Shown one piece after another: positions 1-45,919 of a stretch of DNA of 45,919 nt; within the stretch, counting starts at the first letter, position 1; each line of letters starts with the position of its first letter. Below the pieces are notes generated by a model. That model was not told the DNA's origin. It did not search any database and saw only the letters and a list, made by a program, of their open reading frames with translations. The translations under genes were made by a program, and so were the position numbers. The stretch is from NCBI GenBank assembly GCA_949741215.1, contig CATJLA010000095.1, positions 1 through 45,919 on the forward strand, given 5' to 3'. Origin of the DNA: an uncultured Oscillospiraceae bacterium (GTDB taxonomy: Bacteria > Bacillota > Clostridia > Oscillospirales > Ruminococcaceae).

Positions 1-468
1 CTCGCGGACTTCCATTTCCACCAGTTCCAGCAACTCCTCGTCGTCAACCTGATCGCACTTGTTCAGGAAAACGATGATAGCAGGCACGCCTACCTGACGG
101 GCCAGCAGGATGTGCTCCCGGGTCTGAGGCATGGGGCCGTCAGCGGAAGAAACAACCAGGATAGCGCCGTCCATCTGGGCAGCACCGGTGATCATGTTCT
201 TAACGTAGTCAGCATGTCCGGGGCAGTCAACGTGAGCGTAGTGACGGTTGTCAGTCTCATACTCAACGTGAGCGGTGTTAATGGTAATACCGCGCTCTCT
301 CTCCTCGGGAGCCTTATCGATCATATCGTAAGCTTCGTACTTAGCCTGGCCCTTCATAGCCAGAGTCTTGGTGATTGCAGCGGTCAAAGTGGTCTTGCCG
401 TGGTCAACGTGCCCGATGGTTCCGATGTTTACATGGGGCTTGTTTCTTTCAAATTTAGCCTTTGCCAT
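1..468 (-). CDS. tuf: Elongation factor Tu, N-terminal part (cut by window edge)
   Basis: EF-Tu is the GTPase that carries aminoacyl-tRNA to the ribosomal A site. Only the first 156 residues are inside the window; the rest lies beyond position 1. The visible part is the G domain, with the P-loop GHVDHGKTT near residue 19, the switch-[10 protein letters not shown] near residue 81 and the NKCD guanine-specificity motif near residue 136. The ATG at 468 follows a strong GGGAGG ribosome-binding site. It is the last gene of the str cluster (rpsL-rpsG-fusA-tuf) but is 347 bp from fusA and has its own promoter at 646-674, so it is probably transcribed both with the operon and independently. Confidence 0.97.
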
Positions 469-645
469 TGGAATTGTTCCTCCCTTATTTGTTAAATTCA
501 ATTTTTTGTTGATACCGGTTCACGGAATTGTCTGAAAGCCCCAAAAGCCATCAAACCCTCCCGCACGCTTCTGCTCCGAGAAAGGAACAAAGACAGCTTT
601 TATGCGCAAGCACAACCGGCATCACCGCATACAGCTACAATTTGT

Positions 646-674
646 ATTGTACCAATATACGGAAGAAATTGCAA
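646..674 (-). promoter_or_regulatory. Predicted sigma-A promoter for tuf
   Basis: On the minus strand a TTGCAA -35 box (669-674) and a TACAAT -10 box (646-651) are separated by exactly 17 bp. The predicted start is near 639, giving tuf a leader of about 170 nt. The rest of the 469-815 spacer holds short GC-rich palindromes built on CCGGAA (around 700-760) and one copy of the dispersed GGACGTCGCGC element; no gene is seen in it. Confidence 0.7.
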
Positions 675-785
675 GAGTTTTTGGGATATTTTTTCAGGAA
701 TCCCCGGATTTTTCCGGTTTTTTCTTAAACTTTGTTCCAAAACTGCCGGAAATTCCGGTTTCTCCACACAATCATACCGCTTGCA

Positions 786-796
786 GGACGTCGCGC
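786..796 (+). repeat. Dispersed GGACGTCGCGC element, fusA-tuf spacer copy
   Basis: Exact 11-mer GGACGTCGCGC on the plus strand, 19 bp beyond the fusA stop codon. It shares the 17-mer TTGCAGGACGTCGCGCA with the copy after prfA at 37489. The flanking genes run on the minus strand, yet the element keeps the plus-strand orientation seen at the other sites. Confidence 0.75.
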
Positions 797-815
797 ATGC
801 TTATAATGCACAAGC

Positions 816-2897
816 TTAGTCCTTCTTTGCCCGAGCGCTCATGATGCCCTCTGCAATGCTCTTGGGAACCTCGATATAGTGGGAAGGCTCCATGGTGTAC
901 TGGCCACGGCCCTGGGTTTTGGAGCGCAGGTCGGTAGCGTAACCAAACATCTCGGAAAGGGGCACAAACGAGTTGATCTGCTGAGCGCCCACTCTGGCCT
1001 CCATGCCCTGGATCTGACCACGGCGGGAGTTCAGGTCACCGATAACGTCGCCCATGTAATCCTCGGGAACGATAACAACCACCTTCATGATGGGCTCCAG
1101 GATAACCGGGTCAGCCTTCTTCATTGCTTCTTTGAAGGCCATGGAGCCGGCGATCTTAAACGCCATTTCAGAGGAGTCAACCTCATGGTAGGAGCCGTCA
1201 TACAGTGTTACCTTGACATCCACAACCGGGTAGCCCGCCAAAATACCGGACTGCATAGCGCCCTGGATACCCTGGTTAACAGGTTCGATATATTCCTTAG
1301 GAATAGCGCCGCCCACAACCTTATTGATAAACTCGTAGCCCTTGCCGCTCTCGTTGGGTTCCACAATGATCTTAACATGACCATACTGGCCCTTACCGCC
1401 GGACTGACGGGCGTACTTATTGTCAACATCAGCAGTTTTGCGGATAGTTTCCTTATAAGCAACCTGGGGCTTACCTACATTGGCCTCTACCTTAAACTCT
1501 CTCAGCAGACGATCCACGATAATCTCCAAATGGAGCTCACCCATACCGGCGATGATGGTTTGCCCGGTTTCCTCATCGGTGTAGGTTTTAAAGGTGGGAT
1601 CCTCCTCAGCCAGCTTGGCCAGACCAACGCCCATTTTCTCCTGACCTGCCTTAGTTTTCGGCTCAATGGCAACCCGGATAACAGGCTCCGGGAACACCAT
1701 GGATTCCAGAATAATGGGGTGCTTGGCATCACACAGCGTGTTGCCTGTGGTGGTGGATTTCAAGCCTACCGCCGCAGCGATGTCGCCGGAATAGCAGGTT
1801 TCAATATCCTGCCGATGGTTGGCGTGCATCTGCAGGATACGTCCGATTCTCTCGTTGGTATCCTTATTGGAGTTGTAGACGGTGGTGCCTGCATTGATGG
1901 TACCGGAGTATACCCGGAAGAAGCACAGCTTGCCTACAAAGGGGTCGGTGGCAATCTTAAATGCCAAAGCAGCGAAGGGAGCGTCATCGGAGGACGGTCT
2001 CTCTTCCTCTTCCTCAGTATCAGGATTGACGCCCTTGATGTGGGGAATATCCACAGGAGCAGGCATATAGTCCACAACGGCGTCCAGCAGCTTCTGAACA
2101 CCCTTATTTTTATAAGACGTACCGCAAACTACAGGTACCATGGTGTTGGCGATGGTGGACTTCCGGATAACAGCCTTGATCTCGTCGATAGAAATCTCCT
2201 CGCCGTCCAGATACTTCATCATCAGCTCTTCATCCTGCTCTGCCACATGCTCCAGCAGGTCAGCGCGGTACTGCTCAGCCTTTTCCTTCATATCCTCAGG
2301 GATTTCCTCCTGGCGGATATCCTGGCCCAGGTCGTCGTAGTAAACATAGGCTTTCATGTCCAGCAGGTCGATGATGCCCTTAAAGGTATCCTCAGAGCCA
2401 ATGGGCAGCTGAATCGGTACAGCATTACATTTCAGACGATCGTGCATCATTGCAACAACGTTGTAGAAATCGGCGCCCATAATGTCCATCTTATTTACAT
2501 AAGCCATTCTGGGAACCTTATACTCGTCAGCCTGGCGCCAAACAGTTTCAGACTGAGGCTCTACGCCGCCCTTTGCACAAAAGACAGTAACGGAACCATC
2601 CAGTACCCGCAGGGAGCGCTCTACCTCAACGGTAAAGTCAACGTGTCCGGGGGTGTCGATAATGTTAATCCGATGGCCCTTCCAGAATGTAGTAGTAGCG
2701 GCAGAGGTAATGGTGATACCTCTCTCCTGCTCCTGCGCCATCCAGTCCATTGTCGCACTACCATCATGGGTTTCACCGATCTTGTGATTTTTGCCCGTAT
2801 AGAACAAAATACGCTCGGTGGTAGTAGTTTTTCCGGCGTCAATGTGGGCCATTATGCCGATATTACGGGTCATTTCCAGTGAATATTCTCTAGGCAT
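816..2897 (-). CDS. fusA: Elongation factor G
   Basis: EF-G is the translational GTPase that drives tRNA-mRNA translocation and, with ribosome recycling factor, ribosome recycling. The protein is 693 residues, the normal length. Motifs: P-loop AHIDAGKTT near residue 17, DTPGHVDF switch II and NKMD for guanine recognition, followed by the usual domains II-V with the C-terminal [14 protein letters not shown] stretch. The ATG at 2897 starts [12 protein letters not shown] and has a well-placed GAGGAGG site; a 40-codon upstream in-frame extension lacks family similarity and was left out. It sits between rpsG and tuf in the str operon, with an unusually long structured spacer on the rpsG side. Confidence 0.97.
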
Positions 2898-2938
2898 AGT
2901 GTCCTCCTCATGATAATGAACAAAAATAACAAGCAAAC

Positions 2939-2955
2939 CACCGAACCCTTCGGTG
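2939..2955 (-). other. Short perfect stem-loop in the fusA leader
   Basis: CACCGAA (2939-2945) and TTCGGTG (2949-2955) form a 7-bp stem with a 3-nt loop, about 40 nt before the fusA start codon in the mRNA. It is followed by a moderately T-rich stretch rather than a clean T-run, so it is more likely a leader structure than a full terminator. Confidence 0.5.
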
Positions 2956-2973
2956 AATTTGCAAATGCACCTA

Positions 2974-3037
2974 ATACCAAATATCACTTGAAGGGCAGAC
3001 TTGCTTCCATCCTTCAAGCGATATTTGTTCTCGGTAT
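2974..3037 (-). other. Long imperfect inverted repeat in the rpsG-fusA spacer
   Basis: The arm at 2974-2994 (ATACC, AAATATC and CTTGAAGG blocks) pairs with the arm at 3011-3037 (CCTTCAAG, GATATTT and GGTAT blocks), interrupted by one six-base bulge and one mismatch. The transcript would fold into a long hairpin between rpsG and fusA. The function is unknown; attenuation, mRNA processing or protein binding are all possible. Confidence 0.6.
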
Positions 3038-3069
3038 AAACGGCAGCCTGCAGCTCAGTCTGCCGGCAT

Positions 3070-3095
3070 GGGACGTCGCGCAGCGCTTACGTCCC
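3070..3095 (+). repeat. GGGACGTCGCGC element inside a perfect stem-loop
   Basis: GGGACGTCGCGC occupies 3070-3081. Its first seven bases GGGACGT are matched by ACGTCCC at 3089-3095, making a perfect 7-bp stem around a GC-rich 12-base loop. It lies 57 bp beyond the rpsG stop codon in the str operon transcript. Confidence 0.7.
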
Positions 3096-3152
3096 GAACA
3101 AAAGCAAAAACCTTGTGGATAACGAAAACTACCAACGATGGCACTACAACTG

Positions 3153-3623
3153 TTACCAGCGATAGTGAGAGAAAGCCTTGTTGGCCTCTGCCATCTTGTG
3201 GGTATCGTCACGCTTTTTGCAGGCACCGCCAACGCCGTTTACAGCGTCCAGGATCTCTCCTGCAAGTCTTTCCTTCATAGTTCTCTCAGAACGGGCTCTG
3301 GAATAGGTGGTAATCCACCGCAGGCCCAGAGTTTGTCTTCTTTCAGGCCGAACTTCCATCGGGACCTGATAGGTAGCGCCACCTACACGGCGGGCCTTAA
3401 CCTCCAAAACAGGCATGATATTTTCCATGGCCTGCTCAAAGCACTCCAGAGCGTCCTTGCCGGACTTCTCGGCAACGATCTCGAAAGCGCCGTAAACAAT
3501 TTTCTGAGAAACGCCTCTTTTGCCGTCGATCATGATATTGTTGATCAAACGGGTAACAAGCTTGGAATTGTAAAGCGGATCAGGCAAAACGTCACGTTTT
3601 GCAATATTACCTCTTCTTGGCAC
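3153..3623 (-). CDS. rpsG: 30S ribosomal protein S7
   Basis: S7 binds the 3' major domain of 16S rRNA and nucleates assembly of the small-subunit head; it also contacts E-site tRNA. The 156-residue product has the usual family length and begins [15 protein letters not shown] after the initiator. The start is a GTG at 3623, chosen because it gives the standard N-terminus and is preceded by a strong AAGGAGGG site; a longer in-frame reading has no such support. The C-terminal SHYRW is typical. It lies in the str operon between rpsL (130 bp upstream) and fusA (255 bp downstream). Confidence 0.96.
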
Positions 3624-3691
3624 TTCGCTTCCCTCCTTCACATTTCATGATATCATAGGTACTCGAAAATGACAAAACTCCCGTTGGCGCC

Positions 3692-3730
3692 AATGTGGGT
3701 AATTATAGTATTCTATATAAAAACCACATT
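3692..3730 (-). other. Stem-loop in the rpsL-rpsG spacer
   Basis: AATGTGG at 3692-3698 pairs with CCACATT at 3724-3730, enclosing an AT-rich interior of 25 bases. It is the main structure in the 130-bp gap between rpsL and rpsG. In Escherichia coli the equivalent gap is the S7 autoregulatory site; whether that applies here is unknown. Confidence 0.4.
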
Positions 3731-3753
3731 ATGCAGCACAGTTTCAAGGGGTC

Positions 3754-4182
3754 TTACTTCTTCGCAGCACCAGCCTTCGGACGTTTTGCTCCGTACTTGG
3801 AACGGCTCTGCATTCTCTTGGCAACGCCCTGAGTATCCAGAGTACCGCGGATAATGTGGTAACGGGTACCGGGAAGGTCCTTAACACGTCCGCCGCGGAT
3901 CAAAACCACGCTGTGCTCCTGCAGATTGTGGCCGATACCGGGAATATAAGCTGTTGCTTCGATTCCGTTGGTCAGCTTTACTCTTGCTACCTTACGCAGA
4001 GCGGAGTTGGGCTTTTTAGGGGTGATGGTTCTGATGGCAGTGCACACACCTCTCTTTTGAGGGGAGTTCTGCTGGATAGCGGTTCTCTTCTGTGCGTTCC
4101 ATCCTCTCAACAGTGCGGGGGCGGTGGATTTCTTTTCCACAACCTCTCTCCCTTTACGGACCAGCTGGTTAAAGGTTGGCAT
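3754..4182 (-). CDS. rpsL: 30S ribosomal protein S12
   Basis: S12 lies at the decoding centre of the small subunit and affects accuracy and streptomycin sensitivity. The protein is 142 residues with the longer N-terminal segment typical of Gram-positive S12. The conserved [11 protein letters not shown] and [16 protein letters not shown] segments keep the lysines that are commonly mutated in streptomycin resistance, so the sequence predicts the sensitive form. The ATG at 4182 (MPTFNQLV) is preceded by AAGGAGG; a GTG four codons upstream overlaps that site and is rejected. It is the first gene of the str operon, with a strong promoter about 100 bp upstream. Confidence 0.97.
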
Positions 4183-4289
4183 TTTCGCTTGCACCTCCTT
4201 ACAAATTATTTTTCCGGATCAAGACAGAGGAAAAGGGCGAAAGCCTGTCAATAAACCCTGCCCATTACAACTTGTCTCACCGATTGATC

Positions 4290-4319
4290 ATTATAGCATG
4301 GCTTTCCGGTTTTTGTCAA
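4290..4319 (-). promoter_or_regulatory. Predicted strong promoter of the str operon
   Basis: Minus-strand TTGACA (4314-4319), 18-bp spacer and TATAAT (4290-4295), with a TG one base before the -10 (extended -10). Predicted start near 4284, giving rpsL a leader of about 100 nt. Both hexamers are perfect consensus, as expected for a ribosomal protein operon. Confidence 0.85.
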
Positions 4320-4424
4320 GCATTGTTTTCCCCATTGCACTCCAGTTTTCAGGACGTCCTGCCGATTTACAGCCCCGCTCCTCACAACGGCACTCAAAAA
4401 TCACGTCCATCCCCCCAATGATCA

Positions 4425-4443
4425 AAATCCCTCCCGCAGGGAG
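4425..4443 (-). terminator. Weak terminator candidate after the esterase gene
   Basis: CTCCC (4431-4435) and GGGAG (4439-4443) form a short stem with a 3-nt loop. On the minus strand it is followed by GGATTTTGAT. It lies just past the esterase stop codon and before the str promoter. The stem is short, so the call is tentative. Confidence 0.35.
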
Positions 4444-4457
4444 ACCTCCCCCATTCA

Positions 4458-5567
4458 CTATTCCCTCTTACCTATTCCTTCTGGAAGTGTTCCAAAACCC
4501 GCTTCCAGAAAATCCATGTATCGATTCCAATCGTATAAGGTCAAATCATGCTGGCCGGTGCGCAGATGATACCCAATCTGCCCGCCATGCAAAGGACTAT
4601 CCTGCTCCGGAAAGCCCTCCGCCTCCAGCCCCTTCAGCCCATACAAACGGTAGGCCTCCCCTGCCAGCACAGCGGAAAGAAACTCACTCTGCGGGTCAGC
4701 CCACTGGTCCTGGGTAGCGCTGCTGACATACAGCAGACGGGGCGCTATCAGCGCCAGCAGCATATGCTGGTCAAAAGGCATTTCCTCCTCCCGCCCGGCA
4801 TAACGGCTATAGTTTCTGCAGAACCAGTAAGGGAAGCTCCGGGTAATTTCCGCAACCCTCTCCCCCGCTTTTCCACGGGTAACCGCCGCGCCGGAGCACC
4901 CGGAACAGCTGGAATAAACGCTGCAAAACCGCTCATCCTGGGCGGCGCACCAAAGGGCCGCCTTGCCTCCCCGAGAGTGGCCGATCACAGCAATCTTCCC
5001 AGGGGTAATCTGAGGCTGTTCCAGCAGCCAATCGCACACACGGCTTGCCCCAAAGGCCCATGCCCCCAGGGCGCCCCAGGCATCGTCAGGGCGCAGGGAC
5101 GAATCCGCCTCAAAAATACGCTGGATCCCATTTTGAAAGCCATCGTCACAGTCGGTATCCACATCCCCTGTGTGGAACGCAGCTGCTGCGTACCCTCTTG
5201 CAACTATTTCTCCCGCAGGCCAAAAGCCACCGGCCTCCACTTCGTCCAAATGAACATTGCCTTTGGCGCGGTTGTTGATAAAAACAAGCGCAGGATGAGC
5301 TTTCCCATCATTAGGCAGACAAACTGCAAAAGGAAAGCTGAACGTACCATACCGCGCCGTCACCTGTACCTGTACAACCCTGCCCAGGGCTTTTCCTCCC
5401 ATAGTCTCCGATTCCTCCGTTACAGTAAACCGGGTTTCAAACTCCCTGGGAGTATCTCCGTAAACCTCACTGCTGAACAGCCGCAAAAGCTCGACACGCC
5501 GTATCTGCTCCCAGCTTTCCCTTGTAGTCCCCGGCTCCATCAGCGGAGGAACCATACGCTTTTCCAT
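4458..5567 (-). CDS. Alpha/beta-hydrolase esterase of the CE15 (glucuronoyl esterase-like) type
   Basis: The 369-residue protein has the features of carbohydrate esterase family 15, which cleaves ester links between glucuronic acid in xylan and lignin alcohols; related bacterial enzymes are sometimes labelled acetyl xylan esterase. The nucleophile motif GHSRGGKAALWCA is near residue 197, followed by an SGCSGAAVTRG segment and PYWFCRNYSRY, then PFDQHMLLALIAPRLLY and a likely catalytic His in RTGQHD near residue 342. No signal peptide is evident, so it is probably cytoplasmic and would act on oligosaccharides after import. The ATG at 5567 has an AGGAGG site seven bases upstream. It begins about 30 bp past the rpoC terminator with no obvious promoter, so it may depend on read-through from rpoBC. 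The exact substrate is uncertain. Confidence 0.8.
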   Translation of the reverse strand: MEKRMVPPLMEPGTTRESWEQIRRVELLRLFSSEVYGDTPREFETRFTVTEESETMGGKALGRVVQVQVTARYGTFSFPFAVCLPNDGKAHPALVFINNRAKGNVHLDEVEAGGFWPAGEIVARGYAAAAFHTGDVDTDCDDGFQNGIQRIFEADSSLRPDDAWGALGAWAFGASRVCDWLLEQPQITPGKIAVIGHSRGGKAALWCAAQDERFCSVYSSCSGCSGAAVTRGKAGERVAEITRSFPYWFCRNYSRYAGREEEMPFDQHMLLALIAPRLLYVSSATQDQWADPQSEFLSAVLAGEAYRLYGLKGLEAEGFPEQDSPLHGGQIGYHLRTGQHDLTLYDWNRYMDFLEAGFGTLPEGIGKRE

Positions 5568-5590
5568 CCTGCATCCTCCTTTTTCAATCG

Positions 5591-5645
5591 TTAAAAGAAA
5601 AACCGGCATCGTAACAGGGAATCCCCCATATACTCTGCCGGTTTT
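5591..5645 (-). terminator. Intrinsic terminator after rpoC
   Basis: AAAACCGGCA (5599-5608) and TGCCGGTTTT (5636-5645) form a perfect 10-bp stem. On the minus strand it runs into TTTTTCTTTT. It lies 24 bp after the rpoC stop codon and ends the rpoBC transcript, immediately ahead of the esterase ribosome-binding site. Confidence 0.8.
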
Positions 5646-5669
5646 CCGTTATCTGCCGCAAAAACGGCT

Positions 5670-8600
5670 TTATGCGTCTTCTTCTATCTGTTGGGCATCC
5701 TGAGGCTTTTTCAAAGATACATGGGACAAACATTCCATACCGGTTCCGGCCGGAATCAGCTTACCGATGATGACATTCTCCTTAATGCCAATCAGCGGGT
5801 CGCTCTTGCCCTTGATCGCAGCGTCCGTCAAAATCTTGGGCGTCTCCTGGAAGGAAGCGGCGGAAAGGAAGGAATCAGAAGCGCTCGCCGCCTTGGAAAT
5901 ACCCAGGATTTCCACCACATAGCTGGCTTCCCGCAGCGTTTCGTCTCCGGTTTCCTCTCTCTGCAGGCGGATTTTCTCATTGGCTTCCTTCAGGTCGGAC
6001 CGCTCCACCAGCGTACCCGCAATCAAATCGGTATCGCCGGCGTCAATAATCCGCACCTTCTTCAGCATCTGCCGGACAATCACCTCAATGTGCTTGTCAT
6101 TGATATCCACGCCCTGGAGCTGGTAAACCTTCTGCACCTCTTCAATCAGGTAATCCTGGACGGCAGTGACGCCCCGAATCTGCAGAATATCCTTAGGCAC
6201 AGCGGAGCCTTCGGTCAGCAGGGCGCCTGCCTCAATGATATCCCCGTTGGCAACCTTCAGCCGGGAGCCGTAGGGGATAACCTCCTCCACCAAGCCATCC
6301 GGCCCGCTGATCACTACCTTGCGCACCTCTTTGTCATCCCGCTGCTTGTCAGGGATCACAATCGAAACTTCACCGCCAATTTTGGCAATAATAGCGCTTC
6401 TCTTAGGCCGCCGGGCCTCAAACAGCTCCTCAACACGGGGCAAACCTTGGGTAATATCCTCAGCGGAAGCAATACCTCCGGTGTGGAAAGTTCTCATAGT
6501 CAGCTGGGTACCAGGCTCGCCAATGGACTGAGCGGCGATAATGCCAACCGCCTCACCAATGCCGCTGGGCTTGCCGGTAGCCAGGTTCATACCGTAGCAC
6601 TTGCAGCAAACACCATGCTTGGATTCACACTTCAGCACGGTGCGCACCATCACCTCGGTGATGCCGGCCTTTACCACACGCTCCGCGTCAGCCTCCTCCA
6701 TCATCTTGTCCTTGGAGACCAGCAGCTCCCCGGTAGCAGGGTCCACAATATCGTCCACGGCATACCGGCCCAGCAGCCTGTCTTTTAAGGAAACAAGCAC
6801 CTGGTTGCCCTCCTTGATATCCCGGAGGTAAATACCGTCATGAGCGCCGCAGTCATGCTCTCTGGTGATAACCTCCTGAGAAACATCCACTAAGCGACGT
6901 GTCAGGTAACCGGAGTCCGCGGTTCTCAGGGCGGTATCTGCAAGGCCCTTTCTCGCGCCTCTGGAGGAGATAAAGTACTCCAGAATGTTCAGGCCTTCCC
7001 GGTAATTTGCTTTAATAGGGATTTCAATGGCATGGCCGGAGGTGTTTGCAATCAGGCCTCTCATACCCGCCAGCTGACGAATCTGGTTCATGGAGCCACG
7101 GGCGCCGGAATCGGCCATCATGTAAATGGGGTTAAACTGGTCCAGATGCTTGGTCAACGCATCCGCCACCTTGGCAGTGGTTGCGTTCCAAGTATCAATA
7201 ACCCGCTTGTACCGCTCGTCGTCAGAAAGCAGGCCCATACCGTATTCATCGGAAATGGCAAGAATCTGATCGTCCGCTTCCTTCAGCAGCTCAGCCTTCT
7301 GGGGCGGAATTTCCGCGTCGCATACCGCCACGGTAATGGAACCCTTGGTGGAGTACTTATAGCCCTGGGCCTTGATCATATCCAAAATCTCCGCCGCTTC
7401 CTGGATACCATGCACCCGGATGCACCGGTTTACAATGTCCCCAAGCTGCTTTTTGCCTACCCGGAAGGAAATCTCCAGGTTAAACATCTCATCGGAGTTG
7501 GTTCTGTCCACATAACCCAAATCCTGGGGAATCGGCGTATTAAAAATAATCCGGCCAACAGTAGCGTCGATCAGCTTGCTCACCTTAACGCCGCCAATCT
7601 CCTTCTCCACCCGCACTTTAATCGGCGAGTGCAGCCCTACCACGCCCTCCTGATAGGCCATCAGCGCTTCGTCAGCGTCCCGGAACACCTTATCCTTACC
7701 CGGCTCGTCTTCCTTGATCAGCGTCAGATAATAGGAGCCAAGAATCATATCCTGGGTAGGAATCGCCACCGGCTTGCCGTCCGAGGGCTTCAGCAGGTTG
7801 TTGGTAGCCAGCATCAAAAACCGGGATTCCGCCTGAGCCTCTGCAGAAAGAGGCACATGCACCGCCATCTGGTCGCCGTCAAAGTCGGCATTGTAAGCGG
7901 AGCAAACCAGAGGATGTAGCTTCAAAGCGCGACCCTCTACCAGCACCGGCTCAAAGGCCTGAATACCCAAACGGTGCAAAGTGGGCGCACGGTTCAGCAG
8001 TACGGGATGATCCTTGATCACCACAGCCAAAGCGTCCCATACCTCAGAATCGGCCCGCTCCACCTTTTTCCTTGCATTCTTGATATTATTAGCTTTGCCC
8101 TCGTCCACCAGCCGCTTCATCACAAAGGGCTTGAACAGCTCAATGGCCATCTCCTTAGGCAAACCGCACTGATACATTTTCAGCTCCGGCCCAACCACAA
8201 TAACCGAACGTCCGGAGTAGTCCACCCGCTTACCCAACAGGTTTTGACGGAACCGCCCCTGTTTGCCCTTCAGCATATCGGTCAAAGACTTCAGCGGCCG
8301 GTTATTCGGCCCGGTAACAGGCTTGCCCCGGCGGCCGTTGTCAATCAGGGCGTCCACAGCCTCCTGCAGCATCCTCTTCTCGTTACGCACAATAATATCA
8401 GGCGCGCCCAAGTCCAAAAGCCTTTGCAGACGGTTGTTGCGGTTGATAACCCGCCGGTATAAATCATTCAAATCACTTGCCGCAAACCGGCCGCCGTCCA
8501 GCCGCACCATAGGCCGAATATCCGGCGGGATCACCGGCAGCATGGTCAAAATCATCCATTCAGGGCGGTTTCCGCTTGCCCGGAACGACTCCACCACCTC

Positions 8601-9233
8601 TAATTTCTTGTGGATGCGGTTGCTCTTCTGGCTTTGGCCGCTGGCCTTTTCCAGTTCCCGCTTCAGCTGGTCGGAAAGCTCCTCCAGGTCAATCTCCGCC
8701 AACAGCTTCTGGATCGCCTCAGCGCCCATCAAAGCCTCAAAAGCATCGCCATAGGTTTCCCGGAACTCCCGGTACTCTTTCTCGCTCAGCTCCTGTTTTT
8801 TCTTCAGGGGGGTTACTCCAGGGTCGGTAACCACATAGGAGGCAAAATACAAAATCTTTTCCAGCACCCGGGGGGACATATCCAAAATCAGTCCCATCCG
8901 GGAGGGAATCCCCTTAAAATACCAGATGTGAGAAACCGGGGCCGCCAGCTTAATGTGGCCCATCCGCTCCCGCCGAACCTTGGAGTTGGTTACCGGCACG
9001 CCGCAGCGCTCGCAAACCTTGTCCTTGTACCGCAGCCGTTTATACTTACCGCAGTAGCATTCCCAGTCCTTGGTCGGGCCAAAAATACGCTCGCAAAACA
9101 GGCCGTCCCGCTCCGGCTTCTGGGTTCTATAGTTGATGGTTTCCGGCTTTTTCACTTCGCCGAAGGACCATTCCTCAATCTGTTCAGGTGAAGCCAATCC
9201 AATTTTGATTGATTCAAAGGCATTAAATTCCAT
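5670..9233 (-). CDS. rpoC: DNA-directed RNA polymerase subunit beta'
   Basis: The 1187-residue beta' subunit forms the clamp and half of the active site of RNA polymerase. The N-terminal zinc ribbon is visible (CYCGKYK...CERCG, residues about 60-80), as are the catalytic aspartates in [12 protein letters not shown] near residues 446-457, the [25 protein letters not shown] region and the second zinc site ([13 protein letters not shown]). Length and domain order match the compact Gram-positive form. The ATG at 9233 follows an AAAGG-type site. It is 17 bp from rpoB, so the pair is co-transcribed and probably translationally linked, and a terminator follows directly. Confidence 0.98.
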
Positions 9234-9250
9234 ACGATCCTTTCCCTTTC

Positions 9251-12200
9251 TTAAAACTTATCAGAAAAGTCGTCGTCCTCCCCGTCCAAAAACAGGTCAT
9301 CGCCCGACAAGGTCTTGCTGCCCATCAGCTCCTCCATATCCTCCTCGGGGGGCTCCATGCCCTTTTCCTCGGACGAAGGCGCCTCATCGTCGTCCTCATC
9401 ATCGTCAAAGTTTTTGCCCAGCAGCTCCTCAAACAGGTCCAAAGTGCTTTCTTCCTTATCATCCGGGTCGTCAGGCACCACATCGGGTTCCACATAAGCC
9501 TCATGATCCAGCCCCACGTCACCGTCGTTCTGGAAGGACTGCTGCAAATCCACCTCATTCTTCTCTTTATCCAATACCTTAACATCCAGGCCCAGAGACT
9601 GCAGCTCCTTGATCAGTACCTTAAAGGACTCGGGAATGCCGGACTTCGGCACATTATGGCCCTTTACAATAGCCTCAAAGGTTTTCACACGGCCATTGAT
9701 ATCATCCGACTTCACAGTCATAATCTCCTGTAGGGTATAAGCCGCGCCGTAAGCCTCCAGGGCCCAAACCTCCATCTCACCAAACCGCTGGCCGCCAAAC
9801 TGGGCCTTACCGCCCAAAGGCTGCTGGGTTACCAAAGAGTAAGGTCCGGTAGACCGTGCATGAATCTTATCGTCAACCAAGTGATGCAGCTTCAAAAAGT
9901 ACATATACCCAACGGTTACCCGGTTGTCAAAGGGCTCGCCGGTACGTCCGTCATAAAGCACTGTCTTGCCGTCACTGGGCAGCCCCGCCTGCTCCAGCGC
10001 CGCCCAAATATCCTTCTCGTGGGCGCCGTCAAATACAGGTGTCATCACCTTCCAGCCCAAAGCGGCCGCAGCCCGGCCCAAATGCACCTCCAGCACCTGC
10101 CCGATGTTCATACGGGAAGGTACGCCCAAGGGGTTCAGCACAATATCCAGCGGCGTGCCGTCCGGCAGAAAAGGCATATCCTCCTCCGGCAAAATCCGGG
10201 AAACAACGCCCTTATTTCCATGACGTCCCGCCATCTTGTCGCCTACCGAGATCTTCCGCTTCTGAGCCAAATACACCCGCACCACCATGTTGACATCAGG
10301 GCTCAGCTCGTCACTGTTGTCTCTTGTAAACACCTTTACATCCACGACGATTCCGTACTCGCCGTGCGGCACCTTCAGGGAGGTATCCCGCACCTCTCTG
10401 GCCTTTTCGCCAAAGATTGCCCGCAGCAGCCGCTCCTCAGGAATCAGCTCGGTCTCGCCCTTGGGCGTCACCTTGCCTACCAGAATATCCCCCGGCCGCA
10501 CCTCCGCGCCAATGCGGATAATGCCCCGTTCGTCCAGGTTCGCCAAAGCATCCTCCGAAACGTTGGGAATATCCCGTGTAATCTCCTCCGGTCCCAGCTT
10601 GGTATTCCGGGCCTCAATCTCATGCTTCTCAATATGAATCGAAGTATAAGCGTCCTCCCGAACAATCTTCTCGTTAATCAGAACAGCGTCCTCGTAGTTA
10701 TAACCCTCCCAGGTCATAAACCCGATAAGCATATTCTTGCCCAAGCTGATCTCACCGTTGCAGGTAGCGGGGCCGTCTGCCAGAACCTGGCCCACCTTTA
10801 CCTCCTCACCCTTGGAAACCACGGGCCGCTGGTTGATGCAGGTACCCTGGTTGGAGCCGGCAAACTTGGTCAGCTTGTAAACCTCCAAGGCTCCCTCGTT
10901 GGTGCGGATAGCAATCTCGCAGGCATCCACCCGCTCCACCACACCGTTGTGCTTGGAAAGGGTCACCACGCCGGAATCCACACCCGCTTTATACTCCATG
11001 CCGGTGCCCACAATAGGCGACTGTGTCTTCAGCAGCGGCACAGCCTGACGCTGCATGTTAGCGCCCATCAAAGCACGGTTGGCATCGTCATTTTCCAAAA
11101 AAGGAATCATCGCCGTAGCAACCGAAACTACCATCTTGGGCGAAACATCCATGTAATCCACCCGCTCCCGCTCCATCTCCATGATGGTATCCCGGTAGCG
11201 TACATTTACTCTGGATTTTGCAAAGCAGCCGTTTTCGTCCAAAGGCTCGTTAGCCTGGGCCACTACATATTTATCCTCCACATCGGCAGTCATATAAAGC
11301 ACTTCGTCGGTAACCCGTCCGGTGCTCTTGTCTACCTTGCGGTAAGGTGCCTCAATAAATCCATACTCGTTAATCCGCGCAAAGGATGCCAAATACGAAA
11401 TCAGGCCGATATTCGGTCCTTCCGGCGTCTCAATAGGGCACATCCGTCCATAGTGCGTGTAGTGGACGTCGCGCACCTCGAAGCCCGCGCGGTCACGGGA
11501 CAAACCGCCGGGGCCCAGGGCGGAAAGACGTCTTTTATGGGTAAGCTCCGCCAACGGGTTGGTCTGATCCATAAACTGAGAAAGCGGAGAGGACCCGAAG
11601 AACTCCTTCACCGCCGCCACTACAGGACGAATGTTGATCAGCGCCTGAGGGGTAATCACATCCATATCCTGGGCCTGCAGCATCATCCTGTCCCGAATCA
11701 CCTTCTCCATTCGGGAAAATCCAATGCGGAACTGGTTCTGCAAAAGCTCGCCCACACAGCGGATCCGCCGGTTGCCCAGGTGGTCGATATCATCCACCTC
11801 GCCCACGTCATAATTCAGGTTCATCAGGTAGTTGATGGTGGAAAAAATATCATCCACCGTAATATGCTTGGGAATCAAATCGTTAATCCGGGCAGAAATC
11901 GCTTCCTTAATATCCTCCAGGCTGTCATTAGCCTCCAGAATCTCCTTCAGAATAGAGAACCGCACCTTCTCGTTAACCCCCAGCGCCCGGCCATCCACAT
12001 CGACGAAGTCGGCAAGGTCAACCATACCGTTGGAGATAAGCTTCAGCTCCCGGTTTTCCACCTGAATAAACACGGTATCCACGCCGGCCCGCTCAACCTC
12101 TTCCGCCTGCTCCCGATTCAGCACAGCGCCCGCGTCGAACATCAGCTCGCCGGTTAAGGGGTTGATTACCGGTTTGGCCAGCTGCTTGCCGGTCAACCGG

Positions 12201-13060
12201 CCGGAAATCGCCAGCTTTTTATTATACTTATACCGCCCCACCCGGGAAAGATCATACCGCTTCGGGTCAAAAAACAGGCCGTCCAAATGTGTCTGAGCGC
12301 TTTCCACCGTAGGGGGCTCGCCGGGGCGCAGCTTGCGGCAAACCTCCAGCAAGGCCTCCTGCGTATTACGATTTTCCGGCTTTTCCTTCTCAATGGTGGA
12401 AAGGATCTTTACATCCTCGCCAAAAAAAGCCTTAATCTGCTCGTCAGTGCCCAGCCCCAACGCCCGGATAAAGGTCGTAATGGGGATCTTCCTGTTCTTA
12501 TCAATCCGGACATACACCACATCGTTGATGTCCGATTCATATTCCAGCCAGGCTCCCCTGTTGGGGATGATAGTGGAGGAGAAAAGCCGCTTGCCGGATT
12601 TTTCGTCATGAGTTTTGGCGTAGTATACGCCGGGGGAACGCACTAACTGGGAAACCACAGCCCGTTCCGCGCCGTTGATCACAAAGGTGGCGCTTTCGGT
12701 CATCAGGGGGAAGTCACCCATAAAGATATCCTGTTCCTTCACCTCTCCGGTTTCCTTGTTCAGCAGTCGGGCCCGCACCCGCATGGGGGCGGCATAGGTT
12801 ACCTCCCGGTCCTTGCACTCATCTACCGGATATTTCGGCTTATCATCCAGCTGATAATCCACAAAATCCAGCACCAAGTTGCCGGTGTAGTCGGTGATTG
12901 CAGAGACATCCCGGAAAACCTCTTTCAAACCCTCGTCCAAAAACCACTGATAAGAGCTTTTCTGCACCTCAATCAGGTTAGGCATCTCCAAAACCTCATT
13001 GATTTTGGCGAAGTTCATACGGGTTGTTTTTCCCAGATGTACCGGCTTGACATTTACCAT
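9251..13060 (-). CDS. rpoB: DNA-directed RNA polymerase subunit beta
   Basis: The 1269-residue beta subunit carries the rifampicin pocket and part of the catalytic centre. Conserved segments include GDFPLMT near the N-terminus, the rifampicin cluster [14 protein letters not shown]...[56 protein letters not shown] and [23 protein letters not shown]. The key Asp, His and Arg positions of the rifampicin region look wild type. The C-terminus ends in a long acidic tail. The ATG at 13060 ([13 protein letters not shown]) is the family-typical start, with a GGAG-type site about ten bases upstream. Unlike the common arrangement, rplJ and rplL do not precede it; it has a dedicated promoter at 13207-13235. 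Confidence 0.98.
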
Positions 13061-13132
13061 AGGCTTTCATCACTCCATTCATCTATGCTGGACCGGAAAC
13101 GAAAAGAATCGGGAACTTTTCAATTTTCGGTC

Positions 13133-13161
13133 TTGAAATTCCTGTGATGGTATGCTATACT
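13133..13161 (+). promoter_or_regulatory. Predicted promoter for a plus-strand small RNA
   Basis: TTGAAA (13133-13138), a 17-bp spacer and TATACT (13156-13161) with an extended -10 TG. The predicted start is near 13168. It lies inside the rpoB 5' leader and points away from rpoB, towards the rpoB promoter and the terminator at 13244-13278. Confidence 0.65.
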
Positions 13162-13206
13162 GTTTTAAGTGCAACGGCATACCTATCCATTTTGATACAG
13201 TATAAT

Positions 13207-13235
13207 ATTATATTGCAGTTTTGCAAGAAAGTCAA
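13207..13235 (-). promoter_or_regulatory. Predicted sigma-A promoter of rpoBC
   Basis: Minus-strand TTGACT (13230-13235), 17-bp spacer and TATAAT (13207-13212), with a predicted start near 13200 and a leader of about 140 nt. The leader can fold a stem from GGTATGC and GCATACC around 13149-13183. The promoter sits between the start and the terminator of the predicted plus-strand small RNA. Confidence 0.8.
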
Positions 13236-13243
13236 GCCTTCCG

Positions 13244-13278
13244 CCTGCTTATTTCTGAGAGAAATAAGCAGGTTTTTT
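13244..13278 (+). terminator. Strong intrinsic terminator of the small RNA
   Basis: A perfect 13-bp stem (13244-13256 with 13260-13272) closes on a GAG loop and is followed by six T residues (13273-13278). The T-run is only on the plus-strand side, so it acts on rightward transcription although no plus-strand coding gene lies upstream. Confidence 0.85.
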
Positions 13279-13328
13279 GTTATTTTACACCAAATTCACG
13301 CCGTATAACGCCCCTGCCTCCCTTTTTT

Positions 13329-13340
13329 GGGACGTCGCGC
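13329..13340 (+). repeat. Dispersed GGGACGTCGCGC element, copy upstream of the lipoprotein
   Basis: Exact 12-mer on the plus strand, preceded by a T-run and followed by CTCTCTGC. It is not linked to a stop codon here, which shows the element is not strictly a 3'-end feature. Confidence 0.75.
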
Positions 13341-13415
13341 CTCTCTGCATTCTCCGGCCACAACCAAAACTCCCCCTATTTCTACAGCTGCCTCAAGCTG
13401 ATTTTAGGCAAAAAA

Positions 13416-13431
13416 TGTTTCACGTGAAACA
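13416..13431. promoter_or_regulatory. parS-like site 1 (ParB-binding palindrome)
   Basis: Perfect 16-bp palindrome TGTTTCACGTGAAACA, matching the parS consensus bound by ParB/Spo0J. The similarity to the two other copies extends into flanking A/T-rich sequence on both sides (about 13410-13443), here in the opposite orientation. Confidence 0.85.
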
Positions 13432-13767
13432 ATTGTTCTTTTTAGGCTCCGGCCGCGCCATTGCAGCGCAATGCCAGTAAAAAGCTCCAGCGGCTCCCCT
13501 TTCCTGTGCCGTCCAGAAAAAGGGCACCGGAAAAGAGAACCGCCGGCCGGCTTTTGCCAGGGCGGCGCACTCCGTTATGGAAAAAGCGCCGGCCTGCCAA
13601 AAATAAAAGGGAATGGGGAAGCATCATAAAAGGAGCATACAAGCTCAACCGCTGCAGGAACGTCCCCCCAAAAAAGGGCACGCAGACTGCGCGCAGCCCG
13701 CCCGGCAAAACCGTTTGCTGCCTTGTCCGCAAAACAAAAATACTGCGGAAATGCGGGCGTAACAGCC

Positions 13768-13796
13768 TTGCAAAGGGGCCCAAAACCATCTATAAT
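13768..13796 (+). promoter_or_regulatory. Predicted promoter of the orphan lipoprotein gene
   Basis: TTGCAA (13768-13773), 17-bp spacer, perfect TATAAT (13791-13796). Predicted start near 13803, about 30 nt before the ATG. Confidence 0.75.
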
Positions 13797-13834
13797 CATT
13801 TTGTGGCAAATTACCAATTGATGAGGTGAAATAT

Positions 13835-15310
13835 ATGTGCCGGAACAAAACCGCCCTCTGCCTCCTTCTGGCAGTTCTTATAATCATGACGTCGCTGCCC
13901 GGCTGCAGTTATCTGGAATTCCAGAAAGACAAGCGGAACCTGGAGCAGCGCGCCAAAGAGCAGGCGCTTGCTTATATCAGCGAAACCTACGGCAAAAAAG
14001 CCAAGGTATTGGATGTGAAAATAGGTACCTACCAGGTTGTTTTCAGTGCCGCTGTGGGCACCAACGCACTGGTTTCTATGTCCATGGGGGGCGAGGAATT
14101 TCAGGTTTATGTGGAAACCAAAGAACCCGCCTTTTGCGCAGACAACCGCAGTGGCCTTGCCTTAGCCCAAGCGCTGGACGAATACTTTCGGGAGCTTTAC
14201 AGCCTGCCCCCGGCGCTGGAGCACCAGGTTTGGGTCTATTCAACAACGGAGGGCTTTTTTGCCTCCCACAGCACCAATTTGGGGCGCGAGTATAATTTTT
14301 TGGATTTTGATTACCATGGCCAGCTGCTGGAGGAGGTCCTCCCCCTGTTGGGCGAGATTTACTTCAAATATAACTACGCGGACGACACTGTTTCTCTGAG
14401 CCATATGGCGTTCCGGGAGGAAGACTGGGGCGGCTCTCTGGACCGCCTCCGGGTATGGGTACGCAGCTTCCGCTGTTATGATGAAACCAGTGAGACCCCT
14501 GTGGGCATCCAGCTCACCAAGGAGCAACCTGTGCTGATGGCGGAGGGAATGGTATTCTCCTGGAACAGCGACGGCCTCTTTTACGCAGATCTGGACAAGA
14601 TTGCTTCCGCACTGCCTCACCTTGCCCTGCGGGAAAGTTTGCACTTCCGGCAGGGGGAAGCCATCAGCCAGCGGTATACCCTTACCCCCATGGGGAACTT
14701 CTGGGTCAGCACTCAGGAAGGCTTTGACCCGGAGGAATGCTATGAGCTCCGCCCCTGTGAACCAGGCTGGGCGGATTCCATCGACCTGCTGGCACTGTGC
14801 GCAAGCCCCTATTACACCAGGGAGGAAATCAAAAGTGACGATAAGGACATTATGGCAGCCAGCACCAAAAAAGCGCTTCTGCCCTTTGCTGACACCCAGT
14901 TCCAAACCCAGGGCGAAATGCTCTGCCTCCGCAACGGTGTATCGGAGCAGATTCAGGCCTGGCAGGAGCAGGCGAAAAAGCTGCCGTACATGCTGGATAA
15001 ATGCCCTGTTTACGTGACGGTACTGCCCTCATTGGTCTACCGTTCCGGGGTACAAACAGGGGTAGGGTGGTACCGCCAGAGGGACGAGGAGCCCTACCGT
15101 GCCGCACGCCTGTTCACCTACTATCTGGACCAGCAAAAATACTGGATGCACGGGCTTTCTTTCCTGTCCTTTTCCTACCCGGAGGAGCTGGTTCTGCTGC
15201 GCAGCGCGGAGGAACCCGGAAACAGCTGGCAGGAGCTTATGAAAAAAGTGTCGGGCCTAATAGAAGAAGTGCTAAAGCATATCGCAGCTGCTGCGTCCTT
15301 TGTTTTATAA
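13835..15310 (+). CDS. Orphan lipoprotein of unknown function
   Basis: A 491-residue protein with a lipoprotein signal: a positively charged start (MCRNK), a hydrophobic core (ALCLLLAVLIIMTS) and a lipobox LPGC, with the modified cysteine at residue 24. It should be anchored to the outer face of the membrane. The remainder is soluble, with no motif I recognise; a short hydrophobic stretch (HIAAAASFVL) ends the protein. The ATG at 13835 is chosen because GAGGTG lies six bases upstream; a GTG three codons earlier overlaps that site. The gene is monocistronic, on the opposite strand from its neighbours, with a promoter upstream and parS-like sites on both sides. I do not assign a function. Confidence 0.8.
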   Translation: MCRNKTALCLLLAVLIIMTSLPGCSYLEFQKDKRNLEQRAKEQALAYISETYGKKAKVLDVKIGTYQVVFSAAVGTNALVSMSMGGEEFQVYVETKEPAFCADNRSGLALAQALDEYFRELYSLPPALEHQVWVYSTTEGFFASHSTNLGREYNFLDFDYHGQLLEEVLPLLGEIYFKYNYADDTVSLSHMAFREEDWGGSLDRLRVWVRSFRCYDETSETPVGIQLTKEQPVLMAEGMVFSWNSDGLFYADLDKIASALPHLALRESLHFRQGEAISQRYTLTPMGNFWVSTQEGFDPEECYELRPCEPGWADSIDLLALCASPYYTREEIKSDDKDIMAASTKKALLPFADTQFQTQGEMLCLRNGVSEQIQAWQEQAKKLPYMLDKCPVYVTVLPSLVYRSGVQTGVGWYRQRDEEPYRAARLFTYYLDQQKYWMHGLSFLSFSYPEELVLLRSAEEPGNSWQELMKKVSGLIEEVLKHIAAAASFVL

Positions 15311-15363
15311 ATAGGGATATTTACCGGCTTAGGCAGGGAATATCTTTTTATAAAAAGAACAAT

Positions 15364-15379
15364 TGTTTCACGTGAAACA
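15364..15379. promoter_or_regulatory. parS-like site 2
   Basis: Perfect TGTTTCACGTGAAACA. The preceding AAAAAGAACAAT (15352-15363) and following TTTT are shared with site 3 and, inverted, with site 1. It lies between the lipoprotein stop and the convergent end of spo0A. A weak GATATT/AATATC stem with a T-run just before it (about 15316-15351) may end the lipoprotein transcript. Confidence 0.85.
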
Positions 15380-15452
15380 TTTTACAGGGGCGGGGGTTTG
15401 CCGCTATGCCCGCAGGCAAAACCGCCTGCAGCCCTGTCCCTTAAAGCAGTGG

Positions 15453-16250
15453 TTACGAAAGCCGCCTGGCCCGGCTGGAAGCAGATTCCAGCCGAAGCTT
15501 ATCCGCAATCATGGCGATGAATTCCGAATTGGTGGGCTTGCCTCTTCCGTTATGGATGGTAAAGCCAAAATAAGCAGTTAGGGTATCCACGTCACCCCTG
15601 TCCCAAGCCACCTCAATCGCATGGCGAATTGCTCTTTCCACTCGGGACGGAGTGGTAGCGAAGGTTTTGGCAACCTCTGGGTACAGCCTTTTGGTAACCG
15701 AGTCTAAAATCTCACGCTCCTGCACCGCCAGGCAGATAGACTCCCTTAAATAACGATACCCTTTAATATGGGCAGGCACTCCAATTTGGTGGATAATATC
15801 CGTAATTCTAAGCTCCAGGTCATTTTTGCCGGTAACCACATTCATGCTTGGAACATCCGGCTTTTTCTGCTGCTCTGTTTTACGCCGTTCGGTCATCCGC
15901 TCCAGTATGCTGTTTACGTTAATCGGTTTCAAAAAACAGTCTGAAACGCCTTTTTTCACCATTTCTCCCAAACGGTCCGGCAGGTCGCAGCCTGTTACAA
16001 TGAAGAACCGGGGCATTGTTTCCAGCTCCAGCTGCTGTAATCGATCCAACACCTCGTTGCCATTCAGGCCAGCCATAAACAGGTCCATTAACACAATATC
16101 AGGATGGAACTGCGTAATTTCCTTCAGCAGCCGTTCCCCATCCTTGGGTATCATCCGCACTTCCAAGCCTTGGGCGGCCATGCATTCGGAGTACTGCGCA
16201 CAAAGCTCCTGATCATTTTCCGCGATTAACACTCTGTTCTTTTCTTCCAT
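15453..16250 (-). CDS. spo0A: Sporulation master regulator Spo0A
   Basis: Spo0A is the response regulator at the end of the sporulation phosphorelay (or direct histidine-kinase input in clostridia); once phosphorylated it binds 0A boxes and switches on sporulation genes. The 265-residue protein has an N-terminal receiver with the phospho-acceptor Asp56 (VLMDLF), Thr86 and Lys108 (FLKPI), then a linker and the C-terminal effector domain with the signature [15 protein letters not shown] and the DNA-recognition segment [18 protein letters not shown]. The acidic pocket reads AEND rather than the usual ADDN. The ATG at 16250 has a GGAGTGAAGGA site. It follows spoIVB on the same strand, the conserved order in spore formers, with Spo0A-box-like sequences between them. 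Confidence 0.97.
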
Positions 16251-16325
16251 TTGTCCTTCACTCCATTGTTGGTTGATTTTAGCAGATAATCATTTTTTGT
16301 CCTTTAACCTCTGCTTTTGTGGTTC

Positions 16326-16372
16326 CTTGTCGATTTCAATAGAAATATGCGAATTCGACAAGCAAAGCTATT
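16326..16372 (-). promoter_or_regulatory. Paired Spo0A-box-like sites upstream of spo0A
   Basis: CTTGTCGA at 16326-16333 and its reverse complement TCGACAAG at 16365-16372 form an 8-bp dyad. The right-hand site contains a perfect minus-strand 0A box, TGTCGAA (16364-16370). The position, about 80-120 bp before the spo0A start, fits autoregulation. A sigma-H promoter was looked for and not convincingly seen. Confidence 0.55.
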
Positions 16373-16565
16373 TTACATTTTGTTTTTTGTGCATTTTGCA
16401 CCTTTGTGCTAATGCTACCATGGATCATGAGAATATTTTGTCGGAATAACGGACGAACGGAAAATTTTTCCTTTTTCGGTATTTATCTGTTTTCAAGCCG
16501 TTTTTTCGGGACGGCACTGCCTGTAAAAGCCTAATATCTCCAATAAAATGCTCTCAAAGCCAGTA

Positions 16566-17774
16566 TTAGCTAATCAAAATACTACGAGTAGTCTCCATAT
16601 TCTCCGCAAAAATCGCATATCCTTTTGTAGGATCATTGACAAAAACGTGGGTTACCGCGCCTACCAGCTTGCCGTTCTGTAAAATCGGGCTGCCGCTCAT
16701 TCCTTGGACGATACCGCCTGTTTCAGCCAGCAGCCTGGGGTCAGTAATGCGGATAATCATATTTTTGGTAGGGTTTCCGTCGCCAAAATATACCCGCTCT
16801 ATTTCAATGGCATATTCCTGAGGCTCCGTTCCCTCCAACGTCGTATAAAGCACTGCCGGACCCTCCTTTACCTCCTGGCGCATAGCCAGCGGCACCGGAT
16901 CCCCCGTTATCATATTGGTCTGCATCCTGCCAAACACTCCGGTTTCTCCGTTAATCCCTAAAGTGCCGATTGTCTGCCGGCCAAAGGAGCCTTTTAACTC
17001 ACCGGGCTGCCCGCTTTTGCCCTTTTCTACTCCGGTGATGGAAACCTCCACAATCTCGCCGGAGGAAAGAGGCAGAATCTCCCCGGTATCCACGTCGCAC
17101 ACGCCATGGCCCAATCCGCCAAAGGTATTGGTAGCCGGATCTAAAAAGGTCATGGTGCCAATGCCTGCAGAGCTATCCCTTACCCAGATGCCTGCTTTAT
17201 AGGTGCCATCCTCTCCCAGCACTGGCTTCAGCTGTAAAGGAAAAACATCTTCCTTCCGCTTCATCACCAAAGTGACAGGTCTGCCGGCAGAGGCTCCTAT
17301 AATCTCGGCCACATCCTCATTGGAAAGGACAGTCTGCCCGTTGATCTGCAAAATAACATCTCCCATATGGATTCCCGCTTCCTGAGCAGGGTTTGCTTTG
17401 CCCTGCGGAGTCAGCAAATCACTGATTCCCACAACCATAACGCCGTCGGTAAACATCTTGATTCCAAATGGAAAGCCGCCTGGAATAACATACTGCTTTG
17501 GCACCACCTGCACCTGAACGTTCTTCACGGCAATGGCGCCGAACAGCCTTAAATCCACCTGATAGCTTTCCCCCGGCCCGCCTGTCAGCGGAATGCCCTT
17601 CTCTACCGTTTTCACTGTTTGGGAAAGACCGTAGTCGGAGGACATATCAAACTGCTCGCCCTCGGTTAGATAAAACCGATCCGGCAAACTGCTTTGTATC
17701 AGTAAGGTAAACGCCAGCACCACCGAAGTTAAAACCGAAAATGTCCCGGCAAATACCCGATATTTTCGTCTCAC
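16566..17774 (-). CDS. spoIVB: SpoIVB serine peptidase (family S55)
   Basis: SpoIVB is secreted from the forespore into the intermembrane space, where it cleaves SpoIVFA and so triggers processing of pro-sigma-K. The 402-residue product has an N-terminal membrane anchor (about residues 4-30), a PDZ domain (about 100-190, containing AGIHMGDVILQINGQ) and the S55 peptidase domain with GIWVRDSSAGIGTMTF, the His motif GLGHGVCD near residue 221 and the Ser motif GMSGSP near residue 358. The GTG at 17774 is chosen because AAGGAG lies eight bases upstream; longer in-frame readings lack this. The upstream gap is 1.3 kb and noncoding; 315 bp separate it from spo0A downstream. Confidence 0.95.
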   Translation of the reverse strand: MRRKYRVFAGTFSVLTSVVLAFTLLIQSSLPDRFYLTEGEQFDMSSDYGLSQTVKTVEKGIPLTGGPGESYQVDLRLFGAIAVKNVQVQVVPKQYVIPGGFPFGIKMFTDGVMVVGISDLLTPQGKANPAQEAGIHMGDVILQINGQTVLSNEDVAEIIGASAGRPVTLVMKRKEDVFPLQLKPVLGEDGTYKAGIWVRDSSAGIGTMTFLDPATNTFGGLGHGVCDVDTGEILPLSSGEIVEVSITGVEKGKSGQPGELKGSFGRQTIGTLGINGETGVFGRMQTNMITGDPVPLAMRQEVKEGPAVLYTTLEGTEPQEYAIEIERVYFGDGNPTKNMIIRITDPRLLAETGGIVQGMSGSPILQNGKLVGAVTHVFVNDPTKGYAIFAENMETTRSILIS

Positions 17775-18115
17775 CAGAATCACTCCTTTACAAATTGCCC
17801 GCACCCGCGGCAGCGAGGCGGCTCAACAAACATTCTTGCCACCGCGCCATCTCATTATTTGCGGTAAATTTGCCGGGATTTTCACAGAAATGGCAGGGTT
17901 GGACTTTTCTGCACAAAGTGATGTCCGGTAACCTGATGCTGGTCCAATGGGGCAAAATTATTCTGGCTCCGATTTCCTTTTTTCAAACAGCCGTTCAGGC
18001 ATTTTTTTCAAAATCAACGGTAAAATTTTCAGCGGACTTCCAGCCCCATTGTTTGTCAATTCCTCCTAAAATAATATAACCAAATCCTTTCGGCTTAAAC
18101 TGCCGTTCCATTCTC

Positions 18116-18132
18116 AAAAAGGCAGCGCTGCC
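18116..18132 (-). terminator. Minus-strand intrinsic terminator
   Basis: The palindrome GGCAGCGCTGCC (18121-18132) is followed on the minus strand by TTTTT (18120-18116). It would stop leftward transcription from the Spo0A-linked promoter near 18900 before it reaches spoIVB. The stem is short, with a four-base loop. Confidence 0.5.
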
Positions 18133-18385
18133 TTCCTTTTACAGGAAACACCCAAATCCAAAATTTTCTTTTTAGGACGTAGCTGCCGCCTTGTTCTCTC
18201 TGCCTTTTGGCCAGGCCCAGGGCAAAGGAGAAATCCTTCCGCCGCCCTAAGGGAAGCTTCAGGGGATTAGCACAGCCATAACAGAAAGCGCTTTCCAAAA
18301 CCAGACGCAGCCTTGTCCCAAAAGCTGCCAAAAGACGATACGGCCTCCCGCTGCCCAGAGGCTTATTCTTCAAAAGCTGCCAAAA

Positions 18386-18392
18386 TTCGACA
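18386..18392 (-). promoter_or_regulatory. Single Spo0A-box match
   Basis: Perfect TGTCGAA on the minus strand, inside the noncoding region between spoIVB and the twin boxes. A single 7-mer is weak evidence on its own; it is listed because of its neighbours. Confidence 0.3.
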
Positions 18393-18903
18393 TTCATGAG
18401 CAAAAAATACCGCAATTTTGGCAAAACTGTTATCCAAATAAGCTTTTTACAGCAACAGCTACTGTATCCCCGCTTTTTGGGCCGTATTTTGTCCCAAAAG
18501 CCTTGGAGGCGGTGTTCCAACCCTAAAGCCAGTTTTATTTTGGCTTCAGCGGCTGCTCCGCTGTCTGCCCACAGCGGAAAATATCCGGGAACACAGCCTG
18601 TTTTACGGCTTTCAGAGATTGCCGGTTATTGCAAACAACAAACGCCAGACCGTTTTGGTCAGTTGATAGAGAAGGCTTTTTCTACTCCTTCGGAAAACTT
18701 TCTAAAAGGAGCCGCCTGCCTGGCCCGGGGGAGCTTGTCCGACCGAATATTTCAAAGCTCCCCTCTCATAACATCTTTCTTTGATCCATACCATTATTAT
18801 GCCGCATTTTCTTTGTTTCATGTTCTCTCTGTCCCTTCTCCCAAAAGTTGTCTTTCAGTTTTCAGCGTTCGCAAATTTTCCTCAGCTGAAGTTTGACAGC
18901 TCC

Positions 18904-18931
18904 AGTATAACAGCTTTATGGTAGATGGAAA
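18904..18931 (-). promoter_or_regulatory. Candidate Spo0A-activated promoter (leftward)
   Basis: A TATACT -10 (18904-18909) and a poor TTTCCA -35 (18926-18931) with a 16-bp spacer lie about 20 bp downstream of twin Spo0A boxes, as expected for an activator-dependent promoter. On the opposite strand TTGACA (18893-18898), 18 bp, TATGGT (18917-18922) forms a rightward promoter with the boxes just downstream, where Spo0A would repress. Which one is used cannot be told from sequence. Confidence 0.4.
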
Positions 18932-18950
18932 TTACAGATATTCGAGCTTT

Positions 18951-18967
18951 TTCGACATTTTTCGACA
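18951..18967 (-). promoter_or_regulatory. Twin Spo0A boxes spaced one helical turn apart
   Basis: Two perfect minus-strand TGTCGAA boxes at 18951-18957 and 18961-18967, with start-to-start spacing of 10 bp, typical of cooperative Spo0A dimer binding. No coding gene lies directly downstream in either direction. Confidence 0.6.
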
Positions 18968-19080
18968 CAACCTTTGTTTTCCACAAAAAAGGCCGCTGTT
19001 ATTTTTGAAAACTTCTGGAACTCCTCTCCAAAACCGCTGTCTTTGCAACGCCTGTAATTAAAATCTTCCAAAAAGCATTT

Positions 19081-19920
19081 TCACAGATTCTCTTTTTTCT
19101 CACAATATTGTGCAAGAATCCAATAAGAATTCAGCAATTCTGACAAGTCCTCAAAGTTGCTCCGATACAGCTCCAGAATAAAAACGGGGTCAACGTGGAA
19201 ATCTCTTACCTTTTCCACAAACTTTTCCAGAGGAAAATCTCCCTTCCCTGGCGGCAGGCAATCCTTTTCCGCCGTATTGTCGCTTATATGAACATGGACA
19301 ATCCGGTCCCCCATCACTTCCACCATCTTCATCGGATCAATTCCGGAACGCCTTGCCTGTTTCACATCCAGCACAAAACAGGCATCCGGGATCTGCGCCT
19401 TCATTTTTCTCAAAAACTCCAGGGTCATGCTTTGGTAAGCAAACATATTCTCCTGTGCCAGCCTCACCCCAAACTTTTTAGCCTCCTCATGCAAAAGAGC
19501 AAAACGCTCCAGATAAAAATTGTCCTCCACCATAAACCTGGTCTCGCAGCCATGAAGCACCACATACTGTCCCCCCAGCACCCCGCAGCTCTCAAAGTAC
19601 CGGCGATAAAGATCCAGCCCGTCCTCAAACCGCCGCTGATAGGAGGTAAACAGCATAAATGACTCAAACCGGGAGGTAAAGGGATGTAAAGCTACAATTT
19701 CCGTCCCATACCCTTTGGCAATTCGGCTCAGCTCCCGCAGATACTGCCCTTCCAGCTCACTAAAGGAATTGGAGAAGAACTCCGTTTTTTTCACCCCGGC
19801 CTCGCCCAGCTGACGCAAAGTAATCTCCGGATACTGCGGATACAAACACCCGGTAGAAATTCCGCTTCTTACCGCTTTAGCCTGGTTATCAGCGTCTGTT
19901 TTCGAGCTCATCTGGCACAT
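19081..19920 (-). CDS. Sugar phosphate isomerase/epimerase-like TIM-barrel protein
   Basis: The 279-residue protein belongs to the xylose-isomerase-like TIM-barrel superfamily (AP-endonuclease 2 fold), whose members isomerise or epimerise sugars or act on DNA; the sugar enzymes bind a metal through Glu, Asp and His residues. Visible matches are STGCLYPQYPE at the N-terminus, the metal-ligand-type segments VVLHGCE, RLAQENM, CFVLDVKQARRSG and IVHVHISDN, and a late FILELYRS. The start is the ATG at 19920, seven bases after AGGAGG; an ATG two codons earlier is only one base from that site. It is a single gene and its substrate is unknown. Confidence 0.8.
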   Translation of the reverse strand: MCQMSSKTDADNQAKAVRSGISTGCLYPQYPEITLRQLGEAGVKKTEFFSNSFSELEGQYLRELSRIAKGYGTEIVALHPFTSRFESFMLFTSYQRRFEDGLDLYRRYFESCGVLGGQYVVLHGCETRFMVEDNFYLERFALLHEEAKKFGVRLAQENMFAYQSMTLEFLRKMKAQIPDACFVLDVKQARRSGIDPMKMVEVMGDRIVHVHISDNTAEKDCLPPGKGDFPLEKFVEKVRDFHVDPVFILELYRSNFEDLSELLNSYWILAQYCEKKENL

Positions 19921-20140
19921 CAGCATTCCTCCTTTCTATGTTCAGCAAACTCTGCTTTTCCGGGACGAGCTCCGCCCTGCTACCATTTATTGCAGATTGT
20001 CTTTTCCTTTTCCTTATAGTAAAATAAAAACACATTCCCTCAACTCTGTCAAGGGCAAAAGTCTTTTCTCCGCATTTTCAAGCGGTTTTTCCACTTTAAT
20101 AAAAACATACCACTTTTATTCCTTACACGAGGTGATACTT

Positions 20141-20401
20141 ATGTCTTCCCGTCATTTTTCCTTCTCCGCCCTTCAGCAGCTGCCCCGGCAGGTTCTATCC
20201 GGCAGCTTTCTTTTGACGTCGTCCTGCTTCGCATCTGCCTGGTGGTTTGCCCGGCTCTCTCCTTCTTTCCCAGGCTATCTGCTGCGGGTATACATGTACA
20301 AAAGTTGCATGGAAGCCGCTTTTGCCTGTTTGGCCGCCGGGTTTCTTGCTGCCTTGCTTTCGGATATAATCCTTCGACGCCACACAGGCACTTCTCTGTA
20401 A
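20141..20401 (+). CDS. Small hypothetical membrane protein
   Basis: An 86-residue protein with two likely membrane-spanning stretches, residues about 15-38 (VLSGSFLLTSSCFASAWWF) and 57-77 (AAFACLAAGFLAALLSDII), and a basic C-terminal tail. The ATG at 20141 is preceded by GAGGTG at good spacing. It is divergent from the TIM-barrel gene. I do not recognise a family; it could be a small stress or sporulation membrane protein, but that is a guess. It could also be a chance frame. Confidence 0.5.
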   Translation: MSSRHFSFSALQQLPRQVLSGSFLLTSSCFASAWWFARLSPSFPGYLLRVYMYKSCMEAAFACLAAGFLAALLSDIILRRHTGTSL

Positions 20402-20897
20402 AATTCCTGCTGTAATGAGGGTTTTCCCCACGTTTTCCGTTCAAAAGTGGAGAAAATATGGTTGAAAATCTACGTCTTCTTTCTAAGAAATTATTCTCAG
20501 ATCAAAACCTTCGTCCTTATTCTCTTATTTTCTGTAACAGTCGTTACACATCTTTGTTTTTTTGCCGTAATTTCCTTTTGACGATTTTCAAAAGGAATAG
20601 ATGATGTGCGCATATCCACCTCACTTTATAGCTGTAAATCGAAGTTCATGATCTAACAAAATGAAAAATCTGCCAGAAATCCCTCCGCTTTTCCTTTAGC
20701 GGATCCGTTTTCTGGCAGATTTCCTTTTTTGTTTCGCAAAAAATACTGCCTCATGGGATAAAATCAGGAGAATTCTTGTTGGGTGTTGCTCTATAATAGA
20801 CTGCTTTCCCTTTTGGCCCACTCTTTCGAAATAATACGCGCTTAAGATGAAAAATTACAGCATACGTCTTATGGACATGGACAAAAACAGCTTTCGG
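20402..20897. other. Intergenic region, mostly featureless, with terminator
   Basis: About 500 bp without a gene. A TTTTCCCCAC/GTGGAGAAAA inverted repeat lies at about 20424-20458, just after the small membrane-protein gene. The strong hairpin terminator at 20666-20730 is 265 bp past that gene, further than usual, so an unannotated short plus-strand transcript could end there. No promoter was confidently located. Confidence 0.5.
20666..20730 (+). terminator. Strong hairpin terminator
   Basis: Perfect 14-bp arms at 20666-20679 and 20709-20722, with a nested CCGC/GCGG stem in the loop, followed by CC and a T-run (20725-20730). It separates rightward transcription from the converging DedA gene. 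Confidence 0.8.
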
Positions 20898-21497
20898 CTA
20901 TTTTTTTCGCTTCCATAAAATAAAGATCACACATCCCGCCGCCACCAGACACAACAGCAGTCTGGAATAAGCAGAAGCCCATCCCGCAATCATTTGCCAG
21001 GAATTGCCGGCGGCCGCTCCCAGCAAAACCAATACGGCATTCCAGATCACACTGCCCAGCAGCGTAAGCCCTAAAAACGGCAGCAGCCTCATCCCAGCCA
21101 TCCCGGCAGGAATCGAAATCAAGCTGCGAATCAGTGGCACAAACCGGCAAAAAAAGACGGTTTTGCTCCCTTTTTCCCGAAATTCCTCCAAAGTTCTGTC
21201 CAAATCCTCCGGTTTTACCCGCAGCAGCCTGCCTAGCTTGGTGCCAAGAAATCTCTTCAGCTTTTCCGGCGGAAAAAATCCCCCTACAATATACAAAATT
21301 GCCGCCCCCGCCATAGATCCACAGGTAGAGGCCCACACTACCTCAAGTACCGTCAAACGGGTAACGGTGGTAAGAAATCCTCCAAAGGTCAAAATCACCT
21401 CAGAGGGGATCGGCGGGAATAAATTTTCAATCGCAATCAGCAAAAAAATCCCAAATCCCCCGTATTGATTCACCATGTCTGTAATCCACTGCTCCAT
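20898..21497 (-). CDS. DedA family membrane protein
   Basis: A 199-residue integral membrane protein of the DedA/SNARE-associated family, which includes undecaprenyl-phosphate and other lipid flippases needed for envelope homeostasis. Family signatures are the IENLFPPIPSEVIL motif near residue 25, with its conserved Glu and prolines, and the FFCRFVPLIRSLISIPAGMAGM segment with the conserved Arg residues near residue 115. Several membrane segments follow, and the tail is basic (WKRKK). The ATG at 21497 has GGGAGG eight bases upstream; a 53-codon in-frame extension upstream is rejected. It is a single gene; which lipid it transports cannot be told. Confidence 0.9.
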   Translation of the reverse strand: MEQWITDMVNQYGGFGIFLLIAIENLFPPIPSEVILTFGGFLTTVTRLTVLEVVWASTCGSMAGAAILYIVGGFFPPEKLKRFLGTKLGRLLRVKPEDLDRTLEEFREKGSKTVFFCRFVPLIRSLISIPAGMAGMRLLPFLGLTLLGSVIWNAVLVLLGAAAGNSWQMIAGWASAYSRLLLCLVAAGCVIFILWKRKK

Positions 21498-21640
21498 AAA
21501 CCGCGCCTCCCCATTCTGCAAGCTGTTCCACTTATATGAAATCCTCCTGCAAAATATTTCTCCCCCTTTTCGGACGTCGGCGCCGCTTCGCTCTCTCCAA
21601 ACCTCTGCCTCACCCCTGTTTCTCCCACATCTTTTGCCTA

Positions 21641-21669
21641 TTGACATTCTCTTCAAACCCTGTTATGCT
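21641..21669 (+). promoter_or_regulatory. Predicted promoter of the tetR-flavodoxin operon
   Basis: Perfect TTGACA (21641-21646), 17-bp spacer, TATGCT (21664-21669). The predicted start near 21676 falls inside the palindromic operator at 21671-21695. Confidence 0.8.
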
Positions 21670-21670
21670 T

Positions 21671-21695
21671 ATTTATATAAACGTTTTATATAAAT
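21671..21695. promoter_or_regulatory. Palindromic operator overlapping the transcription start
   Basis: Perfect 11-bp arms (21671-21681 ATTTATATAAA and 21685-21695 TTTATATAAAT) around a 3-bp centre CGT. The position over the transcription start and directly before a TetR gene makes it the likely autoregulatory operator. Confidence 0.75.
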
Positions 21696-21719
21696 AAATT
21701 ATATTCGGAGGGATCCGCC

Positions 21720-22322
21720 ATGCCAAAGCAAAAAATTACCAAAGAGATGGTAGTGGAAGCTGCCTTTTCCTTAGCAAAAGCCGGCGGAATGGAGCAGGTT
21801 TTAGTCAAAAGCATTGCACAGCGGTTAGGCTGTTCCGTCCAGCCCATTTACAGCTACTGCAAAAATATGGAGGAGCTGCGCGGAGAAGTAACCGCCCAGG
21901 CGGTCCGTTTTGTGCGGGAGTACACCGCTGCCCGCCTGAACCCTGACGATCCGTTTTGCAGCACCGGCAAAGCCTACCTGCAGCTTGCCCAGGAGGAACC
22001 CTATCTCTTTCGTATTTTCGCCTTTCACCAGCGGGAGGGCATCTCCTCCCTGCAGGACCTTTACTGCACCGAGGCTTCTCCTGCCATTCCCGAGTTGATT
22101 GCCCGCCAGCTGCAGATTACCGTCTCCAACGCCCGGCAGCTGCACCTGCATATGCTGCTTTACACTATGGGGCTTGGCACTGTGCTGGCCTCCGCCCGCC
22201 CCGGTATTCCGCCGGAGGAAATGTTCCTCCAACAGCAATCCGCTTACCACGCATTTTTAGCCCAGCTGTTAAATCAGAAAGGAGATGCCCTCAATGGAGA
22301 AAAAAATCCTGGTGATCTATAA
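21720..22322 (+). CDS. TetR family transcriptional regulator
   Basis: A 200-residue one-component repressor. Residues about 5-50 form the TetR helix-turn-helix (ITKEMVVEAAFSLAKAGG...KSIAQRLGCSVQPIYSYCKNMEELR), and the C-terminal part is a ligand and dimer domain with QREGISSLQDLY. The start at 21720 follows GGAGGG. A perfect palindrome over the promoter suggests self-repression. The gene overlaps the flavodoxin-like gene by 29 bp, so the two are translationally coupled and the regulator probably controls the flavodoxin level in response to an unknown ligand. Confidence 0.9.
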   Translation: MPKQKITKEMVVEAAFSLAKAGGMEQVLVKSIAQRLGCSVQPIYSYCKNMEELRGEVTAQAVRFVREYTAARLNPDDPFCSTGKAYLQLAQEEPYLFRIFAFHQREGISSLQDLYCTEASPAIPELIARQLQITVSNARQLHLHMLLYTMGLGTVLASARPGIPPEEMFLQQQSAYHAFLAQLLNQKGDALNGEKNPGDL

Positions 22323-22836
22323 AAGCACCACCGGCTTTACCCAAAAATACGCCCAATTGCTCTCCGAAAAAATCCCCTGCACCTTGCTGGAGTACAAGGC
22401 AGTTACGTCCCAAAAGCTAACCGGTTATGATGTTATCGTATTTGGCACCCGTGCCCACGCCGGCCGGATTGACGGCTTTCCTAAAATCAAAAGGCTGCTT
22501 GCTCATCTTACCAGGACGCAAGCGGTCTTGTTTGTCACCGGGGCCTGCCCCAATTCCGCCCAAGAGGTAATCACCGATTTCTGGAATCAGAATCTTACCC
22601 CTCAGGAGCAGCAGACCCTGCCTCATTTTTATCTGCAAAGCGGCCTGTGCTATGAAAAAATGCCCCTGCCGGATAAACTGATGATGCGCATGGCAGCTGC
22701 CGTTATGAGGCGTCAGGCAGAACAAAAGCCGGAAAAAACACCCCAAGACCAGCAGATGGCACAGGCAATTACCGCCTCCTATGATATTTCTTCCCCGCAA
22801 CTTCTGCTGCCGCTGATTGACTATCTGCAAAAATAA
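22294..22836 (+). CDS. Flavodoxin-domain protein
   Basis: A 180-residue protein with the flavodoxin fold. The N-terminal MEKKILVIYKSTTGFTQKYA carries the FMN phosphate-binding loop (KSTTGFT), and FGTRAHAGRIDG and FVTGACP fit the other FMN loops. It resembles the flavodoxin-like domain proteins of the HemG type more than short electron-transfer flavodoxins. The ATG at 22294 is chosen over one nine bases earlier because AGGAG then has normal spacing. It begins inside the 3' end of the TetR gene and is followed by a terminator. It probably acts in redox or stress response; the substrate is unknown. Confidence 0.8.
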   Translation: MEKKILVIYKSTTGFTQKYAQLLSEKIPCTLLEYKAVTSQKLTGYDVIVFGTRAHAGRIDGFPKIKRLLAHLTRTQAVLFVTGACPNSAQEVITDFWNQNLTPQEQQTLPHFYLQSGLCYEKMPLPDKLMMRMAAAVMRRQAEQKPEKTPQDQQMAQAITASYDISSPQLLLPLIDYLQK

Positions 22837-22855
22837 CAGCCTGATCAATACCCGG

Positions 22856-22894
22856 CCCTCAAAGGGAGATTTTCCTCCTTTTGGGGGCTGTTTT
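22856..22894 (+). terminator. Terminator of the tetR-flavodoxin operon
   Basis: CCCTCAAAGGGAG (22856-22868) pairs imperfectly with CCTCCTTTTGGGGG (22874-22887), with a short ATTTT loop, followed by TTTT at 22891-22894. It lies 20 bp after the flavodoxin stop codon. Confidence 0.55.
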
Positions 22895-23030
22895 CGCATA
22901 GAATCCTGGAAAAAAGCGCAAAATAACCTGAAAAAGCCCTGCGCCTCCCTCAAAGTCCCGGAAAAAACGAGGGCGGAAAGCTACAGGGCCCGCTTCGTCA
23001 TAAAAGATAAAAGCAGCAGGGAGGGTATCT

Positions 23031-26000
23031 ATGGAAAACAACGGAAAAAAACTGGCAGCCAGGCTTACCCGGGAGCTTACTGCCCTGGGGGAATACGGCG
23101 CGTTCAAAAAAGAGGAACAGCAGCGTACTCCCTCGGAGCGTTGGCTCTGCGATCATTATAAAGCTGCCCTGCGGGAGGGCCGGCAGATTGTCCGCACCAT
23201 TCAGCAGGGGGAAAAGGCCAAGGAACCGGTAGATTGGGAGGAGCTGACCCAACTTTTTTGCCGGGAGCTGGTGGAGCCTCAGGCCCCTCTTACCACCGAA
23301 ACACTGGATAGGATTCTGGTAAAGCATCAGCTTTGCCGCAGCCTTACCGGAGAGGAATTTGACCATCTTCCCACTTTGGTAAGGGCGGCTCTGCTCCATG
23401 GAGTATACGAAACTGTATTCGGCCCCACCCCTCAGGGAGAAGGAGAATCCTTCCGGGAGCGCCGGATCTCCTACTGCTTTACCTCTTTAGCCATAGCGGA
23501 AAGCCTGGATTACAACTGGCTGCTGATCCGCCGCTGTGAAACCGAGCGCTTTCTCCGGCAGGATCCGGCAGGCGTTTACCCTCAAATGACCCGCCAAAGC
23601 CGTGGAGAATACCGCCGCCTTTGTACCAAGCTGGGAAAACCTTTGGGCAAAACCGGCCAGGAGATAGCCGCCTCTGTCCTCAGCCAGGCAAAGCAGTGCA
23701 AAGACCAGGGCGGCACAGGCCTGTTGTGGGAAAAGCAGTGCCATGTAGGCTATTACCTGCTGCAAAACCCCCGCCTGCAGCGGGAACACAAGCTTCGGGG
23801 GCTTTTGGTGCTTTGGGGGCCGCCGGTACTTGCGCTTCTTGTAAGCGTTTTGGCAGGCTTTGGGTTTCGTTCCGTTTTGGCAGGAATTCTGTTTTTCTTC
23901 CCCCTGTGGGAGCTGTTCCGCCCCCTGTGCAGCTGGGCCGCCTGTTTTAGGACGTCGGGCCTTCCGCTTCCTGCAGTGCGTCTACCTGCTTCAAAAGCTT
24001 TGGAAAAAAGCGCCCGCACCCTGGCAGTGATCTCGTCCCTGATGCCAAACCCCAGGGAGCTGCCTGCCCTGAGCCGCCGTTTGGAGCGGATGGCCAGAGC
24101 AAATAACGGCGCTTACCTTACCTTTTGCCTGCTGCTGGATTTCCCACCCCATCCCCTGCCCCAAAGCCCCGAGGATACCGGCGACCTCCAGGCTGTAGCC
24201 GAGATGGTACAGCAGTTAAACCACCGCCTTGGCAGCGAGCGTTTTGGCCTGTTGGTACGCCGCCGGGCCTATTCCAAAACTCAAAATCAGTTTATAGGAC
24301 AGGAGCGCAAACGGGGCGCTTTGCTGGAGCTGGCAAGAATGCTGAAGGGAGACGCCATCGACCCTGAGCTTCTTCTTGGGGAGCAGTGCTTCCGGAATAT
24401 CCGCTACCTTTTGGTGCTGGACAGCGACACCAATCTGCTTTTGGAAGGGGCGGACGCCTTTCTCTCCCGCGCCCTTCACCTGTTAAACCGCCCGGTGATC
24501 GACCAAACCACCCGCCGGGTAGTAAACGGCTACGGTATTTTTACCCCCCGCCTTTGTTCTGACCCGGAAAAGCCTGTCAGCTGGTTCTCGGTAATGCTGG
24601 GGGGCAGTCCCGGCATTTCGTCCTATGAAAACCAAACGGCGGAGCTGGGCCAAAGCATCTTTGGCCAAAGCCGCTTTACCGGCAAAGGGCTGATCGAGCT
24701 GGAAAGCTTCTACTCTCTTCTTTCCGGACGTCTTCCGGAGGAGCAGGTTCTCAGCCACGATATTCTGGAGGGGGAGATTCTCCGTACCGCTTTCATCCCC
24801 CAAATTGAGCTTACCGAAGGCTTTCCCGCTACCGCCGCTTCCTGGGAGGCCCGCACCCACCGCTGGGTTCGGGGAGATTGGCAGAACAGCGTCTTTTTAT
24901 GCAGCCGCATTCCGCCCCGCAAAATTATAAACCCTATTCCCCCTTTAGGACGGTACTGGCTGTGGGAAAACCTCCGCCTCTCCCTTCTCCCTCCCTTAGG
25001 GATAGCCGCCGTGCTTGCCTGCCTGGTTCTCCCTCCCCCACCCTCCCTATGGCTGCTGGTTGCAGCTCTGGGCAGCCAGATTGCCGGGGAGCTTTGGCAA
25101 AGCCTCTCCCTTTTGTGGAACGGCGGCATGGGGGAGGCGCTCACCCGCCGGTTTTTCGGCCCCGCTCCCTTTCTTCCGGCGGGGCTTTCTCCCCTTGCCG
25201 GCGGCTTTGCCAAGCTGACGTTACTGCCCTCTATGGCTGTTACTTCCTTGGATGCCTCTCTGCGGGCCTTGTTTCGCCTCCGCCTCAGCCATAAGCGCCT
25301 GCTGGAATGGCAGACCGCCGCCCAAACCGCCGGCAAAAACGGCTGGGTGCGGTATCTGCTCAGCAGCCTGTTCGGAGTACTGCTGCTTTTGCTTGCACCG
25401 GCTGGGTACGGGCACCTACGTCTTACCGGGCTTTTGTTTGGGGCAGCCTTACCCTTTGTGCTACTCAGCGGTAAACGTCCGCCCAAATGGCAGCCCCAAA
25501 TGCGCCCGGAGGACTTTAAAAAACTGCGGGAATACTGTTCCTCTATCTGGCAGTATTTTGAGGATCTTTCAGCCAACCGCCACTCCTTTCTCCCGCCGGA
25601 TCATCTGGAGGAATCCCCTGTTTTCCGGGAAGCGGAGCATACCTCCCCTACCAATATCGGCCTGATGCTCCTCTCTGCCCTGGCTGCCCGGGATTTTGAC
25701 TTCATCTCCTCCAAACGCCTCAGCGAGTTTTTGCAGAACAGCCTCACTGTAATAGAAGGGCTGGAAAGCTGGCACGGCAATCTGTATAACTGGTACGATA
25801 CCAAAACCCGCCAGGTTCTCGCCCCGCGGTTTGTCTCCTCGGTGGATAGCGGCAACTTCCTGTGCTGTCTTGTCACTGTAAAGGAGGGGTTAAAGGATTA
25901 CCTGCCGGAAGAACCCTCTCTTGCCCCTTTACTTTCCCGGATTGAACAGCTGATCGCCCGCACGGATGTCGCCGTATTTTACCGGGAGGACCGGGAGCTT

Positions 26001-29000
26001 TTCTCCATTGGATGGGATGCTGACTCCAACACCCTTTCTGACTCCTGCTATGACTTTTTAATGAGCGAAGCCCGGGCGCTGAGCTACTTTGCCATTGCCT
26101 CCGGCCAGGTACCCAAGCGCCACTGGCAGCGCCTGAACCGAAGCATGAGCCGCAAGGCCCGCTTCTCCGGCCCTATTTCCTGGACTGGCACCATGTTTGA
26201 GTACTTTATGCCCCACCTTTTTCTTCCGACAGACGAAGGCACCCTGCTGGGAGAGGGCCTTCGCTACGCTATCTGGTGCCAGCGTCACCGAGTGCCCAAG
26301 GGTGTACCCTGGGGTGTTAGTGAAAGCGGCTATGGCGCCTTTGACTCTGCCTTAGGCTACCTGTATAAGGCCCATGGAGTAGAGCTGCTTGCCCAAAAGC
26401 CGGGCATGAACCGGGAGCTTGTTATTTCCCCCTACTCTACCTTTTTGGCATTGCCTTGGGCCCCAAAAATGGCCATGAAAAATTTAAGGGAGATGGAAAA
26501 AATGGGTTTTTCCGGCCGCTACGGCTTTTATGAAAGTGCTGACTTTACCCCCGGCCGCTGTGTTCCCGGCAGCAAACCGGCGGCTGCCCCCTCCAAAAAG
26601 CTTTCCTCCAGGGACGCGGCGCCTCCTTTCCTCCTGGTGCGGGAATATATGGCCCACCACTTGGGGATGAGCTTAGCAGCCGCGGTAAACGCCGCCTTCC
26701 CCGGCAAAATGCACCGCCGCTTTTTGGCCGACCCTCAAATGGGCCGCGCCCGGGAGCTTTTGCAGGAGCGCGCGGGGGACGCTCTCTGGGCAGGCGCTGT
26801 CCGGGAGGAGCCGGAAGCCGCTGCGCCCGCTCCGTCCAAAGAGCCGCCCTTTACCGAAACCTGTGAGCAGATTTCCCTCCGTTCCCCCCGGTGCGCTGTC
26901 CTTTCCAATGGAGGACTCACTGCTTTGTATACCGATAGCGGCTGCAGCTGGCTTGCCGGCTACGGAGCGGACCTTACCAGGCGCTGCCATGATCCTTTGC
27001 GCCGGCCCGCCGGCATATTTGTTCTGCTGGGGCGGGAGGGGGAGCAAAAGCTGAGCCTTACCGCCGCCCCGGAGCAAAGCCTGCCCTTTTTAACTCCTCC
27101 GGCCCAGCCTGTTACCCGCTGCTGCCGGTTTGAAAGCCGTTCTGTTCGCTATGAGCTCCGGCAAAACCGCCTGAAGATGGAGATGACCTGTACCCTGGAC
27201 CCCGCCCTCCCCTGTGAGCAGCGCAGGATCCGGCTGGAAAACTTCTCCGGCAAAACCCAGCTTCTCCTTTACCTGGAGCCCACCCTCTCTCCGGATCGGG
27301 ACTTTACCGCACATCCTGCTTTCTCCCGGCTGTTTGTTACCTCCCGGTATGATGCCGGGGCCAACTGCGCGGTATTCACCCGCACCCCGCGGGAGGGCGC
27401 CCAGCCCCCTGCCCTGGCCATTGGCTTTAAGGAGCCTGTTTCCTTTGGCCTGCAAACCAGGCGGGAGTCACTGCTCCAAGCCCCCTCCGGGCTTACCGGC
27501 CTCTTTTTTTCCAGGCCCTTTGAGGAGCAACAAGCCGGCTCTGTGCCGGACGGCTGCTGCGCCCTTTGCCTGCCTCTGCCCCAAAAAGGCACCGTTTTTG
27601 CTGTGACGTTACTGCTGGCGGCAGGCAAAACCGCTGCGGACGCCGTCAATAACCTGGTAAAACTGCGGCAAAAAGGGGGTGTCAGCAAGCAAACCGCCGC
27701 GGCCTCCCCTCTGTTTGATAACTCCCTAGAGGGCCGGATCGCCTACTCCCTTCTTCCCGGCCTGCTGTTCCGCCGGATGGAATCCCGCCGGCAGTTGGCC
27801 CTGGCGGAAGCAAACCGCCTGGATATCCGCTCTCTGTGGAGCCTTGGCATTTCCGGCGACCTCCCCATTGCAGCCTTACAGCTTTCTAATGGGACGTCAC
27901 AGCAGCAGGAGCGTCTTCTGCAAAGCCTGAAGGCTCACCGTCTTCTCCGCCGCAGCGGCGTCCTGTATGATCTTGCTGTTCTCTACCCTGAAAACAGCGG
28001 CGAGCAGCTCACCTCCTCCTTGGCGGATCTTCTTCTCCGGGAAAACATGGGGGATCTCCTTCGTCAACCCGGAGGCATTCACCTGCTGGAGGCCACCGCT
28101 CCGATCGCTGCCCTGATCCAAAGCGTTGCTTCTCATCTTGTGCCGGAGGACCTGATCCGTCCTCATATTGCACTTCAGCCCTATATTCCTCTAAAAATGC
28201 ACTCCCCGCGCCCTGCTCCTATGCCCAACGGGCAAAATGTTTTAGCGGTGGAGGGCGGCGCTTTCCTGAACGGCGCCTTTTGGGTGGACAGAAGCACTCC
28301 CCTGCCCTTCTCCCATATTCTGGCCAACCACAGCTTCGGCACTTTGATCAGTGACAGCAGCCTGGGCTATACCTGGGGCCTCAACGCCCGGGAAAATAAG
28401 CTCACTCCCTGGGAGAACGACCCCTTTACCGATAACCTGGGCGAGCTTCTCCTCCTGCGGGATCAAACCCGCTGCTACAGCCTTACCCACGGGGCCCGGG
28501 CAGTATTCTCACCGGAAAAAGCCCAATATCTGGGTCAGATTGGCGCACTCTCCTACACTCTCACTCTTTTTGTCCCGGATAAATGGATGGCCAAGGTGAT
28601 GATTCTGGAGCTGGAAAACCAAGGGGACGAGCAGCTGGACCTGGCCTGTGCCTACTACCTGGAGCCCCTGCTGGGGGATTTCCCAAAAAATGCCGCCATT
28701 CCCCGCATCTGGGAGAAAAACGGTATGATATATGCCGAAAACCCCCTTTCCGCCCAGGTTGGCGGCGTCCTCTGCCTTGGTATGGAGCCGGAACAGGATA
28801 TCGCCGCCGAAAAAAGCTTCCGGGTATTGGAGCGTGCCGACTTTCTCTCCGGCCAGTGGAAGCCTTCTCATGAGCCTCAAAGCGTTCCCCATGCAACCGC
28901 CCACCGATGTATCTCCAAAGTTACCCCCCTGCGTCTGCCTCCCAAGTACAAGGGGCGGGTAAAAATCATCCTCTCCTACGGCAAAACCGAACAGGCCGCC

Positions 29001-30455
29001 CGCACTGCCGCAAGCCAGCAGTTTGCAGTACCGTCCCAAAGCATGATTGCAGCGCCGCATTTTCACACCCCTGTTCCCGCTTTGGACGCCTTTCTCAATG
29101 GCTTTGCCCCTCATCAAATCCTTGCGGGCCGGATGCTTGGCAGAACCGGGTTTTACCAGTGCGGCGGGGCCTACGGCTTCCGGGATCAGCTGCAGGACAG
29201 CCTTGCCGCCCTGTGGTTTGCACCTCAGCTTACCCGCATCCACCTGCTGCGGTGCTGTGCCGTCCAGTTTGAACAGGGCGACGTCCTCCACTGGTGGCAT
29301 ATCCTTCCCCAAGAAAAAGGCGGCCTGCGCGGCGCCCGCACCCGTTGCTCCGACGACCTGCTCTGGCTGCCCTATGCTGCCGGAGAATACGTGAAGGCCA
29401 CCGGGGATTATGCCGTCCTGGACGTCCCCATAGCCTGCCTTACCGCCCCGCTTTTAGGGGCCAATGAGCAGGAACGCTACCTGGCGCCGGAGCGTTCCTC
29501 CACAAAGCTCACCGTTTATGAGCACTGCTGCCTTGCTTTGGAAAAAGGCTATACCCTTGGCTCCTTAAACCTTCCTCTCATGGGCTCGGGAGACTGGAAC
29601 GACGGCTTTAACCGGGTAGGCGCAGGCGGCAAGGGCCAAAGCGTGTGGCTGGCCCAGTTTTATGTGACGTCGGTGGACCGGTTTCTCCCCATACTCCGCC
29701 ACAAGCAGGATGCCGCTTTGGAAAAAACCCTGCTGGATCGTAAATCTCAGCTGATCCAGGCCATTGAGCATTCCGGGTGGGACGACAGCTGGTACCTCCG
29801 GGCCTATTATGATGATATGACGCCTCTTGGATCTCTCCAAAGCAGCGGCTGCCAGCTGGATTCCATCACCCAAAGCTTTGCAGCCTTTGCCGGGCTGAAT
29901 AAAAAGCGGACCGAACAGGCTCTAACCGAGTGCTGCCGCCGCCTTGTGGATTACGACCATGGCATCATCCGTCTTTTTACCCCGGATTTCTCCCATTCCA
30001 GCAAGGATCCTGGCTATGGCAAATCCTATCCCCCCGGCATCCGGGAGCACGGCGGCCAGTACACCCACGGGGCAATCTGGCTGATCTGGGCGCTTTTGTC
30101 CCAAAACCGGGCGGAGGATGCCTGGCAGCTTTTGGAGATGGCAAACCCGGCCTCCCGCTGCCAAATTCCGCGCTATTCCCAAAACTATCAGCTGGAGCCT
30201 TATTATATGGCGGCGGACATCTACACCAATCCCAACGCCTACGGCCACGGCGGCTGGAGCCTTTACACCGGTTCCGCCGGTTGGTTTTACCGCATGGTGC
30301 TGGAGGGGCTTTTGGGCTTAGGCCTATTAAATGGTGACGTCCAAACGGTAAGCCCACCTGTTCTTCCCAAAGCTCTTGCCGATTGTAAGCTCAGCCTTAC
30401 CCGGCAGTCGGGGCGGCTTCACATTACCCTGCAGCCCCCAAGCCAAACGGACTGA
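23031..30455 (+). CDS. Cyclic beta-1,2-glucan synthase-like enzyme (GT84 / cyclisation / GH94)
   Basis: A 2474-residue multidomain membrane enzyme of the NdvB/ChvB type, which makes beta-1,2-glucan from a UDP-sugar, cyclises it and trims its length. After an N-terminal cytoplasmic region come membrane segments (about residues 256-296), then the GT84 glycosyltransferase with LDSDT near residue 463 and THRWVRGDWQN near residue 610. More membrane segments lie at about 643-690 and 776-813. The glycoamylase-like cyclisation region starts near residue 873 (NIGLMLLSALAARDFDF, IGWDADSNTLSDSCYD). The C-terminal half has the GH94 phosphorylase-like domain, with the catalytic-Asp motif GSGDWNDGFN near residue 2186. 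The ATG at 23031 follows AGGGAGGG. The frame is intact throughout. The gene is 50 bp upstream of a SpoVAF-like gene, probably in one operon. The product could be an osmoregulated or envelope glucan. Confidence 0.88.
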   Translation: MENNGKKLAARLTRELTALGEYGAFKKEEQQRTPSERWLCDHYKAALREGRQIVRTIQQGEKAKEPVDWEELTQLFCRELVEPQAPLTTETLDRILVKHQLCRSLTGEEFDHLPTLVRAALLHGVYETVFGPTPQGEGESFRERRISYCFTSLAIAESLDYNWLLIRRCETERFLRQDPAGVYPQMTRQSRGEYRRLCTKLGKPLGKTGQEIAASVLSQAKQCKDQGGTGLLWEKQCHVGYYLLQNPRLQREHKLRGLLVLWGPPVLALLVSVLAGFGFRSVLAGILFFFPLWELFRPLCSWAACFRTSGLPLPAVRLPASKALEKSARTLAVISSLMPNPRELPALSRRLERMARANNGAYLTFCLLLDFPPHPLPQSPEDTGDLQAVAEMVQQLNHRLGSERFGLLVRRRAYSKTQNQFIGQERKRGALLELARMLKGDAIDPELLLGEQCFRNIRYLLVLDSDTNLLLEGADAFLSRALHLLNRPVIDQTTRRVVNGYGIFTPRLCSDPEKPVSWFSVMLGGSPGISSYENQTAELGQSIFGQSRFTGKGLIELESFYSLLSGRLPEEQVLSHDILEGEILRTAFIPQIELTEGFPATAASWEARTHRWVRGDWQNSVFLCSRIPPRKIINPIPPLGRYWLWENLRLSLLPPLGIAAVLACLVLPPPPSLWLLVAALGSQIAGELWQSLSLLWNGGMGEALTRRFFGPAPFLPAGLSPLAGGFAKLTLLPSMAVTSLDASLRALFRLRLSHKRLLEWQTAAQTAGKNGWVRYLLSSLFGVLLLLLAPAGYGHLRLTGLLFGAALPFVLLSGKRPPKWQPQMRPEDFKKLREYCSSIWQYFEDLSANRHSFLPPDHLEESPVFREAEHTSPTNIGLMLLSALAARDFDFISSKRLSEFLQNSLTVIEGLESWHGNLYNWYDTKTRQVLAPRFVSSVDSGNFLCCLVTVKEGLKDYLPEEPSLAPLLSRIEQLIARTDVAVFYREDRELFSIGWDADSNTLSDSCYDFLMSEARALSYFAIASGQVPKRHWQRLNRSMSRKARFSGPISWTGTMFEYFMPHLFLPTDEGTLLGEGLRYAIWCQRHRVPKGVPWGVSESGYGAFDSALGYLYKAHGVELLAQKPGMNRELVISPYSTFLALPWAPKMAMKNLREMEKMGFSGRYGFYESADFTPGRCVPGSKPAAAPSKKLSSRDAAPPFLLVREYMAHHLGMSLAAAVNAAFPGKMHRRFLADPQMGRARELLQERAGDALWAGAVREEPEAAAPAPSKEPPFTETCEQISLRSPRCAVLSNGGLTALYTDSGCSWLAGYGADLTRRCHDPLRRPAGIFVLLGREGEQKLSLTAAPEQSLPFLTPPAQPVTRCCRFESRSVRYELRQNRLKMEMTCTLDPALPCEQRRIRLENFSGKTQLLLYLEPTLSPDRDFTAHPAFSRLFVTSRYDAGANCAVFTRTPREGAQPPALAIGFKEPVSFGLQTRRESLLQAPSGLTGLFFSRPFEEQQAGSVPDGCCALCLPLPQKGTVFAVTLLLAAGKTAADAVNNLVKLRQKGGVSKQTAAASPLFDNSLEGRIAYSLLPGLLFRRMESRRQLALAEANRLDIRSLWSLGISGDLPIAALQLSNGTSQQQERLLQSLKAHRLLRRSGVLYDLAVLYPENSGEQLTSSLADLLLRENMGDLLRQPGGIHLLEATAPIAALIQSVASHLVPEDLIRPHIALQPYIPLKMHSPRPAPMPNGQNVLAVEGGAFLNGAFWVDRSTPLPFSHILANHSFGTLISDSSLGYTWGLNARENKLTPWENDPFTDNLGELLLLRDQTRCYSLTHGARAVFSPEKAQYLGQIGALSYTLTLFVPDKWMAKVMILELENQGDEQLDLACAYYLEPLLGDFPKNAAIPRIWEKNGMIYAENPLSAQVGGVLCLGMEPEQDIAAEKSFRVLERADFLSGQWKPSHEPQSVPHATAHRCISKVTPLRLPPKYKGRVKIILSYGKTEQAARTAASQQFAVPSQSMIAAPHFHTPVPALDAFLNGFAPHQILAGRMLGRTGFYQCGGAYGFRDQLQDSLAALWFAPQLTRIHLLRCCAVQFEQGDVLHWWHILPQEKGGLRGARTRCSDDLLWLPYAAGEYVKATGDYAVLDVPIACLTAPLLGANEQERYLAPERSSTKLTVYEHCCLALEKGYTLGSLNLPLMGSGDWNDGFNRVGAGGKGQSVWLAQFYVTSVDRFLPILRHKQDAALEKTLLDRKSQLIQAIEHSGWDDSWYLRAYYDDMTPLGSLQSSGCQLDSITQSFAAFAGLNKKRTEQALTECCRRLVDYDHGIIRLFTPDFSHSSKDPGYGKSYPPGIREHGGQYTHGAIWLIWALLSQNRAEDAWQLLEMANPASRCQIPRYSQNYQLEPYYMAADIYTNPNAYGHGGWSLYTGSAGWFYRMVLEGLLGLGLLNGDVQTVSPPVLPKALADCKLSLTRQSGRLHITLQPPSQTD

Positions 30456-30505
30456 AAAAGGGCGCCAAGTGTCAATTCCATCAAGAAAAAGGAGGAATCC
30501 CACCT

Positions 30506-31921
30506 ATGGCATTAACAGGCCGCTATCCGGAGGATATTCAAAGGCTGGACGAGCTGCTGCGGGTAACCCAAAGCTTTGATTTAGTCAAGCGCCAGCTGAC
30601 AATCTGCGGCAAAGCCGCCGCCTTTTATTTTATCGACGGCTTTGTCAAGGACGACATCATGGAAAAGATCATGGAATTTCTGCTAAAGCTCACCCCACAA
30701 TCGTCCGACAACTGCCCTACGATGGAAACCTTTGCCTCCAGTTATCTGCCCTATGTGGAGGTAGACTGCCAGCAGGAAGAAGATCAAATTGCTTCCGGCG
30801 TCCTTTCCGGAGCAGTGGCGCTGGTGATGGAAGGCTATCCCCACGCCGCCATGATCGACGCCAGAACCTACCCCACCCGCGGCGTGGAGGAACCGGAGGA
30901 CGACCGTGTGCTCCGCGGCTCCCGAGACGGTTTTGTGGAAACTTTGGTGTTCAACACCGCCCTGATCCGCCGCCGCATCCGGGACCCTCAGCTCACCATG
31001 GAAATCCACACCGTAGGCGGCCGCTCCAAAACCGATGTCGTCCTCTGCTACCTGCAGGATAAAGCCAATCCGGAGTTGGTTCAAAGCCTGCGCCGCCGTC
31101 TGGCACAGGTGGAAGTAGAAGCCCTGAACATGGGGCAGGAAAGCCTTACCGAGGCACTTGTCCGTCAGCGCTGGTGGAACCCTTTCCCCAAAGTACGCTA
31201 TACCGAGCGCCCGGATTCCGCCGCCGCCTCAGTGCTGGAGGGCAAAATCCTGCTGCTTACCGATAACTCCCCCAGCGCCCTGCTGCTGCCCACCTCCCTT
31301 TTCGATTTCGTCCAGGAAGCGGATGATTACTACTTTCCTCCGGTTACCGGCACTTACCTTCGCCTCACCCGGATTGTCATTTTTCTGCTCACTTTGTTTT
31401 TAACGCCGGTTTGGTATCTGCTGATACACACCCCTTCCCTTCTGCCGGAGCCTCTTGCCTTTCTTCTTCCTCAGGATCCCGGCCCGGTGCCTATTTTCCT
31501 CCAGCTTCTGCTCATTGAGCTCGCTATCGACGGCCTAAAGCTTGCCTCCCTCAACACCCCGGGGATGCTAAGCAACTCCTTCTCGGTAGTAGGCGCCCTT
31601 ATTTTAGGGGACTTCGCCGTAAGGGCCCGCTGGTTTGCCCCGGAGGTCATCCTCTACATGGCTTTTGTAGCCATTGCCAACTTCACCCAGCCCAGCTATG
31701 AGCTTGGCTACGCCTTCAAATTCATGCGGATCTTACTGCTTTGCTGCACAGCCGCCGGAGGACTGTGGGGCTTTGCCGCAGGGCTTGTGCTCATCCTGCT
31801 GTTCCTGTGCTGCAATAAAACCGTTTCCGGCAAAAGCTATCTTTACCCCCTCATCCCCTTCCACCCCAAGGAGTTTTTTGCCCTTTTCTATCGCCGCCGC
31901 ATCCGCCGCTACGAAAAATAA
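30506..31921 (+). CDS. SpoVAF/GerA-family spore membrane protein
   Basis: The 471-residue protein belongs to the GerA-type A-subunit family and most resembles SpoVAF, a spore inner-membrane protein linked to dipicolinate channel function and germination. The N-terminal soluble domain has the signatures MIDARTYPTRGVEEPEDDRVLRG and FNTALIRRRIRD. The C-terminal half has several membrane helices starting near residue 290 (RIVIFLLTLFLTPVWYLL), LLIELAIDGLKLASLNTPGML and FSVVGALILGDFAV, and a basic end. Length is normal. The ATG at 30506 follows AAGGAGGA. No spoVA or gerB/gerC partner lies in the window; the preceding gene is a glucan synthase, which is unexpected. SpoVAF versus a GerA germinant-receptor subunit cannot be fully separated by eye. 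Confidence 0.88.
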   Translation: MALTGRYPEDIQRLDELLRVTQSFDLVKRQLTICGKAAAFYFIDGFVKDDIMEKIMEFLLKLTPQSSDNCPTMETFASSYLPYVEVDCQQEEDQIASGVLSGAVALVMEGYPHAAMIDARTYPTRGVEEPEDDRVLRGSRDGFVETLVFNTALIRRRIRDPQLTMEIHTVGGRSKTDVVLCYLQDKANPELVQSLRRRLAQVEVEALNMGQESLTEALVRQRWWNPFPKVRYTERPDSAAASVLEGKILLLTDNSPSALLLPTSLFDFVQEADDYYFPPVTGTYLRLTRIVIFLLTLFLTPVWYLLIHTPSLLPEPLAFLLPQDPGPVPIFLQLLLIELAIDGLKLASLNTPGMLSNSFSVVGALILGDFAVRARWFAPEVILYMAFVAIANFTQPSYELGYAFKFMRILLLCCTAAGGLWGFAAGLVLILLFLCCNKTVSGKSYLYPLIPFHPKEFFALFYRRRIRRYEK

Positions 31922-32104
31922 CCCCCCAGGCTGTCTTCCCACTGCGCAGCTGTTTTGGCAGCGGCTGTAATCTCAAAGCACACCGTTTTGTAACCCTAAG
32001 CCCGCTTTTTGTTTCAGGACGCAACAGCCGCCCTATTTTCCCGGGCTCCCCCAAAAAACACTGCAAATCCCGCGCCGCTTTCGTCCCTAAAGCCAAAAGA
32101 GAGC
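31922..32104. other. Spacer after the SpoVAF-like gene
   Basis: Contains a variant of the dispersed element (AGGACGCAACAGCCGCC near 32016) and a short CAGCTG-type stem near 31945; no clear terminator with a T-run and no gene. Confidence 0.4.
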
Positions 32105-32133
32105 TTGCAAAAACCGCCGCCTGCTTTTATAAT
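32105..32133 (+). promoter_or_regulatory. Predicted promoter of galM
   Basis: TTGCAA (32105-32110), 17-bp spacer, perfect TATAAT (32128-32133). The predicted start near 32140 is directly followed by a GCCTCC/GGAGGC hairpin (about 32147-32168) in an 80-nt leader. Confidence 0.75.
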
Positions 32134-32219
32134 AAAAGCATACAAAAAGCCTCCGTCCGGCAGGAGGCCCCAATTCGTCACAAAATACAGAGAATATGCC
32201 GGAAGAAAGCGGGATTATT

Positions 32220-33272
32220 ATGGCAGTTACAGTAACCCAAGCCAATTTTGGCGCCCCTTATGAGGGCAAGCAGGCCATCCTCTACACCCTGGATAACGGC
32301 ACCATAAAAGCCGCCTTCACCAACTGGGGGGCATCCATTGTATCAATCTGGGCGCCGGATAAAAACGGCAATCCGGTAGACGTAGCCCTGGGCTTCTCTT
32401 CCGGAGCGGACTACGCCAACCAGCACTCCAGCATCGGCGTTGTGCCAGGCCGCTGCGCCAACCGGATACGGGCAGGCAAATTCACCTTAAACGGCCAGCA
32501 ATACACCCTTTACTGCAACAACGGGGCAAACCATCTCCATGGTGGCAAAAACGGCTTCGGCAAACGCTTTTGGGAGGCAGAAGTAGTAGGCGAGTCCATT
32601 CGCTTCACTCTGTTCAGCCCCCACATGGACGAAGGCTACCCCGGCAACCTCACCGTTTCTGTCACCTACTCCCTTACTGAGGATAACGGCGTTTCCATGG
32701 TGTATGACGGTATCACCGACCAGGATACTGTCCTAAACCTGACAAACCACTGCTACTTCAATCTTTCAGGCCATCAGGTTCCCAGCATCCTGGACCATAT
32801 CCTCACCCTGAACGCCAGCCGCTTTACTGAGGCGGATGAGGGCTTAATCACCACCGGAGTAATCACCCCTACCCAGGGCACTCCCATGGATTTCACCACC
32901 CCCCACGTTATCGGAGAGCGGATTCATGATAACTACACTGCTATCCGCAACGCTAACGGCTACGACCAGAACTATGTCATTGACCGGCAAAACGGCAATC
33001 TCTGCTTTGCGGCAAAGCTTGTTTCCCCCGCTACCGGCATTGTAATGGATACCTACACCACAGCCCCGGGCATCCAGCTGTACACCTCCAATTCCCTAAA
33101 GGACGAGCTGCCAGGTAAAGACGGAGTCGCTTACGGGCAGTACCATGGCGTCTGTTTGGAAACCCAGTGCTTCCCCAACGCCATAGAGTACCCTCACTTC
33201 CCTTCTCCGGTACTGAAAGCGGGCGAGCGCTACCGTCATGAAACCGAATACCGGTTCTCCGTAGAAAAATAA
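32220..33272 (+). CDS. galM: Aldose 1-epimerase (mutarotase)
   Basis: Interconverts alpha and beta anomers of hexoses such as galactose and glucose in the cytoplasm, the first step of the Leloir pathway. The 350-residue protein has the family segments TNWGASIVSIWAPDKNG, SSIGVVPGRCANRI, NHLHGGKNGFGKRFW, the catalytic-His motif NLTNHCYFNLSGH and the catalytic Glu in VCLETQCFPNAIEYP. The ATG at 32220 is preferred over one eight codons earlier because of a nearby GCGGG/GGA site and the family-typical N-terminus, although neither start has a strong ribosome-binding site. It is monocistronic, with its own promoter and a terminator downstream. Confidence 0.93.
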   Translation: MAVTVTQANFGAPYEGKQAILYTLDNGTIKAAFTNWGASIVSIWAPDKNGNPVDVALGFSSGADYANQHSSIGVVPGRCANRIRAGKFTLNGQQYTLYCNNGANHLHGGKNGFGKRFWEAEVVGESIRFTLFSPHMDEGYPGNLTVSVTYSLTEDNGVSMVYDGITDQDTVLNLTNHCYFNLSGHQVPSILDHILTLNASRFTEADEGLITTGVITPTQGTPMDFTTPHVIGERIHDNYTAIRNANGYDQNYVIDRQNGNLCFAAKLVSPATGIVMDTYTTAPGIQLYTSNSLKDELPGKDGVAYGQYHGVCLETQCFPNAIEYPHFPSPVLKAGERYRHETEYRFSVEK

Positions 33273-33303
33273 CCGCAACAATGCACTAAAAAGATTATTG
33301 TTA

Positions 33304-33329
33304 GGCTATGCAGCAGTTCTCGCATAGCC
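33304..33329. other. Perfect stem-loop after galM
   Basis: GGCTATGC (33304-33311) and GCATAGCC (33322-33329) pair perfectly around a 10-nt loop. There is no T-run, so it is probably a 3'-UTR structure. Confidence 0.45.
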
Positions 33330-33380
33330 ATATGCCACTCTTGTGACGAAGCTGCATTTTCCAGTCCTTTCAGTAAAAGT

Positions 33381-33439
33381 GAAGGTGCGCCGGAAACAGA
33401 AAAACCTTTTTCTGTACCGCGCACCTTCATTTTAATTTT
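33381..33439 (+). terminator. Terminator of galM with nested hairpin
   Basis: Perfect 10-bp arms GAAGGTGCGC (33381-33390) and GCGCACCTTC (33419-33428) enclose a second stem CAGAAAA/TTTTTCTG and are followed by ATTTTAATTTT. Confidence 0.8.
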
Positions 33440-33463
33440 GCGAAAATCCATACATACCGCAGC

Positions 33464-33498
33464 AAAAAGGCCCTGCCTCCTACAGCAGAGCCTTTTTT
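33464..33498 (-). terminator. Terminator of the M18 aminopeptidase gene
   Basis: AAAAAGGC (33464-33471) and GCCTTTTT (33490-33497) with an inner CTGC/GCAG pairing. It works in both directions by sequence and sits 14 bp past the aminopeptidase stop codon. Confidence 0.8.
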
Positions 33499-33511
33499 CA
33501 TACCAATTCGT

Positions 33512-34915
33512 TTAATCCCGGCTGGCAAACGCCTTGAAAGCCCGGAAGGTATTGTACACATCCAGCTTAGACACCATCTCAAAGGGGGCGTGCATCGAAA
33601 GCACCGGCACCCCAAGGTCCACAACGTCCACGCCAAGGTTGGCAATATACATAGCCACTGTGCCGCCGCCGCCCTGGTCCACCTTGCCCAGCTCACCGGT
33701 CTGCCAAAGCACCTCGTCCCGGTCAAGAATCCGCCGTACCTTCGCCATCGTCTCAGCGGAAGCGTCATTGGTGCCGGACTTTCCGCCCGAGCCGGTGTAT
33801 TTGGTAATCACCACGCCGCCGTTGATCATGCTGCTGTTCTGCTTCTCATACACACTGGCATAATTGGGGTCATAAGCCGCATTTACGTCTGCCGAGAAGC
33901 ACAGCGACCGGCAAAGCACCGTTCTCCCCTTTACACCGTAAGCCTCGGCCAAATCCTCAATAAAGTACTGCAAAAAGGCGGATTTCATTCCTGTATTCCC
34001 TTCGCTGCCAATCTCCTCTTTATCCGCCAGCACGGTGACATGAGTGTATTTCGGCGTCTCTGCCTCCAACGCCGCCCGGATAGAGGTATAGGCACAAACC
34101 CTGTCGTCATGCCCATAGGCGCCCACAATGCTGCGGTCCAGCCCCACGTCACGGGCCTTTGCGTTAGGCACCAGGCTCAGCTCTGCAGAAAGCAGGTCCT
34201 CCTCGGTAATCCCATACTGGTCAAACAGGATAGAGGCGGCATGCAGCTTAAACTTCTCGTCCACCTTCTCATCCTGAACAGCCAAAGTACCCACCAGGGC
34301 ATTTAAGTCCTCGCCGGTAAACGCCTTGGTCATGGGCTTGCTCATCTGGTCCTTGGCAAGGTGGGGCAGCAAATCACTGATGCACAGCACCGGGTCGCTG
34401 TCCTTCTCACCCAAAACAAACTGAACAGTCGTGCCGTCCTTTTTACAAACCACACCGTGGAGAGAAAGAGGCAGCGCCACCCACTGATATTTCTTAATCC
34501 CGCCATAGTAATGGGTCTTAAACATCGCCATGCCGGAGTCCTCATACAGCGGATGAGGCTTCAAATCAATCCTGGGGGAATCAATATGGCTTGCCATAAC
34601 AGAAACCCCTTTGTCAATGCTCTCGGTGCCAATAGTGGCAAAAATCAGCGATTTTCCCCGGTTATTCAGGTAAACCTTTTCTCCGGGCTGATAGGCCTTG
34701 CCGGCTTCAAAGGGGACATACCCATTCTCCTCCAGCAGCTTCACGGTATATGCCACAGCCTCCCGCTCAGTCTTGGCCTGATCCAAAAATTCCTTATACT
34801 TCTCATTAAAGCCCCAGACTTTTTCCCTGTCCTCCTCTAAAAGCTTTTCCGCGCCGTTTACAGGCTTAAAGAGCAGTTTCTCCTTCAGCAGCTCTCCCTT
34901 AGTTTTTTCTGCCAT
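33512..34915 (-). CDS. M18 family aminopeptidase
   Basis: A 467-residue metallo-aminopeptidase of the M18 (LAP4/ApeB) family, which removes N-terminal residues from peptides using two metal ions and forms large tetrahedral complexes. Metal and catalytic motifs are intact: ASHIDSPRIDLKP, GHDDRVCAYTS, DKEEIGSEGNTG, CFSADVNAAYDP and a final SMHAPFE His. The ATG at 34915 follows GGGAGGA. An extended -10 promoter (TG-A-TATAAT, minus strand, 35025-35030) lies 110 bp upstream with a poor -35. It is flanked by a bidirectional terminator and a noncoding region, so it is monocistronic and probably housekeeping peptide turnover. Confidence 0.93.
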   Translation of the reverse strand: MAEKTKGELLKEKLLFKPVNGAEKLLEEDREKVWGFNEKYKEFLDQAKTEREAVAYTVKLLEENGYVPFEAGKAYQPGEKVYLNNRGKSLIFATIGTESIDKGVSVMASHIDSPRIDLKPHPLYEDSGMAMFKTHYYGGIKKYQWVALPLSLHGVVCKKDGTTVQFVLGEKDSDPVLCISDLLPHLAKDQMSKPMTKAFTGEDLNALVGTLAVQDEKVDEKFKLHAASILFDQYGITEEDLLSAELSLVPNAKARDVGLDRSIVGAYGHDDRVCAYTSIRAALEAETPKYTHVTVLADKEEIGSEGNTGMKSAFLQYFIEDLAEAYGVKGRTVLCRSLCFSADVNAAYDPNYASVYEKQNSSMINGGVVITKYTGSGGKSGTNDASAETMAKVRRILDRDEVLWQTGELGKVDQGGGGTVAMYIANLGVDVVDLGVPVLSMHAPFEMVSKLDVYNTFRAFKAFASRD

Positions 34916-35439
34916 TGTTTATTTCCTCCCGTCATAAAATTTCCGCAGCCTCAGCGGCATACAGGCGTCTTTATTTTAAGTACAATCCTGCAGCCTAAGG
35001 CTCTGGTGTTTCTCCATAAAATACATTATATCAAATTTCCCACAAAAGGGCTATAGCTTTTTTGGTCTTTTTTTATCTTTTTTAGGGACATGACTGCCGT
35101 TTTCTGTTCTTCTGCCTCTCCAACACGGACTTCTTCATCATTTTCAGCTTTTCAGGCTTATGTATTGGCCTGCCCATCGCTTTGTTTCCCCCAATACACA
35201 GGCCTGAAAGGAAAATCCAACGAAAAAAAGCCCATCCCCTTTTCGATCCTGCATAAAAACAATCATACAGCTATCATCATAGGCGCCAGATTTCCACATA
35301 TACAACAGAAGAAAGTGAAAAATATTACGGCAGGGCAGCCCCCATGTAAAGCCTTAAAAAGAGCCGGAAAAGAACCCCCTTGCGCCCCGTCCCAAAAGCA
35401 CAGCCCCCAGCAAAGGGTGCAAAGGGAGAACCACCCCCC
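34916..35439. other. Intergenic region with a large inverted repeat
   Basis: About 520 bp without a gene. It holds the aminopeptidase leader and promoter (-10 at 35025-35030), a variant of the dispersed element (GGGACATGACTGCCG near 35085) and an imperfect 19-bp inverted repeat at 35150-35209. Nothing else was recognised. Confidence 0.55.
35150..35209. repeat. Imperfect 19-bp inverted repeat
   Basis: The arm at 35150-35168 (TTTCAGGC then TGTATTGG) matches the reverse complement of 35191-35209 at 17 of 19 positions, with a 22-nt loop. It could be a terminator-like or mobile-element end structure, but no adjacent T-run or transposase is seen. Confidence 0.5.
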
Positions 35440-35829
35440 TTAAAACCCCCTGCGGTTTTGGATCCGAATTGCCCCCATGCTGTGGAGCAGTCCGGTAATC
35501 TTCTGGGCCTCCTGATCAGGACACCGAAACTCCGCCACCACACTCTGGTCCTGAAAAGGCTCCTCCTCGTGCCAGTCATCGCCCAAAAGCGGCACCCCCA
35601 GCCCAACCGAGGGTATCATCGCCCCCTGATGATTCTGCGCCGCACTCATGGAGCCGGAAGGATTTACCCCAAAAACCGGCACAAAAAACCGGTTCTCCTG
35701 TCCCCCCTGCTCGCCGGTACGGCGGCGCAGCACAATCCCCTGTATCCCGGGGAACTGCCGGCTTAAATGGCTTAAATGCAGGTCCGCCAAATCGGCAGAA
35801 GCAAACTCGCATAAAATTTTAGACATCAT
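35440..35829 (-). CDS. Conserved-looking hypothetical protein
   Basis: A 129-residue soluble protein without signal peptide or membrane segments. It starts MMSKILCEFASADLADLHLSHL, has a central Gly/Ser-rich stretch and ends in a basic motif (IRIQNRRGF). The compact alpha-beta pattern could be a small ligand-binding fold, but I recognise no family. The ATG at 35829 has AAGGAG six bases upstream, strong evidence that it is translated; a longer in-frame reading upstream is rejected. It is followed by a noncoding region. No function is assigned. Confidence 0.65.
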   Translation of the reverse strand: MMSKILCEFASADLADLHLSHLSRQFPGIQGIVLRRRTGEQGGQENRFFVPVFGVNPSGSMSAAQNHQGAMIPSVGLGVPLLGDDWHEEEPFQDQSVVAEFRCPDQEAQKITGLLHSMGAIRIQNRRGF

Positions 35830-35950
35830 CAAAAACTCCTTTCTGTGGTTCCATTCCAAAAAATTCCCAGTACCCCGGCTTTTTCCAAAGAAAAAACCGG
35901 CCTGTTTCTTTATTTTAAGTAAAAAAACCCGGAATAACCCGGGAAAAAGT

Positions 35951-35980
35951 TTGCAACCCACTGTTATTTTCTGCTATAAT
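35951..35980 (+). promoter_or_regulatory. Predicted promoter of the DUF951 gene
   Basis: TTGCAA (35951-35956), 18-bp spacer, perfect TATAAT (35975-35980) with extended -10 TG. Predicted start near 35987, about 35 nt before the ATG. Confidence 0.75.
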
Positions 35981-36020
35981 AAATCCAATACACAAAAATA
36001 TCGAGAAAGGGGAGTTTTTC

Positions 36021-36218
36021 ATGGACGTACAGGTAGGGGACGTTTTAGTGATGAAAAAAAATCATCCCTGCGGCGATAACCGCTTTATGGTACTGCGGGT
36101 GGGTATGGATTTCAAAATTCGCTGCATGGGCTGCCAGCGGGAAGTAATGGCTCCCCGCGCTAAAGTGGAAAAGCGAATCAAAAAAATCCTGCGGGAGCAA
36201 AAACCGGAAAATCCATAG
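36021..36218 (+). CDS. DUF951 domain-containing protein
   Basis: A 65-residue protein of the DUF951 family, short proteins widespread in Firmicutes and of unknown function, often near translation or chromosome-maintenance genes. The signature is visible: VGDVLVMKKNHPCGDNRFMVLRVG, then IRCMGCQREVMAPR with a CxxC pair, suggesting a small zinc- or nucleic-acid-binding fold. It ends in a lysine-rich tail. The ATG at 36021 follows GGGGAG. It has its own promoter, and a terminator follows before prfA. Confidence 0.9.
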   Translation: MDVQVGDVLVMKKNHPCGDNRFMVLRVGMDFKIRCMGCQREVMAPRAKVEKRIKKILREQKPENP

Positions 36219-36244
36219 CTTTTCGCCGCTTTTTTTCTATCGGG

Positions 36245-36266
36245 ACGGGGAGCGCCTCCCGTTTTT
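36245..36266 (+). terminator. Intrinsic terminator after the DUF951 gene
   Basis: ACGGGGAG pairs with CTCCCGT with one bulged G and a 3-nt loop, followed by TTTTT (36262-36266). Confidence 0.65.
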
Positions 36267-36280
36267 GCTCCGTTTTGAGG

Positions 36281-36346
36281 CAAAATCATCCCGAAACAGG
36301 GCAAAACCGCGTCAAAATCGTCCAAAACCGTGGCAAAATCGCGGGG
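36281..36346 (+). repeat. Short periodic CAAAA array upstream of prfA
   Basis: CAAAATC or CAAAACC words begin at 36281, 36302, 36313, 36323 and 36334, so four of them repeat at 10-11 bp, close to one DNA helical turn; a related GAAAC word at 36293 fills the longer first gap. The array lies between the DUF951 terminator and prfA, in the region where a prfA promoter is expected. Confidence 0.5.
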
Positions 36347-36403
36347 CAATTTTTATAAAAATATAGTAAACCTGAACAAATATTAGCATAAAGGAGAACC
36401 ACC

Positions 36404-37477
36404 ATGCTGGATAAATTAAAAAATGTAGAAAACCGTTATCAGGAGGTAGGCCAAAAGCTGATGGACCCCACCGTCATATCTGATAACGAACAGTATAAAA
36501 ATCTCATGAAGGAATACAAGAATCTAACACCTTTAGTAGAAAAATACCAGGAATACTGCAAAGCCAAGGCTTCCCTGCAGGAGGCGCAGGAACTTTTGGA
36601 GGAGGGCGGCCTGGATAAGGACTTCAAGGAAATGGTGCAGGAGCAGCTGGAGGAAAGCAAGCAGCAAGCGGAATCCTGCGCAGAGCAGCTAAAAATTCTG
36701 CTGCTGCCAAAGGACCCTAATGACGATAAAAACGTAATTGTGGAGATCAGAGGCGGCGCCGGCGGGGAGGAAGCCGCCCTGTTTGCCAACTCTCTGTTTC
36801 GGATGTACACCATGTACGCCGAAGGCCGGGGCTGGAAAATTGAGGTGATGAACCAAAATTCCACCGAGCTGGGCGGCATTAAGGAAATCAGCTTTATGAT
36901 TAACGGCGAGGGGGCGTACTCCCGCCTGAAGTATGAAAGCGGCGTTCACCGGGTGCAGCGGGTACCGGAGACAGAATCCGCCGGCCGGGTGCATACCTCC
37001 ACCGTTACGGTGGCCATCCTGCCGGAGGTAGAGGATGTGGAAATTGAGATCAACCCCGGGGACCTGCAGATAGACGTATACCGGGCCAGCGGCGCAGGAG
37101 GGCAGCACGTCAACAAAACGGAATCGGCGGTGCGGATTACCCACCTGCCTACCGGCACTGTGGTGGAGTGCCAGGACGAGCGGAGCCAGTATAAAAACAA
37201 GGATAGAGCCATGAAGATCCTCCGCTCCAAAATTTACGAGCAGAAGCAGCGGGAGCAGGACGCCCAGATCGCCTCCGACCGGCGTTCTCAGGTAGGTACG
37301 GGCGACCGTTCCGAGCGGATTCGTACCTACAATTACCCCCAAGGGCGGCTTACCGATCATCGAATCGGGTTGACGCTGTACCGGCTGGACAGTATCCTCA
37401 ACGGGGATTTGGACGAGGTTATTGACGCTCTGATTACCTTTGAGCAGACGGAAAAGCTAAAAGCTCAGCAGGAATAA
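36404..37477 (+). CDS. prfA: Peptide chain release factor 1
   Basis: RF1 recognises UAA and UAG stop codons and triggers hydrolysis of the finished peptide from tRNA. The 357-residue protein is full length. The catalytic GGQ lies in [16 protein letters not shown] near residue 232, and the stop-codon-reading PxT motif appears as PET in [15 protein letters not shown] near residue 187, a form that I recall from other Firmicutes. The N-terminal coiled region and the C-terminal [10 protein letters not shown] segment are present. The ATG at 36404 follows AAGGAG. It heads a run of plus-strand genes separated by the dispersed GGGACGTCGCGC element. Confidence 0.97.
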
Positions 37478-37488
37478 AACAACCTTGC

Positions 37489-37500
37489 AGGACGTCGCGC
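37489..37500 (+). repeat. Dispersed element, prfA-GNAT junction
   Basis: AGGACGTCGCGC, starting 12 bp after the prfA stop codon and 39 bp before the next start codon. Shares the 17-mer TTGCAGGACGTCGCGCA with the copy at 786. Confidence 0.8.
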
Positions 37501-37538
37501 AGGCGGGACACTGAAATACACAAAGGGAGGAACTCTGC

Positions 37539-37994
37539 ATGGATGGGGAAACTTACTGCCTGAAGCGGCTGGATGAAAAAGCGGCGGACGAAATCCGGGA
37601 GCTGTTTGTGGGAGTTTTTACCAAGGAGCCGTGGAACGACGATTGGTCCGATGAAAACCAGCTGCAGCTGTACCTGCATGATTTGATTGGGCAGAATAAT
37701 TCCCTGACCTTTGGACTGTATGAGGAAACCAGGCTGATTGGGATCTCAATGGGGCATATCAGGCACTGGTATACCGGCACCGAGTACTATATTGACGAGC
37801 TGTGCATCCGTACGGACAAGCAGGGAAAAGGCGTGGGAACGCTGTTTTTAAGTCAGATAGAACATGCCTGTAAAAAGCTGGAGCTGACCCATATTTTCCT
37901 GCTGACAGAAGATACTGTACCGGCGTTTTCGTTTTATCAAAAATGTGGGTTCTATGAGCTGAAGCATAACGCCGCATTTGCCAAAAAGCTATAG
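37539..37994 (+). CDS. GNAT family N-acetyltransferase (first of three)
   Basis: A 151-residue acetyl-CoA-dependent acetyltransferase. The acetyl-CoA pyrophosphate loop is QGKGVG in IRTDKQGKGVGTLFL near residue 91, followed by the typical C-terminal AFSFYQKCGFYE. The layout resembles small-molecule acetyltransferases such as the aminoglycoside AAC(6') group, but the acceptor cannot be inferred. The ATG at 37539 follows AGGGAGG. It lies between prfA and another acetyltransferase, each junction carrying the dispersed element. Confidence 0.9.
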   Translation: MDGETYCLKRLDEKAADEIRELFVGVFTKEPWNDDWSDENQLQLYLHDLIGQNNSLTFGLYEETRLIGISMGHIRHWYTGTEYYIDELCIRTDKQGKGVGTLFLSQIEHACKKLELTHIFLLTEDTVPAFSFYQKCGFYELKHNAAFAKKL

Positions 37995-38008
37995 CACGGC
38001 AGGCCTGT

Positions 38009-38020
38009 GGGACGTCGCGC
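38009..38020 (+). repeat. Dispersed element, GNAT-GNAT junction
   Basis: Exact GGGACGTCGCGC, 14 bp after the first GNAT stop codon. Flanking GGCAG (37999-38003) and CTGCC (38031-38035) could enclose it in a stem. Confidence 0.8.
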
Positions 38021-38057
38021 CTAAGATAAGCTGCCGGGCATAAAAAGGGGGCAAAGC

Positions 38058-38585
38058 ATGATACTGGAAACAGAAAGACTGTATTTGCGTAAGCTGGAGC
38101 AGCTTGATTTTAATGCCCTGTGCAAAATATTGCAGGATGAAGAAGTCATGTATGCTTACGAGGGCGCCTTTTGTGACGAGGAGGTCCAGGAATGGCTGGA
38201 TAGGCAGCTTGCCCGCTACCAAAAATGGGGTTTTGGTTTATGGGCGGTTGTTTTGAAGGAAACAGGGGAAATGATCGGGCAGTGCGGCCTTACCATGCAG
38301 CCGTGGAAAGATAAGGAAGTGCTTGAAATAGGCTACCTTTTTCAGCGGGAGCATTGGCACAAAGGCTATGCCATTGAGGCCGCAAAAGCCTGTAAGCAAT
38401 ACGCCTTTGAAGCCTTGCAGGCAAGGGAGGTCTGCTCGATTATCAGGGATACCAATATTCCCTCTCAGAACGTTGCCCTGAAAAACGGCATGATAAAAGC
38501 CGACAGCTGGATAAAGCATTATCGGGGGGTGGATATGCCCCATGATCGCTACGTTGTACAGCGGCCTGCTTCATCGTTAAAGTAG
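38058..38585 (+). CDS. GNAT family N-acetyltransferase, RimJ/RimL-like (second of three)
   Basis: A 175-residue acetyltransferase whose start MILETERLYLRKLEQLD is typical of the RimJ/RimL subgroup that acetylates protein N-termini or small molecules. EIGYLFQREHWHKGYAIEAAKA contains the cofactor-binding loop, and IRDTNIPSQNVALKNGM is the usual late motif. The ATG at 38058 follows an AGGGGGC site. The partner substrate is unknown; location beside prfA and a tRNA-modification gene hints at, but does not prove, a role near translation. Confidence 0.9.
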   Translation: MILETERLYLRKLEQLDFNALCKILQDEEVMYAYEGAFCDEEVQEWLDRQLARYQKWGFGLWAVVLKETGEMIGQCGLTMQPWKDKEVLEIGYLFQREHWHKGYAIEAAKACKQYAFEALQAREVCSIIRDTNIPSQNVALKNGMIKADSWIKHYRGVDMPHDRYVVQRPASSLK

Positions 38586-38601
38586 GTGGACATGGGCCTG
38601 C

Positions 38602-38613
38602 GGGACGTCGCCG
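38602..38613 (+). repeat. Dispersed element variant, GNAT-tsaC junction
   Basis: GGGACGTCGCCG, matching ten of the twelve consensus bases from the left, 16 bp after the second GNAT stop codon. Confidence 0.75.
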
Positions 38614-38646
38614 GGATAAAAATAGAAGAAGAGGCGTAAAAATAGG

Positions 38647-39708
38647 ATGTTGTTAGAAAAAAAGACAGAGCTTGTAAAAATAGACGACCCTGAAAACCAC
38701 CCCTGTGAAATTGCCAGGGCGGCTGAAATTCTGCAAAAGGGCGGGCTGGTGGCTTTTCCTACCGAGACGGTGTATGGGCTGGGTGCCAACGGGCTGAACC
38801 CGGCAGCAACAGCCTCTATTTTTGCGGCCAAGGGGCGGCCCCAGGATAACCCGCTGATTGTGCATATTGCAGTGCCGTCCCAAATGGAGGCGCTGGCAAG
38901 GGAGATACCCCACAGCGCCTGGAAGCTGGCAGAGCGGTTTTGGCCCGGGCCGCTGACTATGATTCTGAAAAAAAGGCCGGTGGTGCCGGATGTAACCTCC
39001 GGCGGGCTGGATACAGTGGCGATCCGGCTGCCCTCCCATCCGGTGGCACGGGCGCTGATTGCCAAAAGCGGCGTGCCGGTTGCGGCGCCCTCGGCCAATC
39101 TTTCCGGCAGCCCAAGCCCTACTACGGCACAGCACTGTGTTAAGGATCTAACCGGCCGGGTGGATATGATTCTGGACGGCGGCCGGTGCGGGGTGGGGGT
39201 GGAATCCACTGTAATTACCTTGACGGGAGAGCTCCCGGTGGTGCTGCGCCCCGGCTTTGTAACCCCCGAGGAGCTGGAAGAAGTGCTTGGAAAAGTACTG
39301 GTGGACCCGGCTGTAACCCGTCAGCTGGAACAGGGGCGGCAGGCGGCCTCCCCTGGGATGAAGTATAAGCATTACGCCCCGGCAGCCAGGGTGGTGCTGC
39401 TTTTGGGTACAACGCAGCAGTTTTGCCGCTATGTGAACCAAAAGGCCCAAACCGAACCAGGGGTTTTTGCTTTGGGCTTTGGCCCGGAGCAGCAGGATTT
39501 AACCGTACCCTTTGAGCGGCTGGGCGAAACCGGAGAGGATCAGGCCGCCCGCCTGTTTGACTGCCTGCGCCGGCTGGACGAACGGGGAGCCAAAACCGTG
39601 TATGCCCGCTGCCCGGAGCCTAAAGGGGTGGGGCTGGCGGTGTATAACCGGCTGATCCGCGCGGCAGGATTTACTTTGGTAGAGCTATCCGCGGCGGGGC
39701 TGGCATAA
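38647..39708 (+). CDS. Threonylcarbamoyl-AMP synthase (Sua5/YwlC type)
   Basis: Makes threonylcarbamoyl-AMP from threonine, bicarbonate and ATP, the first step of the t6A modification at position 37 of tRNAs reading ANN codons. The 353-residue protein is the long Sua5 form: the YrdC domain (FPTETVYGLG near residue 40, KGRPQDNPLI, PSANLSGSPSPTTA) followed by a C-terminal Sua5 domain beginning around the SPGMKYKHYAP linker that closes over the active site. The start codon at 38647 has only a weak AAGAGG-type site. The TsaB, TsaD and TsaE partners are not in the window. Confidence 0.95.
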   Translation: MLLEKKTELVKIDDPENHPCEIARAAEILQKGGLVAFPTETVYGLGANGLNPAATASIFAAKGRPQDNPLIVHIAVPSQMEALAREIPHSAWKLAERFWPGPLTMILKKRPVVPDVTSGGLDTVAIRLPSHPVARALIAKSGVPVAAPSANLSGSPSPTTAQHCVKDLTGRVDMILDGGRCGVGVESTVITLTGELPVVLRPGFVTPEELEEVLGKVLVDPAVTRQLEQGRQAASPGMKYKHYAPAARVVLLLGTTQQFCRYVNQKAQTEPGVFALGFGPEQQDLTVPFERLGETGEDQAARLFDCLRRLDERGAKTVYARCPEPKGVGLAVYNRLIRAAGFTLVELSAAGLA

Positions 39709-39726
39709 AATAACCATGGGGCTTTG

Positions 39727-39738
39727 GGGACGTCGCGC
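39727..39738 (+). repeat. Dispersed element, tsaC-GNAT junction
   Basis: Exact GGGACGTCGCGC, 18 bp after the synthase stop codon. Downstream GTACGTC followed by TTTT near 39775 can pair with GACGT, giving a terminator-like fold. Confidence 0.8.
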
Positions 39739-39802
39739 CCGCCTGCGTGCCTGCGCACATGGAGAGCGGTGTGTACGTCTTTTATTCAGGAGGGTTGTAT
39801 GT

Positions 39803-40249
39803 ATGATCATTAGGAAGGCAGTTCGTACGGACGCAGAGGATTTGAAGGAATTATACTTTGATTATCTGACAAAATATCCGCCAAAAGAGGAGCAGAACAT
39901 GGACTTATGGCGGCAGCTTCTTGATCAATTTGAGAAAGACGGCAGGATGTACCTGCTGGTTGCGGAGGAGGACGGCAGGGTGGTTTCTTCGGTGCAGATG
40001 GCCATTATTGAGGGCTTGACCCATAATGTCCGCCCCTTTGGGGTAATTGAAAATGTAGTAACTCATATTCAGTACAGAAACAGGGGCTGTGCTTCCGCAC
40101 TGCTGGAGAAAGCGACAGAAATAGCAAAGGAGCATAAATGCTATAAGGTTTTTCTGGAAACCGGCTCCAACAAAGAAAGCGCGCTGAATTTTTACAGAAA
40201 AAACGGCTTTGCAATAGATGAAAAGCACTCCTGCTTAAAACGGCTGTAA
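39803..40249 (+). CDS. GNAT family N-acetyltransferase (third of three)
   Basis: A 148-residue acetyltransferase starting MIIRKAVRTDAEDLKEL. The cofactor loop is in VTHIQYRNRGCASALLEKA and the late motif is NFYRKNGFAIDEK. The ATG at 39803 follows AGGAGGG; a 29-codon upstream reading runs through the dispersed element and is rejected. It sits between the threonylcarbamoyl-AMP synthase and coaE. Substrate unknown. Confidence 0.9.
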   Translation: MIIRKAVRTDAEDLKELYFDYLTKYPPKEEQNMDLWRQLLDQFEKDGRMYLLVAEEDGRVVSSVQMAIIEGLTHNVRPFGVIENVVTHIQYRNRGCASALLEKATEIAKEHKCYKVFLETGSNKESALNFYRKNGFAIDEKHSCLKRL

Positions 40250-40287
40250 AGCAGGAGACGCTTTTAAGCAAAGCTATTGAGTCTATG

Positions 40288-40303
40288 GACGCAGTTACGT
40301 CCC
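40288..40303. repeat. Dispersed-element variant folded as a hairpin, GNAT-coaE junction
   Basis: GGACG (40288-40292), six-base loop, CGTCC (40299-40303): a short stem carrying the left half of the element and its complement, comparable to the stem-loop at 3070-3095. Confidence 0.55.
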
Positions 40304-40334
40304 GGAAAACAGAGGCTGACAGGAGGGCTTTGGA

Positions 40335-40943
40335 ATGATTGTGGGATTGACAGGGCAGTCCGGCGCGGGAAAAAGCACTGTGGGCAGAATGCTGGAACGG
40401 CGGGGTATCCCCGGTTTTGCGTGGATTGACGCCGACCGAGTGGCAAGGGAAGTGCCTGCTCCGGGGAGCGAATGTTTGGAGGCGCTGGTAAAAGCCTTTT
40501 CTGACAAAATTTTGCTGCCGGATGGCGCTTTGAACCGGAAAGCTTTGGGTAAACTGGTGTTTGGCGACCCTGGGAAGCTCCGGCTTTTGAACGAAACCAT
40601 CCTGCCCTATATTATCCGGGAGATTGACCGGCAGATTGCAGCCCTGCAGGCGGAGGGGAAAAGCTTTATTCTGCTGGACGCCCCCACCCTGTTTGAAAGC
40701 GGCGCCGACAGCCTTTGCGGGCTGGTTGCAGCGGTTACCGCGCCTTATGAGCGCCGTTTGGAACGGATTATGGCGAGAGATCAGCTGACCTTAGAGGAAG
40801 CAAAGCGCAGGCTGAATGCCCAGCAGCCGGAAGAATTTTATGCTGGGCGGGCGGATTTTATTTTTTGCAACCAGGGGAATATTTCGGCGCTGGAGCGGCA
40901 GTTAGAGGAATTTTTGAGGCTGGCAAATGGGGCAAAGGACTGA
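40335..40943 (+). CDS. coaE: Dephospho-CoA kinase
   Basis: Phosphorylates the 3' hydroxyl of dephospho-CoA, the last step of coenzyme A synthesis. The 202-residue protein starts with the Walker A loop GQSGAGKST (residues 7-15). IDADRVAREV and LLDAPTLFESGAD are the CoA-binding and lid-proximal segments, and RRLERIMARDQLTLEEA is the late family signature. The ATG at 40335 follows AGGAGG. It is followed 36 bp later by a lytic transglycosylase gene, a coaE-slt pairing seen in other clostridia. Confidence 0.95.
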   Translation: MIVGLTGQSGAGKSTVGRMLERRGIPGFAWIDADRVAREVPAPGSECLEALVKAFSDKILLPDGALNRKALGKLVFGDPGKLRLLNETILPYIIREIDRQIAALQAEGKSFILLDAPTLFESGADSLCGLVAAVTAPYERRLERIMARDQLTLEEAKRRLNAQQPEEFYAGRADFIFCNQGNISALERQLEEFLRLANGAKD

Positions 40944-40979
40944 ACTGTGCTGTTTTTGTCCCAAAAAAGGAGAGAAATT

Positions 40980-41597
40980 ATGGGAACTGTTGTGATTACC
41001 CGACAAAGAAAACAAGGGCCAACCGGTAAGGGGCGGATGATCCTGTTGGCGCTGCTTGTGTTGGCACTGCTTTTTGGCGCAGGGGTTTTTCTGCTAAGCC
41101 GGGGGTGGAGCCATTTTGCGGAAAAGGCCTATCCCTTGGAATATGGCGATCTGGTGGAAAAGTACTGTGAACAGTATGAGCTGCCTCAGTCCTTGGTGTT
41201 TGCGGTGATCAAAAATGAAAGCGGGTTTCATCCGGATGTGGACTCGGAGATTGGCGCCAGAGGGCTGATGCAGATTACTGAAGAAACCATGGACTGGATT
41301 CAGTACCGCAATGGGGAGGACTGGTCAGAAAACTTTGAGGATTTGTACGATCCGGAAACCAACGTGCGCTACGGAACCTATCTGCTTTCCATGCTTTTAG
41401 CGGAGTTTGAGGTACCTCAAACGGCTCTCTGCGCCTATCATGCCGGATGGGGCAATGTAAAAAGGTGGCTGAAAGACCCAGATTATTCCACCGATGGGGT
41501 AAATATTCACACCATTCCCTTTAAAGACACCAACTGGTATGTAGCCCAAGTGCTGGAAACCCAAGAGCAGTACAAAGAAATGTATAAAATAGAGTAG
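40980..41597 (+). CDS. Membrane-anchored lytic transglycosylase (SLT domain)
   Basis: Cleaves the MurNAc-GlcNAc bond of peptidoglycan, forming 1,6-anhydro ends. The 205-residue protein has an N-terminal membrane anchor (residues about 19-43) and an extracellular SLT domain with the catalytic Glu80 in VIKNESGF, then GARGLMQI and the AYHAGWGNVKRWL motif. The start at 40980 (MGTVVITRQ) has AAGGAG; an earlier in-frame ATG lacks a site. It probably helps cell-wall remodelling in growth or sporulation. Confidence 0.92.
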   Translation: MGTVVITRQRKQGPTGKGRMILLALLVLALLFGAGVFLLSRGWSHFAEKAYPLEYGDLVEKYCEQYELPQSLVFAVIKNESGFHPDVDSEIGARGLMQITEETMDWIQYRNGEDWSENFEDLYDPETNVRYGTYLLSMLLAEFEVPQTALCAYHAGWGNVKRWLKDPDYSTDGVNIHTIPFKDTNWYVAQVLETQEQYKEMYKIE

Positions 41598-41674
41598 CCC
41601 CTTTTCAGACAAGACTGCAAACGATATTATTTTGCGCCCAAAAAGAAATTTGCCGTAAGGATAAAAAGAACAAT

Positions 41675-41690
41675 TGTTTCACGTGAAACA
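41675..41690. promoter_or_regulatory. parS-like site 3
   Basis: Perfect TGTTTCACGTGAAACA. The preceding AAAAAGAACAAT and following TTTT are identical to site 2. It lies between the lytic transglycosylase gene and the leader of the S1-domain gene. Confidence 0.85.
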
Positions 41691-41706
41691 TTTTTGTGCA
41701 AAACAA

Positions 41707-41770
41707 AAAGCTCCGGATTCCCTGAAGCAGAACAGGCAACTGGCCCTCTGCCTCAGATATCCGGAGCTTT
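41707..41770 (-). terminator. Long hairpin, terminator-like in the leftward direction
   Basis: Perfect 12-bp arms AAAGCTCCGGAT (41707-41718) and ATCCGGAGCTTT (41759-41770) enclose a second 10-bp stem with one mismatch. Leftwards it is followed by TTTTTGTTTTG, a good T-run; rightwards only by GTAATTTTG. It may end the transglycosylase transcript and/or a leftward transcript. Confidence 0.6.
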
Positions 41771-41798
41771 GTAATTTTGATGACAATCCGGCTATAAC
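41769..41798 (+). promoter_or_regulatory. Predicted promoter of the S1-domain gene
   Basis: TTGTAA (41769-41774), 18-bp spacer, TATAAC (41793-41798), predicted start near 41805 with a leader of about 170 nt. Confidence 0.5.
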
Positions 41799-41886
41799 CA
41801 TCCTCCGCAGCTTTTCTCCTATTCCCGCAGGGAGGGCACACAAGTTGATATGCACAGCACCTTCCCAATTTACTATTCCTTGCGGA

Positions 41887-41957
41887 AGGGTTCTAAAACC
41901 CTCCTGCCTCCTCATATGTTTGATACAAAGGAAGCCGGGCCCGCATGCACACCCGGC
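41887..41957 (+). promoter_or_regulatory. Structured leader of the S1-domain gene
   Basis: Two stems precede the ribosome-binding site: AGGGTT/AACCCT (41887-41892, 41897-41902, loop CTAA) and GCCGGG/CCCGGC (41934-41939, 41952-41957). The second ends two bases before the AGGAGG at 41960-41965, so folding could affect translation start. Confidence 0.45.
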
Positions 41958-41974
41958 ATAGGAGGTTCAGAGCA

Positions 41975-42904
41975 ATGACAGTATATCAACCGGAAGGAGC
42001 CCTGCTGCTCACCCAGGAAAATCAAAACGCCATGAAAAGCTTTGCCGCCCTGCAGGAAGCCTTTCAGTCCCAACGGATCTTAGAGGCCAGGGCTTTGGTT
42101 TGCGATAATGCCCATAACCTGACTGTGGATCTGGGCTGTATGCCTGGTATCATTCCCCGGGAGGAAGGGGCCCTGGGCATTCGGGAAGGCACCGTAAAGG
42201 ATATCGCCATGATCTCACGGGTAAACAAGCCTGTATGCTTTGTTATTACCGGCTTTGAAAAAGGCCCTGCCGGAGAAGTTACCGCCCGCCTCTCCCGCCG
42301 GCAGGTGCAGGAACAGTGCGTGAGAGAATATCTTTCCACTCTTGTCCCTGGGGATATTATTGAGGGACGGATTACCCACCTGGAAAGCTTTGGGGCCTTT
42401 GTGGATATCGGCTGCGGAATGCCCTCCCTTATCCCCATTGACGCCATTTCCATTTCCCGCATCACCCACCCCAGCGATAGGTTTTACCCCGGCCAGGCCA
42501 TTAAAGCGGTGGTGCGCTCGGTAGAAAACAACAGAATCACCCTAAGCCATAAGGAGCTTTTGGGCAGCTGGGAGCAAAACGCCGCCCTGTTTCATAGTGG
42601 GGAAACGGTGGCAGGGATTGTCCGTTCTTCCGAAAGCTATGGGGTTTTTGTGGAGCTTACCCCCAATCTGGCAGGGCTGGCGGAGCCTCAGGAGAATGTT
42701 GTTCCCGGGCAGCAGGCCAGCGTGTACATCAAAAGCATGATTCCGGAAAAGATGAAGGTCAAGCTGATTTTGGTGGACTGCTTTGAGGCAGTTTACCGTC
42801 CCTCCCCCCTGCGGTACTTTTTGTCCGAGGGGCGGCTGGAAAGCTGGCGTTACTCGCCGGAATGCTCCCCCAAGGTGATAGAAAGCAGGTTTGAAGAGGA
42901 GTAG
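41975..42904 (+). CDS. S1-domain RNA-binding protein (ribosomal S1-like)
   Basis: A 309-residue protein with S1 (OB-fold) repeats: a degenerate one at about residues 32-105, a clear one at about 125-192 (GDIIEGRITHLESFGAFVDIGCGMPSLIP...RITLSHKEL) and another at about 209-265 (GETVAGIVRSSESYGVFVEL). It resembles the shortened S1 homologues of Gram-positive bacteria, which bind mRNA and may assist translation or RNA turnover. The ATG at 41975 follows AGGAGG. A structured leader suggests translational control. It is convergent with rarA. Confidence 0.88.
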   Translation: MTVYQPEGALLLTQENQNAMKSFAALQEAFQSQRILEARALVCDNAHNLTVDLGCMPGIIPREEGALGIREGTVKDIAMISRVNKPVCFVITGFEKGPAGEVTARLSRRQVQEQCVREYLSTLVPGDIIEGRITHLESFGAFVDIGCGMPSLIPIDAISISRITHPSDRFYPGQAIKAVVRSVENNRITLSHKELLGSWEQNAALFHSGETVAGIVRSSESYGVFVELTPNLAGLAEPQENVVPGQQASVYIKSMIPEKMKVKLILVDCFEAVYRPSPLRYFLSEGRLESWRYSPECSPKVIESRFEEE

Positions 42905-42930
42905 GAAGCCTTTCCCCAATGGATGAGAAC

Positions 42931-42990
42931 AAAAGAGCAGTCATGTCCCCCCACACAAGGCTTTGGGACGTGACTGCTCCGTTTTATTTT
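42931..42990. terminator. Bidirectional terminator between the S1-domain gene and rarA
   Basis: GAGCAGTCATGTCCC (42935-42949) pairs with GGGACGTGACTGCTC (42965-42979), 14 of 15 bases plus a G-U pair. T-rich sequence lies on both outer sides (TTTTATTTTT rightwards, TTTTGTTC leftwards). The right arm begins with GGGACGT, the left part of the dispersed element. Confidence 0.85.
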
Positions 42991-44276
42991 TGCGGCTTTG
43001 GGGTGAGTTCTGCAGCCTCCCGCAAAATTTTTTGCCGGTACTGCAGGGCGGTTTGCTCGGTTTTATTCTCTCCAAACTGATAATACACCTGGTTTTTGAT
43101 CGGCTCCGGCAGGTACTGCTGGGGCACATAGTGGTTGGGGAACAGGTGGGCATACTGATAGCCAATGCCGTGCTCCAGCTTTTTGGAGCCGCTGTAGTGA
43201 CTGTCCCGCAGCAAATCTGGCACCTGGCCAAAATCCCCTTTGCGGACGTCCGCCATGGCGGCGTCTATGGCGTTGATAGCGGAATTGGACTTGGGTGCGG
43301 TGCAAAGCAGGATTACCGCCTGAGAAAGGGGAATCCTCGCTTCCGGCAGGCCAAGCTGCAGGGCGGCGTCAGCACAGGCTTTGGCCACTACAATAGCGTT
43401 GGGGTAGGCCAAGCCAATATCCTCGCAGGCAGTAACCAACATCCGGCGGATGGGGGAAAGCAGGTCTCCTGCCTCCAAAAGCCGGGCCAGGTAGTGGAGG
43501 GCAGCATTTTCGTCCGAACCCCGGATAGACTTTTGAAAAGCGGAAAGGATATCATAGTGCTCGTCGCCGTCCCTATCATACCGCATGGAGCTGCGCTGGG
43601 CTACCTGCTCCACCTCTTCCAACGTAATACAAGGTTCTGAGGCTCCCAAGGCGGCAAGGCCCAGCATTTCCACACAGTTTATGGCTTTGCGGACATCGCC
43701 GCCGCAGCCTGCGGCTATGCGGGCGGTTACGCCCTCCTCCAGCTCCAGGGCGGTGTTGTACTGCCGCTCCAGTGTTTGAAAGGCCCGGGTAACTGCCTTT
43801 TGGATCTCCGCAGGCTCCACCGGGCGGAACTCAAACACGGTGCTCCGGCTTAAAATGGCGTTATAAATATAAAAATAGGGGTTTTCGGTGGTGGAGGCAA
43901 TCAGGGTAATGCTGCCGTCCTCAATGTATTCCAGCAGGGTTTGCTGCTGCTTTTTGTTTAAGTACTGGATCTCGTCCAGATAAAGCAGGATGCCGTCCCG
44001 CCCGGCAAAGGTTTCGGTTTCCTCCATTACCGCCTTGATATCGGCAGTAGAGGCGGTGGTGCCGTTGAGCCGGTGGAGCCGTTTGCCGGCATTTTGGGCC
44101 AAAATCCTTGCCACAGTGGTTTTGCCTACCCCTGAGGGGCCGTAGAAAATCAGGTTGGGGAGCTTGTCCCCGTGGTTATCCACAATCCGGCGCAGGATTT
44201 TGCCCTGCCCTAAAATATGCTGCTGCCCTACTACCTCTTCCAGAGTATTGGGACGCAGCTGGTCTGCCAGGGGCAT
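42984..44276 (-). CDS. rarA: Replication-associated recombination protein A (AAA+ ATPase)
   Basis: RarA/MgsA acts at stalled replication forks. The 430-residue protein has the AAA+ Walker A loop GPSGVGKT at residues 46-53, Walker B YLDEIQ near residue 100, sensor 1 ASTTENPYF and the arginine-finger region LSRSTVFEF, followed by the C-terminal tetramerisation domain with SPIRRMLVTACEDIGLAYP and the family end YHxGSKK-like SHYSGSKKLEHGIGY. The ATG at 44276 (MPLADQLRPNTLEEVVGQ) follows AGGAGG; a 45-codon upstream extension is rejected. It lies 152 bp downstream of glyA on the same strand. Confidence 0.95.
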   Translation of the reverse strand: MPLADQLRPNTLEEVVGQQHILGQGKILRRIVDNHGDKLPNLIFYGPSGVGKTTVARILAQNAGKRLHRLNGTTASTADIKAVMEETETFAGRDGILLYLDEIQYLNKKQQQTLLEYIEDGSITLIASTTENPYFYIYNAILSRSTVFEFRPVEPAEIQKAVTRAFQTLERQYNTALELEEGVTARIAAGCGGDVRKAINCVEMLGLAALGASEPCITLEEVEQVAQRSSMRYDRDGDEHYDILSAFQKSIRGSDENAALHYLARLLEAGDLLSPIRRMLVTACEDIGLAYPNAIVVAKACADAALQLGLPEARIPLSQAVILLCTAPKSNSAINAIDAAMADVRKGDFGQVPDLLRDSHYSGSKKLEHGIGYQYAHLFPNHYVPQQYLPEPIKNQVYYQFGENKTEQTALQYRQKILREAAELTPKPQK

Positions 44277-44428
44277 GAGTCCCCCTCCTTTTGCTGCTGT
44301 AATGTGAAAAGAGCCGCCGCAAGTGGTTTGCAGCGGCTGGCTTTCAGTTTTGTTTTTAAGACGTCGTTGGGCTTTGTGCCTGCCTGTGTTCTGTGCAAAA
44401 GAGGAAGGCACTTTTGTCCCAAAAAGGC
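44277..44428. other. glyA-rarA spacer with a dispersed-element variant
   Basis: Contains AAGACGTCGTTG near 44359 (plus strand), a loose variant of the dispersed element, and TTTTGTCCCAAAAAG near 44412, similar to a sequence between coaE and the lytic transglycosylase gene. No gene and no strong terminator. Confidence 0.4.
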
Positions 44429-45682
44429 TTACTGATACAGCGGATATTTACCGCAAAGAGCGCTGACTTTGGCCCGCACGGCGTCGGCAGAGTTTTCAAA
44501 GTCAGTGGCGGTGAGGTAGATGCACTCAGCGATGACGTCCATATCCTCGGTTTTCAGGCCACGGCTGGTAACGGCAGGAGTGCCGATACGGATGCCGCTG
44601 GTGATAAAGGGGCTTTGAGGGTCGTTAGGAATGGCGTTTTTATTTACGGTGATGAATACCTCATCCAGCTTTTTTTCCAGCTCCTTGCCGGTGATGTTCA
44701 TGTTGCGCAGGTCCAGCAGCATCAGGTGGTTGTCGGTTCCGCCGGAAACCAGCTGGAAGCCCCGCTTGGTCAGGCCTGCCGCCAATGCCTGGGCGTTCTC
44801 CACAATCTGCTTCTGGTAAGCCTTAAAGGCATCGCTCAAAGCCTCGCCCAGGCAAACAGCCTTTGCGGCAATAATATGCTCCAGAGGGCCGCCCTGGGTG
44901 CCCGGGAATACCGCTTTGTCAATCTTTTTGCCCAGTTCCTTTTTGCAGAGGATCAGGCCGCCACGGGGCCCGCGAAGGGTCTTGTGCGTAGTGGTAGTTA
45001 CAATGTCCGCATAAGGCACCGGGGAGGGATGCAGCCCTGCCGCAACCAGCCCGGCAATGTGGGCGATATCCACCATGAAGTAAGCCCCAACTTCCTTGGC
45101 AATGGCGGAGAGCTTTTCGAAATCAATCACACGGGGATAAGCGCTGGCGCCTGCCACCAGCAGCTTGGGCTTGTGCTGCAAAGCCAGGGCACGCACTTCG
45201 TCGTAGTTGATGGTGTGGGTGTTCTGATCCACGCCGTAGGAAACAAAGTGGTAGTAACTGCCTGAAAGATTTACCGGGGAACCATGGCTCAGATGGCCGC
45301 CGTCCGCCAGGCTCATGCCCAGAACGGTATCTCCGGGCTGGAGCAGGGCAAAGTAAACCGCCAGGTTGGCCTGGGCGCCGGAATGGGGCTGCACATTGGC
45401 GTGTTCGGCTCCAAACAGCTTTTTGGCGCGCTCAATGGCAATGGTTTCCACTATGTCTACATCCTGGCAGCCGCCGTAGTAGCGTTTGCCGGGGTAGCCC
45501 TCGGCGTACTTATTGGTTAAAACCGAACCCATGGCTGCCATAACGGCAGGGGAAACGATATTCTCGGAGGCAATCAGCTCCAGATTTCTTCTCTGGCGGC
45601 CCAGCTCCCCTCTCATGGCGGCGCCCACTTCGGGATCGTACTTTTCCACAACCCCGATGGTATCCATCAAATCCTGATACAT
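44429..45682 (-). CDS. glyA: Serine hydroxymethyltransferase
   Basis: Converts serine and tetrahydrofolate to glycine and methylene-tetrahydrofolate using pyridoxal phosphate, the main source of one-carbon units. The 417-residue protein has [32 protein letters not shown], the PLP-lysine motif [14 protein letters not shown] near residue 230 and [15 protein letters not shown]. The ATG at 45682 (MYQDLMDT) follows AAGGAG; a TTG two codons earlier overlaps the spacing region. A consensus promoter lies 70 bp upstream. It is followed by rarA on the same strand. Confidence 0.97.
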
Positions 45683-45749
45683 TGGCAATTCTCTCCTTCA
45701 TTCCTGTCAGCGGTGTTTTTACAATCGTACGTAAAGCACATACAATAAT

Positions 45750-45778
45750 ATTATACCATAATTCAGCCCAATTTACAA
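45750..45778 (-). promoter_or_regulatory. Predicted promoter of glyA
   Basis: Minus-strand TTGTAA (45773-45778), 17-bp spacer, perfect TATAAT (45750-45755); predicted start near 45743, leader about 60 nt. Confidence 0.8.
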
Positions 45779-45876
45779 CCGCTGAAAACCCCGATATTTT
45801 CAGGGTTGTTCAAAATATAAAGCGGTGTAAAGCGGGCAAAATGCGGGGTAATTAGTAACAAATTAGTATCATCAAT

Positions 45877-45919
45877 TTACCCCAAAAGGGCGTTCACCCT
45901 TGCTTGAATTTCAGCGTAA
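45877..45919 (-). CDS. Possible C-terminal tail of a gene cut by the window edge
   Basis: A minus-strand frame reading YAEIQARVNALLG then TAA ends at 45877 and runs off the window. Thirteen codons are too few to identify a family; the composition is plausible for a helical protein end, but it may be chance. Between it and glyA lie the glyA promoter and a direct repeat ATTAGTA (about 45850-45869). Confidence 0.25.
   Translation of the reverse strand, partial: YAEIQARVNALLG

Follow-up and report, generated by a model that had tools for sequence, protein, structure and literature searches.

Downstream of prfA, the window (the whole 45,919-nucleotide stretch analysed, which is contig C95 of a 2.33-Mb assembly in 192 contigs, 88% complete) carries two GNAT genes, a gene for a Sua5-type threonylcarbamoyl-AMP synthase, another GNAT gene and the gene for CoaE, in that order and in agreement with the names given in an earlier, sequence-only reading. 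That reading had described a short element at the five junctions between these genes, and the element is present at all of them. Scores in bits refer to two matrices, which were trained on intergenic sites. The plus-strand GGACGTCGCGC located 12 bp past the prfA stop codon (37490..37500, 18.7 bits) overlaps a minus-strand match of 17.6 bits, with GACGTC in common. The first GNAT gene is followed after 15 bp by another plus-strand GGACGTCGCGC (38010..38020, 23.2 bits), and the second, after 17 bp, by GGACGTCGCCG (38603..38613, plus strand), a weak form with two mismatches in the 11-mer that falls under the 12-bit listing threshold on its own strand and overlaps a minus-strand match of 13.6 bits. 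A copy of GGACGTCGCGC with full flanks lies 19 bp past the Sua5-type gene (39728..39738, plus strand, 30.7 bits). The fifth junction contains GGACGCAGTTACGTCC (40287-40302), 37 bp past the stop; its strong half-site is GGACGTAACTGC (40291..40302, minus strand, 25.2 bits), a form with a 3-bp spacer, which together with the GGACG at 40287 constitutes the GGACG/CGTCC inverted pair noted before.

Exact copies of GGACGTCGCGC on the plus strand had been placed at 786, 3071 and 13330 as well as at 37490, 38010 and 39728, and all six positions were recovered. The first of these is intergenic (786..796, 24.2 bits). The second is the plus-strand half (3071-3081, 16.4 bits) of a 24-bp convergent pair, GGACGTCGCGC-A-GCGCTTACGTCC (3071..3094), the minus-strand half of which is the stronger (3083-3094, 26.0 bits). 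The third, with full flanks, is intergenic and upstream of rpoB (13330..13340, 33.3 bits). One further exact copy, at 11464 within rpoB, had been missed; the same word occurs in rpoB of relatives, and we rejected it as a true site and regard it as a coding coincidence.

The six looser versions suggested earlier (18175, 21572, 32017, 35086, 42966 and 44359) are all matrix matches, with scores of 14-35 bits. They comprise, on the plus strand, GGACGTAGCTGC with full flanks (18175..18186, 34.9 bits), GGACGTCGGCGC (21572..21583, 20.7 bits), GGACGCAACAGC (32017..32028, 32.5 bits; its convergent minus-strand partner ends at 32086 and scores 16.2 bits), GGACATGACTGC with full flanks (35086..35097, 35.0 bits), GGACGTGACTGC (42966-42977, 28.9 bits) and the weak form AGACGTCGTTGG (44359..44370, 14.3 bits). 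The site at 42966 is one of two half-sites spanning 42937..42977, the other being GGACATGACTGC on the minus strand (42937-42948, 22.5 bits), and the weak form at 44359 has a stronger minus-strand neighbour, GGACAAAAGTGC (44408-44419, 20.8 bits). Two additional intergenic sites are GGACGTCCTGC (4352..4362, plus strand, 23.2 bits) and GGACGGGGCGCA (35381..35392, minus strand, 24.0 bits), and two sites are found within coding sequence, namely GGACGTCACAGC (27892..27903, plus strand, 21.4 bits) and GGACGGTACTGC (29025..29036, minus strand, 21.7 bits).

The 2.33-Mb genome contains 87 copies of GGACGTCGCGC and none of the reversed, not complemented, word. Intergenic DNA, which makes up only 18% of the sequence, holds 76 of these copies, and coding DNA the remaining 11. 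Counts near random expectation or an equal density inside genes had been named beforehand as the outcomes that would speak against the element, and neither was observed. The observation is thus confirmed; it is far beyond chance and larger than first reported. Unbiased counts of intergenic words revealed that the related words GGACGTAACTGC, GGACGTAAGCGC, GGACGTCCTGC and GGACGGGACTGC are strongly over-represented. These fit GGACG separated from SNGC by 2 or 3 bp, and they have a T-tract on the 5' side and a soft flank on the 3' side, as do the exact copies. In aligned exact copies, base preferences extend from about -20 to +40, the strongest being the T-tract at -5 to -3, with soft positions at +12 to +17, +21 to +24 and +27 to +30. 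GGACGTCGCGC is one form of a wider, oriented and degenerate DNA motif. The consensus of the motif is YTTTTNG-GGACG-N2/3-SNGC, and about 20 further positions on its 3' side show weak base preferences. Across the whole genome, the spacer-3 form including its T-tract was counted 307 times and the reversed word 6 times.

For the matrix search, 1.25 Mb (54% of the genome) was read, taken mainly from contigs that carry exact copies and supplemented by a few others, with genes called by a simple codon-pair model (82% coding). Matches above 16 bits numbered 986, compared with 81 for the reversed matrices. Extrapolation to the genome gives about 1,700 sites, or one in approximately every 1.2 kb, a figure that is perhaps slightly inflated by the leaning of the sample towards contigs with exact copies; the spacer-3 words are nonetheless proportionate to the sampling, with 176 of the 307 in the 54% read. 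Because intergenic DNA served as the training set for the matrices, the argument is carried by the exact-word counts and the shuffling tests described below, and not by the matrix totals alone. Framing the element as a feature of gene junctions is too narrow for the motif, which is genome-wide and present in genes.

The copy number of this short word, in the hundreds to thousands, is far above chance. Clusters of sites are separated by about 1.2 kb on average, and their spacing is more even than random placement would give (coefficient of variation 0.78 versus 0.85 +/- 0.02); the longest site-free gap in the 1.25 Mb is 8.3 kb. Plus and minus strands are balanced within most stretches, and no strand skew is apparent, as judged within the contigs of this fragmented assembly. 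Chi- and KOPS-type words are skewed along replichores. A guide for recombination or segregation of that kind would likewise be a short oriented word that is common in the genome, but the balance of strands, seen within contigs, and the strong intergenic preference make such a role hardly credible.

Sites tend to lie close to gene ends. Among 322 intergenic sites with a co-directional gene upstream, 139 are found 0-29 bp past the stop of that gene, and the 5' edge of the site peaks at 10-29 bp past such stops, which is what had been noticed in the window. The fixed stop-codon spacing suggested earlier survives as this tendency and not as a rule, since divergent regions and the full length of genes contain sites as well. 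The peak, together with the five junctions of the window, is what would be expected of an RNA-level signal at gene ends, such as a terminator or a processing or stability element. The orientation of exact copies to genes, however, is balanced (24 same, 27 opposite, 11 divergent and 10 convergent), and copies that are antisense or in mid-gene exceed the codon expectation. Mutual information over 751 sites detected no covariation beyond neighbouring bases, which led us to reject an RNA hairpin formed by the GGACG/CGTCC pairs, and Rfam returned no match in the window. The motif thus displays neither the conserved pairing nor the transcript orientation of structured RNAs and intrinsic terminators. 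In the convergent pairs, furthermore, a T-tract lies ahead of the inverted repeat on either strand and not behind it, as a terminator would require, and the pairs are for this reason unlike intrinsic terminators. An RNA-level signal is therefore very improbable, and the suggestions of an mRNA processing, stability or pause signal are disfavoured on the grounds of balanced orientation, genic copies on both strands and absent covariation.

Coding sequence contains 310 of the 986 matrix matches, distributed evenly from gene start to gene end, with 163 in sense and 147 in antisense orientation. After synonymous-codon shuffling within each gene, the coding matches above 16 bits fall from 289 to 28, those above 24 bits from 38 to 1.4, and exact copies of the 11-mer from 11 to 0.2. 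The motif is therefore 9-13 times commoner in coding DNA than synonymous codon choice predicts, which implies that it accumulated at the DNA level, even against codon choice. Alignment to a relative was possible for the genes of 42 coding sites, and at 37 of these the core is free of gaps, although lower-scoring ones among them may be chance matches; most coding copies thus did not arrive as insertions, and the coding accumulation is better described by substitution.

Another conceivable source is a swarm of tiny mobile elements of the MITE or REP type, with the half-sites as their terminal inverted repeats. The intergenic preference of the sites, their closeness to stop codons and the convergent pairs, which span 24 to about 100 bp, would suit such elements, and REP/BIME and MITE repeats also have many copies and inverted pairs near gene ends. 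The motif differs from them in lacking hairpin covariation, in its little clonal similarity beyond the motif and in coding copies that mostly arose without insertion. Of 670 intergenic sites, no more than 66 are similar to another site over at least 50 bp, and the motif itself explains some of this similarity, so that at least 90% of the intergenic copies have nothing beyond the motif in common with any other copy. The genome does contain clonal repeats, about 150 bp long, and their appearance differs from that of the motif sites. No target-site duplications were seen by eye. Given the lack of visible target duplications, the little clonal similarity and the mostly gap-free coding cores, we rejected mobile-element termini and consider an origin from such a swarm quite improbable; the earlier suggestion of a miniature mobile repeat is likewise disfavoured.

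A comparison with related genomes had been proposed to assess the element, and it shows the motif to be lineage-restricted among the sets examined. By PrfA, the closest named relatives are Oscillospirales with about 75-78% identity, such as Ruminococcaceae bacterium Marseille-P2935 and Merdimmobilis hominis, and by RpoB the nearest relative is a genome with 83% identity (G041). Three overlapping sets, from which the same genus is absent, comprised 100 relatives, 394 members of the order and 397 members of the family, and in none of these other genomes was the motif present beyond chance. The spacer-3 form with its T-tract was not above background in any of 396 other family genomes. Two genomes of another family (G066 and G090 of family f7) contain 17 exact words each; 24 of 25 sites inspected are inside genes, and we regard this sharing as coding coincidence. 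Among viral contigs of IMG/VR, 92 stretches had one match each to a 14-base form, and these were treated as chance.

Taken together, the abundance, the core with soft flanks, the spacing of about 1 kb, the presence of coding and intergenic copies and the origin by point mutation match the motif to DNA uptake sequences. It is found in genes and between them, on both strands and without skew within contigs, at a fairly even spacing of about 1 kb. The uptake signal sequences (USS) of Haemophilus influenzae are about 1 kb apart, combine softer AT-tracts with an inner core that is indispensable, and evolve through point mutations (PMC7811141), and in Pasteurellaceae closely spaced complementary pairs of USS also occur (PMC1852404). 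The motif described here resembles USS in its hard core with soft T-tract flanks, its density of about one per kb, its intergenic and coding placement, its point-mutation origin and its close pairs. It differs in its unrelated sequence, its two-part core, split by 2 or 3 bp, its several sub-forms, its Bacillota host and its pairs, which are not terminator-like. The DNA uptake sequence (DUS) of Neisseria meningitidis has about 1,900 copies (PMC7811141), and dialects of DUS exist across the Neisseriaceae (PMC3630211). With DUS the motif shares a short core of about 10-12 bp and genome-wide dispersal. The sequence is again unrelated, and, unlike the DUS dialects of a family, the word is absent from relatives, two of which were searched for a dispersed word of their own: none comparable was found in 361 kb of the nearest relative (G041), and none in 400 kb of a second (G004), where the top words look like a CRISPR array.

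We therefore favour, at somewhat better than even confidence, the interpretation of the motif as a DNA recognition word of the uptake-signal (USS/DUS) type. The word has GGACG as its hard inner core, then 2 or 3 spacer bases and SNGC; the T-tract lies before it and soft T- and C-rich positions after it. We infer that the motif drives uptake and that its reader is a surface protein of the competence pilus, which would recognise the word on incoming DNA and lead to the preferential uptake of DNA from the same species. Copies would then build up by point mutation and recombination of the preferred DNA, most freely between genes, and inside genes where codons permit. Sequence-specific uptake is documented in two families only, both Proteobacteria, and most other competent bacteria that were tested accept any DNA (PMC7811141). 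In the literature searched, which left out most subscription journals, neither the 11-mer nor any report of an uptake sequence in Bacillota, Firmicutes or Clostridia was found. The stronger proposition, that this is a third, independently evolved uptake specificity and the first in Bacillota (Oscillospirales), with an unusual bipartite core accommodating either 2 or 3 spacer bases and an origin recent enough for the nearest sampled genera to lack it, is one that we hold in even balance. If true, self-preferring transformation would have evolved again, in Clostridia, among gut-type anaerobes whose gene exchange has hardly been studied, and the nearest motif-free relatives would be at hand for comparing how uptake words start.

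Several features sit less easily with an uptake signal. The core is more heterogeneous than that of classical USS or DUS, the two relatives sampled lack a dispersed dialect such as the Neisseriaceae have, and an uptake model does not explain the excess of convergent pairs or the wrong-sided T-tracts. Intergenic, non-palindromic convergent pairs number 146 and divergent ones 25, an approximately sixfold difference. The main alternative is that the sites bind an abundant intracellular DNA-binding protein of the lineage, nucleoid-associated or loop-forming, that recognises half-sites and joins the two members of convergent pairs around genes, the sites being kept by selection. A bridging protein would account for the convergent pairs more naturally than uptake, and it is mainly for this reason that we treat the alternative as unlikely rather than negligible. 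The linear, protein-type motif with its long soft footprint and the positioning of the 5' edge near gene ends are also in line with it. Some 1,700 sites, hundreds of them genic in both orientations and against codon choice, would nevertheless be unusual for a sequence-specific chromosomal protein, and no candidate protein was found. Peaks in pair spacing near 24, 44, 62, 71 and 81 bp had hinted at helical phasing, which we dropped, as the period became unstable (p about 0.01) once the 24/25-bp class was removed. If the alternative holds, a very abundant chromosomal binding protein would also be new. Of the options raised from the window, a protein-binding site fits the motif, which is linear and oriented, belongs to double-stranded DNA and has soft flanks around a hard core; this part of the earlier interpretation is supported, and its RNA and mobile-repeat parts are disfavoured.

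The uptake reading was finally compared with the gene content of the genomes. The nearest relative (G041) and another genome (G059) lack T2SSF, have T2SSE only below cut-off and lack the motif. Three relatives (G004, G032 and G047) possess pilus genes and no motif, which counts against an uptake signal and renders the association between pilus and motif only suggestive. Also against it, no canonical ComEA was found above cut-off in the 88%-complete genome, where only an HHH stretch within a frame of 721 aa matched; either the assembly is incomplete at this point or another receptor is in use. The genome does encode ComEC, DprA, a T2SSE ATPase (at a contig edge) and a GspF/ComGB-type protein (T2SSF), and thus components of a competence-type pilus assembly. 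Behind the gene for the GspF/ComGB-type protein come four that encode small proteins, each with one hydrophobic segment; two or three of these have weak similarity to the minor pilin ComGG, far below the curated cut-off; these candidate competence pilins are located on contig C127.

The exact 11-base form of the uptake-signal-like word that lies inside rpoB (window 11464-11474) is a coding coincidence, since distant relatives without the motif have kept it too.

An exact parS-like palindrome, TGTTTCACGTGAAACA, is found at window positions 13416, 15364 and 41675. Within the 1.25 Mb of the source genome that was read, it occurs in 54 copies, 52 of which are intergenic, and many of them are enclosed by a longer palindrome, GAACAAnTGTTTCACGTGAAACAnTTGTTC. 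No copy was found in the sampled sequence of the nearest relative (G041) or of a second relative (G004). Because parS sites usually number only a handful and lie near the origin, this count is far above the usual one. The copies could constitute a ParB- or Noc-like site system dispersed across the chromosome. A scattered clonal repeat of about 120-190 bp, which carries (AATAGTG)n-like heptamers and an inverted repeat of the GGTACGTTCCTTGCAGGAACG type, often has the parS-like palindrome at its edge. This repeat, present in sequence stretches L061 (12870-15847), L072 (8449-8908), L108 (7151-7388) and L131 (8724-9748) and at further loci, is a true MITE-like family of the genome.

The source genome encodes ComEC, DprA and pilus assembly genes, and a genome search revealed no ComEA above the cut-off. 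By contrast, ComEA is present in G041, where T2SSF was not found and T2SSE matches were only below the cut-off. On contig C127 of the source genome (stretch L297, 2592-5243), a GspF/ComGB-like gene is followed by four genes for small proteins, each with one hydrophobic segment and one containing DUF4860 (PF16152). These small proteins are candidates for minor pilins in the competence pilus.
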